Shown: positions 1 to 34,710 of the stretch, one piece after another
Layout: each line of letters opens with the position of its first letter
How positions within the stretch are numbered: the stretch's first letter is position 1
IMG/VR virus record: IMGVR_UViG_3300021347_000014
Location: 1 to 34,710 of that record
Length of the DNA: 34,710 nucleotides
From: a virus
Direction: 5' to 3' (one strand)
Program-made: the position numbers and the translations under genes
The notes under the pieces: model-generated
The model's input: the letters and a program-made list of their open reading frames with translations, nothing else
Databases searched by the model: none
What the model was told of the DNA's origin: nothing

Positions 1-1
1 T

Positions 2-694
2 AGTGGACAAGGTGTATATAAAGAGTTAGATACTTATGTATCAACAGGATATATTGTTACTGCATTAGCTGACTTTTATACATCAGAGAAAAAACAATGG
101 GTAGGTGCAAAGCTAAATACTAATGGTGTAAGTGCTGGAACTGTAGAGTTAGCAACATCAACAATACCAACTGATATAGATAATATAGATTCTGCTACTT
201 GGCAAAACCAGATAACAATAGCATCTGGTGTAGGTGGTGATGAGGAAGTATTGGAGTTAGTAGATGGTAGATGGATTACAGCAAAACTTACTATTACTAC
301 TTCTGATACCTCACAAAGTCCAGAGTTATTATCTTTTGCTATTAGAGGTTTCCAGCTTGTCAATGACTTAGTTGTTGATATGCCAATAAATATATCTGAC
401 CAAATAGAACGACCATTTAGAAAAGCATTACGGATCAATGGTCAAGGTGAATTAATCTATCAAGCTCTTAGAAATAAAGAAGGAAAGAATGTTCAATTAG
501 AGATATATAGACCAGATACTTTATTACGAGGTATAATAGAAAATGTTAGCAGTCCTATTGAAGAAATTTCTCCAAGAGGGTCGGTAACACAATATTGTCT
601 AGTAAGATTTAGAGGTAGTAAAGTAATTGCAACTTCATCTTCTGGACAAGGATTAGGAATACAATTATTAGGTGTAAATAATTTAGGATTATAG
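2..694 (+). CDS. Phage tail or baseplate-like protein, 5' end missing
   Basis: The frame is open from the window's left edge to the TAG at 692-694, giving 230 visible residues without an obvious start, so the gene is cut by the edge. An internal ATG at 251 is not preferred because the upstream stretch reads as good protein (for example TSEKKQWVGAKLNTNG). The protein looks beta-rich and has no motif I recognise. Its stop is followed directly by the ATG of a tail-fibre gene at 695, so it is probably the last tail or baseplate gene before the fibre locus. Role inferred from context only. Confidence 0.6.
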   Translation, partial: SGQGVYKELDTYVSTGYIVTALADFYTSEKKQWVGAKLNTNGVSAGTVELATSTIPTDIDNIDSATWQNQITIASGVGGDEEVLELVDGRWITAKLTITTSDTSQSPELLSFAIRGFQLVNDLVVDMPINISDQIERPFRKALRINGQGELIYQALRNKEGKNVQLEIYRPDTLLRGIIENVSSPIEEISPRGSVTQYCLVRFRGSKVIATSSSGQGLGIQLLGVNNLGL

Positions 695-2485
695 ATGACA
701 GCACAAGAAACGAATTTATTTAACGCATTTGAAACAACCTTAGCAACAACTATGGGTTCATCAGATACAACTTTAACAGTTGCAGCAGTAACAGATAGTT
801 ACCCAACAACTTTATCAGCACCTTTTTATATTGTTATTAACCCTGACAGTGCTACTAACAGAGAAGTGATCCTTGTTACAGCAGTAAACACAGGAACAAA
901 AGAATTAACAACATCAGTTCCCAATAGATATTTACAAGGTTCTGCTGCTAGTTCAGGATTATCACACTCATCTGGACAAGTTGTCAGAATGGCACCTTTA
1001 CAACAACACATAGAGGACATCAATGACAGAGTAGATACCATTATTAATGAAGATGGTACAGCAGTCAATACATCATTATTCTTAGATGAAGATGATATGG
1101 TATCTGACAGTGCTACTAAAGGTGTAACACAACAATCAGTTAAGGCTTATGTAGATAGCCAGGTAACAGCACAAGACTTAGATTTCTTGGGAGATACTGG
1201 AAGTGGTGCAGTTGATTTAGATTCACAAAACTTTACCATAGCAGGTACAGCAGATGAAATTGAAACAAGTGCATCAGGTCAAACTTTAACCATAGGATTA
1301 CCAAGTTCTATAACTGTAGATGTACAAGGTGACTTAACAGGTAATGTTACTGCTACTTCTGTACTTGCAGATGGCGTAACAGCTACTACACAAAGTGCTG
1401 GAGATAACAGTACTAAGGTAGCTACTACTGCCTATGTTGATTCTATATCTGTAGATGATAACTTAACAGTTAGTGATGGTACAACTTCTACAACAATAGA
1501 TTTAGATACACAAACATTTAGCGTTTTAGGAACTGCGAATGAAATAGAAACTACTACTTCTGCACAGACTATAACAATAGGTTTACCATCAAATATTACA
1601 GTCAATGTAACTGGTCAAGTATCAGATATATCTAACCACAGTACAACAGATTTAACAGAAGGTACAAACCTTTATTATACAACTGCAAGATTTGATACAG
1701 CTTTTAGTGGTAAATCTACTACTGACTTATCAGAAGGTACAAATCTTTATTACACAGATGCAAGAGCAAACTCTGCTATAGATACAAGAGTAGATAAAGC
1801 ATTTGTTGATGCTCTTAATGTAGATGCAGATACCCTAGATGGTAATGACAGTACAGCATTTGCTACTTCTGCACAAGGTGCATTAGCTGATAGTGCAATA
1901 CAACCAACAGATGGTGTAGGTGACTTATCAGATGTAGATACAACAGGTGTAACTAATGGACAAGTACTAGCTTACAACTCTACTTCTGGAGATTTTGAAC
2001 CTGCTGACCCAACAACTGGAGATATAACAGCAGTCAACACAAACGCTGATTCTGGTTTAGCTGGTGGTGCTGCATCAGGAGATGTTGACCTTACTATAGA
2101 CCCATCAAACTTAGCAGATGGTTCAGGTATAACAGTAGATACTTCTAACGACTTACTTATTTTAGAAGATGTTACAGATGGTACAGTTTACAAAGTTAAA
2201 CCATCACAGATCGCTTCAGGTTCTGCTAACGCATTAACAGATGGAGATTCAGATTTAACAATTACAGATGGTATCAATAATGGTTTAGATTACAACTTAG
2301 ATAGTACAGATATGGCTACTTGGAATACAGGTGGTATTGCCTTAACAACTAATGGTGGTATCTTTAGACATCATCAAACCCAAGCTGCTACTTATACTGT
2401 GGCAACAGATGAAGGAGCAGTTTTAGCTGGACCAATAACAATCACAGGTACAGTAACAAATAATGGTACAATGGTAGTCATCTAA
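695..2485 (+). CDS. Tail fibre protein with internal repeats
   Basis: A 596-residue, Thr/Ser/Asp/Gly-rich, cysteine-free protein typical of marine phage tail fibres. Two repeat types are visible. A roughly 40-residue block beginning near residues 174 and 269 shares the pattern DLD(S/T)Q.F...GTA.EIET...Q(T)(L/I)TIGLPS. A 25-residue block beginning at residues 317 and 342 shares TTDL(T/S)EGTNLYYT.AR, a motif widespread in long phage fibres. The N-terminal part probably attaches to the virion and the C-terminal strand-rich segment ends in TITGTVTNNGTMVVI. It starts immediately after the upstream stop and its TAA overlaps the next ATG (TAATG), so translation is coupled. Fibre assignment is fairly safe; the receptor is unknown. 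Confidence 0.8.
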   Translation: MTAQETNLFNAFETTLATTMGSSDTTLTVAAVTDSYPTTLSAPFYIVINPDSATNREVILVTAVNTGTKELTTSVPNRYLQGSAASSGLSHSSGQVVRMAPLQQHIEDINDRVDTIINEDGTAVNTSLFLDEDDMVSDSATKGVTQQSVKAYVDSQVTAQDLDFLGDTGSGAVDLDSQNFTIAGTADEIETSASGQTLTIGLPSSITVDVQGDLTGNVTATSVLADGVTATTQSAGDNSTKVATTAYVDSISVDDNLTVSDGTTSTTIDLDTQTFSVLGTANEIETTTSAQTITIGLPSNITVNVTGQVSDISNHSTTDLTEGTNLYYTTARFDTAFSGKSTTDLSEGTNLYYTDARANSAIDTRVDKAFVDALNVDADTLDGNDSTAFATSAQGALADSAIQPTDGVGDLSDVDTTGVTNGQVLAYNSTSGDFEPADPTTGDITAVNTNADSGLAGGAASGDVDLTIDPSNLADGSGITVDTSNDLLILEDVTDGTVYKVKPSQIASGSANALTDGDSDLTITDGINNGLDYNLDSTDMATWNTGGIALTTNGGIFRHHQTQAATYTVATDEGAVLAGPITITGTVTNNGTMVVI

Positions 2486-2676
2486 TGACTAATGTAAAAG
2501 TAAACACAATATCTACATCAAGTGGCAACAATGTTGCTATGCAAGTGCCTTTAAATTTAAAGTCTTATACAACTACAGAACGCAACGCTTTAACAAGTTC
2601 TGCTGGAGATGTGATATACAACACCACAGACAGTAAAGTACAGTTCTACAATGGAAGCAGTTGGGGTGATTTATAA
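2485..2676 (+). CDS. Stand-alone 63-aa 'LKSYTT' fibre module
   Basis: This small protein consists almost entirely of the module that begins the next two genes: an N-terminal NVKVNTIS...GNNVA segment, then LKSYTTTERNALTSSAGDVIY, then VQFYNGSSW. The module resembles the short beta-structured 'FNTTTNKLQVYNGSAW' segment common in phage fibre proteins. It overlaps its neighbours by one base at each end (TAATG). It could be a trimming remnant of a longer adhesin or a working small fibre adaptor. The TAATG coupling and intact frame argue that it is translated. Confidence 0.7.
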   Translation: MTNVKVNTISTSSGNNVAMQVPLNLKSYTTTERNALTSSAGDVIYNTTDSKVQFYNGSSWGDL

Positions 2677-3734
2677 TGAGTACATTAGAAACTAACTCTA
2701 TAGGTAAATACTCTGGTAATAATGTTTCTGTTGATGATGCTTTAAATTTAAAGTCATACACCACAACACAAAGAGATGCACTTACATCAGTTGCTGGAGA
2801 TACTATATACAACTCTACTGACAATAAAGTTCAAGTATATACAGGTTCAGCTTGGGAAAACTTAGGTGGAACTGAAGCAGTAAGTACGCAACTATTAATT
2901 ATTGGTGGTGGTGGAGGTATGAGAAATGATGCACAAGGTGGTGGTGGTGCTGGTGCAGGAGAATTTATTGATGAGGAAATATTTTTATCTCCATCTACTA
3001 ACTATACAGTTACAGTTGGTGGTGGTGGAAGTTCTGGTGGTGGTAATGGAAGCCCTACTTCTGTTGGAGAATTATCTGCTACTGGTGGAGGATATGGTGG
3101 TAGAGGTCTAAACTTTATAAATGATAGCACACTTGCTCTTAGAGGTGGTAGTGGTGCTTCTGGTGGTGGTGGTGCTTCTACAAATAGAAATATAGGAACA
3201 ACTCCTGCTGGTTATGGAAGTGCTAAAAATGGTAATAATGGTGGTTCTGGTAGATGTAGTGATGGAAACTCTAACGATAGAGTTGGTGGTGGTGGTGGTG
3301 GTGCAGGTGCTGCTGGAACAAATGCTTCATCACAAACAGCAGGTAATGGTGGTAATGGACTTACTACAACAATTATTACTACAACACAAGCTGGTACTTA
3401 TTCAGTAGGAGAAGTATCTGGTTCTGATTTATATTTTGCAGGTGGTGGAGGTGGTGGAGGTAAATCTAGTAATGGTACAGGTGGTCTTGGTGGTGGAGGA
3501 AACGAAGGTCAAAATGGTACTGCTAACACAGGTGGTGGTGCTGGTGGTTCTTTTAGTGATACTCAAACTCCCCCAAATTATTCTGGAGGAAGTGGTTGTG
3601 TTATTATCAAATATTCATCAGACTATTCAATCACAGTTGGTGCAGGTTTAACTTCAAGTACAGTATCAGACCCACCAACAGGATATAAAATAGAGATTTT
3701 TACAGCAGGAACAGGAACAGTGAGCTTTGCATAA
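2676..3734 (+). CDS. Glycine-rich tail adhesin (copy 1)
   Basis: A 352-residue protein with an N-terminal module (about residues 1-65: ETNSIG...GNNVS, LKSYTTTQRDALTS, VQVYTGSAW) homologous to the two neighbouring genes. A short beta strand (STQLLIIGGGGG) leads into a long glycine-rich domain (about residues 74-310) full of GGGG, GGSG and GGNG tracts. A beta-rich end (CVIIKYSSDYSI ... TAGTGTVSFA) closes it. This resembles phage glycine-rich receptor-binding domains, where Gly tracts can pack as polyglycine-II helices and loops vary to bind receptors. Start and stop overlap neighbouring genes as TAATG. Frame-shifted open frames inside the GGT repeats are translation shadows. Confidence 0.75.
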   Translation: MSTLETNSIGKYSGNNVSVDDALNLKSYTTTQRDALTSVAGDTIYNSTDNKVQVYTGSAWENLGGTEAVSTQLLIIGGGGGMRNDAQGGGGAGAGEFIDEEIFLSPSTNYTVTVGGGGSSGGGNGSPTSVGELSATGGGYGGRGLNFINDSTLALRGGSGASGGGGASTNRNIGTTPAGYGSAKNGNNGGSGRCSDGNSNDRVGGGGGGAGAAGTNASSQTAGNGGNGLTTTIITTTQAGTYSVGEVSGSDLYFAGGGGGGGKSSNGTGGLGGGGNEGQNGTANTGGGAGGSFSDTQTPPNYSGGSGCVIIKYSSDYSITVGAGLTSSTVSDPPTGYKIEIFTAGTGTVSFA

Positions 3735-4798
3735 TGAGTGAATTAAAAACAAATAAGATTTCAACAAATGACCAAAACAATGTAGCTATAGATAATGCAC
3801 TTGGATTAAAGTCATACACAGAAGCACAAAGAGATGCTTTGACTGCTAGTGCTGGTGATGTAGTTTATAACTCTGACAATGGAACAATAGATTTTTATAA
3901 TGGTACAGCTTGGTTTTCAACAAGTGGTAGTACTTTTTCTTTTACAATGCAGTCTTTAGTTATAGCAGGTGGAGCAGGTGGTGGTTCTGGTAGAGGTGCT
4001 GGTGGTGGAGCTGGAGGTTATAGAAACTCTTACGCTAGTGAAACTTCTGGTCGTAATAGTTCTACAGAAAGTACTTTAAGTCTTGCTAAAAATACAAGTT
4101 ATACAGTATCTGTAGGTGGTGGTGGAGCAGGTGGTGGTGGAACTGGTACTAATGGTGTAAATTCATTTTTTTCAACAATAACTTCTACTGGTGGAGGTGG
4201 TGGTGCTGTTGGTTTATCTGGTGGAACAGCAGGTAATACTGGTGGTGCAGGTGGTGGAGGTTCTGGTTTATCTGGCAATGCTGGAGCAGGAGGTACAGGT
4301 ACTACTGGACAAGGTTTTGATGGTGGTGCTGGTACAAGTAATGGAGAAGGTTACTCTGGTGGTGGTGGAGGAGGAGCTGGAACTGCTGGTACAAATGGTA
4401 CTTCTGGTGGAGGTGTTGCTGGTGGTAATGGTTTAGCTTCTTCTATTACTGGTTCTAGTGTAACTAGAGCAGGTGGTGGTGGTTCTGGTGCTTATGACCC
4501 TTTTGGTAATGGTGGAGCAGGAGGAACTGGTGGAGGTGGTACTGGTGGAAAAGCAGACCAATCAGTTAATATTGCTGCTACTGCTGGAACTGTTAATACA
4601 GGTTCTGGTGGAGGAGGTGGTGGTAATGGACAAAATGCTGCAAGTGGTGGTTCTGGAGTTGTAATACTTAGATGGGCAACAGCTGATGCTACAATAAGTC
4701 CAACAAGAACAGGTCTAGTAGATGGTGGAGTACTAACAGATGGTTCAGATAGTTATATAGTTTTTACTGGTGGAACAGGAACAATTACATTTAGCTGA
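3734..4798 (+). CDS. Glycine-rich tail adhesin (copy 2)
   Basis: A 354-residue paralogue of the preceding gene. The N-terminal module (SELKTNKIS, NNVAIDNALGLKSYTEAQ, TIDFYNGTAW) is followed by QSLVIAGGAGGGSG and a glycine-rich region to about residue 310. It ends in GVVILRW ... DSYIVFTGGTGTITFS, the same terminal strand pattern as copy 1. The Gly-rich parts differ in loop sequence between copies while both ends are conserved, as expected for adhesins that diversify their receptor-contact loops. The start overlaps the upstream stop (TAATG). Role as a receptor-binding or fibre-tip protein is inferred from family resemblance. Confidence 0.75.
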   Translation: MSELKTNKISTNDQNNVAIDNALGLKSYTEAQRDALTASAGDVVYNSDNGTIDFYNGTAWFSTSGSTFSFTMQSLVIAGGAGGGSGRGAGGGAGGYRNSYASETSGRNSSTESTLSLAKNTSYTVSVGGGGAGGGGTGTNGVNSFFSTITSTGGGGGAVGLSGGTAGNTGGAGGGGSGLSGNAGAGGTGTTGQGFDGGAGTSNGEGYSGGGGGGAGTAGTNGTSGGGVAGGNGLASSITGSSVTRAGGGGSGAYDPFGNGGAGGTGGGGTGGKADQSVNIAATAGTVNTGSGGGGGGNGQNAASGGSGVVILRWATADATISPTRTGLVDGGVLTDGSDSYIVFTGGTGTITFS

Positions 4799-4813
4799 TA
4801 TAATAGGAGAGAT

Positions 4814-5203
4814 ATGGCACATTACGCATTTATAAACGATAACAACATAGTGACAGAAGTCATTGTTGGTATTAATGAGGACAATACAGAAACTTTACCA
4901 GAAGGCTTTGCTGACTGGGAGGCCTGGTATGGAGATTTTAGAGGACAGACTTGTAAAAGAACTTCCTATAACACAAGTGCTAATGCACACAGTGGAGATG
5001 GAACTCCTTTTAGAGGTAACTATGCAGGTATAGGATATACTTATGATCCAGACAATGATGTATTCTTAGCACCTAAACCTTATAGCCAGTGGATATTAGA
5101 TCAAGATACTTGGACTTGGGAAGCACCAACAGCTATGCCTGATGATGGTAACCAATATGTTTGGAATGAGAACACAGGAGCTTGGGAACAGGTAGTTAGC
5201 TAA
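4814..5203 (+). CDS. Conserved phage structural protein (MAHYAFINDNNIVTEV family)
   Basis: A 129-residue protein beginning MAHYAFINDNNIVTEVIVG, with CKRTSYNTSANAH near the middle, FRGNYAGIGYTYD and a C-terminal PKPYSQWILDQDTWTWEAP segment. This combination is a family often seen beside tail-fibre genes in marine phages; its exact function is not established. A strong Shine-Dalgarno sequence (TAGGAGAG) sits just before the ATG. It is the first gene here not coupled by overlap to the gene before it, although its stop overlaps the next ATG. Probably a virion or tail accessory protein. Confidence 0.75.
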   Translation: MAHYAFINDNNIVTEVIVGINEDNTETLPEGFADWEAWYGDFRGQTCKRTSYNTSANAHSGDGTPFRGNYAGIGYTYDPDNDVFLAPKPYSQWILDQDTWTWEAPTAMPDDGNQYVWNENTGAWEQVVS

Positions 5204-5604
5204 TGGCTAGTGAACTTAAAGTAGATATAGTTTCTGAAAAAACTACAAGCAATACTATACAACTAGGCAACACAGTATCAGAAGATGTTACTGCTGTTAC
5301 TTCTAGCTCTGGTACATTAACCTTAGATGCTAGTGTTGGTGGTTTCTTTACAGTTGCATTATCAGAAGATGTAACTACTTGGACAATCAGTAACCTACCA
5401 GCAGGTAGAGCTACAGTTATTACAGTAAGATTTACACAAGACAGTACAGATAGAACTGTTGTTTCTACGATCAATACAGTTGCTGCTAAGACAGCAGGTG
5501 GAGCAGGTTGGACAATGTCCACAGGTTCTGGAGTAATTGATATAGTCACAGTCCTCTTTGATGGAACAAATTATTATTTAGTACCTCAACAAGCCTGGAG
5601 TTAA
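5203..5604 (+). CDS. Small tail-fibre-like protein
   Basis: A 133-residue, Thr/Val-rich, cysteine-free protein. Its first 20 residues (ELKVDIVSEKTTSNTIQLG) resemble the N-termini of the three genes at 2485, 2676 and 3734, suggesting a shared virion-anchoring peptide followed by a different body. The body alternates hydrophobic and polar residues as expected for beta strands and ends VLFDGTNYYLVPQQAWS, a pattern common at the ends of phage fibre domains. It overlaps the preceding stop by one base. Confidence 0.65.
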   Translation: MASELKVDIVSEKTTSNTIQLGNTVSEDVTAVTSSSGTLTLDASVGGFFTVALSEDVTTWTISNLPAGRATVITVRFTQDSTDRTVVSTINTVAAKTAGGAGWTMSTGSGVIDIVTVLFDGTNYYLVPQQAWS

Positions 5605-5605
5605 T

Positions 5606-6181
5606 ATGCCTATTGGACAAGCTAAGTTTGGCTTACTAGGAGGAGTAGTTGACCCAGGTAAATTAGAATTAATTGAAACTATAAATGTAACAACTTCAGG
5701 AACTGCAACTTTTACAAGTTTAGGAACTTATAATGTTCATTTTGCAACTTATAACAATATAAAAGTTGATAATAATGCCAATGAATTAGTTGTTGAATTA
5801 TCATCTAATGGTGGTACTAGTTGGATTAGGTCAGGTGGCGATTACCAGTTTGGAAGTCAATATGGTACTGCTTCTGGCTCATTTTTAGACCCAAATAGTT
5901 CAAGTGCTAATAATTTTCCTTTAACTCATTCAGGTGGTGGTGCTACTTTAGAAACAATTAATGGCTATGTATATCTTTACAATCTTGTTAATGACCAATT
6001 TTCATATTCAACAATGCACAGTTCATATATGAATAGTAGTGCAATAGCAACAATGTATTTTGGTTATGCAGGTTTAGAGGATGCAACAAATAGAACTATT
6101 GATGCAATTAGGTTTTTGTCTAAAAATAGTCCTTTTGGAATTACAGGAACAGTTTCCCTATATGGAATTGCAGAAAGTTAA
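5606..6181 (+). CDS. Beta-rich tail or receptor-binding protein (copy 1 of 3)
   Basis: A 191-residue protein with NVTTSGTATFTSLGTYN near the N-terminus and GITGTVSLYGIAES at the C-terminus. The last strand (xGTxxLYGI) recurs in the next two genes, which are of similar size, so the three look like tandem paralogues. The pattern suggests a beta-sandwich head domain like those of small receptor-binding proteins; this is inference. A GGAG sequence inside the end of the preceding gene lies at good spacing for the ATG at 5606. Confidence 0.65.
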   Translation: MPIGQAKFGLLGGVVDPGKLELIETINVTTSGTATFTSLGTYNVHFATYNNIKVDNNANELVVELSSNGGTSWIRSGGDYQFGSQYGTASGSFLDPNSSSANNFPLTHSGGGATLETINGYVYLYNLVNDQFSYSTMHSSYMNSSAIATMYFGYAGLEDATNRTIDAIRFLSKNSPFGITGTVSLYGIAES

Positions 6182-6184
6182 ATT

Positions 6185-6703
6185 ATGGCAGGAAGTTTAG
6201 AATTTATAAAAAATGGTGGCACTTCAACTTCTGTTGCAAGTGTAAGTATTACAGATTGTTTCAATGATAATTATGATGTTTATAAAATAGTAGTTGATAA
6301 ACAGTTAAGTAATGTTGCAAGTTATAATTTAAGATTTATAAATAGTGGTGGAACAGTAATATCAACTGCAAATTATGATTATGCTACTTTATTAATGATA
6401 AGTAATGCTGCTAATTCTGAAAGTAAAGCTACTAATCAAAATCAAATTAATGGGTTTTTATCTGTAGATGCAAGAGCTTTAGATACACATAATGGAGGAG
6501 CAATACTTTATGTTTTTAATCCTACTTCAAGTTCATACACTTTTGTTTTACATCAATCAACATATCTAAATAGTGGCTCTGGTATGAGAGGTAGAAAATC
6601 TATAGGAGTTTTAAAAACAACTGATGATATAACAGGTTTATATTTTGCTCTATCAACAGGCAATATTGAAAATCTTAATGTAAATATATATGGAGTTAAA
6701 TAA
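6185..6703 (+). CDS. Beta-rich tail or receptor-binding protein (copy 2 of 3)
   Basis: A 172-residue protein beginning MAGSLEFIKNGGTSTS, with NYDVYKIVVDK in the N-terminal half, and ending STGNIENLNVNIYGVK. It shares the MAGSL start, the YDVY strand, an (S)NYD(.)A segment and the GNI...YG end with the next gene; these two are clearly related. No enzyme motif is visible. It starts four bases after the upstream stop, and its own stop overlaps the next ATG. Confidence 0.65.
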   Translation: MAGSLEFIKNGGTSTSVASVSITDCFNDNYDVYKIVVDKQLSNVASYNLRFINSGGTVISTANYDYATLLMISNAANSESKATNQNQINGFLSVDARALDTHNGGAILYVFNPTSSSYTFVLHQSTYLNSGSGMRGRKSIGVLKTTDDITGLYFALSTGNIENLNVNIYGVK

Positions 6704-7224
6704 TGGCAGGTAGCTTAATAAAAATAGATGAAGAAATAGTTACATCAGCAACTGCAAGTGTTACTTTAGGAGATGATAAATGGGATACTTCTTATGATGT
6801 GTATATGGTACAAGTTATAAATGTTGCTACTGATACTGATGCCAAAGGTGTTAGATTTAGATTTACTGTTAGTGGCACTCCAGATACATCAAGTAATTAT
6901 GATAGAGCTTATAAAAATCTAAGAGCAGATAGTGCTTTTAGTAATATTGCTTATACAAATCAAGCTGAACTTGATTTAGGAAATGCTGGAACAGGAACAC
7001 AAGAGTTGGTTAATGCTACTCAATACTTATTTAATTTTAACAATGCAAGTGAATATTCTTTTTGTACTGTTGAAGCAAGTAACAGAAATCAAGATGCACA
7101 TTTAAGAGGATTTCAAGGTGGTGGAGTTTTAACAGTAGCACAAGCAACAGATGGTGTTCAATATTTTATGCAAAGTGGAAACATAGCTAGTGGAACATTC
7201 ACTTTATATGGTCTAGCTAAGTAA
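6703..7224 (+). CDS. Beta-rich tail or receptor-binding protein (copy 3 of 3)
   Basis: A 173-residue paralogue of the gene before it: MAGSLIKIDEEIV, TSYDVYMVQVINV, RFRFTVSG, SSNYDRAYKN, and SGNIASGTFTLYGLAK at the end. Conserved start, YDVY strand and terminal LYG strand with divergent middles indicate tandem duplication followed by divergence. Probably a virion surface protein; which structure it joins is unknown. Confidence 0.65.
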   Translation: MAGSLIKIDEEIVTSATASVTLGDDKWDTSYDVYMVQVINVATDTDAKGVRFRFTVSGTPDTSSNYDRAYKNLRADSAFSNIAYTNQAELDLGNAGTGTQELVNATQYLFNFNNASEYSFCTVEASNRNQDAHLRGFQGGGVLTVAQATDGVQYFMQSGNIASGTFTLYGLAK

Positions 7225-7247
7225 AAGTATGGTAAGATAGGAGAGAT

Positions 7248-7556
7248 ATGACATTAGAAGAATTTAAAACAGAATGTAGAACAGAACTTCAAGCTCTTAG
7301 AGATGGAGATGGTATCTATAAGCAGGTTAATAATGAAAGATTGCCAATATCAGATAGTGATTTTGAGCAGATGGTTATTGATTGTGCTAATAGTAAGTTT
7401 GATGAACAACAAAATGGTTACATACAAGCAAGGCAAGAGGCTTATGGTTCTGTACAAGACCAACTAGATATGCAGTATTGGGATGGTGTTAATGGTACAA
7501 CTACCTGGGCTGACCACATTGCACAAGTAAAATCTGATAACCCTAAACCTGAATAA
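7248..7556 (+). CDS. Conserved tail-associated protein (QLDMxYWDGxNGTTxW family)
   Basis: A 102-residue protein with a helical N-terminus and the segment RQEAYGSVQDQLDMQYWD followed by NGTTTWADHIAQVKSDNPKP. This C-terminal motif is widespread in small phage proteins encoded after tail-fibre genes; some relatives are annotated as tail assembly or XkdW-like proteins, without a settled function. It has its own strong ribosome-binding site (TAGGAGAGATATG), nearly identical to that of the gene at 4814. It closes the tail locus before the lysis genes. Confidence 0.7.
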   Translation: MTLEEFKTECRTELQALRDGDGIYKQVNNERLPISDSDFEQMVIDCANSKFDEQQNGYIQARQEAYGSVQDQLDMQYWDGVNGTTTWADHIAQVKSDNPKPE

Positions 7557-7581
7557 ATAATCGTGTGATAAAATCCATAGT

Positions 7582-7725
7582 ATGGATTATTTAATTGGTT
7601 TTCTTTTAGGTTATTTTTTAAAAGAAACTCTGGGATTTATTAAAAGAATAAGTGATTACGATTTGAATAATCGTATGTCCTATAAAGATGAATGGGATTT
7701 TCTAAGTCACGAGGACCTACCATAA
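7582..7725 (+). CDS. Small membrane-anchored protein (47 aa)
   Basis: An ATG at 7582 opens a 47-residue frame: MDYLIGFLLGYFLKETLGFI, a hydrophobic N-terminal segment that could span the membrane, followed by a charged tail ending EWDFLSHEDLP. No good Shine-Dalgarno is visible before the ATG, which lowers confidence. It lies at the head of the lysis cluster and its stop at 7723-7725 falls two bases before the ATG of the next gene, suggesting coupling. It may be a lysis accessory protein. Confidence 0.5.
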   Translation: MDYLIGFLLGYFLKETLGFIKRISDYDLNNRMSYKDEWDFLSHEDLP

Positions 7726-7727
7726 AA

Positions 7728-7898
7728 ATGAGTACTAATGGTAACGGCTTTACACAAAAGGAACTATTAAAATTGGTCATAGAAAGATTAGATAGACTAG
7801 AAGAAAAACTAGATAACAAATTGGATAAATCAGAATTTTATAAAGTATTAGGATTAGTTGCCACAGTTATATTAATTGTTGGTAGCTTAACAATGTAA
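7728..7898 (+). CDS. XhlA-like coiled-coil membrane protein
   Basis: A 56-residue protein: a charged N-terminal coiled coil (KELLKLVIERLDRLEEKLDN) and a C-terminal transmembrane segment (LGLVATVILIVGSLTM). This layout matches haemolysin XhlA-type phage lysis accessory proteins, which sit in the membrane and aid holin-endolysin lysis. An in-frame ATG at 7692 would add 12 residues but overlaps the preceding gene and lacks a better ribosome site, so 7728 is chosen. Its TAA overlaps the next ATG. Confidence 0.6.
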   Translation: MSTNGNGFTQKELLKLVIERLDRLEEKLDNKLDKSEFYKVLGLVATVILIVGSLTM

Positions 7899-8110
7899 TG
7901 AAAGCACAAGTAAACCTAAGTCAAGTATTACAAGGTGGACTTGCTGCATTAGTTGCTTGGTTATTTAACACAGTCAATACATTGCAGTCACAAGTTGCAG
8001 TGTATATGATACAGATACAAAAGCTAGAAGAAAATATTGTAGGTCTAGCTATGAGAGAAAGAGAACTAAACTCTGCATTAACAGATGTTCTCATTAAGTT
8101 AGGAGGATAG
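7898..8110 (+). CDS. Small membrane/coiled-coil protein of the lysis cluster
   Basis: A 70-residue protein with a hydrophobic stretch (VLQGGLAALVAWLFNTV, about residues 9-26) followed by an amphipathic helix rich in Gln, Glu and Arg. This is the reverse layout of the preceding gene. It overlaps that gene as TAATG. Candidate roles are a spanin-like or anti-holin-like component; the sequence does not decide. The codons at its 3' end contain AGGAGG, which is the ribosome-binding site of the next micro-gene. Confidence 0.55.
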   Translation: MKAQVNLSQVLQGGLAALVAWLFNTVNTLQSQVAVYMIQIQKLEENIVGLAMRERELNSALTDVLIKLGG

Positions 8111-8111
8111 T

Positions 8112-8150
8112 ATGGACTGTTGTGGTAATGGTTGTTGTGGTGGTAGTTGA
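8112..8150 (+). CDS. Cysteine-rich micropeptide (12 aa)
   Basis: A perfect Shine-Dalgarno AGGAGG (8101-8106) lies five bases before an ATG at 8112. The ATG opens a 12-residue frame, MDCCGNGCCGGS, ending TGA at 8148-8150. Four of twelve residues are cysteines arranged as two CC pairs, so it could bind metal or form disulphides. It is too short to confirm as a gene from one sequence, but the ribosome site is the best in the neighbourhood and nothing else starts there. Function unknown. Confidence 0.4.
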   Translation: MDCCGNGCCGGS

Positions 8151-8186
8151 TAGAGCTTTTAATAGCACTGGTAATAGGAAATAAAA

Positions 8187-8660
8187 ATGCTAAAAAAAAT
8201 AAAAGATAATATAGGTTTAGTCGTAACAGGCATAGCTCTTATGTCATCTGTTGGTGCAGGAATACAATCACTTAATGCTGTACTTACTACATTAACTGGT
8301 ATTGATGACAGGATGAATAATATAGAGTATGAGTTCAGTGCTTTAAAAGAAAGCACAATGGTTTCTAATGATATAGCAGTACTGTATGAAAAGATTAATG
8401 ATTTAGAAATGGCAGCTAGTAATTTAGGTAGAGCCAATGAACAAATTGCATACTTACAATCAGAGATAAATAGTATCAGACAAGATGTTATGGATAGTGG
8501 TTGGGATTTAGACCAGAAATATATACCAGAGAAGTGGGAATGGACAGACCTTAATAGCAAATCTGTCAGACTTGAAACACAAATACAAGGTTTAGAACAA
8601 AGAATGTGGGAAATAGACACACTTGATGATAGAATTACTTGGTTAGAAAGTAATAGATAA
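8187..8660 (+). CDS. Membrane-anchored coiled-coil protein, lysis or tail related
   Basis: A 157-residue protein with a basic start (MLKKIKDN), a hydrophobic segment at about residues 9-33 (GLVVTGIALMSSVGAG...), and a long heptad-like helical region to the end (DRMNNIEYEFSALKES ... LDDRITWLESNR). This is the architecture of a single-pass membrane protein with an extended coiled coil, as in inner-membrane spanins or similar lysis proteins. AGGA lies upstream at good spacing. Its TAA overlaps the amidase ATG, tying it to lysis. Confidence 0.6.
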   Translation: MLKKIKDNIGLVVTGIALMSSVGAGIQSLNAVLTTLTGIDDRMNNIEYEFSALKESTMVSNDIAVLYEKINDLEMAASNLGRANEQIAYLQSEINSIRQDVMDSGWDLDQKYIPEKWEWTDLNSKSVRLETQIQGLEQRMWEIDTLDDRITWLESNR

Positions 8661-9274
8661 TGAAAGTAACTGCAAGAGATATATGGGGTGCTAAACCTAA
8701 TAAGAAATCTTTCTCTAAACTAGGAGAAGTAAAAGGTTTAGTTGTACATTGGTCAGCTTATCCTACTGCTGTTGGCAATATGGCAGAGATGGATCAGTGT
8801 AAAACAATACAAAGACTGCATCAAGAAGATAGAGGTTGGAATGATGTAGCATATAACTTTTTAGTAGGAGATACAGGACAGATATATGAAGGCAGAGGAT
8901 TTGGAAACAGATCAGCAGCACAAGGTGGTAACAATCGTGAAGAAATTAACTTTAACAATAAGCATTATGTTGCTGTGTGTTGGCTTGGTGGCTCCAATCC
9001 TACCGACAAGCCTTCAGATAAAGCTATTGCATCTGTCAAATGGCTCTATGAACAAGTCGGTGGAGAGCTAAGACCACATAGTTCTTTTAAACAGACACAA
9101 TGTCCTGGTGATGCCTGGCGACAATGGATTATAGAGGAGAAAAGTCCTAGCATAGATAACAAATCATCTGATAATGTGTACATACCAACTAGTTTTGAAA
9201 GTAAATTAGACAAAATTCTTGTTAAACTAGAAAGCATAGAGAGAAAATTAAAGTTAGGAAAGTTAATACAATGA
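8660..9274 (+). CDS. Endolysin: N-acetylmuramoyl-L-alanine amidase (type 2)
   Basis: A 204-residue T7-lysozyme/PGRP-like amidase that cuts the bond between MurNAc and L-Ala in peptidoglycan. Visible family landmarks: KGLVVHWSA with zinc ligand H30, WNDVAYNFLV with the catalytic Tyr at 65, YEGRGFGNRSAAQGGNN, YVAVCWLGG, and LRPHSSFKQTQCPGDAW with zinc ligands H140 and C148. The amidase fold fills about residues 20-160. A C-terminal helix with alternating Leu and Lys (KLDKILVKLESIERKLKL) follows and may bind the wall or oligomerise. No signal peptide is seen, so export should depend on the holin encoded next, whose start overlaps this stop as ATGA. Confidence 0.92.
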   Translation: MKVTARDIWGAKPNKKSFSKLGEVKGLVVHWSAYPTAVGNMAEMDQCKTIQRLHQEDRGWNDVAYNFLVGDTGQIYEGRGFGNRSAAQGGNNREEINFNNKHYVAVCWLGGSNPTDKPSDKAIASVKWLYEQVGGELRPHSSFKQTQCPGDAWRQWIIEEKSPSIDNKSSDNVYIPTSFESKLDKILVKLESIERKLKLGKLIQ

Positions 9275-9456
9275 CACCAGAACTAAAAGATATGTTAGAG
9301 AGAGCAGTATGGACCTTCATTGAAGGATTCATAGGAGCTTTAACCATCAGCCCAATCGTGGGTGTTGACATAAACTCACTACAAATTGCAGCTATTGCAG
9401 GTGGTGGAGCAGCTTTATCTGTTATTAAAACATTCGCAAAGAAAAAAATATCCTAG
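9271..9456 (+). CDS. Holin, r1t-like
   Basis: A 61-residue protein with two hydrophobic segments: WTFIEGFIGALTISPIVGV and LQIAAIAGGGAALSVIKTFA, then a short basic tail (KKKIS). Size, the N-terminal RAVWTF start and the glycine-rich second helix match r1t-type holins, common in phages of Gram-positive and actinobacterial hosts. It would form the membrane lesion that releases the amidase. The ATGA overlap with the amidase gene couples the two. No terminator with a T-tract was seen after it. Confidence 0.8.
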   Translation: MTPELKDMLERAVWTFIEGFIGALTISPIVGVDINSLQIAAIAGGGAALSVIKTFAKKKIS

Positions 9457-9484
9457 AAAACTGTCTGTAAATCTGACTATACTG

Positions 9485-9502
9485 AGCCTTAACAGAAAGG
9501 CT
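9485..9502 (+). promoter_or_regulatory. Hairpin overlapping the ribosome-binding site of the metallophosphoesterase gene
   Basis: AGCCTT (9485-9490) and AAGGCT (9497-9502) form a perfect 6-bp stem around a six-base loop. The only good Shine-Dalgarno, AGAAAGG, lies in the loop and 3' arm, and the ATG follows at 9507. No T-tract follows, so this is not a terminator. Folding would hide the ribosome site. Confidence 0.4.
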
Positions 9503-9506
9503 GCGT

Positions 9507-10658
9507 ATGAAAAAAGATAAAAAAGACTTAGGTAATAACTATTTTAAATCAGGTTGGCAACCATCAGCAGAGTTTGATGAAGCTACTGGTTTAGGAGAAA
9601 TAACACATATAGGGCAAGACCCTAACTACAAATCTAAATTTGACACCATCTTAAAAGACTGGGGCTTTGATCCAGAACATTATGAGATAGATGGCAAAGT
9701 CAAAGCATCATCCTGGAACACACAACTTAAAGGTGGAGATGTTGAAACCTTTTATGCGTTCAAAGGAGTGGTCAGAAGGCGACATCCTGCTCGTGATGAA
9801 TGGTATGACAAGCTACTTAAAGAAGTATCAAAGAAGAAACCATTAAAGAAAAAGAAAATTAAGAGTGATTTAGCATACATCTTTACACTAAGTGACTGGC
9901 AACTAGGGAAAGTTGACCTCGGTGTAGAGAAAACGCTTGAGAGATACGACAAGGCACTTGAGAGAGCAGTAGCAGAGGTTAGGCGACTAGGTAGCGTAGA
10001 TGAAATTTATTTGCTTTCTATGGGCGATTTAACCGAAGGTTGCTACGGATTTTATGATTCTCAACCCCATAATGTATCTTTAAATCTATCTCAACAGTAT
10101 CACTTAGCAAGAAAGCTGATAATGAAAACTGTTGATACATTTCTACCCTATGCAAACAAGATTGTACTGTCTGGTGTACCTGCTAATCACGGAGAAATGG
10201 CTAGATCAGGCAAAGGACAGGTCGTTACATCACGATTAGACAACTCTGACACTATGCACTTACAGATATGCCAAGAGATTATGGAACAGAACCCACGATA
10301 TGACAAAGTAAGTGTGTCCATACCAGAGGGATTCCATCATACATTGGACATCAAAAATGTGAAGGTTGGGTGGACTCACGGACATATGCACGCTGGTGGC
10401 CAGGGACCAGAGGGAAAGATAATGAAGTGGTGGCAAGGACAAATGTTTGGTGACTTTCCTGTTGGAGATGCAGAGATTCTTATTACAGGACACTTTCATC
10501 ACCCTCGTATGATGCAGCAAGGTAACAGAACTTGGTTTCAATGCCCATCTATTGATGCAAGTATAGACTTTACTGCACGAACTGGTATGTGGAGTAAGCC
10601 TGGAGTGTTAACCTTTACTATTGATAAAGATGGTTGGGATAATTATAAGATAGTTTAA
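9507..10658 (+). CDS. Calcineurin-like metallophosphoesterase
   Basis: A 383-residue protein with the ordered metal-binding motifs of this superfamily: LSDWQLGK (D130, Q132 in place of the usual DxH), MGDLTEG (G173-D174), PANHGE (N227-H228), THGHMHA (H291, H293) and TGHFHHP (H329, H331). Members are two-metal phosphatases or nucleases related to Mre11/SbcD and MPPED enzymes. Similar full-length proteins occur in actinobacterial phages without proven substrates. The first 115 residues form a basic N-terminal region (VVRRRHPARDEWYD and a KKKPLKKKK tract) that may bind nucleic acid. It lies between the lysis genes and the convergent leftward block. Confidence 0.85.
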   Translation: MKKDKKDLGNNYFKSGWQPSAEFDEATGLGEITHIGQDPNYKSKFDTILKDWGFDPEHYEIDGKVKASSWNTQLKGGDVETFYAFKGVVRRRHPARDEWYDKLLKEVSKKKPLKKKKIKSDLAYIFTLSDWQLGKVDLGVEKTLERYDKALERAVAEVRRLGSVDEIYLLSMGDLTEGCYGFYDSQPHNVSLNLSQQYHLARKLIMKTVDTFLPYANKIVLSGVPANHGEMARSGKGQVVTSRLDNSDTMHLQICQEIMEQNPRYDKVSVSIPEGFHHTLDIKNVKVGWTHGHMHAGGQGPEGKIMKWWQGQMFGDFPVGDAEILITGHFHHPRMMQQGNRTWFQCPSIDASIDFTARTGMWSKPGVLTFTIDKDGWDNYKIV

Positions 10659-10764
10659 GTAGACAATTTTTTGGTTTCTTTAAAATTATATTAACATAAT
10701 ATTTACCATCAGAAATTACTTGATGCTTGTAACAAATATTATAATTTTTTGTTCTTTTACTCAT
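10618..10764 (-). CDS. Small hypothetical protein (48 aa) after the SET gene
   Basis: An ATG at 10764 overlaps the stop of the SET-domain gene as ATGA. It opens a 48-residue frame: MSKRTKNYNICYKHQVIS, GKYYVNIILKKPKN and a short tail ending HLYQ. Its last 41 bases are antisense to the 3' end of the metallophosphoesterase gene, so the two transcription units collide here. The coupling and a plausible protein body (basic start, beta-like middle) support it; the tail may be fortuitous. Function unknown. Confidence 0.45.
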   Translation of the reverse strand: MSKRTKNYNICYKHQVISDGKYYVNIILKKPKNCLLKLSYNYPNHLYQ

Positions 10765-11063
10765 ACACTATACATACTGTACTTAACAGTAAGCTCTGAT
10801 CCTGCCTCTATATCTTCTAATGTATATAGATAGCGTGTCACTTTACCCTGTATCTCACAGTTAGGTCTATCACTATGATTAATAAATCCACCGAGTGGTG
10901 TTCGTAGTAAGTTATCAGGTTCTCCATACCATTTAGCGTGTGTCATTCCTATAACTTCGTAAGCTGGTATATCTTTAATTGCAAACAAACCCAACCCTTC
11001 TATCTTGCTTGGTTGAATAGTAAGATAGTTAGGTAACGGTCTGTACTTATTCTTCTTCTTCAA
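10761..11063 (-). CDS. Minimal SET-domain protein (putative lysine methyltransferase)
   Basis: A 100-residue protein with the SET signature in order: IEGLGLFAIKDI (residues 21-32, the GxGLFA strand that contacts S-adenosylmethionine), GGFINHSDRPNC (58-69, the NHSxxPN knot) and ELTVKYSMY (90-98, ELxxxY with the catalytic Tyr). There are no pre-SET or post-SET cysteines, so the domain is near minimal size. SET enzymes methylate protein lysines; the substrate here is unknown. No ATG is available at the N-terminus: the frame begins with TTG at 11063 directly after an in-frame stop, with GAGG upstream. It overlaps the end of the 36-residue gene before it. Confidence 0.75.
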   Translation of the reverse strand: MKKKNKYRPLPNYLTIQPSKIEGLGLFAIKDIPAYEVIGMTHAKWYGEPDNLLRTPLGGFINHSDRPNCEIQGKVTRYLYTLEDIEAGSELTVKYSMYSV

Positions 11064-11157
11064 TTACTTCTACCTCTGTAGGTATATGTAGTGGTGCATC
11101 TTCAATCTCAATGTCTTTAAACTCTCCACTATTTGAAACAATTATTTTTATTTTCAT
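11047..11157 (-). CDS. Small acidic protein (36 aa)
   Basis: An ATG at 11157 overlaps the preceding gene's stop as ATGA. It opens MKIKIIVSNSGEFKDIEIED, then APLHIPTEVEVIEEEE. The tail of four Glu resembles the VEEEE end of its upstream neighbour. It is preceded by a purine-rich GAAGAAGAAGA. Function unknown; the coupling is the main evidence. Confidence 0.5.
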   Translation of the reverse strand: MKIKIIVSNSGEFKDIEIEDAPLHIPTEVEVIEEEE

Positions 11158-11339
11158 TCTTCTTCTTCAACAGTTGTAAGTATCTGTATGTTAGGAAGAA
11201 TTGCTAGTAGTTGTTGTTGTCCATTAGTTAACAATATGCTTTTACCCATAAAGAATGGAACACCTTTCTCATTTTTTCTGTTTAGTAACTCTGCAATCAA
11301 CATACCTTCTGTTGCTTTGCTTAACATTGTGTCTATCAT
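11154..11339 (-). CDS. Hypothetical protein (61 aa)
   Basis: A 61-residue protein: MIDTMLSKATEGMLIAELLN, GVPFFMGKSILLTNGQQQL, then LAILPNIQILTTVEEEE. It has a predicted helical first half and a mixed second half with no recognised motif. It overlaps the nuclease-like gene upstream and the small acidic gene downstream, both as ATGA. AAAGGAGATATT before the ATG is a strong ribosome site. Confidence 0.6.
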   Translation of the reverse strand: MIDTMLSKATEGMLIAELLNRKNEKGVPFFMGKSILLTNGQQQLLAILPNIQILTTVEEEE

Positions 11340-11743
11340 AATATCTCCTTTGTATGTACTTTAGCATCTGCTTCAAACAGATACCCTACTTCTTTACTTA
11401 TCATATGATTGTTGTCAAACTCTGTAGTGGAAGGCATATCTCTAAGCTCCCATTTGAAATCATATTCAGCTGCAATCATTCTATTAATGTTCCAAGTCAT
11501 AACCTTACCGTTGCATTCAGTAAGATAAATAAAAGACTTATTCTCCTCAATAGCTTTGATAATATTAGAATCAAATTTCTTCTTCTCTATTATCCAACTG
11601 TCATATGTCTTATCTCTTGACTTAATCTCTACAATGTATGTGTCATTCATTGCATCATAAGAACAGAATGGATCTTCTGTTTCTTGTAACTTATCCATAT
11701 TTGGATAAAGTTCATTTAGTCTATTTATAATTTGTGTTTGCAT
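11336..11743 (-). CDS. PD-(D/E)XK nuclease-like protein
   Basis: A 135-residue protein whose first half fits the PD-(D/E)XK nuclease core: SYDAMNDTYIVEIKSRDKTY supplies D30 and E39-x-K41, followed by WIIEKKKFDSNI, where E53 and K55 suit the next helix, then a beta strand (KSFIYLTECNGKVMTWNI). The spacing between D30 and the ExK is short but usual for the fold. Such proteins act in phage recombination, repair or DNA degradation. Its position two genes after the annealing protein supports a recombination role. Assigned by motif only. Confidence 0.5.
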   Translation of the reverse strand: MQTQIINRLNELYPNMDKLQETEDPFCSYDAMNDTYIVEIKSRDKTYDSWIIEKKKFDSNIIKAIEENKSFIYLTECNGKVMTWNINRMIAAEYDFKWELRDMPSTTEFDNNHMISKEVGYLFEADAKVHTKEIL

Positions 11744-11843
11744 ATTCCATTACCTTTCTACATTCTTCGCAATAACCATTTACTATCTTGCTTGGTTCAC
11801 CGAACAAGTCAAGCTCACCTATATTACAACTTAAACATTTCAA
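11721..11843 (-). CDS. Zinc-ribbon microprotein (40 aa)
   Basis: A TTG at 11843 overlaps the preceding stop as TTGA, with GAGGTG about 10 bases upstream. The frame reads (M)KCLSCNIGELDLF ... NGYCEECRKVMEYANTNYK. Two CxxC knuckles (KCLSC and YCEEC) spaced 19 residues apart form a compact zinc ribbon. Its 3' end overlaps the start of the nuclease-like gene by 23 bases. The non-ATG start and small size keep confidence moderate, but the paired knuckles make it convincing. Confidence 0.6.
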   Translation of the reverse strand: MKCLSCNIGELDLFGEPSKIVNGYCEECRKVMEYANTNYK

Positions 11844-12145
11844 AATAGTTCCACCTCATCTTCCTTATGTTTGGCTTGTATATCTACTGGCTCTAGTAAA
11901 GCGTGACATACTTTCCATTCCCAAGTAAACGGATTCTTTTCATCAGTCATCTTATACCTATAACCGCAGTAAAGATTGCCTTCCATATCTGTATATTTAA
12001 TCTCGTTCTGTTTGCAATAAAATGGTGCTTTGCATTTAGTATCTGGTGGTGCAGGTACATCAAAGTTATAATCAGGAAATCTTTTTTGCAACCTAGCTTT
12101 AAGTTTCTCTATGTTTATAGATTCCCCTGCTCGTTCTAAATCCAT
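11840..12145 (-). CDS. Hypothetical protein with cysteines (101 aa)
   Basis: A 101-residue protein: an acidic helical N-terminus (MDLERAGESINIEKLKARLQ), DYNFDVPAPPDTKCKAPFYC, GNLYCGYRYKMTD and WEWKVCHALLEP. Four cysteines could bind one metal ion. Its start lies inside the last codons of the annealing-protein gene (10-base overlap), so the two are coupled. It may work with the annealing protein. No family recognised. Confidence 0.6.
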   Translation of the reverse strand: MDLERAGESINIEKLKARLQKRFPDYNFDVPAPPDTKCKAPFYCKQNEIKYTDMEGNLYCGYRYKMTDEKNPFTWEWKVCHALLEPVDIQAKHKEDEVELF

Positions 12146-13071
12146 TCGCTTGGTATTGATTCGTTACCTGACCAAGCAGCCCAACCACAGCCACTACCAT
12201 AAGGTGCTTTCTGACAAGCAAAGTCTGGTATCTTAGAGAACTTTGGATCAGATTTCTTATCTCTGTTATCTACAACGCTACCTTTATCAGTACAACTAGG
12301 GCATACTTTGTTCTCATCAGTTGGAGGTCCAGTATAGGTAACCTTTGCACCTAAAATTTCCTCTGCCTCTGTTGTGTCTGGTAACTTATTTTCATTAGCA
12401 TTAAAGACTTCATCTTTATATATTTCTATTTGTGATTCATCCCATTCATTAATATCTTTTGGAAATCCTTTAGACACTACATCATCATAGACTTTACGCT
12501 TTAGCTTATCTCTTTTAGCTTTGTCTTTGATAGTTGCATCCATAAACTTTGCTAACTCTTGCTTATTATTAGGATTATCAGCTACATCTTTAGCGAAGTC
12601 TTGTTTAGCTTTAGCTAAGTTATCCTCTTTTTCTATGACTTGATCTTTAACAGTACCTGTCTTTTGAATTGGTTGTGGTGCAGAGTAATGTTCTTCTTCT
12701 GTCACGCCACCATTCCAGAGTTGGTCTAAACCTAGTCCAAATCTCATAGCACAACGCTTGATACCATCTGATACTGCAAGTTTAAGTAGTTCGCTTTCAG
12801 TTAGATTACGCTTGATAGCGTGTACATCTACATCTCCTACATCTTCTTTGATACCTAGTCCAGGGATTTCTAACCTACACTTTGCACCTACAATAGCGTT
12901 GTCTTTATCTCTCAACACTTCGTATGTGAAGTTATAGTCTGGTGCTACATCAACTAATCTCTTAGTGATAATGCCGTGACTTATGTAATCTCCAAACTTA
13001 CCTTGTGGTGCTTTGTTAATTACATTCTTTGGGAAGTCTTTAATCAACTTCTTCTGTGTTTCTTTATTCAT
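12136..13071 (-). CDS. Rad52-like single-strand annealing protein with C-terminal zinc ribbon
   Basis: A 311-residue protein. The N-terminal 120 residues match Rad52/22-type phage annealing proteins: YISHGIITKRLVDVAPDYNF, a strand ending GAKCRLEIPGLG, and the helix SDGIKRCAMRFGLGLDQLWN (101-120). A charged linker of about 130 residues follows, then a zinc ribbon with C257-x2-C260 and C286/C295 (VCPSC ... FACQKAPYGSGCGWAAW). It should anneal complementary single strands during phage recombination and replication. It has its own promoter-like sequence and a strong ribosome site (TAGGAGATAAATAATG) and heads the downstream genes. The zinc-ribbon extension is typical of actinobacterial phage versions. 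Confidence 0.8.
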   Translation of the reverse strand: MNKETQKKLIKDFPKNVINKAPQGKFGDYISHGIITKRLVDVAPDYNFTYEVLRDKDNAIVGAKCRLEIPGLGIKEDVGDVDVHAIKRNLTESELLKLAVSDGIKRCAMRFGLGLDQLWNGGVTEEEHYSAPQPIQKTGTVKDQVIEKEDNLAKAKQDFAKDVADNPNNKQELAKFMDATIKDKAKRDKLKRKVYDDVVSKGFPKDINEWDESQIEIYKDEVFNANENKLPDTTEAEEILGAKVTYTGPPTDENKVCPSCTDKGSVVDNRDKKSDPKFSKIPDFACQKAPYGSGCGWAAWSGNESIPSEWI

Positions 13072-13093
13072 TATTTATCTCCTATTTTCCTAC

Positions 13094-13122
13094 ATTATAG
13101 TTACTAAGTATGACAATATCTA
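13094..13122 (-). promoter_or_regulatory. Leftward promoter before the annealing-protein gene
   Basis: On the minus strand TAGATA (13117-13122) and TATAAT (13094-13099) are 17 bases apart. The -10 is perfect and the -35 matches four of six consensus bases. The -10 is followed by GTAGG, giving the same 11-mer TATAATGTAGG found at the promoter at 14811. Initiation would leave a short leader containing the ribosome site of the gene at 13071. Confidence 0.55.
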
Positions 13123-13178
13123 CTAGACTGAAATTGATAAACAGATTATTCAATGTTTATTTCCTTTCTGAAGTAGAT

Positions 13179-13198
13179 AACCTCTAGCAATAGAGGTT
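13179..13198. terminator. GCAA-tetraloop hairpin after the HTH gene
   Basis: AACCTCTA and TAGAGGTT form a perfect 8-bp stem around GCAA (plus strand). It lies two bases beyond the stop of the leftward HTH gene. Neither side has a clean T-tract; the plus-strand side continues GTTTACTT. The tip TAGCAATA is the same as in the rightward terminator at 17383. It may be a weak terminator, processing site or read-through block. Confidence 0.35.
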
Positions 13199-13200
13199 GT

Positions 13201-13449
13201 TTACTTAACAATCCTATGTATCATTTGTCTTGTTAAATTAGTAGTCGTTGCTAATGACTGTGCTGATACGCCTACATTGTATAAACCTTTAATAGCTTTA
13301 TCTCTCAACTCTTTGTATGTCTTAACTAAATGTTCTGCTTGATCTAGCTCATCTAAACTCTCTTGTAGCACTACATAAAGAGTTTGTAACTGTTGTTCAT
13401 CTACAACTTTCTTTATGTTCTCTTGTGCCTGTTCTAATAAGTCGTCCAT
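13201..13449 (-). CDS. Small HTH DNA-binding protein
   Basis: An 82-residue protein: a helical first half (LEQAQENIKKVVDEQQLQ ... AEHLVKTYKELRDKAI) and a C-terminal helix-turn-helix, GVSAQSLATTTNLTRQMIHRIVK, of the sigma-region-4-like kind ('VSAxxLAxxTxLTRQxIHRIV') common in actinobacterial and phage regulators. It could bind DNA as a regulator of this block. AGAAAGGATATGTAATG precedes it, and the ATG overlaps the preceding stop by one base. Confidence 0.7.
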   Translation of the reverse strand: MDDLLEQAQENIKKVVDEQQLQTLYVVLQESLDELDQAEHLVKTYKELRDKAIKGLYNVGVSAQSLATTTNLTRQMIHRIVK

Positions 13450-13568
13450 TACATATCCTTTCTAATCTGGTCTAAAAATTCTTGTGTTAATCCCTGTGAT
13501 TTCCGTTGTTGTTCTTCTAACCGTACTCGTTTATAGAATTTGTATCTATATATTAATTTACTAAACAT
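13449..13568 (-). CDS. Small basic protein (39 aa)
   Basis: An ATG at 13568 with CAGAAAGGAATT before it opens MFSKLIYRYKFYKRVRLEEQ, then QRKSQGLTQEFLDQIRKDM, ending TAA that overlaps the next ATG. Strongly basic and Gln-rich with amphipathic helices. The ribosome site is of the same type as the next gene's. Function unknown. Confidence 0.6.
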   Translation of the reverse strand: MFSKLIYRYKFYKRVRLEEQQRKSQGLTQEFLDQIRKDM

Positions 13569-13594
13569 AATTCCTTTCTGTTATTTAGTTGTGT

Positions 13595-13783
13595 TTATAT
13601 TGTACTGTCTGCTCTTTTAAGAGTGACAATGAATGATCCCATTTGACTTTCTTGGCTGACTACTTCTAATCTATTTCGCCTACAATATCTTTCTACTTCG
13701 CTTGTGCTAGGAAAGATACGAAAGCTACGATTAAAAGCTACGACTATTTGCCTACAATCTCGTGGCATATCAATTTTTATCAT
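13595..13783 (-). CDS. Hypothetical protein (62 aa)
   Basis: A 62-residue protein: MIKIDMPRDCRQIVVAFNRS, then FPSTSEVERYCRRNRLEVV, then QMGSFIVTLKRADSTI. A beta-alpha-beta pattern with two CR(Q/R) sites; not a recognisable zinc finger. GAAAGG lies before the ATG. It stands 26 bases before the next gene, less tightly packed than its neighbours. Confidence 0.55.
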   Translation of the reverse strand: MIKIDMPRDCRQIVVAFNRSFRIFPSTSEVERYCRRNRLEVVSQESQMGSFIVTLKRADSTI

Positions 13784-13850
13784 TAATAACCTTTCATTCT
13801 AGTATAAACAGAAGTTTACAATAGTGTGTAAACTTATTTGACTTTCTTAT

Positions 13851-13997
13851 TTAGATGCATTTTGCGTTACAACAATCACTTAAATAAATAAAGTTGTAAT
13901 ACTCATCTTCTAATTGGTAATAGTCTGTATCTTGCCTACAACTACTACATACTTTTGAATATATTTTTGTTCCATTAACAATATCTACTATAAACAT
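13851..13997 (-). CDS. Zinc-finger microprotein (48 aa)
   Basis: An ATG at 13997 overlaps the preceding stop (TAATG). The frame reads MFIVDIVNGTKIYSKVCSSC, RQDTDYYQLEDEYYNFIYL and SDCCNAKCI. CSSC and DCCNAKC can bind a zinc ion, with an acidic Tyr-rich strand between them, a layout seen in many small phage proteins. The ribosome site is GAGGAGAGGGAG. Function unknown. Confidence 0.6.
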   Translation of the reverse strand: MFIVDIVNGTKIYSKVCSSCRQDTDYYQLEDEYYNFIYLSDCCNAKCI

Positions 13998-14215
13998 TAT
14001 TCTCCCTCTCCTCTGAACATTTCCTCAAAACATTCTGGGTGTACCCCAGTCATCAGCTGTTCTCTTTCTTCTTTGCTATGATCTGGAAATATATCCTGGA
14101 TTAATCTTCTAAGGTGTCGTGGTGTTTGAGTAAACTCTCTATAAGCTCTTCTATCTACCATAACTGTACCTGTTTGCCTACAATGTATACATTCTTTAGT
14201 TGTTACTGCGAACAT
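13997..14215 (-). CDS. Conserved actinophage-type CxxC protein (72 aa)
   Basis: A 72-residue protein with ECIHCRQTGTVMVDRRAY (C9, C12), then RRLIQDIFPDHSKEEREQLM, then TGVHPECFEEMF. This pattern (CxxC knuckle, basic Tyr segment, IQDxFPxxSxxxREQLxTG, CF motif) is a well-known family of unknown function in phages of Actinobacteria. It is one of the better clues to host type. Preceded by TAGGAGGAAGAATAATG, an excellent ribosome site. Confidence 0.8.
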   Translation of the reverse strand: MFAVTTKECIHCRQTGTVMVDRRAYREFTQTPRHLRRLIQDIFPDHSKEEREQLMTGVHPECFEEMFRGEGE

Positions 14216-14226
14216 TATTCTTCCTC

Positions 14227-14367
14227 CTATATTTTTTGTAATCTTCTATCACAATTCTTTTTATTGCAATAACTTCTGCCTACTGTTCGTTCTTTATGTG
14301 TTCTATAATCAAATTCTGTCATACGCATACAACCACAATTCCAATCTATTTGATTTACATAAGACAT
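14227..14367 (-). CDS. Cysteine-rich microprotein (46 aa)
   Basis: An ATG at 14367 with GGAGGAAGAATA before it opens a 46-residue frame: MSYVNQIDWNCGCMRMTEFD, then RSYCNKKNCDRRLQKI. CGC plus YCNKKNC gives four cysteines for one metal site, and the whole protein is basic. Its ATG overlaps the preceding stop. Function unknown. Confidence 0.55.
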   Translation of the reverse strand: MSYVNQIDWNCGCMRMTEFDYRTHKERTVGRSYCNKKNCDRRLQKI

Positions 14368-14489
14368 TATTCTTCCTCCAAACAACTTCTAATATCCTTA
14401 TCATCTAATTCGTGTATATATTCTATTGCTTGTTCCATATCAATAGCTGAAAATGATACAAACATTGTATATAATTTTGGTTTAGCCAT
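14367..14489 (-). CDS. Small acidic helical protein (40 aa)
   Basis: An ATG at 14489 opens MAKPKLYTMFVSFSAIDMEQ, then AIEYIHELDDKDIRSCLEEE. The end DDKDIRSCLEEE resembles DDKEVKRILEQEF at the end of the 46-residue gene at 15362, so the two may be related. Start and stop overlap neighbours as TAATG. The start context lies in a 24-base exact repeat shared with the next gene upstream. Confidence 0.5.
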   Translation of the reverse strand: MAKPKLYTMFVSFSAIDMEQAIEYIHELDDKDIRSCLEEE

Positions 14490-14632
14490 TACTTCCCTAC
14501 ACTTTCTTTTGGACAATCTTCGTATGGAAATTGTTCTTGTTCTTCACATAAACAAAAATTAAACTGCAATATTTGTTCTGTATGTGTTAAGTTAGCCATA
14601 TCTTGATAGCTATGTGATTTTTCTTGATTCAT
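14489..14632 (-). CDS. Small acidic protein (47 aa)
   Basis: An ATG at 14632 opens MNQEKSHSYQDMANLTHTEQ, then FNFCLCEEQEQFPYEDCPKE and SVGK. The last codons (ESVGK, stop) and the overlapping ATG of the following gene lie in a 24-base sequence repeated exactly at the end of the gene upstream. FCLC and a third Cys could bind metal. Function unknown. Confidence 0.5.
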   Translation of the reverse strand: MNQEKSHSYQDMANLTHTEQILQFNFCLCEEQEQFPYEDCPKESVGK

Positions 14633-14778
14633 TACTTCCCTACACTTTCTTTTAATTTACGATCAGCTATGTTGTTATCTTTTTGTAAACAATACCAACA
14701 CAATATCCATAAAATAAAATACGGCTTGTATTCATACCAATCGTTAGTTTGTTTTCCACAATCGTTACATATTTTCAT
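14632..14778 (-). CDS. First gene of leftward operon: double-CxxC microprotein (48 aa)
   Basis: An ATG at 14778 with AGGAAGG before it opens MKICNDCGKQTNDWYEYKPY, FILWILCWYCLQK, and a basic tail ending ESVGK. Two CxxC knuckles (CNDC, CWYC) flank an aromatic, hydrophobic segment. It is the first gene after the consensus-like promoter at 14811-14838, so probably strongly and early expressed. Function unknown. Confidence 0.6.
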   Translation of the reverse strand: MKICNDCGKQTNDWYEYKPYFILWILCWYCLQKDNNIADRKLKESVGK

Positions 14779-14810
14779 TGATTAACCTTCCTGTTTATTA
14801 ACCTACCTAC

Positions 14811-14838
14811 ATTATACCTACATTGTATTTGTTGTCAA
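14811..14838 (-). promoter_or_regulatory. Strong leftward sigma70-type promoter
   Basis: On the minus strand a perfect TTGACA (14833-14838) and a perfect TATAAT (14811-14816) are 16 bases apart. The -10 is followed by GTAGGTAGG. Transcription would start near 14804 and read the run of small leftward genes. A second TTGACA lies at 14862-14867, without a clear -10 of its own. Confidence 0.75.
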
Positions 14839-14963
14839 ATGATGTTTACTATACGACACATTGTCAATAGGTGTAGTATAGTTATTAACCTACATTTTCT
14901 ATGTGCCTACAATATCGCTACATAGTCGGTATGTGCCTACACTTTAGTTATATTGATCCATAG

Positions 14964-14995
14964 AAAAAACCCTAGTTAAAAGGGGATAACTAGGG
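14964..14995 (-). terminator. Rho-independent terminator of the second leftward operon
   Basis: On the minus strand a perfect 9-bp stem, CCCTAGTTA / TAACTAGGG, with an eight-base loop is followed immediately by six T residues. It lies 28 bases after the stop of the gene at 15023 and upstream of the promoter at 14811, insulating the two leftward operons. Confidence 0.8.
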
Positions 14996-15022
14996 CTTAA
15001 TCTGGTGTTGGTTACTTTTTAA

Positions 15023-15163
15023 TTACTTCCAGACTTCTGGAAATAGTCTTTCATATTCTCTTATCATTCTGTAATATCTTACCTCGTTTAATGTGCCTAC
15101 AATAGCCACTCGTAACACGATTATAAAACCGATTGTTATTATTAACCCTTCTATACTAAACAT
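15023..15163 (-). CDS. Single-span membrane microprotein (46 aa)
   Basis: An ATG at 15163 directly follows the preceding stop, with CAGGAGGTTAATTAA before it. The frame begins MFSIEGLIITIGFIIVLRVA, a membrane span, then a charged helix (NEVRYYRMIREYERLFPE) ending VWK. Probably inserts in the inner membrane with its tail in the cytoplasm. Last gene before the terminator at 14964. Function unknown; membrane early proteins of phages often alter the host envelope or exclude other phages. Confidence 0.6.
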   Translation of the reverse strand: MFSIEGLIITIGFIIVLRVAIVGTLNEVRYYRMIREYERLFPEVWK

Positions 15164-15346
15164 TTAATTAACCTCCTGATTAAATAACTTGTGCATATAA
15201 TCTGTATCAACTATATAAACATTGTTACAATTCCAACATTTAATATTATCTAAATCATCTTTATTTTGTTCATAAATATAATTGTTAATAATGCCGTCGT
15301 GTTCACAATAATCACATTCAACAAAATCAATTACTTTTAATTTCAT
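15164..15346 (-). CDS. Zinc-ribbon protein (60 aa)
   Basis: A 60-residue protein: MKLKVIDFVECDYCEHDGII, an acidic Asn-rich linker, then IKCWNCNNVYIVDTDYMHKL. CDYC and CWNC form a standard zinc ribbon. The ribosome site is AAGGGAGGTTAGAAAGATG, repeated almost exactly before neighbouring genes. Function unknown. Confidence 0.65.
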   Translation of the reverse strand: MKLKVIDFVECDYCEHDGIINNYIYEQNKDDLDNIKCWNCNNVYIVDTDYMHKLFNQEVN

Positions 15347-15361
15347 CTTTCTAACCTCCCT

Positions 15362-15502
15362 TTAAAATTCTTGCTCTAATATTCTTTTAACTTCTTTATC
15401 ATCTCTACAAGTTAATGCCTCTTGTATTAATTCACTCTCTAACGCTATTGCTGGATGAATTAAGTACTTATCACATAGTATTGCAAATTGGTTGCTTGTC
15501 AT
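15362..15502 (-). CDS. Small helical protein (46 aa)
   Basis: An ATG at 15502 with AAAGGGAGGTAGAAAG before it opens MTSNQFAILCDKYLIHPAIA, then LESELIQEALTCRDDKEVKR and ILEQEF. All-helical in appearance. The end resembles the 40-residue protein at 14367. The strong ribosome site is the main support. Function unknown. Confidence 0.6.
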   Translation of the reverse strand: MTSNQFAILCDKYLIHPAIALESELIQEALTCRDDKEVKRILEQEF

Positions 15503-15516
15503 CTTTCTACCTCCCT

Positions 15517-15699
15517 TTATACTTCCACTAATTCATAATTTTTATATTCGTATTCTTTATCTTGATTATTTAATTCAATAATAAGCATACGAGTTAAAAA
15601 AGTATCTTGAAAAGTTTTATTACTTATCTTTAATCTTTTCCATTCGTCGTTACTATTTTTCTTTCTACTATCTACGAAGTAGTAATATTCTTTTTCCAT
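15517..15699 (-). CDS. Small charged protein (60 aa)
   Basis: A 60-residue protein, MEKEYYYFVDSRKKNSNDEW, KRLKISNKTFQDTFLTRMLI, then a Tyr/Glu-rich end. It could form a small alpha/beta domain; no motif recognised. ACTAAAGGGAGGTTAATTA before the ATG is the same start-associated sequence as its neighbours. It stands after a 77-base gap holding two imperfect inverted repeats. Confidence 0.6.
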   Translation of the reverse strand: MEKEYYYFVDSRKKNSNDEWKRLKISNKTFQDTFLTRMLIIELNNQDKEYEYKNYELVEV

Positions 15700-15776
15700 T
15701 AATTAACCTCCCTTTAGTGTCTAACCTTTAAACACTATAAGCACCCTACAACAAAGGAAATAGAGTGCCTAACTGT

Positions 15777-16130
15777 TTAATTTGTTGGCTCAAATCCTAA
15801 AATGATATTAGCCATAAATTCCCAATAGTTATTAATAACCCTAGACTGTAATTCATCACTAGGATTATTGTCTATACTTCCCATTTCTATAGCTAACGGC
15901 ACAAGCTCATTATTCCAATAAGGTATATCAAGAGCTAAACCTTGTAACCATTCTTTCATTGCTTTATATTTTCCATAGCGTTCAATATTCCAATCGTACT
16001 CACTATAAAAACGATTAAATAAATAATCTATTTTTTCTTGATCACTTGCTGATTCATTACCCTCTATATAAATTCTATCTAATATATATCTTTTATAATT
16101 AGCTTTATATTTTGTATGGTGTAGTTTCAT
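15777..16130 (-). CDS. Conserved phage protein of unknown function (EWLQGLALDIPYWN type)
   Basis: A 117-residue, mostly helical protein with IERYGKYKAMKEWLQGLALD, IPYWNNELVPLAIEMGS and a C-terminal NNYWEFMANIILGF. Proteins with the same arrangement (ERxGxxxAxxEWLQGL, IPYxNxE, NYWxFxA) occur in many phages of Gram-positive and other bacteria, without known function. Its ATG overlaps the preceding gene's stop. GGGGAAG is the ribosome site. Confidence 0.65.
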   Translation of the reverse strand: MKLHHTKYKANYKRYILDRIYIEGNESASDQEKIDYLFNRFYSEYDWNIERYGKYKAMKEWLQGLALDIPYWNNELVPLAIEMGSIDNNPSDELQSRVINNYWEFMANIILGFEPTN

Positions 16131-16495
16131 TACTTCCCCTCTACTATTTCTTTTTCTTGTACTTCTTCTATGTCTATTTCATCCCCGTTAATATCAAAAA
16201 GATAACCCCAATCATCCCCTATATACCATTCGGATATGCCGTTATAATAATTATAAACTTCATACAATTCGTAATTATTATCTTCATTAATCCATTGTAA
16301 AAATTCTTCATAAGTTACAGAATCTTCAATATGATTAATAGGTAGGTTAAAAACTATACCTAATCTTTTATAGTTTTTAGTTAGACAATCTTCGTTACAG
16401 AAATAATATTCATTGAATAAATAAATACCTTTACTCATCCCTTTATTACATCCGTCACATTTACGAAGATAATATTTTTTTTCTTTAGTTTTCAT
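16130..16495 (-). CDS. Zinc-finger protein with acidic C-terminal domain (121 aa)
   Basis: A 121-residue protein. The N-terminal KCDGCNKGMSKGIYLFNEYY and FCNEDCLTKNY form a treble-clef-like zinc finger, CxxC...CxxxC. It continues with a very acidic, Tyr/Trp-rich C-terminus (EDNNYELYEVYNYYNG, DDWGYLFDINGDE). This pairing (a 'CxxCxKGMxxG...YFCxxxCL' finger plus an acidic tail) is recurrent in phages. The acidic tail may mimic DNA or bind a basic partner; that is speculation. First gene of the leftward operon that ends at the terminator at 14964. CATAAAGGGGAAGTAATG is the start context. Confidence 0.65.
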   Translation of the reverse strand: MKTKEKKYYLRKCDGCNKGMSKGIYLFNEYYFCNEDCLTKNYKRLGIVFNLPINHIEDSVTYEEFLQWINEDNNYELYEVYNYYNGISEWYIGDDWGYLFDINGDEIDIEEVQEKEIVEGK

Positions 16496-17382
16496 TACTT
16501 CCCCTTTATGTTTGTAACCTTTATGTTACTAGATACTTATTATATGTATAGTATTTCTTTTAATTTCTTTTTAGTTGGTTATTGTTGTGAAGTGTAGAGG
16601 AAGTTATAAGAGTAATCTTATTATCGTCATCTATATTAAAACACCGTATACCCATTATTAAAAAAAATATATCCTATATTTTCCATTATGTCTTATTTTG
16701 TAGTATTTCTTAGATAAAACCCTATAAACACTAAGGAAAAAAAGTTGACCTATAACATATAATATGTTGCGTTGAGTAGATATAAATGGATATGTCAATA
16801 TGAAACCCCAACATCTATGATGTTAGACACCAGTAAATCCTTGGAAACTTTTACTAAGAAATATGCACTGTCTTGGTAGATAAACTACAGTTAGTAATAC
16901 TACTAATACAGTAATAAGTGTTATCTCTGATCTGTTTGAGTGGTTGTTTACACTCTTTGCATTTCATACTGTTTATTCTAGTTGTAGTTTCTTTATTGTG
17001 GTTCTAACCCTGTGTCACTCCCTCCCAAAACCAGAATGAACTAAAATTAGTAACAAATAAATATGTGAAGTAATAGGCTATTACCCTAGTTAAGATGGTC
17101 CAGCTAGTCCACGTTCCCTTTAGTGTTGATCCAACATTCCTTTCCTTAGAGCTAGAGAAATGTTTTGTTTGTTGTTGTCATAGTATCACAACTCAACTAA
17201 TATGCAAGTACCTAGAAAGACTAGGTGCAGCATATGAGGATATGCTTCAATTTATAATAAGAAAGAAAGGCTTTTCATTAACATTTAAGTATGTGGTGTA
17301 CTTGAAAGTATTGTTTAAGATGAGATGTTTTTGTGGATTGTTATATTTTTCATTACAGTAAATGGACAGACTGTACGTGTAC
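16496..17382. other. Gene-poor control region with many inverted repeats; possible structured RNA
   Basis: This 0.9 kb stretch separates leftward and rightward genes and has no convincing gene. Perfect short inverted repeats are dense: 16810-16824 (6 bp, loop TAT), 16832-16855 (6 bp), 16891-16906 (6 bp, loop ATAC), 16938-16955 (5 bp), 17040-17051, 17070-17084 (7 bp, one-base centre), 17210-17226 (ACCTAG, loop AAAGA) and 17229-17246 (AGCATAT, loop GAGG). The last two stand two bases apart. A rightward terminator follows at 17383, implying a rightward transcript through here. A frame at 17095-17361 is open but poorly supported. The region may hold a noncoding RNA, operators or an origin. Confidence 0.45.
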
Positions 17383-17412
17383 AAAGCCCTGTAGCAATAC
17401 AGGGTTTTGTTT
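17383..17412 (+). terminator. Rightward rho-independent terminator with GCAA tetraloop
   Basis: CCCTGTA (17387-17393) and TACAGGG (17398-17404) form a perfect 7-bp stem around a GCAA loop, followed by TTTTGTTTATT. The stem is extended by a G-T and A-T pairs. It lies just before a strong rightward promoter, so it closes a transcript from the region to its left. Confidence 0.8.
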
Positions 17413-17413
17413 A

Positions 17414-17442
17414 TTGACTTACTTTCTAATCTGGTTTATAAT
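17414..17442 (+). promoter_or_regulatory. Strong rightward sigma70-type promoter
   Basis: TTGACT (17414-17419) and a perfect TATAAT (17437-17442) are separated by 17 bases. It sits immediately after a terminator and upstream of the rightward genes beginning at 17523. The leader contains a CCCTAG / CTAGGG hairpin near 17490. Confidence 0.75.
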
Positions 17443-17522
17443 AAAGTATCAAAAACACTTCCCTGTTTGTGATTAACCCAAAATCCCTAGCTCCTAGTCT
17501 AGGGTATGGTATAGTAATTTTT

Positions 17523-17645
17523 ATGAGTGATGATATACCTGTAGAAGATTGCGACCAGTGCCTGAATCCTTTTTGGGCAGATCAGCTTACTGATGGCTTA
17601 TGCCCTACTTGTGGTGTAAACGATTTAGAGAGTTTCTTTGAATAA
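17523..17645 (+). CDS. Zinc-ribbon microprotein (40 aa)
   Basis: An ATG at 17523 opens MSDDIPVEDCDQCLNPFWAD, then GLCPTCGVNDLESFFE. CDQC and CPTC form a compact zinc ribbon in an acidic protein. It is the first gene after the promoter at 17414. There is no clear Shine-Dalgarno, which is unusual beside its neighbours. Function unknown; small zinc ribbons of this kind often bind nucleic acid or transcription components. Confidence 0.6.
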   Translation: MSDDIPVEDCDQCLNPFWADQLTDGLCPTCGVNDLESFFE

Positions 17646-17709
17646 AAAAATTTTTTTTACCCCACATTTGATTTTGTAAGTTATTAAAGTTATTGAAAGA
17701 AAGGATATT

Positions 17710-18018
17710 ATGACAGAAATATATGAAGTACAAGCCTGGGGAAGCAAAGAATTTATAAACATTAGTAATGGTGATTTAGAAGAAGATATTAAAGAAGCAA
17801 TAGTTAAAGTTGGTTTTGAGCCACACAAAGGACATAGCAATAATTATTATATAAAAGCTAATAAAGGTGGAATTGAAATAGAATTTGAAATGGTAGAAGG
17901 TGGACATAAAACAACAGCTACCTATGATATTTGTTACAATTCATTAGCTAAAAATATATTGACACAAGGTAAAAACATAGAGAGGACACACATTGAAAAT
18001 AACACAAGAAACAATTAA
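17710..18018 (+). CDS. Hypothetical protein (102 aa)
   Basis: A 102-residue acidic protein: MTEIYEVQAWGSKEFINISN, DLEEDIKEAIVKVGFEPHKG, then a beta-like GGIEIEFEMVEGGHKTTATY and an Asn/Thr-rich end. AAAGAAAGGATATT before the ATG is a strong ribosome site of the same type as the leftward gene at 13449. No family recognised. Confidence 0.6.
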   Translation: MTEIYEVQAWGSKEFINISNGDLEEDIKEAIVKVGFEPHKGHSNNYYIKANKGGIEIEFEMVEGGHKTTATYDICYNSLAKNILTQGKNIERTHIENNTRNN

Positions 18019-18355
18019 TTCTTTACTTAAAGAAAGAATTATTTATGACAATTGTTATTCAAAAATAGAAAATAGATACACTGAAGATAATTTTATAACT
18101 TTAAGTGATTACGATAAAATAGATAAAGAATTTGAAGAAGAGTACGAAATGGTAGAACCTGTACAACACTTTTGTTCACAGAATAATTTAACTGGGGAAG
18201 TAACATTTCTTTTAGAAAAAGTAATTACTTTGGAAAAAATTATAAAATATAAAAACAAATACAATAAAGCATACATTGCAGATGTTAGATATAGATTAAA
18301 ATACTATAAAGAAAAATTAAACAAATTTACTGTAAAGGTTCCTGTAAATCAGTAG
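17993..18355 (+). CDS. Hypothetical protein with TTG start (120 aa)
   Basis: A 120-residue, charged, helical protein: KITQETINSLLKERIIYDNC, a central acidic stretch (DKIDKEFEEEYEMVEP) and a basic C-terminal helix (RYRLKYYKEKLNKFTVKV). The start is TTG at 17993, chosen because AGAGAGGA precedes it at good spacing and no ATG is available nearby. It overlaps the gene before it by 26 bases. Its 3' end overlaps the end of the convergent gene at 18327. Function unknown. Confidence 0.55.
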   Translation: MKITQETINSLLKERIIYDNCYSKIENRYTEDNFITLSDYDKIDKEFEEEYEMVEPVQHFCSQNNLTGEVTFLLEKVITLEKIIKYKNKYNKAYIADVRYRLKYYKEKLNKFTVKVPVNQ

Positions 18356-18533
18356 GAGCTTGGCGACCTTTAATTCTAGGATAAGAGCGAGGTTTGTGGT
18401 TATTACAGTACTTAAATTTATTGTATTTTGAAATAACTGTCTGGCATTCTTTGTGAACGCAAACTCTTCCACTACTATATGTAGTAGAGGGTTTATGATT
18501 AGGATATTGTTTTCCTTTAATATAATCACTCAT
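18327..18533 (-). CDS. Actinophage-type small zinc protein (C-x4-C ... YCNNHKPRSYPR)
   Basis: A 68-residue basic protein with RVCVHKECQTVISKYNKFKY, then CNNHKPRSYPRIKGRQ. The order C-x4-C, SxYNxxxxC, xxH, YPR is a family widespread in actinobacteria and their phages, with Cys/His metal ligands and no firm function. It is the only leftward gene in a long rightward stretch. The ATG at 18533 has no ribosome site, but TATACT lies 9 bases upstream on the same strand, so it may be transcribed as a leaderless mRNA. A rival frame on the same strand (18317-18529) lacks any such motif. Confidence 0.65.
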   Translation of the reverse strand: MSDYIKGKQYPNHKPSTTYSSGRVCVHKECQTVISKYNKFKYCNNHKPRSYPRIKGRQAPTDLQEPLQ

Positions 18534-18558
18534 ACAACATATAGTATAGGAGAGAAAA

Positions 18559-18624
18559 ATGCCAAAAAAAGGTTACAACCCTAAAAAAGGGATGAAAAAA
18601 AATAAAGTTAAGAAGAGGAAGTAA
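18559..18624 (+). CDS. Very basic micropeptide (21 aa)
   Basis: An ATG at 18559 preceded by TAGGAGAGAAAA opens MPKKGYNPKKGMKKNKVKKR plus a final Lys; 11 of 21 residues are Lys or Arg. The stop overlaps the ATG of the next gene as TAATG. It may bind DNA or RNA during packaging or assembly. Good ribosome site and coupling support it despite the size. Confidence 0.55.
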   Translation: MPKKGYNPKKGMKKNKVKKRK

Positions 18625-18881
18625 TGGCTGAATGGCGAGGAATGAAAGTGAAGTTAAATTCACCTAGCCCTATTCGTAAGGGTGAGCCTGGCTATGGTCG
18701 TAAGAAGTCTAAAGTCTTTGTAATGAAAAATGGGAAAGTCAAGAAAATAATGTTTGGCGACCCTAATATGAAGATTAGGAAAAATAATCCAGAGGCTAGA
18801 GCTTCGTTTCGTGCTAGACACAAATGCAGCACAGCTAAGGATAAAACAACTGCACGATATTGGAGTTGCAGAGCCTGGTAA
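18624..18881 (+). CDS. Conserved basic phage protein (SFRARHKCSTAKDKTTARYWSC family)
   Basis: An 85-residue basic protein: a Gly/Lys-rich first half (RKGEPGYGRKKSKVFVMKNG), then ARASFRARHKCSTAKDKTTA and RYWSCRAW. The C-terminal motif (SFRARHxCxxAKDKTTARYWSCxxW) is highly conserved in a family of small phage proteins near packaging genes. Function is not established, though virion association is often assumed. It is coupled upstream by TAATG and lies two genes before the terminase. Confidence 0.75.
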   Translation: MAEWRGMKVKLNSPSPIRKGEPGYGRKKSKVFVMKNGKVKKIMFGDPNMKIRKNNPEARASFRARHKCSTAKDKTTARYWSCRAW

Positions 18882-18890
18882 GGAGAGAGA

Positions 18891-19010
18891 ATGGCTAAAG
18901 TAAGTTGGATGTATGGTGGTAAACGCTACTATGGAACTCTGATTAGGGAAACTAAAACACATAAATTTGCTAGAACAGAAAACGGCAAAGTCAAAAAAAT
19001 AAAGAAATAA
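18891..19010 (+). CDS. Small basic protein before terminase (39 aa)
   Basis: AAGGAGAGAGA directly precedes an ATG at 18891. The frame, MAKVSWMYGGKRYYGTLIRE, then TKTHKFARTENGKVKKIKK, ends in a TAA that overlaps the terminase ATG. NGKVKKI echoes NGKVKKIMF in the gene before it, hinting at a shared segment. A strong ribosome site and coupling to terminase support it. Function unknown. Confidence 0.65.
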   Translation: MAKVSWMYGGKRYYGTLIRETKTHKFARTENGKVKKIKK

Positions 19011-20911
19011 TGGCAGAGCGTAGGCAATGTAGCAATACAGGATGTGAGAAAAAATTTACTATTAAAAATGGTAACAGTCGTTACTGTTCTACTCAATGTT
19101 CTAATAGAGCTAAATACAAACGAGCTAAAGAGCGTGAGCGTTTAGAGGCTATTAATAAACTAGATATAAACGAAACAACATTAAATCGTGGTGAACACTA
19201 CAAAGACTATGTAGAAAATTATGCAAGTCTAGTAGAGCAGAAAACAATTACACAATCTGATGTAGCACGACTTATAGGCGTAGCTAAAGATATAGTAAAT
19301 AAAATGCACAATGCTTATCGCATAGATAAAACTAATGCAGAACAACGAGAAGATTGGTCAACCCCACAAGCAGCTATTGATTCACTACAGAAATTTGAAG
19401 ATTTTAGAGATAGGTACTTTCAGACAGAAACAGGAGATAAGTATGAAACAGCAGACTTTCATCAACGCTGGATTCAATCTATCTTAGATGCTATTGATAC
19501 TGGTGGAGAACAGATGATCCTTAGCCCACCACGACACGGCAAGACTGACTTGTTAACACACTTTGCTATATGGCAGATATGTAAAAATCCTAATGTCAGA
19601 ATTATGTGGGTTGGTGGTAACGAAGAGATTGCAAAAAATGCTGTAGGTGCTGTAGTTGACCACTTAGAACATAATGAAAAACTTATAGAGGATTTCTGTG
19701 GACCAGGAGCTACCTTTAAACCTAAGAATAGATCAGGTAAGTCCTGGACATCTGGACAGTTTACTACTGCTACAAGAACAGTTACTGGTATTAAATCACC
19801 TACTATGGTTGCTGTTGGTAAAGGTGGTAAGATTCTCTCTCGTGACTGTGACTTGATTATTGCAGATGACATTGAGGACCACGGAACAACTGTACAGCCG
19901 AGTGCTAGAGAGCAGACTAGGCAATGGTGGACTACCACACTATCTAGTCGTAAAGAGGAACATACAGCTATTGTTGTTATTGGATCAAGACAGCATCCTG
20001 AAGATTTATATAACTTTCTTTTAGAAAACCCAGAGATGACCACAATTGTAGAAGAGGCACATAGTACAGAGTGTGTACTGCCAGAAAACGAAATTGAGTT
20101 ACATTCTGACTGTATGTTATGGGCAGGAAAGCGTAGTTACAAATGGTTATTGTCAAGATTACACGCAGCTGAAACCACAGGTGGTAAAGCTATCTTTGAG
20201 ATGGTGTATCTTAACAAAGCATTTGTAGATGGTATAACAATGTTTGATGTAGAAGAGATAGATGTTTGTAGAGATGTAAATAGAGTTGTAGGGCAGGTAC
20301 CTGCTGGAACACATTTGATAGCAGGACTTGACCCAGCTTCTACAGGTTATCAAGCTTGTTTCTTATGGGCTATAGATTCTGATTCAGGAAAACTTTATAT
20401 GGTTGATATAGAAAATCAAGAAGGTGGTGGTGTCATACAAGCTAAACAAACCATAAAGAAATGGCACGAGATGTATGGACTTGCACACTGGGTTATTGAA
20501 GAGAATGGTTTTCAGAGAGCAATACGACAAGACAAAGATTTAAAAGATTACTGTTCACGAGTAGGTATTTACTTAGAAGGACATCAGACACAAAAAAATA
20601 AATTTGACCCTATCTTTGGCGTAGGAAGTATGAGAGAATTATTTAAGGAACAATTAATAAGTTTGCCTTATGGTAGTGCAGAAAGCGAAACTAAGAGTAA
20701 TATATATCGTAGGCAACTAATTTATTTTTCTACTGGTGCTAGTAAGCAGTCTGGTAGAAATAATAAGTCAGATGTTGTTATGGCTTCTTGGTTTCCAATG
20801 AAAGTTATAAGAAGAATGCAAAAAGAAAGATTGGCTGAAGTAGGATTAGATTATGAACCAAGTTTTGGAGAATGGGATATAACTGATATGAACGAAACGC
20901 CTTGGAGTTAG
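19010..20911 (+). CDS. terL: Terminase large subunit with N-terminal zinc finger and HTH-like region
   Basis: A 633-residue packaging motor. ATPase: ILSPPRHGKTDLL (Walker A, residues 170-182), DLIIADDIED (Walker B, 281-290). RNase H-like nuclease: AGLDPASTG with D441, an acidic pair at 497-498 (WVIEENG), and D588 in KSDVVMASW. The N-terminus is unusual: CSNTGCEKKF and SRYCSTQCSN (C7, C12, C26, C30) form a zinc finger, followed by a basic helix and a helix-turn-helix-like segment (QSDVARLIGVAKDIVNKMH, about 85-103). No separate small-subunit gene is seen, so these extra domains may supply DNA recognition. It is coupled by TAATG to the gene before and stands two bases before the portal. Confidence 0.92.
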   Translation: MAERRQCSNTGCEKKFTIKNGNSRYCSTQCSNRAKYKRAKERERLEAINKLDINETTLNRGEHYKDYVENYASLVEQKTITQSDVARLIGVAKDIVNKMHNAYRIDKTNAEQREDWSTPQAAIDSLQKFEDFRDRYFQTETGDKYETADFHQRWIQSILDAIDTGGEQMILSPPRHGKTDLLTHFAIWQICKNPNVRIMWVGGNEEIAKNAVGAVVDHLEHNEKLIEDFCGPGATFKPKNRSGKSWTSGQFTTATRTVTGIKSPTMVAVGKGGKILSRDCDLIIADDIEDHGTTVQPSAREQTRQWWTTTLSSRKEEHTAIVVIGSRQHPEDLYNFLLENPEMTTIVEEAHSTECVLPENEIELHSDCMLWAGKRSYKWLLSRLHAAETTGGKAIFEMVYLNKAFVDGITMFDVEEIDVCRDVNRVVGQVPAGTHLIAGLDPASTGYQACFLWAIDSDSGKLYMVDIENQEGGGVIQAKQTIKKWHEMYGLAHWVIEENGFQRAIRQDKDLKDYCSRVGIYLEGHQTQKNKFDPIFGVGSMRELFKEQLISLPYGSAESETKSNIYRRQLIYFSTGASKQSGRNNKSDVVMASWFPMKVIRRMQKERLAEVGLDYEPSFGEWDITDMNETPWS

Positions 20912-20912
20912 A

Positions 20913-22658
20913 ATGACACCTGAAGAAATACAATATCAAGTAACACAATTACACTTTGACAACCAGAGTGCATACTCTACTCGTGGTCGTATTCGTGCCA
21001 TTATGAATGGTGGACCAGATGGTATTCAGGCATTGCTTGGTGATAACCTTAAAGGTTTCCAAGATTGGCAAGTACCTGTACCAAACCTTATGATGTCTGG
21101 ACTAGAACACTTGTCACAAAAGATTGGTCGTATTCCTAACTTAAAAGTTGATGTACCTAATGGTAAAGATTCTGACAGAGCAAGAATGAAAGCTGAAAAG
21201 ATTGGCAGAATTGTTAATGCCTATGATGAAGTACAGAAATTAGATTTACAAATGCCACAAGTTGGTAGATGGCTACCTGGTTATGGTTTTGCTGTATGGG
21301 TAATTAGAGAAAAAAGAGATGCTAACGGAACACCATATCCTTGTGCAGAACTTCGTGATCCATACAACTGTTTCCCAGGTTACTTTGGTGCAGACCAACA
21401 ACCAAAAGAAATGGCTATTGTTCGTAGAGTACCTAAAGAATCTTTAGCAAAAGTATATCCTAAGTTTTCAGACAAAATTATGTCTAAAGACCCTTATCAA
21501 ACAAACACTCTAGGTGTTGGTAATGCTTATGCTTCTGCATACACAGATTCTTATAACGGCTCTTGGGCAAACTCAAATGGTGAGGGCGACTTAATAGCAG
21601 AGTATTACAATGAAGAAGGTACATACATTTTCCATATGACCTCTGCAACTATTCTTGACTTCATACCAAATCCACTTGATAGTGGACCTGCATTTGTTAT
21701 TGCAAAGAAATTTGCTTTTGATAGATTGCAAGGACAGTATGACCAGATCATAGGACTTATGGCTTCTATGGCAAAGATTAATGTGATGTCAATAATAGCA
21801 ATGGAAGATGCCGTGTTTACAGAAACAAACATTTCTGGAGAGATAGAGTCAGGACAATATCGTAAAGGTAGATTCGCTGTTAACTATTTAGCTCCAGGTA
21901 CACAGGTTTCTAAACCAGCATCTAATGTTCCTTATCAGATTTTCCAACAGATAGATAGAATAGAACGACAACTTCGTGTTGGTGGTTCTTACCCTACAAC
22001 TGATGATTCACAGTCACCATTAGCATTTGCTACTGGTAGAGGACTTGAAGAGTTAGGTGCATCTATGTCACTTATGATTAGAGAGTATCACACAGTTATG
22101 TCTGATGCTATAGAGATGATTGATGCTAAACGATTAGAGTGGGATCAGAAAATGTATGGTGGCTCTACTAAACCACTATCTGGATATATGGATAATACTT
22201 TCTACTCTGAAACATATGAACCAACAAAAGATATAGCAAATAGCTTTAAGACACGAAGAGTGTATGGAGCTATGGCTGGTTATGATGAACCACAGAAAAT
22301 TGTTACTGGTTTACAGTTACTACAAGCTGGTATTATTGACAGACAAACACTACAAGAAAACCTAGATGGTTTAGATAACCTTGTTAGAGTTAACGATAGA
22401 ATTACAAAAGAAAAAGCAGACAGTGTATTGTTTGATACATTGTTAGCACAAGCCCAACAGGGCGACCCAAAGGCAACTATGGCTGTTGTGCAGATAAGAA
22501 AGAATCCTGATGATATGCAAAATATCTTAGATAAATTCTTTACAGCAGAAGAGCCAGAGATACCAACAGCTGAACAAGAATTGCTTGGAGGAGGTGCTTT
22601 GCCACCACAAGGTCCTCCACCAGGCATAGCTCAACTACTTGGTGGGTTAGGTGGATAA
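20913..22658 (+). CDS. Portal protein
   Basis: A 581-residue protein. After an N-terminal helical part (RGRIRAIMNGGPDGIQALLG), the segments WQVPVPNLMMSGLEHLSQKI, VGRWLPGYGFAVWVIREKRD, ELRDPYNCFPGYFG and the long C-terminal stem/crown region match portal proteins of actinobacterial phages. It forms the ring at the capsid vertex through which DNA is packaged and leaves. The C-terminus ends in a Pro/Gly-rich tail (GGGALPPQGPPPGIAQLLGG). GGAG lies before the ATG. The gene directly follows terminase, as usual. Confidence 0.85.
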   Translation: MTPEEIQYQVTQLHFDNQSAYSTRGRIRAIMNGGPDGIQALLGDNLKGFQDWQVPVPNLMMSGLEHLSQKIGRIPNLKVDVPNGKDSDRARMKAEKIGRIVNAYDEVQKLDLQMPQVGRWLPGYGFAVWVIREKRDANGTPYPCAELRDPYNCFPGYFGADQQPKEMAIVRRVPKESLAKVYPKFSDKIMSKDPYQTNTLGVGNAYASAYTDSYNGSWANSNGEGDLIAEYYNEEGTYIFHMTSATILDFIPNPLDSGPAFVIAKKFAFDRLQGQYDQIIGLMASMAKINVMSIIAMEDAVFTETNISGEIESGQYRKGRFAVNYLAPGTQVSKPASNVPYQIFQQIDRIERQLRVGGSYPTTDDSQSPLAFATGRGLEELGASMSLMIREYHTVMSDAIEMIDAKRLEWDQKMYGGSTKPLSGYMDNTFYSETYEPTKDIANSFKTRRVYGAMAGYDEPQKIVTGLQLLQAGIIDRQTLQENLDGLDNLVRVNDRITKEKADSVLFDTLLAQAQQGDPKATMAVVQIRKNPDDMQNILDKFFTAEEPEIPTAEQELLGGGALPPQGPPPGIAQLLGGLGG

Positions 22659-22876
22659 TGTCAATTAATAAAAAGTTTGAAGAGATTGTAGATTTTTGTT
22701 TAGTAGATGTTGATGAGCTCGGTGATGACATTATTTTAGAAGAAGATGTATTTAAGCCACGAGGCAAAATGTACATTGACCAACTTCCACCTTTAGTATT
22801 TCCATTTGGTTATATGGTTATAAGTTCAGCATTTCAATTTTTTGAAGAAGAAGAGGATGAAGATGGTCAGACCTAA
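22658..22876 (+). CDS. Small acidic protein after portal (72 aa)
   Basis: A 72-residue protein: MSINKKFEEIVDFCLVDVDE, an acidic DELGDDIILEEDV, PPLVFPFGYMVISSAFQFFE, then an acidic end (EEEEDEDGQT). The start overlaps the portal stop. It may be a portal-associated or head-completion accessory protein; no family recognised. Confidence 0.55.
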   Translation: MSINKKFEEIVDFCLVDVDELGDDIILEEDVFKPRGKMYIDQLPPLVFPFGYMVISSAFQFFEEEEDEDGQT

Positions 22877-23267
22877 TAAAAAAATTACAAAAAGAAATGC
22901 TAATGTACCACCAGCTGCAAGAAATACACAAGATAATACAAGAGGAATTATCCCTGGTTTAACTGCTGGAACTACATATGGTGAAGGACAAGATATAAAA
23001 GAACAAGTACAAGCTACTGGTGGATTGCCACAAGTAAATAACTTGCAACAACAACCTTTACAACCTAAATTAAATTTATCACAAGTAGATGCTTTCGGTC
23101 CAACGGAAAGACCTAACGAACCAGTAACAGCAGGATTACCTTTTGGTTCTGGGTACTCACCACAACAATCTATAGAAGAAGATCCTGATATGATGTTAAG
23201 GGTATTATACAATGTTTACCCTGATCCTATATTTTTGCAAATGATGAACAGGCAAGACATTGGATAA
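22863..23267 (+). CDS. Virion-associated protein between portal and giant protein (134 aa)
   Basis: ATG at 22863 is chosen because AGAGG lies six bases upstream; in-frame TTG (22842) and ATG (22857) would overlap more of the preceding gene without a better site. The protein has a basic start (MVRPNKKITKRN), a Gly-rich IIPGLTAGTTYGEGQDIKEQ, a Gln/Pro-rich middle and LRVLYNVYPDPIFLQMMNRQ at the end. It looks largely disordered with one C-terminal helix. Similar Gln/Pro-rich small proteins sit at this place in actinobacterial phages; probably a virion component. Confidence 0.55.
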   Translation: MVRPNKKITKRNANVPPAARNTQDNTRGIIPGLTAGTTYGEGQDIKEQVQATGGLPQVNNLQQQPLQPKLNLSQVDAFGPTERPNEPVTAGLPFGSGYSPQQSIEEDPDMMLRVLYNVYPDPIFLQMMNRQDIG

Positions 23268-23273
23268 TGTATT

Positions 23274-26200
23274 ATGAGTTATACATATCCAGAAAACCCT
23301 TTTAAAGAAAAAGAAAGCCTAGAAACTCTTAAAGCAAGAGAGGCAAGATTTGATTCTTTACGAGAACAAGTAAACGAACAAACAGCAGAATTAGCAATTA
23401 AAAATGCTGCTAATGCTAATTATCTACCTGCTAATGTTCCTGTTACTGCTGCTGTTGCAGGTATAGATTTTGATGATATAGACCCAAGAACACTAGAACG
23501 ATTTGCACAGAGTATTGTAAAAGAACAGGCAGGTCCCTGGAACGCATTTAAAAAAAGTGCTAAAGGAGTTGCAAGGGGAGCTTTTTTAGCTTTTGATGCA
23601 GGATTAGATTATGTAGATCAAATACTTGGTAGGTTTCCTGTAGCAATAGGACAAAGATATAAAGATAAAAAAAATAAAGGTATATCTAGTTCACAAGCAT
23701 TATCAGAAACATTTAAAGAGTTTCCAGAAATAAGACAACAAGTAGGTGATACTGCATTTACTCTTGCACTTAGGGAAATTAAAGAAGGTAGACCAGTAAA
23801 CATTGGTACAGGAATAATACCTAACAGTCAAAATATGGTAGATACTCCTGAATATCAAAAGTTAATTGGAATGGGTGTACAGCCAGAACAGGCATTAAGT
23901 CTTTCCGAAAAAATAGTTGGAGCACCAATAACAAAGATTGCACAAGAAAAAGCAAAAACAGGTGTACAGTTCCGAGGAGAAACGGCAGCTAAATTTAAAA
24001 AAAATCAAGAAGATGCGTTTGTTACTCCAGGTAGATTACTAGCAGAACCTTTAGCAGCTGCTGGGATAGTAGAACCTGGTTCCAAAACTTATAGTTGGTT
24101 AACAGGTATAACTGATGCAGCAGTTACTTTATATGCTGATCCTGTATTTAGAGGAGCACAAGCAGCAGGACAAGTTCTTAGAGCTGGAAATATGGCAAAG
24201 TATAGAACAGTTGCAGATAGAACAGCAAGACTTGCAAATTTAGAAAAAGCTGGAGGTATTACAAATTCAATAAGAAGAACAGCTATTGCTAAATCTCCAA
24301 GAAGAACAGGCAACAATTCTATAGAAGAAGTATTAGAAACAGAACCATATAGAGCTTTAAAAAAAATGATTGCTTCCAGTGATAATATAGAAGATGCTGG
24401 TGGTAATCCAGATGTTCTTATGGATTTATTAAAAATTTATGATCAGCCAGAATTAATTAATGACTTAATTAAATTGACAGATGAAGCATTAATAAATAAT
24501 AAATTATTAGATGCACTTAGCACTGGATATTTGAATACAAGTCGTTCTATTAAACACGCTAGAGAACTACCTATATCTAATAGAAAACTAAAAAATTATA
24601 TGAAGAAAAAAGTTATAGGTAATTTTGATGCACCTATAGGACAAGCAGATGAACTTTTAAAAGCTGGTGGTTATGCACCAATAATTAAAATGAAATTACC
24701 TTATGCAGCAACACTTTCTGAAAAATTACACAAACCACAACTTGATTTAAAAAATGCAGGTGCTGCTATTCAAAACTTGCAGTTGATGATGAAACAGATG
24801 GGATTAGATACTGTAGAAAGAGGAAAGTTTATAAAAAAAGCATTAGAAATAGAATATGGTTTAGGTGCTGTTGATGATGTTGTAAAACAAATAGCAGGAG
24901 AATTACCTGCTCCAAAAAAATTATTAGGCTTACCTGCTCCAAAGAAAGTATTGACACAAGCAGAAAGAGAAGCTGCATATGATGTTAACACTAGAAAAGA
25001 AATACAAAAATTATTAAAAGATTCTGATTTAACAAAAGAACAGCTTAATAATATTTTGAGAGCTTTTTTTGGAGTAGCTAATTATGATGACTTGGGAAAA
25101 CTTGTAGATGTTTTACCAGAACTTAGAAAAGTTGGATGGGTTATTAGACCTAAAGATATTGTATTAAGAGAAACACCTAAAGATATAGTTAAGATTGCAC
25201 AAGAAGTTGATTTAACACAATCTTTACAAAAAAACAGAATAGATATGTATTTTAAACTATTAAGTGAAATGGGTGAATCTTGGAAAAAAAACTTAGTTAA
25301 AGATTTTGATGATAACTTGACTGATGATGTATTGGAACACATTGGTAATATATTTAAAAAAGAATTTGATGGTATGACAAGATATGGAATAGCAACTGAT
25401 GGATCAAAACTTGATTATGGTCCAGCACTTAAAGCATTAGTTGAGGGTGGTGAAGTAAATATACCAGCATATAGATTACAAACAGAAATGATACAAAACT
25501 CTATTCCTTTATATTCGCCAAAAGATATTATTAAAGTTACTTCAAGAATACAAAAAAGATTATTAAAAAATAAATCTTTAGATGATTTTAGAAAAGCAAC
25601 TGACTTTAAAGGTTTTCCTTTATTGCTAGATAAGTATATCTCCAAAGTATGGAAACCTTTAGTATTGATTAGACCAGCTTGGACAATTCGTGTTATAGGT
25701 GAAGAACAAATAAGAATGTGGGCAGCAGGATATGACACACCAATAAACCCACAAACTTGGATTGCCTATATGACAGGAAGAAATGCTAAAGCAGAAGCAA
25801 ACTTGTTGCTAGAAAAATTCCCACAATTAAATAAAGAGTTTAGACAATTTGCTACAGGAAAAATGACTATAGATCAGGCAGATGAGTTTCTTAAAAAAGT
25901 AGAAAAATTAGAAGATGGATTAGAAAGTGTTAGTGGAACACAGTTGTTAAGAGAAACATTCTTTGATGCACTATCTGGAATACACAACGGAATACCAGGG
26001 CTAACAAAAAACAACCCAGGACTTGCTACTTTTTTTACAACAGTAAGAAAAGATGGACCTAAAGCTCTTTACTTAAAGTCTATGCAATGGAATATAAGTA
26101 AAATTCTTGGTGATGATTTAGCTATGAATGCAATTAAAGAAGGTCCTGAATCATACAAGAAAAGATTTTGGGCTGATAGATTAAAAGCTGATGGTACACC

Positions 26201-28568
26201 TAATAAAGAATCTGACTTAGTACAATTTATAAATAGATTTCCTGAAAGCGAATGGGCTAATGCTTTTAACAATAAAGAATTAGCAGATGACATTGTTGAT
26301 TTAGCATATGCTAGAGCAGTACAACTTGCTGGTGGTCAAGTAGATTCATCTAATAGAGTCTTAACAAACATAACTTTACGAGCTAACACACAGTCAATAC
26401 TTGATGATTTAGCAGCAGGAAAGTTTACTACAAAATCTGGACAGGAAGTAAAACTACGAGGTGGAACTAGAGATGAAGAATTAGCTAATATAGAAAAGTT
26501 TTTTAATAAATACAAAGATGATTTAGCTGAAGAACTAAATGGAGGAGTAAGCCTTAGTAGTCTTAACCCAACATATGAAAATGCAAAATTAAATCAAGCA
26601 GTTGATTCAATGTATTTTTATTTTATGTCAATGCCAACAAATAAATTGTCAAGAGCTCCAGTATTTAAACAAGCGTATTGGAGCAAAGTAACAGATTTAA
26701 TTGCAGTTGGTGATGATGGAATTAAACAACACATAATAAAACAAGCAGAAAAAGCTAATGTTGGAGAAAACTATATAGCAAGGATGAAGAAAGTACAACC
26801 TAGTGTAGATAGAGCAATGTACACAATAGATGATGGTATAGAAAATGCTTTTAGAAATATAGATGATATAGCAAAAGCAGATGCTTTAACAAGAACTAAA
26901 GAACTGTTGTATGATTTGGGTTCTAATACTCGTATAGTAAATGCTCTTAGATTTGCATTTCCCTTTGGTGAAGCGTATAAAGAAATTGTAACTACTTGGA
27001 CAAGGTTGCTTAAAGCTAATCCTGCACCAGTAAGAAGATTAGAACAACTTGTTGTATCAGGCAGAAAAGATAATCCATTTATGCCACCTGGAACAGATAG
27101 TGGTTTTTTCTTTGAAGATCCAACAACAGGTGAAGAGATGTTTGCTTTTCCTGGTTGGAATGGGGTAATGCAAAACTATATGAATATGACTTCAGATGAT
27201 AATGTTAGAGTTACTGCGTCAGGTTTTGCTAGTGGTCTTAACATAGTATCAGCAACATTGTTACCAGGATTTGGTCCTATTGTTCAGATACCTGCTGCTG
27301 CATTAATACCAAGCACTCCAAGTTTTGATTTTATGAGAGGGTTTATATTTGGAGATTTTCAACCTGCTACTCCTGAAGATGATTCTTTTTCTAAAATTGA
27401 TAGTTTGTTAAAGAGTACATTTAAGGCTGCTATTCCTAGTTATGCACAAAAATTATTACAAGCTATAGATGCTGATGTATTTGATTTTCAAAGAGTATAT
27501 GGAAATACAACTATAGAAGTATATAAGGCTATGTTATATTCAGGAAAAATTGATGATAGTACACCACAAGGTATGGAGGATGGACTAGAAAAAGCTAAAG
27601 AGTATGCAAAAGGAATGACTTTAATTAGAAGTGCTGCTCAATTTATAGGTCCTTCAGGTATCACACCTAGATTTGAACTTGCTGTACAAACAGAAGAAGG
27701 TAGACAGTTTATGTTCTTTTCTGCATTAGTTGAGGAATATAGAGAATATAGAGATAATGTTGCAAATGGTAACGATTTAAAAACAATAGAACATTTTATT
27801 GATACCTATGGTGTAAACCCTATAACATTGACAGTTGCTAAAACAACTTCGGTGAGAAGAACACCAGTTACTGTAGAAGGTTCTAAGTTCTTTAGAGATA
27901 ATAAAGATTTGTACGAACAATATAAATACACTGCTTACTATGCAAATCCTGATGATCCAACTGGTGAGTTTGATTATGCTAGTTATTTAACATCACTTGA
28001 AAGAGAAGATAGAGTACCTAGAACACCAGAACAATGGGGTATTGCTAAGAATCAATTACTTGGTGCTTTAGCTTGGGAAAAATTTATGAATACTACTGAT
28101 GGATTTACACCAGCAGAAGTAGGACAAAAACCTTTATATCGCAACAGTAGCGAACAAGCTAGATTACTAAAAGAAAAGAAAAGAATGGATCTGAAAGAAA
28201 GATATCCTGGTTGGGGAAATCCTTTAGTAGGTACTCCTATAAAAGCATCAAGAGATCAAGTTATAGATGAATTTTATAAATGGCAAAACAATGAGTTTCT
28301 TAAAACTACAGAAGCAGGTAAAGGACTTATGCTATATATAGAAGCTAGAGAACAAGCTATTGCACAAGGAGAAGCACTAGGTTTTACAAAATCTTCTTTT
28401 AAAACTGCAAGAGCATTAAGCAATCTTCGGTGGTATCTTAGAGATACAGCTGAATATATTGTAAGTCAACATCCTGACTTCCAGTATATTTGGAACTCGT
28501 ATTTCAAACAAGAATTATTAGATGAGGAACGAGATGAAAAACCAAGCTATAATATAAGTGGAGAGTAG
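23274..28568 (+). CDS. Giant internal virion or ejection protein (1764 aa)
   Basis: By far the largest gene here. It lies between the portal region and a lytic transglycosylase, where podovirus-like phages encode internal core/ejection proteins. The protein is mostly charged and helical, with few cysteines. Readable landmarks: a helical N-terminus (RFAQSIVKEQAGPWNAFKK), a doubled LPAPKKLLG / LPAPKKVL near residue 543, PLVLIRPAWTIRVIGEEQIR near 800, and a hydrophobic stretch (SGLNIVSATLLPGFGPIVQ, about 1315-1347) that could enter a membrane. A helical end (SNLRWYLRDTAEYIVSQHPD) follows. I see no polymerase, protease or MuF motif. The start at 23274 has only a weak ribosome site. A transmembrane DNA-delivery role is inference. 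Confidence 0.7.
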   Translation: MSYTYPENPFKEKESLETLKAREARFDSLREQVNEQTAELAIKNAANANYLPANVPVTAAVAGIDFDDIDPRTLERFAQSIVKEQAGPWNAFKKSAKGVARGAFLAFDAGLDYVDQILGRFPVAIGQRYKDKKNKGISSSQALSETFKEFPEIRQQVGDTAFTLALREIKEGRPVNIGTGIIPNSQNMVDTPEYQKLIGMGVQPEQALSLSEKIVGAPITKIAQEKAKTGVQFRGETAAKFKKNQEDAFVTPGRLLAEPLAAAGIVEPGSKTYSWLTGITDAAVTLYADPVFRGAQAAGQVLRAGNMAKYRTVADRTARLANLEKAGGITNSIRRTAIAKSPRRTGNNSIEEVLETEPYRALKKMIASSDNIEDAGGNPDVLMDLLKIYDQPELINDLIKLTDEALINNKLLDALSTGYLNTSRSIKHARELPISNRKLKNYMKKKVIGNFDAPIGQADELLKAGGYAPIIKMKLPYAATLSEKLHKPQLDLKNAGAAIQNLQLMMKQMGLDTVERGKFIKKALEIEYGLGAVDDVVKQIAGELPAPKKLLGLPAPKKVLTQAEREAAYDVNTRKEIQKLLKDSDLTKEQLNNILRAFFGVANYDDLGKLVDVLPELRKVGWVIRPKDIVLRETPKDIVKIAQEVDLTQSLQKNRIDMYFKLLSEMGESWKKNLVKDFDDNLTDDVLEHIGNIFKKEFDGMTRYGIATDGSKLDYGPALKALVEGGEVNIPAYRLQTEMIQNSIPLYSPKDIIKVTSRIQKRLLKNKSLDDFRKATDFKGFPLLLDKYISKVWKPLVLIRPAWTIRVIGEEQIRMWAAGYDTPINPQTWIAYMTGRNAKAEANLLLEKFPQLNKEFRQFATGKMTIDQADEFLKKVEKLEDGLESVSGTQLLRETFFDALSGIHNGIPGLTKNNPGLATFFTTVRKDGPKALYLKSMQWNISKILGDDLAMNAIKEGPESYKKRFWADRLKADGTPNKESDLVQFINRFPESEWANAFNNKELADDIVDLAYARAVQLAGGQVDSSNRVLTNITLRANTQSILDDLAAGKFTTKSGQEVKLRGGTRDEELANIEKFFNKYKDDLAEELNGGVSLSSLNPTYENAKLNQAVDSMYFYFMSMPTNKLSRAPVFKQAYWSKVTDLIAVGDDGIKQHIIKQAEKANVGENYIARMKKVQPSVDRAMYTIDDGIENAFRNIDDIAKADALTRTKELLYDLGSNTRIVNALRFAFPFGEAYKEIVTTWTRLLKANPAPVRRLEQLVVSGRKDNPFMPPGTDSGFFFEDPTTGEEMFAFPGWNGVMQNYMNMTSDDNVRVTASGFASGLNIVSATLLPGFGPIVQIPAAALIPSTPSFDFMRGFIFGDFQPATPEDDSFSKIDSLLKSTFKAAIPSYAQKLLQAIDADVFDFQRVYGNTTIEVYKAMLYSGKIDDSTPQGMEDGLEKAKEYAKGMTLIRSAAQFIGPSGITPRFELAVQTEEGRQFMFFSALVEEYREYRDNVANGNDLKTIEHFIDTYGVNPITLTVAKTTSVRRTPVTVEGSKFFRDNKDLYEQYKYTAYYANPDDPTGEFDYASYLTSLEREDRVPRTPEQWGIAKNQLLGALAWEKFMNTTDGFTPAEVGQKPLYRNSSEQARLLKEKKRMDLKERYPGWGNPLVGTPIKASRDQVIDEFYKWQNNEFLKTTEAGKGLMLYIEAREQAIAQGEALGFTKSSFKTARALSNLRWYLRDTAEYIVSQHPDFQYIWNSYFKQELLDEERDEKPSYNISGE

Positions 28569-28569
28569 T

Positions 28570-29577
28570 ATGACAGTAAACGAATTTATAAATTTATTAA
28601 TAGAACAAGTTAATTATAAAATAAACAGTCAAGGATTAAGCAGAAGTGTATTAGATGCTAATGCTTTACAAATACTTCAAGAACAACCAACAGTAGAAGC
28701 AGCAATAGCAGAAGCTGCTTTGTTACTTAATGGTGTTATGACAGTTGATGAACTATCCAGAATATCACAGGGATCAGGTCAACCACAGATACAAAACTAT
28801 CCACAAGATACAGGAACACAAGGGCAAACCTTTGTTAGTTTCTTAGGTGATGTTCCTACTTACTATACAACTCCTACTGGTAGAGATATAGCAGAAAAAG
28901 ATGATGATGGAGAATATGTATTTTATACACAGGGTGAACAATATTCTAACTTTGCAGGGTTAAGTCCTGAAGTGAAAGCAACTATACAAACAGATTTAGT
29001 CAATGCAGGTTTACTAGAACGAGGTTCTTTTCTTATTGGGGAATGGGATGATGCAAGTGCAGATGCAATGAAAGTAGTACTGGGTAGAGCAAATCAAATA
29101 GGTAATCCTGATTGGGTTTCATCAATGAAATGGTATGTTGATAATCAATTACCAGAAATACCTACAGCAGAAGATATATTTTTACCTCCAGATTATACAG
29201 GTACAGCTAATCTTATTGATAGTATGTTTGCACAATCATTAGGTAGGGAACCAAAAGAATATGAAAAACAAAATTTACTAGATCAATACAGTGCAATAAT
29301 ACAAAAACAAGCAGCAAATCAACAAAGAGTTGCTGGTTTAATAGAAGAACCTGAATTTCAAACAGTACAAGAACTTGTTGATTACAGTAATCACGGCATA
29401 GAAGATATACAAGAAACTATACTAGAAGAAGGAATTACACAGATTGATCCAGCTGCAAGATTCCAACAATCTTTTAAAGATGCAACACGATTTGAAACAG
29501 AAAGACTAAGAGGACAAGCTGATATACAAAGAACTAACCAAACTATTCTTAACCTTATTAGTGGTGCTCCAGGGTAA
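28570..29577 (+). CDS. Internal virion-like protein (335 aa)
   Basis: ATG at 28570, with GGAGAG four bases upstream, is preferred over a GTG at 28558. The protein has an N-terminal helical part, a middle segment (GLSPEVKATIQTDLVNAGLL, then GEWDDASADAMKVVLGRANQ) resembling actinobacterial phage virion proteins with a peptidoglycan-binding-like 'qxLvxAGLL..G.wd..t..Amk' pattern, and a long C-terminal coiled-coil-like region (DATRFETERLRGQADIQRTN). It follows the giant protein directly and may be part of the same ejection complex. Confidence 0.55.
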   Translation: MTVNEFINLLIEQVNYKINSQGLSRSVLDANALQILQEQPTVEAAIAEAALLLNGVMTVDELSRISQGSGQPQIQNYPQDTGTQGQTFVSFLGDVPTYYTTPTGRDIAEKDDDGEYVFYTQGEQYSNFAGLSPEVKATIQTDLVNAGLLERGSFLIGEWDDASADAMKVVLGRANQIGNPDWVSSMKWYVDNQLPEIPTAEDIFLPPDYTGTANLIDSMFAQSLGREPKEYEKQNLLDQYSAIIQKQAANQQRVAGLIEEPEFQTVQELVDYSNHGIEDIQETILEEGITQIDPAARFQQSFKDATRFETERLRGQADIQRTNQTILNLISGAPG

Positions 29578-29581
29578 TACT

Positions 29582-30334
29582 ATGGCATTAGAACAATTAG
29601 ATACATTTATGGAAACAATGAAAATGCAGGAAAGCAGTGGTGACTATAATGCTATTGGTCCTGTAACTAGATACGGAAGAGCTTTGGGAGCTTATCAAAT
29701 AGTAGAAGATAACTGGGAAAACTGGTCAAGAGAAGCATATGGATTGAGCAAAAATCAACCAGCACCTAACTGGAAAGATAAAGAAGCACAAGATAAAACA
29801 GCTAGATATAAATTTACACAATACTACAACAAATATAAATCTTGGGATTTAGTAGCAATAGCTTGGTTTGCTGGACCTGGTAACGCTGATATAGTAAAAA
29901 GAAATACTGATTTAAACCCTAGACTACTTCCTGAAGATGCAAAAAATCTTGTAGATATAATGAGTTATAAAGATGTTTTAGGTAAAGATGTTGGTGGATA
30001 TGTCAATGATGTAATGACCAATATGAATAAAGAATTAAAAAATAAAGGTATGCCTTTAGCTACTAGATATACTGCACAAGACCCAAGTATTAGAGTTCAA
30101 CAACCTCAAATTGCTAACAGTAATGTTGCTATAAGTATGATTGATGCTTTGTCACAGAACACAGCAGGTGGACAAAGACAGCAAATAGCAGTTGGTGGAG
30201 ATCAAGCACGACAAGCAAGTAATGTTAGAACAGCTATAGATAATGCTAAAGCAAAGGGTGAGTCAACTATTGATGTAAGTATGGCTAGTGAGAAGAATCC
30301 TTATTCAGCTAGAGAGTTAGGGATGAATAGATAA
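29582..30334 (+). CDS. Virion-associated lytic transglycosylase
   Basis: A 250-residue protein. The N-terminal 130 residues read as a soluble lytic transglycosylase/lysozyme-like domain: MKMQESSGDYNAIGPVTRYG (catalytic E17 followed by the ESxG pattern), LGAYQIVEDNWENW and VAIAWFAGPGNADIV. A disordered Gln/Ala-rich C-terminus follows. It would open peptidoglycan locally as the DNA enters the cell, distinct from the amidase used for lysis. ATG at 29582 with AGGG upstream is chosen over a GTG at 29561. Its stop overlaps the next ATG. Confidence 0.75.
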   Translation: MALEQLDTFMETMKMQESSGDYNAIGPVTRYGRALGAYQIVEDNWENWSREAYGLSKNQPAPNWKDKEAQDKTARYKFTQYYNKYKSWDLVAIAWFAGPGNADIVKRNTDLNPRLLPEDAKNLVDIMSYKDVLGKDVGGYVNDVMTNMNKELKNKGMPLATRYTAQDPSIRVQQPQIANSNVAISMIDALSQNTAGGQRQQIAVGGDQARQASNVRTAIDNAKAKGESTIDVSMASEKNPYSARELGMNR

Positions 30335-32247
30335 TGGATAAATATTTAGTTGTAGGCTCACCTGGTAGATATACAGTTATTCCTGTCAAACAAAATGATA
30401 AGGATTATGAATCTGGTATGTCAGAACAAGCTGCGCAAGAAACAGCAGATGTTTTAAATGCACAGTTTGTTAGTGGTACAACTACAGCTATTCCTGCATC
30501 TGAACCTAAGCAAGATCTAAGCAGTACTTCTTTTGCAGAACCAGAACCAGTATTTGCAGCACCACAACCAGAAAAAGAAGAATCTGTAATAGACAGAACA
30601 CGAACAATGGCTGCTGCTGCACAAGTAATACAATCAGATATAAGGTTTGAAACAGATTACATTAAAAACTTTGTTGCAAATCAACAAGCAATAAGAAAAG
30701 CAGAAGCTGAAAATAAAGACACAAGAAGTTTAGTAGAAAAAGAAACGGATTATATAAAAAATTTTGTTGAAGAAATAGTAAAACCAGCAGATCCTGGTGA
30801 TATTGATTACGGAAAACAGCTTGAAGATGAAACAAATTATATAAAAAATTATGTTAACAATGTTGTAGATAAAGTAGAAATTGAAAAAGAAAAAGATACA
30901 ACTAAAAATGAAAATGAAATTATTGATATTGTTGTAGAGGAAGAAAAAAAACAATTAGAAGAAGATACAATAACAAACAACATAGTTACAAATAATCAAA
31001 ATTATGTTGGTACAGCAGGATCAAATCAAGATACAGTATTCAATAATATACCAACAGGTGCAAAAGTATTTGATGTAGATGGAGATTATTACCTAGGATA
31101 TTTAGTTCCAGGTGGAGATGGAAGTCTTTACACAGGCTCAATCTATATGATGTACCAAGTACCAAACAACGATTTCGTTAAGTCAGGTTTATTAACAGAT
31201 GCTTCTGCTTTTAAAGGAGCTAACAGTTTCTTAACTAAAGAAGATTTAAACACTGGTGGTGCAATAGTTGCAGGTACAACTGTTGAACTAGAAGGTATAG
31301 AAGGCAATCCTTTCTTACAGTTTGTAGAAAGAATAAATGATAATGTTGCAATATCTCCTTGGTTAGCAACAGCAGATGGTTTAGCTCTATCAGCAGAAGT
31401 TGCACTAGAGGGAAGAGATCCAACACCAGGTGAATACAGACAGCTCAAATGGTTTCAAGAAACCACAGAAGAACAAAGAGATTGGTATGAGCTATCACTA
31501 GGTAGAGGATTTAATAACTTACCACTAGATGCAAAACAAGAATACGAAAACACAAGAAGAAATGTTAAAAACAATTTACTTTCTTTAGGTATAGCTGGAG
31601 GATTTGACCCTGAAACAGGAATGTTGAGAGATGTGCCACCTGGATTAGTTGATTATATATCACAGAAAGCAGTTACTGGTGAATGGTCAGAATCAAAAAC
31701 AACAGAACAACTAAGGTTGTTTGCTGATCCATTTGCAGCAGGAGAAAGAGATGAAGCATTTTTTAATGTAGTTGAAGCTAGTGGGTATGACCAAATAGAT
31801 AGACAAATGCAGTATGAAGATACTGTAAGACAAGAAGCCTTAAAGTGGTTAGGACCTGTAGCAGGTAACTACAATAGTACCTGGGTAGCTAATTGGGGAT
31901 CAAGACTCAGATCAGGAGAAGCAGATGCTTTTCAACAATTACAAACAATGCTTAAACAACAGAGAGTTGCTTTGTTTGATGCGTATACAAATCCTGAATT
32001 AACCTATGAGGATATTTCACAACCTTGGAAAAACATTGTAGAAAATGCTTGGGGTGAAGTACCTGATGAAAATCAAACATATTTTCAAGACATAGTAAAA
32101 AATAATAATGTTACCTATGCTAATGAAGTTTTAACTAAAGTAGGATTAGAACAAGGAAATGATAAAGTTGTTAATGATGCTTTAAATAGTTTAGAACAAT
32201 CTATTGGACAAGGCACAGTAAGAAGAAACTTAGGAGCAAACACATAA
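30334..32247 (+). CDS. Internal virion protein with triplicated YIKNFV motif (637 aa)
   Basis: A 637-residue, acidic protein. An N-terminal Ala/Pro/Glu-rich stretch is followed by three copies of a short motif, ETDYIKNFV (residue 106), ETDYIKNFV (137) and ETNYIKNYV (166), each within a charged helical unit of about 30 residues. Then come a globular part and a C-terminal region (GPVAGNYNSTWVANWGSRLR ... WGEVPDENQTYFQDIVKNNN) typical of large virion proteins of marine actinobacterial-type phages. It lies in the ejection/internal-protein block after the transglycosylase. It could be a tape-like or ejected protein; the sequence does not prove it. Confidence 0.6.
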   Translation: MDKYLVVGSPGRYTVIPVKQNDKDYESGMSEQAAQETADVLNAQFVSGTTTAIPASEPKQDLSSTSFAEPEPVFAAPQPEKEESVIDRTRTMAAAAQVIQSDIRFETDYIKNFVANQQAIRKAEAENKDTRSLVEKETDYIKNFVEEIVKPADPGDIDYGKQLEDETNYIKNYVNNVVDKVEIEKEKDTTKNENEIIDIVVEEEKKQLEEDTITNNIVTNNQNYVGTAGSNQDTVFNNIPTGAKVFDVDGDYYLGYLVPGGDGSLYTGSIYMMYQVPNNDFVKSGLLTDASAFKGANSFLTKEDLNTGGAIVAGTTVELEGIEGNPFLQFVERINDNVAISPWLATADGLALSAEVALEGRDPTPGEYRQLKWFQETTEEQRDWYELSLGRGFNNLPLDAKQEYENTRRNVKNNLLSLGIAGGFDPETGMLRDVPPGLVDYISQKAVTGEWSESKTTEQLRLFADPFAAGERDEAFFNVVEASGYDQIDRQMQYEDTVRQEALKWLGPVAGNYNSTWVANWGSRLRSGEADAFQQLQTMLKQQRVALFDAYTNPELTYEDISQPWKNIVENAWGEVPDENQTYFQDIVKNNNVTYANEVLTKVGLEQGNDKVVNDALNSLEQSIGQGTVRRNLGANT

Positions 32248-33074
32248 TGGCAGATTTTGTAGCATTAGCAGAAGCAAGATTTCCAGGTTTACCTGTAGAG
32301 TTTTTAAATTTGTGGACACAGTATTATCAAATAGGTAAACCAGAAACACAAATTATATCAGAGGTTCGTAAAGACCCAGAATATACAAATATATTTCCTG
32401 GTAACACAACTCCTACAGGACAAGTTAGATATGATGAAGTAACTTACAACGCATTAAAAGAAAGTTACATAGGTACTTTGCAAGAGTATGGTATTGATAG
32501 ATCAGCTTCTCTTACATTTATGGCTGATAAAATAACAGGTCTTATAGAAGGAGATGTATCAGCTTCCGAGTTTGCACAAAGAGTAGGTTCGGTATATCAA
32601 GGTATAGAAGAAAATATACCACAAGTACAAGAGTTTTATGAAACTAACTTTGGAGTCACTTTAGATGCTAGGTCTATATTAGCTGGAGCTTTAGATCCTA
32701 CAGTAGGTGAAGCTATAGTGCAAGGAAGGATTACAACTGCACAAATTGGTGGAGAAGCAAAACGAGCAGGTTTTGAAATAACAACCTCTGAAGCCAAAAG
32801 ATTACAAGAAGCAGGTTTAACACAAGAAGAAGCAAGAAGATTGTTCTCTGTCGCTGAAGCACAGTTACCTAGGTTACAAGAATTACAGGCACAAAGAGGT
32901 ATTGCACAAGAACAACAAATAGGATTAGAACAACTTAGTGAAGCATTAGTATTTCAAAGTCAAGAAGAGATGGAAATTATTGCTAGATTAGAAGAACAAG
33001 AAGCATCAGAGTTTGCACCAACAACAGGTGCTACAAGAACAGGTCGTAGAGTTACAGGATTAACTGAACTTTAA
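32247..33074 (+). CDS. Internal virion-like protein (275 aa)
   Basis: A 275-residue helical protein: MADFVALAEARFPGLPVEFL, YTNIFPGNTTPTGQVRYDEV, VSASEFAQRVGSVYQGIEE, then a long Gln/Glu/Arg-rich coiled coil (GLTQEEARRLFSVAEAQLPR). The 'FPGN ... sE..YxxLxxSY...L.eyGId' segment is shared with virion proteins found beside capsid genes in related phages. The start overlaps the preceding stop (TAATG). It closes the block before the leader and promoter at 33078. Confidence 0.6.
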   Translation: MADFVALAEARFPGLPVEFLNLWTQYYQIGKPETQIISEVRKDPEYTNIFPGNTTPTGQVRYDEVTYNALKESYIGTLQEYGIDRSASLTFMADKITGLIEGDVSASEFAQRVGSVYQGIEENIPQVQEFYETNFGVTLDARSILAGALDPTVGEAIVQGRITTAQIGGEAKRAGFEITTSEAKRLQEAGLTQEEARRLFSVAEAQLPRLQELQAQRGIAQEQQIGLEQLSEALVFQSQEEMEIIARLEEQEASEFAPTTGATRTGRRVTGLTEL

Positions 33075-33077
33075 TAC

Positions 33078-33105
33078 TTGTACATCCCACATATAGTGGT
33101 ACAAT
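33078..33105 (+). promoter_or_regulatory. Extended -10 promoter for scaffold and capsid
   Basis: TACAAT (33100-33105) preceded by TGG forms an extended -10, with TTGTAC (33078-33083) 16 bases upstream as a weak -35. It begins just after the stop at 33074 and would start a leader of about 200 bases before the scaffold gene. Confidence 0.5.
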
Positions 33106-33111
33106 ATATTG

Positions 33112-33312
33112 TATAGCCTGGTAGCCTCGGCTTAAAGATGCTGCACCTCCAGTTTATATCTGGCGTGTAAACTGCGTATTTCAATTCGCCTAGTATCGGT
33201 ACAGCTAGAAGTGGCTGACAATTCTCATTTGTACTTTAATTATAACTTGTCGCCTATCGCATTATTTACCCCAGGATAATGTAGCTAGTAGAAATCTGGG
33301 AGAGGAGAAAAA
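33112..33312 (+). other. Structured leader before scaffold and capsid
   Basis: A 200-base gap that looks less AT-rich than its surroundings. It contains CAGTTTA (33150-33156) pairing with TAAACTG (33168-33174), a perfect 7-bp stem, and CCCAG (33270-33274) pairing with CTGGG (33296-33300) directly before the GAGGAG ribosome site. An AGCCTGGTAGC sequence near 33115 resembles a tRNA D-arm, but no full cloverleaf can be drawn. Probably an RNA leader controlling capsid-gene expression. Confidence 0.45.
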
Positions 33313-33774
33313 ATGGAAAACGAGATGAACGAAGCAGTAGAAGAAACACAAGATAATAATGCTATCAAGCAAATGCGTGAGCGTATTAAAGAGCTTGAAG
33401 CTGTAGAGAAAGAATTTAAGTCTGTACAAATGGGTAATGCCATTAAAGATGCAGGTTTTGACCCTGACTCTGGGCAAGGTAAAGCATTAAAAGACTTGTA
33501 TAAAGGCGACTTACAAGCTGATGCAATTAAGCAGTTTGCACAGGAGAACTACGGATGGGGCTCCGAAACCCCTACTGAAGCTGATCCACAAGCTGTACAA
33601 AAAGCAAGAGTGGTAAGTAGCCAACAAAATTTAGATACTGTTATAGAGGCATCAGTTCCAGTAGAACCTGTTGGACTAGATGACCAGATAGCACAAGCAC
33701 AAGCTGATGGCGACTGGCAAACAAGTTCTGCTCTCAAAGCCGATAAATTAAAAGCACTATTAAAAGATAAGTAA
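33313..33774 (+). CDS. Capsid scaffolding protein
   Basis: A 153-residue acidic, helical protein just before the capsid gene: a coiled-coil N-terminus (NAIKQMRERIKELEAVEKEF), AGFDPDSGQGKALKDLYKGD and QADAIKQFAQENYGWG, then a disordered part and a basic C-terminal helix (QTSSALKADKLKALLKDK). The central 'GFDPDxGxGKxLxxLYxGDxxxxAIxxFAxE' pattern and the basic end that contacts the coat protein are typical of phage scaffolds. GAGGAG precedes the ATG. Confidence 0.8.
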   Translation: MENEMNEAVEETQDNNAIKQMRERIKELEAVEKEFKSVQMGNAIKDAGFDPDSGQGKALKDLYKGDLQADAIKQFAQENYGWGSETPTEADPQAVQKARVVSSQQNLDTVIEASVPVEPVGLDDQIAQAQADGDWQTSSALKADKLKALLKDK

Positions 33775-33786
33775 AGGAGATTTAAA

Positions 33787-34710
33787 ATGGGTGCAGTATC
33801 AGGATTGGGAGATTCATACGATCTTCCTAATTATGTGGGTGAGTTATTTAATGTAACTCCAAACGACACACCTTTTCTTTCTGCTATTGGTGGAATGACT
33901 GGAGGTAAATCAGTTACCTCTAAGCAATTCACTTGGCAAACAGTTGACAATGCAGCAGCAGCTCAAACAGCAGTTGTTGAAGGTGCAGACCCTGTTTACG
34001 CAGAGAGAACAAGAAGCGAAGTAACAAATGTTACTCAAATTATGCAATATGGTGTAAATGTATCATATACAAAACAAGCAGCAACAGGAAACCTTAGTGG
34101 AGAATCCATTATTGGTAACCAACCTGTACAAGATGAATTAGCATTCCAGTTGGATATGTCTATGAAACGAGCAGCTAGAGACATTGAGTTCTCTTTCTTG
34201 CAAGGTACTTATGTCGCAGACACAGATATGGCAACAGAGAGAAAAACCAGAGGTATTCTTGAAGCTATATCTACCAACGAAGTAGCAGGTGGAGCAGCAG
34301 CTCTTGACCAAGCTAAAGTTGATGCAGCGTTAAAGCTAATGGCAGATTCAGGAGCTCCTTTTGAGACCCCTGTAATTATGGCTAATGCTTTCCAAAAGCA
34401 AAAACTATCATCTATCTATGGAAGTGCGTTATCACTCGCTCCTAGAGATAGAAATGTTGGTGGTGTAAATATCCAAACAATAGAAACTGACTTTGGTGAA
34501 GTAGGTATTGTTTATGATAGACACCTTCCTGCTGATGATGTTATCATCGTAGACCTTGCGTTCTGTAAGCCAGTTTTCTTGGACATTCCAGGAAAAGGAC
34601 ACTTCTTCGTTGAGCCACTCGCTCAATCAGGAGCTGCTTACAAGTTCCAAGTATATGGTGAAATTGGTTTGGAATATGGTCCAGAACAATTCCACGCAAA
34701 AATAACAAAC
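33787..34710 (+). CDS. Major capsid protein, SU10/DUF5309 type (3' end missing)
   Basis: A frame open to the window edge (308 residues visible). The start MGAVSGLGDSYDLPNYVGEL, then TPNDTPFLSAIGGMTGGKSV, SKQFTWQTV, VNVSYTKQAATGN, RDIEFSFLQGTY, RKTRGILEAISTNE and a C-terminal DRHLPADDVIIVDLAFCKPV fit the SU10-like (DUF5309) family of HK97-fold coat proteins. It builds the capsid shell. AAAGGAG eight bases upstream is a strong ribosome site. Shadow frames inside are ignored. The C-terminus is cut by the right edge. Confidence 0.9.
   Translation, partial: MGAVSGLGDSYDLPNYVGELFNVTPNDTPFLSAIGGMTGGKSVTSKQFTWQTVDNAAAAQTAVVEGADPVYAERTRSEVTNVTQIMQYGVNVSYTKQAATGNLSGESIIGNQPVQDELAFQLDMSMKRAARDIEFSFLQGTYVADTDMATERKTRGILEAISTNEVAGGAAALDQAKVDAALKLMADSGAPFETPVIMANAFQKQKLSSIYGSALSLAPRDRNVGGVNIQTIETDFGEVGIVYDRHLPADDVIIVDLAFCKPVFLDIPGKGHFFVEPLAQSGAAYKFQVYGEIGLEYGPEQFHAKITN

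Follow-up and report, generated by a model that had tools for sequence, protein, structure and literature searches.

Repeated intergenic segments consisting of a promoter and a stem-loop (PeSL cassettes) reportedly mediate the shuffling of small early genes in T4-like phages. In cluster K mycobacteriophages, start-associated sequences (SAS) with a single 13-bp consensus, GGGATAGGAGCCC, are present in 11-19 copies (Pope et al. 2011, PMC3203893). About half of them have inverted repeats directly upstream, and the ESAS of these phages are 17-bp imperfect inverted repeats located directly upstream of the SAS (PMC3203893). The SAS consensus of the cluster EF Microbacterium phages is GGGAAAGGACCCC (PMC7302621). 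It has long been debated whether phage mosaicism results from recombination at short boundary sequences or from random joining with subsequent selection. Homologous recombination between modules has been proposed to take place at short conserved sequences that act as boundaries or linkers, and the debate has been hampered because such sequences were reported to be unidentifiable at most boundaries and junctions (PMC3029335). Rad52-like phage recombinases are proven drivers of mosaicism on short, diverged homology (PMC3945230).

An array of micro-genes was identified in an uncultured marine phage represented by an IMG/VR contig of 34.7 kb, the whole of which is referred to here as the window. 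The array is probably an exchange zone for early genes, in which recurring sequences at the start sites, termed connectors, serve as short homologies, probably with the aid of a Rad52-like annealing protein.

Micro-gene array and neighbouring genes

The array is supported by the ORF list, gene calls, homologues and codon-position substitutions. Its 15 leftward ORFs, the starts of which were checked, agree with the original prediction of at least 14 leftward frames of 39-121 residues.

13201-16495, minus strand: micro-gene array, 15 ORFs of 39-121 aa
13201-13449, 13449-13568, 13595-13783, 13851-13997, 13997-14215, minus strand: array genes
14227-14367, 14367-14489, 14489-14632, 14632-14778, 15023-15163, minus strand: array genes
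15164-15346, 15362-15502, 15517-15699, 15777-16130, 16130-16495, minus strand: array genes
13201-13449, minus strand: array gene with the widest distribution (24 loci), encoding a resolvase-type helix-turn-helix protein
13270-15101, minus strand: eight strand-polar TGTAGGC sites (5' ends 13276, 13684, 13756, 13940, 14182, 14911, 14941 and 15101)
12136-13071, minus strand: Rad52-like single-strand annealing protein (phrog_3290, E 2.6e-12; Pfam Rad52_Rad22, 25.2 bits, cut-off 20.3)
9507-10658, plus strand: exonuclease that may partner the annealing protein (phrog_284, E 9e-54)

Homologues of 14 of the 15 array genes were found in relatives, and third-position substitutions are in excess for most of them; 14227-14367 is the sole gene for which the search among relatives found none. 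A pattern scan for relatives of the 16130-16495 protein found none. The genes had been described as packed end to end, mostly with TAATG overlaps. However, the array contains gaps at 14779-15022, 15700-15776 and 13784-13850, and TAATG is present at just six of the 14 junctions (16130, 14632, 14489, 14367, 13997 and 13449); start 14215 has no overlapping upstream stop. TAATG overlap was also rejected as a speciality of the array, its frequency across the group being 22% in early genes and 31% in late genes.

The profile match of gene 12136-13071 is of the Rad52/Erf type and lies above the curated cut-off; a role of its product in exchange is suggested by its position in the neighbourhood. TGTAGGC is an asymmetric repeat that spans the early region in a single orientation. 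TGTAGG was considered as a promoter mark (-10 element plus discriminator) and rejected as a general explanation, the -35 signal being no higher than at other TAnnnT sites. An Rfam search of 10500-19100 gave no match, and neither did a near-identity DNA search against isolate phages. The terminase is less than 30% identical to those of isolates. Because the relatives of the terminase are located in MAGs that carry the labels of three different phyla or classes, no host, actinobacterial or other, is proposed; Actinomarinales was considered from low GC alone.

Start-site connectors and leader islands

Each array gene lies behind one of about 15-25 recurring connectors, which consist of 12-20 bases spanning the Shine-Dalgarno (SD) sequence, spacer and start codon, often together with the final codons and stop of the preceding gene. 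They form many classes, which differ in their non-SD part.

16496-16507, minus strand: connector AAAGGGGAAGTA before ATG 16495; gene 16130-16495 is precisely missing from relative L086
16131-16141, minus strand: connector GAGGGGAAGTA before ATG 16130, second copy of the 16496-16507 connector; encodes the upstream gene's ..EGK-stop
15503-15518, minus strand: connector AAAGGGAGGTAGAAAG before ATG 15502
15347-15363, minus strand: connector AAAGGGAGGTTAGAAAG before ATG 15346; gene 15164-15346 is missing from L086, with overlap GGAGGTTA
15164-15177, minus strand: connector AGGAGGTTAATTAA before ATG 15163
14633-14652, minus strand: connector AAAGAAAGTGTAGGGAAGTA before ATG 14632; encodes the upstream gene's KESVGK-stop
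14490-14509, minus strand: connector AAAGAAAGTGTAGGGAAGTA before ATG 14489
14368-14379, minus strand: connector GGAGGAAGAATA-ATG before 14367; encodes EEE-stop and precedes a different gene in relative L083
14216-14227, minus strand: connector GGAGGAAGAATA-ATG before 14215; right-hand junction of many insertions in relatives
13998-14014, minus strand: connector AGAGGAGAGGGAGAATA before ATG 13997, followed in different relatives by at least 8 unrelated gene families
13450-13465, minus strand: start context of 13449, which belongs to the weaker AGAAAGGATAT type

The start types named in the original prediction are present as written at array starts, including GTGTAGGGAAGTA-ATG at 14489 and 14632, GGGGAAGTA-ATG at 16130 and 16495, and AAAGGGAGGT...ATG at 15346, 15502 and 15699. 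The (A/G) type in which 14489, 14632, 16130 and 16495 had been merged consists of two separate types, GTGTAGGGAAG and GGGGAAG. The proposed AGAAAGGATAT type (13449, 13568 and 17710) is likewise present but is the weakest of all. The 14489/14632 pair lies inside a local repeat of 43 nt with 84% identity and may therefore reflect a recent duplication.

Some connectors extend into longer leader islands that carry a hairpin, terminator or promoter.

15700-15780, minus strand: mobile leader island with hairpin TAGTGTTTAAAGGTTAGACACTA (15715-15737) and connector AAAGGGAGGTTAATTA
14779-15022, minus strand: leader island with an intrinsic terminator (14998-14967), repeated TGTAGG(C) sites, a sigma70 promoter and connector AACAGGAAGGTTAATCA before ATG 14778
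13784-13850, minus strand: leader with perfect dyad AAGTTTACACACTATTGTAAACTT (13812-13835), adjoining the upstream gene 13851-13997, which is precisely missing from relative L085

The island at 15700-15780 precedes unrelated genes in relatives, with blastn blocks covering 15703-15780 in many of them. The promoter of leader 14779-15022 is a consensus sigma70 promoter (TTGACA-16-TATAAT, 14838-14811), and this leader is located before different genes in L033, L041, L042, L053, L057, L058, L067 and L097. The combination of promoter and terminator in one cassette was found only at 14779-15022 and in homologous leaders.

Gene exchange and its explanations

Connectors are common to non-homologous genes far beyond what the SD sequence and base composition provide, and the similarity stops sharply at the start codon. 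In the window, the longest run common to starts is 21 nt and seven start pairs have at least 10 nt in common, against about 8-9 nt and 0.4 pairs, respectively, in column shuffles; when SD cores are kept, six pairs share at least 11 nt (null 1.7, p=0.002) and two share at least 13 nt (null 0.3, p=0.025). Among non-homologous early genes of the relatives, leader runs of at least 13 nt occur at 7.9 per 1000 pairs, compared with 0.04 in column shuffles and 0.73 per 1000 pairs for late structural genes on the same contigs. With SD cores kept, 445 such early-gene pairs share at least 13 identical leader bases (30 in the null), and at 20 nt the numbers are 100 and 0. Identity between linked leaders is 95% at -10..-1 and drops to 43-45%, close to background, from codon 2 onwards. 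Where homologous genes have differing upstream neighbours (226 pairs, 31 families), identity is 93% from the ATG onwards, 72% at -10..-1 and only about 50% beyond -20.

Cassette shuffling of early genes, as originally suggested, is directly evident from the gene content at boundaries among the relatives, where one leader is found with differing genes behind it and one gene with differing leaders and neighbours. Whole genes have been gained, lost and replaced with junctions inside connectors. In dozens of metagenome contigs, 35 distinct whole-gene insertions, which are not fully independent events, have their left end at a start in 28 cases (null 3.0, maximum 9 of 1000) and both ends at starts in 16 (null about 0.5, maximum 4). 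AGGGGAAGTAATGAAA flanks gene 16130-16495 on both sides in the window, whereas L086 has a single copy; the two genes missing from L086 (16130-16495 and 15164-15346) each lie between two copies of an originally named motif. Connectors flanking an insertion share a median run of 8, compared with 5 for other same-genome pairs (p=2e-6), and many junctions have an overlap of 13-31 nt in which all three sequences are nearly identical. Gene shuffling at repeats is thus found on comparative evidence. Because genes are swapped exactly at start sequences, each start of translation seems to serve additionally as a plug-in connector. DNA methyltransferases are among the exchanged genes, and the array may therefore be a zone in which these phages renew counter-defence genes.

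In the exchange-zone explanation, connectors would serve as short homologies for recombination when different phages infect one cell, a process that the Rad52-like annealing protein and the exonuclease encoded by the phage itself beside the array would promote. Each crossover would rebuild the SD sequence and start, usually also the stop of the preceding gene, so that the incoming gene would be translated at once; selection would for this reason retain the recombinants, and the connectors would thereby spread. A stricter version, which can be put forward as a tentative possibility, holds that the start sites are programmed crossover points, the ribosome-binding sites being kept in a few standard forms so that the annealing recombinase can exchange early genes one by one and leave a translatable gene each time, while TGTAGGC, read by the resolvase-type helix-turn-helix protein, regulates or guides the region. 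At the events, the two connectors are exactly identical over a short stretch (median 8 nt upstream of the ATG), and a homology-directed mechanism is accordingly suggested rather than proven. Selection for translatable junctions alone would likewise put survivors at starts, and part of the leader sharing arises where the upstream gene stays constant and the genes that follow it vary, as happens after 13997-14215.

The short identity of flanking connectors also suits passive mosaicism, in which illegitimate recombination strikes at random, survival is confined to crossovers located at gene borders and each leader hitch-hikes with the side it came from, the connectors being alike by descent from a few old leaders and not as guides. 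This explanation is unlikely, as flanking connectors are more alike than random same-genome pairs, all of which bear an SD sequence, many junctions have the 13-31 nt overlap, and late-gene starts on the same contigs share much less. A chiefly regulatory function, as proposed for SAS/ESAS, would make the connectors targets of a translation factor, an RNA or a DNA-binding protein setting early expression, with shuffling incidental. Early-gene leaders in gaps of at least 45 nt are indeed enriched in hairpins of variable sequence and length (MFE -7.0, compared with -4.7 in shuffles), and the intergenic leaders contain 18 terminator-like sites in 92 distinct gaps (null 0.95) and four promoters scoring at least 11/12 (null 0.7). 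The connectors nevertheless form many classes with a class-specific non-SD part instead of one conserved 13-mer, and regulation leaves the junctions inside connectors unexplained, which makes this account quite improbable; a regulatory role is itself compatible with the exchange zone. Fusion of different phages at repeated start sequences by metagenome assemblers has to be considered since every relative is a metagenome contig and the junctions consist of repeats. Such an artefact is highly improbable: the k-mers usual in assembly exceed most of these repeats in length, the flanking genes are intact, and the same arrangements recur across samples (L010/L011/L014, L090/L091 and L092/L093/L094). 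An SD sequence is present in every class and the AGAAAGGATAT class is weak, yet SD plus AT bias alone, against which the original prediction had asked for the start similarity to be checked, is scarcely credible, as column and SD-preserving shuffles are exceeded at least 15-fold across relatives and, within the window alone, runs of 11-13 nt exceed the SD-preserving shuffles with p values of 0.002-0.025.

Comparison with known systems

Among known systems, the SAS/ESAS of cluster K and EF phages and the PeSL cassettes come nearest. The likeness to start-associated sequences of actinobacterial phages that had been pointed out holds in kind and fails in sequence. As in cluster K and EF phages, conservation at the SD position exceeds the needs of the SD sequence at many genes. 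The connectors further resemble cluster K SAS/ESAS in being asymmetric, located mostly at non-structural genes and common to different families, and cluster EF phages have similarly placed conserved motifs, also with an upstream element (PMC7302621). In contrast, many connector classes are present here instead of one consensus per genome, and gene exchange, which is not the proposed role of SAS, is visible. Scanning of the window with GGGATAGGAGCCC and GGGAAAGGACCCC at up to 2 mismatches gave no match; 3-mismatch matches occur at chance level, and none precedes an array gene.

The TGTAGGC repeat may be likened, by its arrangement in the sequence, to the stoperators of cluster A mycobacteriophages (PMC9283540), which are also short and asymmetric, have one orientation relative to transcription and are found within and between genes, but differ in sequence.

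Leader 14779-15022, with its terminator, promoter and start, would work similarly to a PeSL cassette. Most exchange points here, however, are SD/start sequences of 12-20 nt that contain neither promoter nor terminator, and many are located inside operons and overlap the upstream stop. The phages of this group are also not T4-like, with a length of about 35 kb and another terminase.

The boundary or linker proposal (PMC3029335) likewise has modules recombining homologously at short sequences. In contrast to the boundaries described there, connectors can be read here at most gene-scale junctions in dozens of genomes of one abundant marine phage group, with a recombinase of the right type adjoining. 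This natural genome set therefore makes the mosaicism argument testable and offers a concrete second function for start-associated sequences.

Genome and micro-gene array

The record (34,710 bases, GC content 34.7%) had no near match among the isolate phages searched. It encodes a large terminase (phrog_38), an endolysin, an exonuclease (phrog_284) and a Rad52-like annealing protein (phrog_3290; Pfam Rad52_Rad22 score above its cut-off). The block 10618-16495 is read leftward and the structural genes rightward. More than 80 loci in IMG/VR carry relatives of the terminase, and the annealing protein has 20 relatives. These relatives are metagenomic contigs; genes of the fetched loci and the window were called with our own script, and families were formed by blastp. 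A small SET-domain protein (10761-11063, minus strand; Pfam PF00856, E 1.4e-11) is also phage-encoded and kept in relatives.

After re-reading and correction of starts, 13201 to 16495 holds 15 micro-genes. Homologues exist elsewhere for 14, usually with third-position excess, and these 14 are therefore real genes; no homologue of 14227-14367 was found among the relatives. The start types listed in the original prediction were present, but the TAATG overlaps described as predominant occur at 6 of 14 junctions. Array insertions in four related loci (L098, L084, L082 and L097) include DNA methyltransferases (C5, MT-A70, Dam), and further early genes of relatives encode SprT-like and other metallopeptidase-like proteins.

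Connectors and gene exchange

Connectors are recurring stretches of 12-20 bases containing a Shine-Dalgarno sequence (SD), a spacer and a start codon. Leaders (40 bases before starts) were compared between genes of different families. In the window only, start-context similarity was strongly above column shuffles and moderately in excess of SD-preserving shuffles (p 0.002 for runs of at least 11 nt, 0.025 for at least 13 nt). The signal was much stronger across relatives: with these included, runs of at least 13 nt between early-gene leaders were about 200 times as frequent as in column shuffles and 10 times as frequent as between late-gene leaders from the same contigs. When the shuffles left SD cores and spacing intact, the excess was still 15-fold at 13 nt, and at 20 nt 100 pairs were observed versus none. 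The predicted likeness of start sequences thus goes beyond an SD effect, in the window as well as across relatives.

In linked leaders of non-homologous genes, the last ten bases are 95% identical and the start codon 100%; identity is 43-45% from codon 2 and about 33% deeper in the gene. BLAST families may overlook fast-diverged homologues, although the average nucleotide identity of linked genes past their first codons is only about 33%. Homologous genes with different upstream genes are 93% identical from the start codon onward, whereas identity is 72% between -10 and -1 and falls to about 50% farther upstream. Because these profiles are opposite, the exchange point, as judged from the alignments, is the SD/start segment. 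Nearly every connector class occurs before genes of several families.

Connector classes
AAAGGGGAAGTAATG: 22 leaders, 18 families
AAAGGGAGGTTAATTAATG, hairpin leader: 15 leaders, 11 families
AAAGAAAGTGTAGGTTAATCAATG: 10 leaders, 9 families
GAATAGAAAGGTAAACAATG: 10 leaders, 8 families

An all-against-all comparison gave 52 gene-scale insertions within arrays (the term implies no direction), or 35, not fully independent, when one was kept per inserted gene set. The left end lay at a start codon in 28 of the 35 (null 3.0; at most 9 in 1000 trials) and both ends at starts in 16 (null 0.55). Gene 16130-16495 is absent from the related locus L086, where the 16495 leader is joined to the 16130 gene through one copy of AGGGGAAGTAATGAAA; the window has two copies. 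Gene 15164-15346 is also absent there, with a joint through GGAGGTTA, and another relative (L085) is without gene 13851-13997. Cassette shuffling, as originally proposed, is borne out by this gain and loss of whole genes at starts, including two cases within the region first described.

Wherever a connector contains the upstream stop, the purine-rich SD doubles as C-terminal codons of the preceding gene. Of the final five residues ahead of TAATG, 39% are glutamate, versus 8% elsewhere, and the usual tails are EEE-stop, EGK-stop and KESVGK-stop.

In the sequences compared, connectors are shared, similarity ends sharply at starts and junctions lie within connectors. Exchange would most likely occur during mixed infection by annealing at connectors, with help from the Rad52-like protein and the exonuclease, whose genes lie next to the array; in E. 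coli, Rad52-like phage recombinases have been shown to cause mosaicism where homology is short and diverged (PMC3945230). Recombinants would be functional at once because the connector restores the SD, the start and usually the upstream stop. Random joining followed by selection is a serious rival and probably acts as well. Connectors flanking insertions share a median run of 8, versus 5 for other same-genome connector pairs (p=2e-6), a likeness that supports homology, though the runs are short.

Leader islands, repeats and the intergenic region

Some connectors extend into longer leader islands, which add hairpins, terminators or promoters. Terminators were present in 18 of 92 distinct gaps (0.95 expected), and strong promoters numbered 4 (0.7 expected). 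Different genes follow the promoter leader of the best island in at least 8 relatives.

Best leader island and repeat sites
14779-15022: terminator 14998-14967 and perfect promoter TTGACA-16-TATAAT 14838-14811 (predicted)
13276-15101, minus strand: TGTAGGC, 8 places
12841-15750, minus strand: TGTAGG

Among the 7-mers of early spans, TGTAGGC shows the greatest over-representation (112 versus 6.8 expected), with 2 copies on the opposite strand and 30 distinct contexts; inside genes it occurs 20 times versus 2.9 in synonymous-codon shuffles. The longer form TGTAGGC(A/G)NA is strand-polar and lies in coding as well as non-coding sequence; in all relatives it points almost exclusively along early transcription. 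A cluster at 14811-14941 lies between terminator and promoter. A role as general promoter mark was rejected. The repeat may serve as an operator or resemble a stoperator. Gene 13201-13449 (minus strand), more widespread than any other array gene, encodes a resolvase-type HTH protein and adjoins the annealing-protein gene in nearly all relatives; as a guess, this protein is a candidate reader of TGTAGGC.

The divergent operons are divided by about 1 kb without called genes (~16500-17510), strongly conserved in all relatives while the adjoining genes vary. An Rfam search of this region gave no match. At its end on the plus strand, near 17380-17410, is a terminator-like hairpin that shows compensatory changes; a second hairpin near 17222-17247 appears by eye to covary but is absent from the predicted consensus structure. 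This stretch is a candidate for a control region or a phage RNA. A predicted near-consensus promoter (TTGACT-17-TATAAT, 17414-17442, plus strand) immediately follows the terminator-like hairpin, faces the rightward operon and is kept in relatives. A possible short rightward gene (17522-17645, plus strand) would have as its product a zinc-ribbon-like protein of 40 aa (CxxC...CxxC); several relatives conserve the block in which this gene lies.

Comparison with known systems

The predicted likeness to actinophage start-associated sequences (SAS/ESAS) holds for position but not for sequence, since both published SAS consensus motifs occurred in the window at chance level. The connectors resemble PeSL cassettes in consequence and likewise differ from them in sequence; PeSL phages are T4-like, whereas this genome is not.

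Follow-up and report, generated by a model that had tools for sequence, protein, structure and literature searches.

Organisation of the locus

The window, i.e. the whole stretch of DNA analysed here, is IMG/VR record IMGVR_UViG_3300021347_000014 with a length of 34,710 nt. The interval studied is 16740-17412. The following features are found within it and directly downstream.

16745-16772, plus strand: dif-like (XerCD) site with an 11-6-11 layout, TTGACCTATAA / CATATA / ATATGTTGCGT, matched in the phage family and in the host
16807-16827, minus strand: intrinsic-terminator-like hairpin 3' of the microgene; nine pairs followed by GTTTCATATT in the terminator scan
16854-16967, minus strand: gene of a 37-aa putative zinc-ribbon microprotein (MKCKECKQPLKQIRDNTYYCISSITNCSLSTKTVHIS) with four cysteines; the CxxC ORF is conserved
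17007-17172, minus strand (strand inferred): conserved covarying block, RNA1, probably a leader or noncoding RNA of a leftward transcript
17175-17203, plus strand: putative small-RNA promoter, sigma-70-like, TTGTCA-17-TAATAT, conserved in relatives
17208-17412, plus strand: putative small noncoding RNA of about 205 nt with five hairpins, unannotated; MFE -65.4 kcal/mol
17208-17228, plus strand: hairpin F of the small RNA; both partners changed in all 8 pairs
17229-17246, plus strand: hairpin G of the small RNA; its loop GAGG is unconserved
17351-17379, plus strand: hairpin I of the small RNA, with loop UGGACA
17381-17412, plus strand: rho-independent terminator with 13-nt arms, 92% complementary
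17414-17442, plus strand: putative rightward-gene promoter, TTGACT-17-TATAAT (11 of 12 matches), directly downstream of the terminator

An earlier note on this DNA had described an excess of inverted repeats, and this is borne out. The interval contains seven non-overlapping perfect hairpins (stem of at least 6, loop 3-8), while 1.27 +/- 1.01 are expected from 200 dinucleotide shuffles, none of which reached the observed number. With stems of at least 5, ten hairpins are found, compared with 4.6 in shuffles. The note had also seen no convincing gene here. This is correct for the frame at 17095, but the microgene at 16854-16967 (minus strand) is conserved. Its proposed noncoding RNA fits the right third (17208-17412), with promoter, structure and terminator, while a single RNA over 16740-17412 is not supported, because the interval also contains the microgene, the dif-like site and another conserved block.

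Relatives and host assignment

The terminase of the window (TerL, 19010-20911) retrieved 80 IMG/VR loci, many of them with DNA similar to the interval, and a 16-base core pattern found at least 119 stretches. The comparison set consists of about 100 IMG/VR relatives. Among the matches listed, 74 of the 100 new loci (L197-L296) contain further RNA motifs and 26 do not; one of these 26, L199, was recovered by model R1 of the left block. L001 is a copy of the window and was excluded from sequence tables and alignments. Rows L032 and L197 (long insertions) were dropped before A1, and L057, L037 and L048 (deletion or long insertions) before A2, from which L002 was dropped as well. For A4, five duplicate 21-mers were removed, keeping 21 of 26. 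It is from comparison of these sequences that the anatomy, conservation and covariation of the locus, as well as the identity of its site with the host dif, are read.

No near match to the window exists in INPHARED, where the distant matches are weak and chance-like; one of them, HTVC201P (E = 0.4), was dropped. The TerL matches in INPHARED are all below 60% identity and include phages of Streptomyces, Mycobacterium, Microbacterium and Gordonia. Closer to the proposed host, one genome of the genus Actinomarina (G009) contains two contigs (C36 and C30; L190-L195) of related phages, with TerL 52-60% identical and gene content in common. Overlapping repeats in these contigs imply units of about 43.8 kb each. 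The dif-like site and the RNA are absent from both of these SAG phages. The presence of two different related phages in one Actinomarina genome suggests co-infection or co-sorting. For the order of Actinomarina, the available text of PMC7771536 describes phages in single cells, one prophage in tRNA-Val, and prophages as rare, and that of PMC3861242 describes a phage fragment with an integrase linked to Ca. A. minuta through tRNA-Val.

Elsewhere in the window, the minus-strand gene at 10761-11063 encodes a SET-domain protein (PF00856, E = 1.4e-11), which is unusual for a phage.

A putative small RNA at the right end

The plus strand of 17208-17412 folds with a z-score of -6.76, and none of 200 shuffles is as stable; the minus strand has z -2.72. 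At least nine of the twelve promoter letters upstream of it are matched in 40 of 56 distinct relatives, compared with 10.6% of shuffles. In the relatives, the promoter reads TTGTCA-17 followed by TAATAT, TATAAT or TAGAAT, at almost invariably the same position. The terminator described earlier at the end of the interval is present (17381-17410 plus the U-tract). From the sigma-70 promoter at 17175-17203, a rightward transcript of about 205 nt would be made, ending at the terminator 17381-17412.

Covariation in relatives, the check proposed in the earlier note, is found in hairpin F, in the terminator stem and in 17007-17172. In hairpin F, 92.9% of the cells are paired, a percentage flattered by centring each row on its own best stem; the covariation is 0.776, compared with 0.280 when shuffled and no more than 0.211 in slid controls. 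For 23 relatives, the RNAalifold consensus contains hairpin I and the terminator; in 8 of its 16 pairs both partners have changed, and pairing in the terminator stem is preserved through such changes. The loop UGGACA lies between the arms ACAGU and ACUGU of hairpin I in all 23 aligned relatives. The 3' part, i.e. hairpin I and the terminator, is likely the functional core, since some relatives have lost the upstream hairpins: in those such as L057, 17208-17351 is absent while hairpin I and the terminator are retained.

The two adjacent hairpins at 17210-17226 and 17229-17246 had been placed exactly. The Shine-Dalgarno look of hairpin G, on the other hand, is without weight, since its GAGG loop is not conserved: some relatives have GGGG, GAAA or GGGA, and in others hairpin G has been replaced or deleted. 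The competing frame at 17095-17361, a conserved protein in which would have spoken against a noncoding RNA, was rejected as a gene. Only 2 of 27 relatives keep it open, and the substitutions (71/105/67 at codon positions 1/2/3) have no third-position preference. This agrees with the earlier proposal that the terminator closes a transcript that is not an mRNA.

Judged by sequence, the element looks like a small-RNA gene, with its own promoter, covarying structure, an intrinsic terminator and no ORF. It has no match in Rfam 15, which gives no family in the window at the gathering threshold and only sub-threshold matches at relaxed thresholds (best BTnc231, 22.1 of 80.4 bits). ARAGORN finds no tRNA or tmRNA gene in the window and 14 relatives. 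We propose that it represents a new family of small RNAs, clearly supported by structure.

Downstream, TTGAC and TATAAT of the rightward-gene promoter are present in most aligned relatives. An A-tract/T-tract (TAAAAAAATTTTTTTTTA) follows a 58-aa ORF at 17643-17659, with similar tracts behind the RNA region in many relatives; it is possibly a bidirectional terminator.

The conserved left block

The most conserved part of the interval is 17007-17172. In 37 relatives, RNA1 contains 26 pairs in four helices, and 95.7% of the cells are paired compared with 35-48% when slid. Ten pairs are changed on both sides, and 72 cells are changed on both sides compared with 23.9 in shuffles. RNAalifold predicted helices P1-P3 and stem D was picked by eye; the plus strand served for building model R1. 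The fold itself is no better than shuffles (z +1.24 on the plus strand and +1.95 on the minus strand). RNA1 was not found in 42 genomes of the host genus by a DNA search and a model search, both run without a positive control.

RNA1 is read as a leftward RNA because of the wobble cells in stem D and P3 and because of a hairpin and promoter in relatives. The G-U cells in stem D number 26 on the minus strand and 2 on the plus strand, and those in P3 favour the minus strand by 4 to 1, while P2 favours the plus strand by 10 to 5. Most of the inspected relatives that lack the dif-like site have, leftward of RNA1, a long hairpin followed by a TTGACA-type promoter. A leftward promoter for RNA1 is seen in 5 of 56 relatives, which is not above shuffles. 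We suggest that RNA1 is probably the leader of the leftward transcript carrying the microgene.

The alternative is that 17007-17412 is transcribed rightward as a single noncoding RNA of about 400 nt, which was our initial assumption. Both halves covary, and the fold of the whole region is better on the plus strand (z -3.19) than on the minus strand (z -0.42). However, nearly all of this plus-strand stability comes from 17208-17412, to which the left block adds little. Furthermore, a conserved promoter sits between the halves, in other relatives the left half occurs without the right one, and the wobble cells of the left half favour the minus strand. We dropped the single plus-strand RNA on the wobble, promoter and context results and now regard it as unlikely.

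RNA1 also occurs without the dif-like site and the microgene, beside other genes (L251, L283 and the L201 group). In L235, L255 and L294, it is followed by a tRNA-like sequence, GGGGTAG...GGGTTCAATTCCC...CTACTCC, that is not called by ARAGORN.

A putative zinc-ribbon microgene

The CxxC ORF is found at the microgene position in 87 of 104 loci with sufficient sequence, as 53 distinct proteins, e.g. MKVCKECKNTLKQLEGSNRYYCDSAPTICSMSMKVHNI. The substitutions (297/257/435 at codon positions 1/2/3) show a third-position preference, and in many relatives the start is TTG instead of ATG. The hairpin 16810-16824, one of those in the interval, is the terminator of this gene. The microprotein has no Pfam or PHROGs family at cut-off; the name zinc ribbon comes from the cysteine spacing and from weak sub-threshold matches to Pfam zinc ribbons, and we propose a new family of putative zinc-ribbon microproteins.

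The microgene accompanies the dif-like site. Among 75 distinct loci with sufficient sequence, 58 have the site, and the microgene is present in all 58, which are related sequences and thus not 58 independent cases; it is present in 3 of the 17 loci without the site.

Two more small cysteine-rich proteins with sub-threshold zinc-finger matches flank the region, at 16130-16495 (minus strand) and 17469-17645 (plus strand).

A copy of the host dif site

The core of the dif-like site is the hairpin 16754-16768. The site (16745-16772) is the sole copy in the window, with two mismatches to the family consensus, and none was found in 100 shuffles. Its pattern, TTGTCCTATAAT-N4-ATTATGTTGCGT, occurs once in almost every relative, in either orientation. 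In viral contigs, the exact pattern is found in 36 stretches, of which 34 have genes in common with the window; the other two are short and carry the RNA1 or microgene motif. Among 61 distinct phage sites, both arms are kept while the centre exists as 26 different hexamers.

The arms lead to the host. A scan of one genome per species (84,980 species) with the arm pattern gave 71 stretches. Actinomarina, Actinomarinales or OCS155 are named in 23 titles, and five further stretches are from other Actinobacteria with the same flanks. The remaining ones include Synergistota and Phycisphaerae, and many look like chance matches. Within the genus Actinomarina, 30 of 42 genomes contain the site, 29 of them as a single copy; in the remaining genome it lies on two contigs whose flanks are identical. 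In both of the two genomes analysed for GC skew, the sign switches at the site: 9 of the 10 bins preceding it are positive and 9 of the 10 following it are negative (in the second genome, two bins are mostly masked). Since the skew flips there, position and layout identify the host site as the chromosomal dif. The window site differs from it by one mismatch in each arm. By sequence, the phage thus carries at 16745-16772 a copy of the dif (XerCD) site found in marine Ca. Actinomarina; this suggests that recombination enzymes are borrowed from the host.

A tree of 67 rows, 41 with the plus and 26 with the minus orientation, requires at least 11 changes in the orientation of the site. Oppositely oriented neighbours are up to 96.7% identical; the flip is local and the flanks stay. 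To our knowledge, XerCD cannot invert its own site, and no mechanism for the frequent flips was found.

Interpretation

The explanation that we favour, and consider rather probable as a whole, is that the window belongs to an uncultured tailed phage whose host is marine Ca. Actinomarina, and that 16740-17412 and the downstream promoter form a compact control region of five parts, not a single element. It would combine the small RNA, the leader block, the microgene and a copy of the host dif used by XerCD phage-on-phage. On the leftward side, the RNA1 leader would be followed by the microgene with its own terminator and then by the dif copy. Host XerC and XerD would bind the phage site and recombine it, for the most part between phage copies of the site and not with the chromosome, since the centre has drifted from that of the host while both arms are kept. 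Such recombination would resolve multimers or circularise the genome. The microprotein is a candidate helper of XerCD at the phage site, and the small RNA may act in trans, base pairing via the loop UGGACA of hairpin I.

It could instead be that the dif copy is an attP, through which a temperate phage integrates at the host dif by XerCD, like Xer-exploiting mobile elements. Both arms match the host dif, and in one phage (L297) the host centre TATATA is present and the match to the host continues a few bases past the site. No phage recombinase was found either: tyrosine recombinases (PF00589) were detected in none of 8 and none of 14 virus records, an absence that falls short of proof because most of these records are fragments; the host-genus genome G009 has two PF00589 genes. 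However, no phage integrated at a chromosomal dif was detected. In the 30 genomes with a visible site, all are single copies or a duplicate contig end, at the 71 dif-pattern loci the window region is never matched beyond the site itself, and a scan of viral contigs with the right flank of the host gave two matches, neither of them an integrated prophage. Moreover, only 2 of the 61 phage centres equal that of the host. Tyrosine-recombinase strand exchange requires matching centres, so this pattern is easier to reconcile with recombination between like molecules than with integration. Since centres unlike dif are also present in many known Xer-using elements, centre drift alone cannot exclude integration. 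Taking all this together, integration at dif is possible but rather unlikely. Another reading takes the 28-bp palindromic element for a divergent promoter or a repressor operator, and not for a recombination site, in view of TATAAT-like sequences on both strands and its location between leftward and rightward genes. Against this, the outer arm letters are preserved in both orientations, the host chromosome has the 28-mer once, where the GC skew switches, and the arm pattern also exists in Synergistota and Phycisphaerae, which makes this reading highly unlikely. The earlier suggestion of a replication origin fares worst and has very little probability. The cumulative GC skew has a local minimum at about 16-17 kb, in an AT-rich, divergent region, but the skew at the interval tracks gene direction, and as it turns where leftward and rightward genes diverge, an origin is unnecessary. 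No iteron family was found, only one two-copy direct repeat, and the recognisable DNA site is the dif-like recombination site.

Returning to phage-on-phage recombination at a host-dif copy, it can be speculated that this tailed-phage lineage has a private, invertible dif, served by host XerCD and its own microprotein, by which phage DNA is recombined only with itself. The small RNA would belong to the same switch, and lysogeny or segregation would proceed without a phage recombinase. In this full form the scenario is doubtful. The conserved arms and hypervariable centre lead to a testable prediction, namely that the host dimer-resolution machinery has been made private to the phage. Through the dif sequence of the host itself, the site also ties a tailed-phage lineage to a marine bacterium that is among the smallest free-living ones. 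As dif is host-specific, dif-like sites could be used to assign hosts to uncultured phages.

Comparison with known systems

In the literature, covering few subscription papers, we found none joining Actinomarina, phage and dif. The Xer/dif phages described there are filamentous, micro- and membrane-containing phages, and no tailed phage using dif was found. The membrane-containing phage Jorvik has a dif-like attP and attB and no integrase, according to the available text of PMC10589892. The phage of the window resembles the Xer-exploiting integrative elements (CTXphi and kin, microviruses, Jorvik) in having a dif-like site, and no recombinase gene was found in the virus records, most of them fragments. 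It differs in being a terminase-bearing tailed phage, in having no integrated copy found, and in the zinc-ribbon microgene alongside.

The small RNA can be compared with the ornate phage RNAs GOLLD and ROOL, which are also structured noncoding RNAs in phages. It is, however, only about 205 nt long, it has no Rfam match, and the window is without tRNA genes.

Plasmid Xer sites (cer, psi, pdif) keep their arms, and a private centre limits recombination to like molecules. The phage site likewise has conserved arms and a private centre, but it is located on a phage genome, and accessory sequences were not identified. Finally, the phage site is similar to the dif/XerCD site for resolution of chromosome dimers in its 11-6-11 layout, with arms that match the host chromosomal site at the GC-skew switch. 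Unlike a chromosomal dif, it is located on a tailed-phage genome, its centre is hypervariable and its orientation is free.
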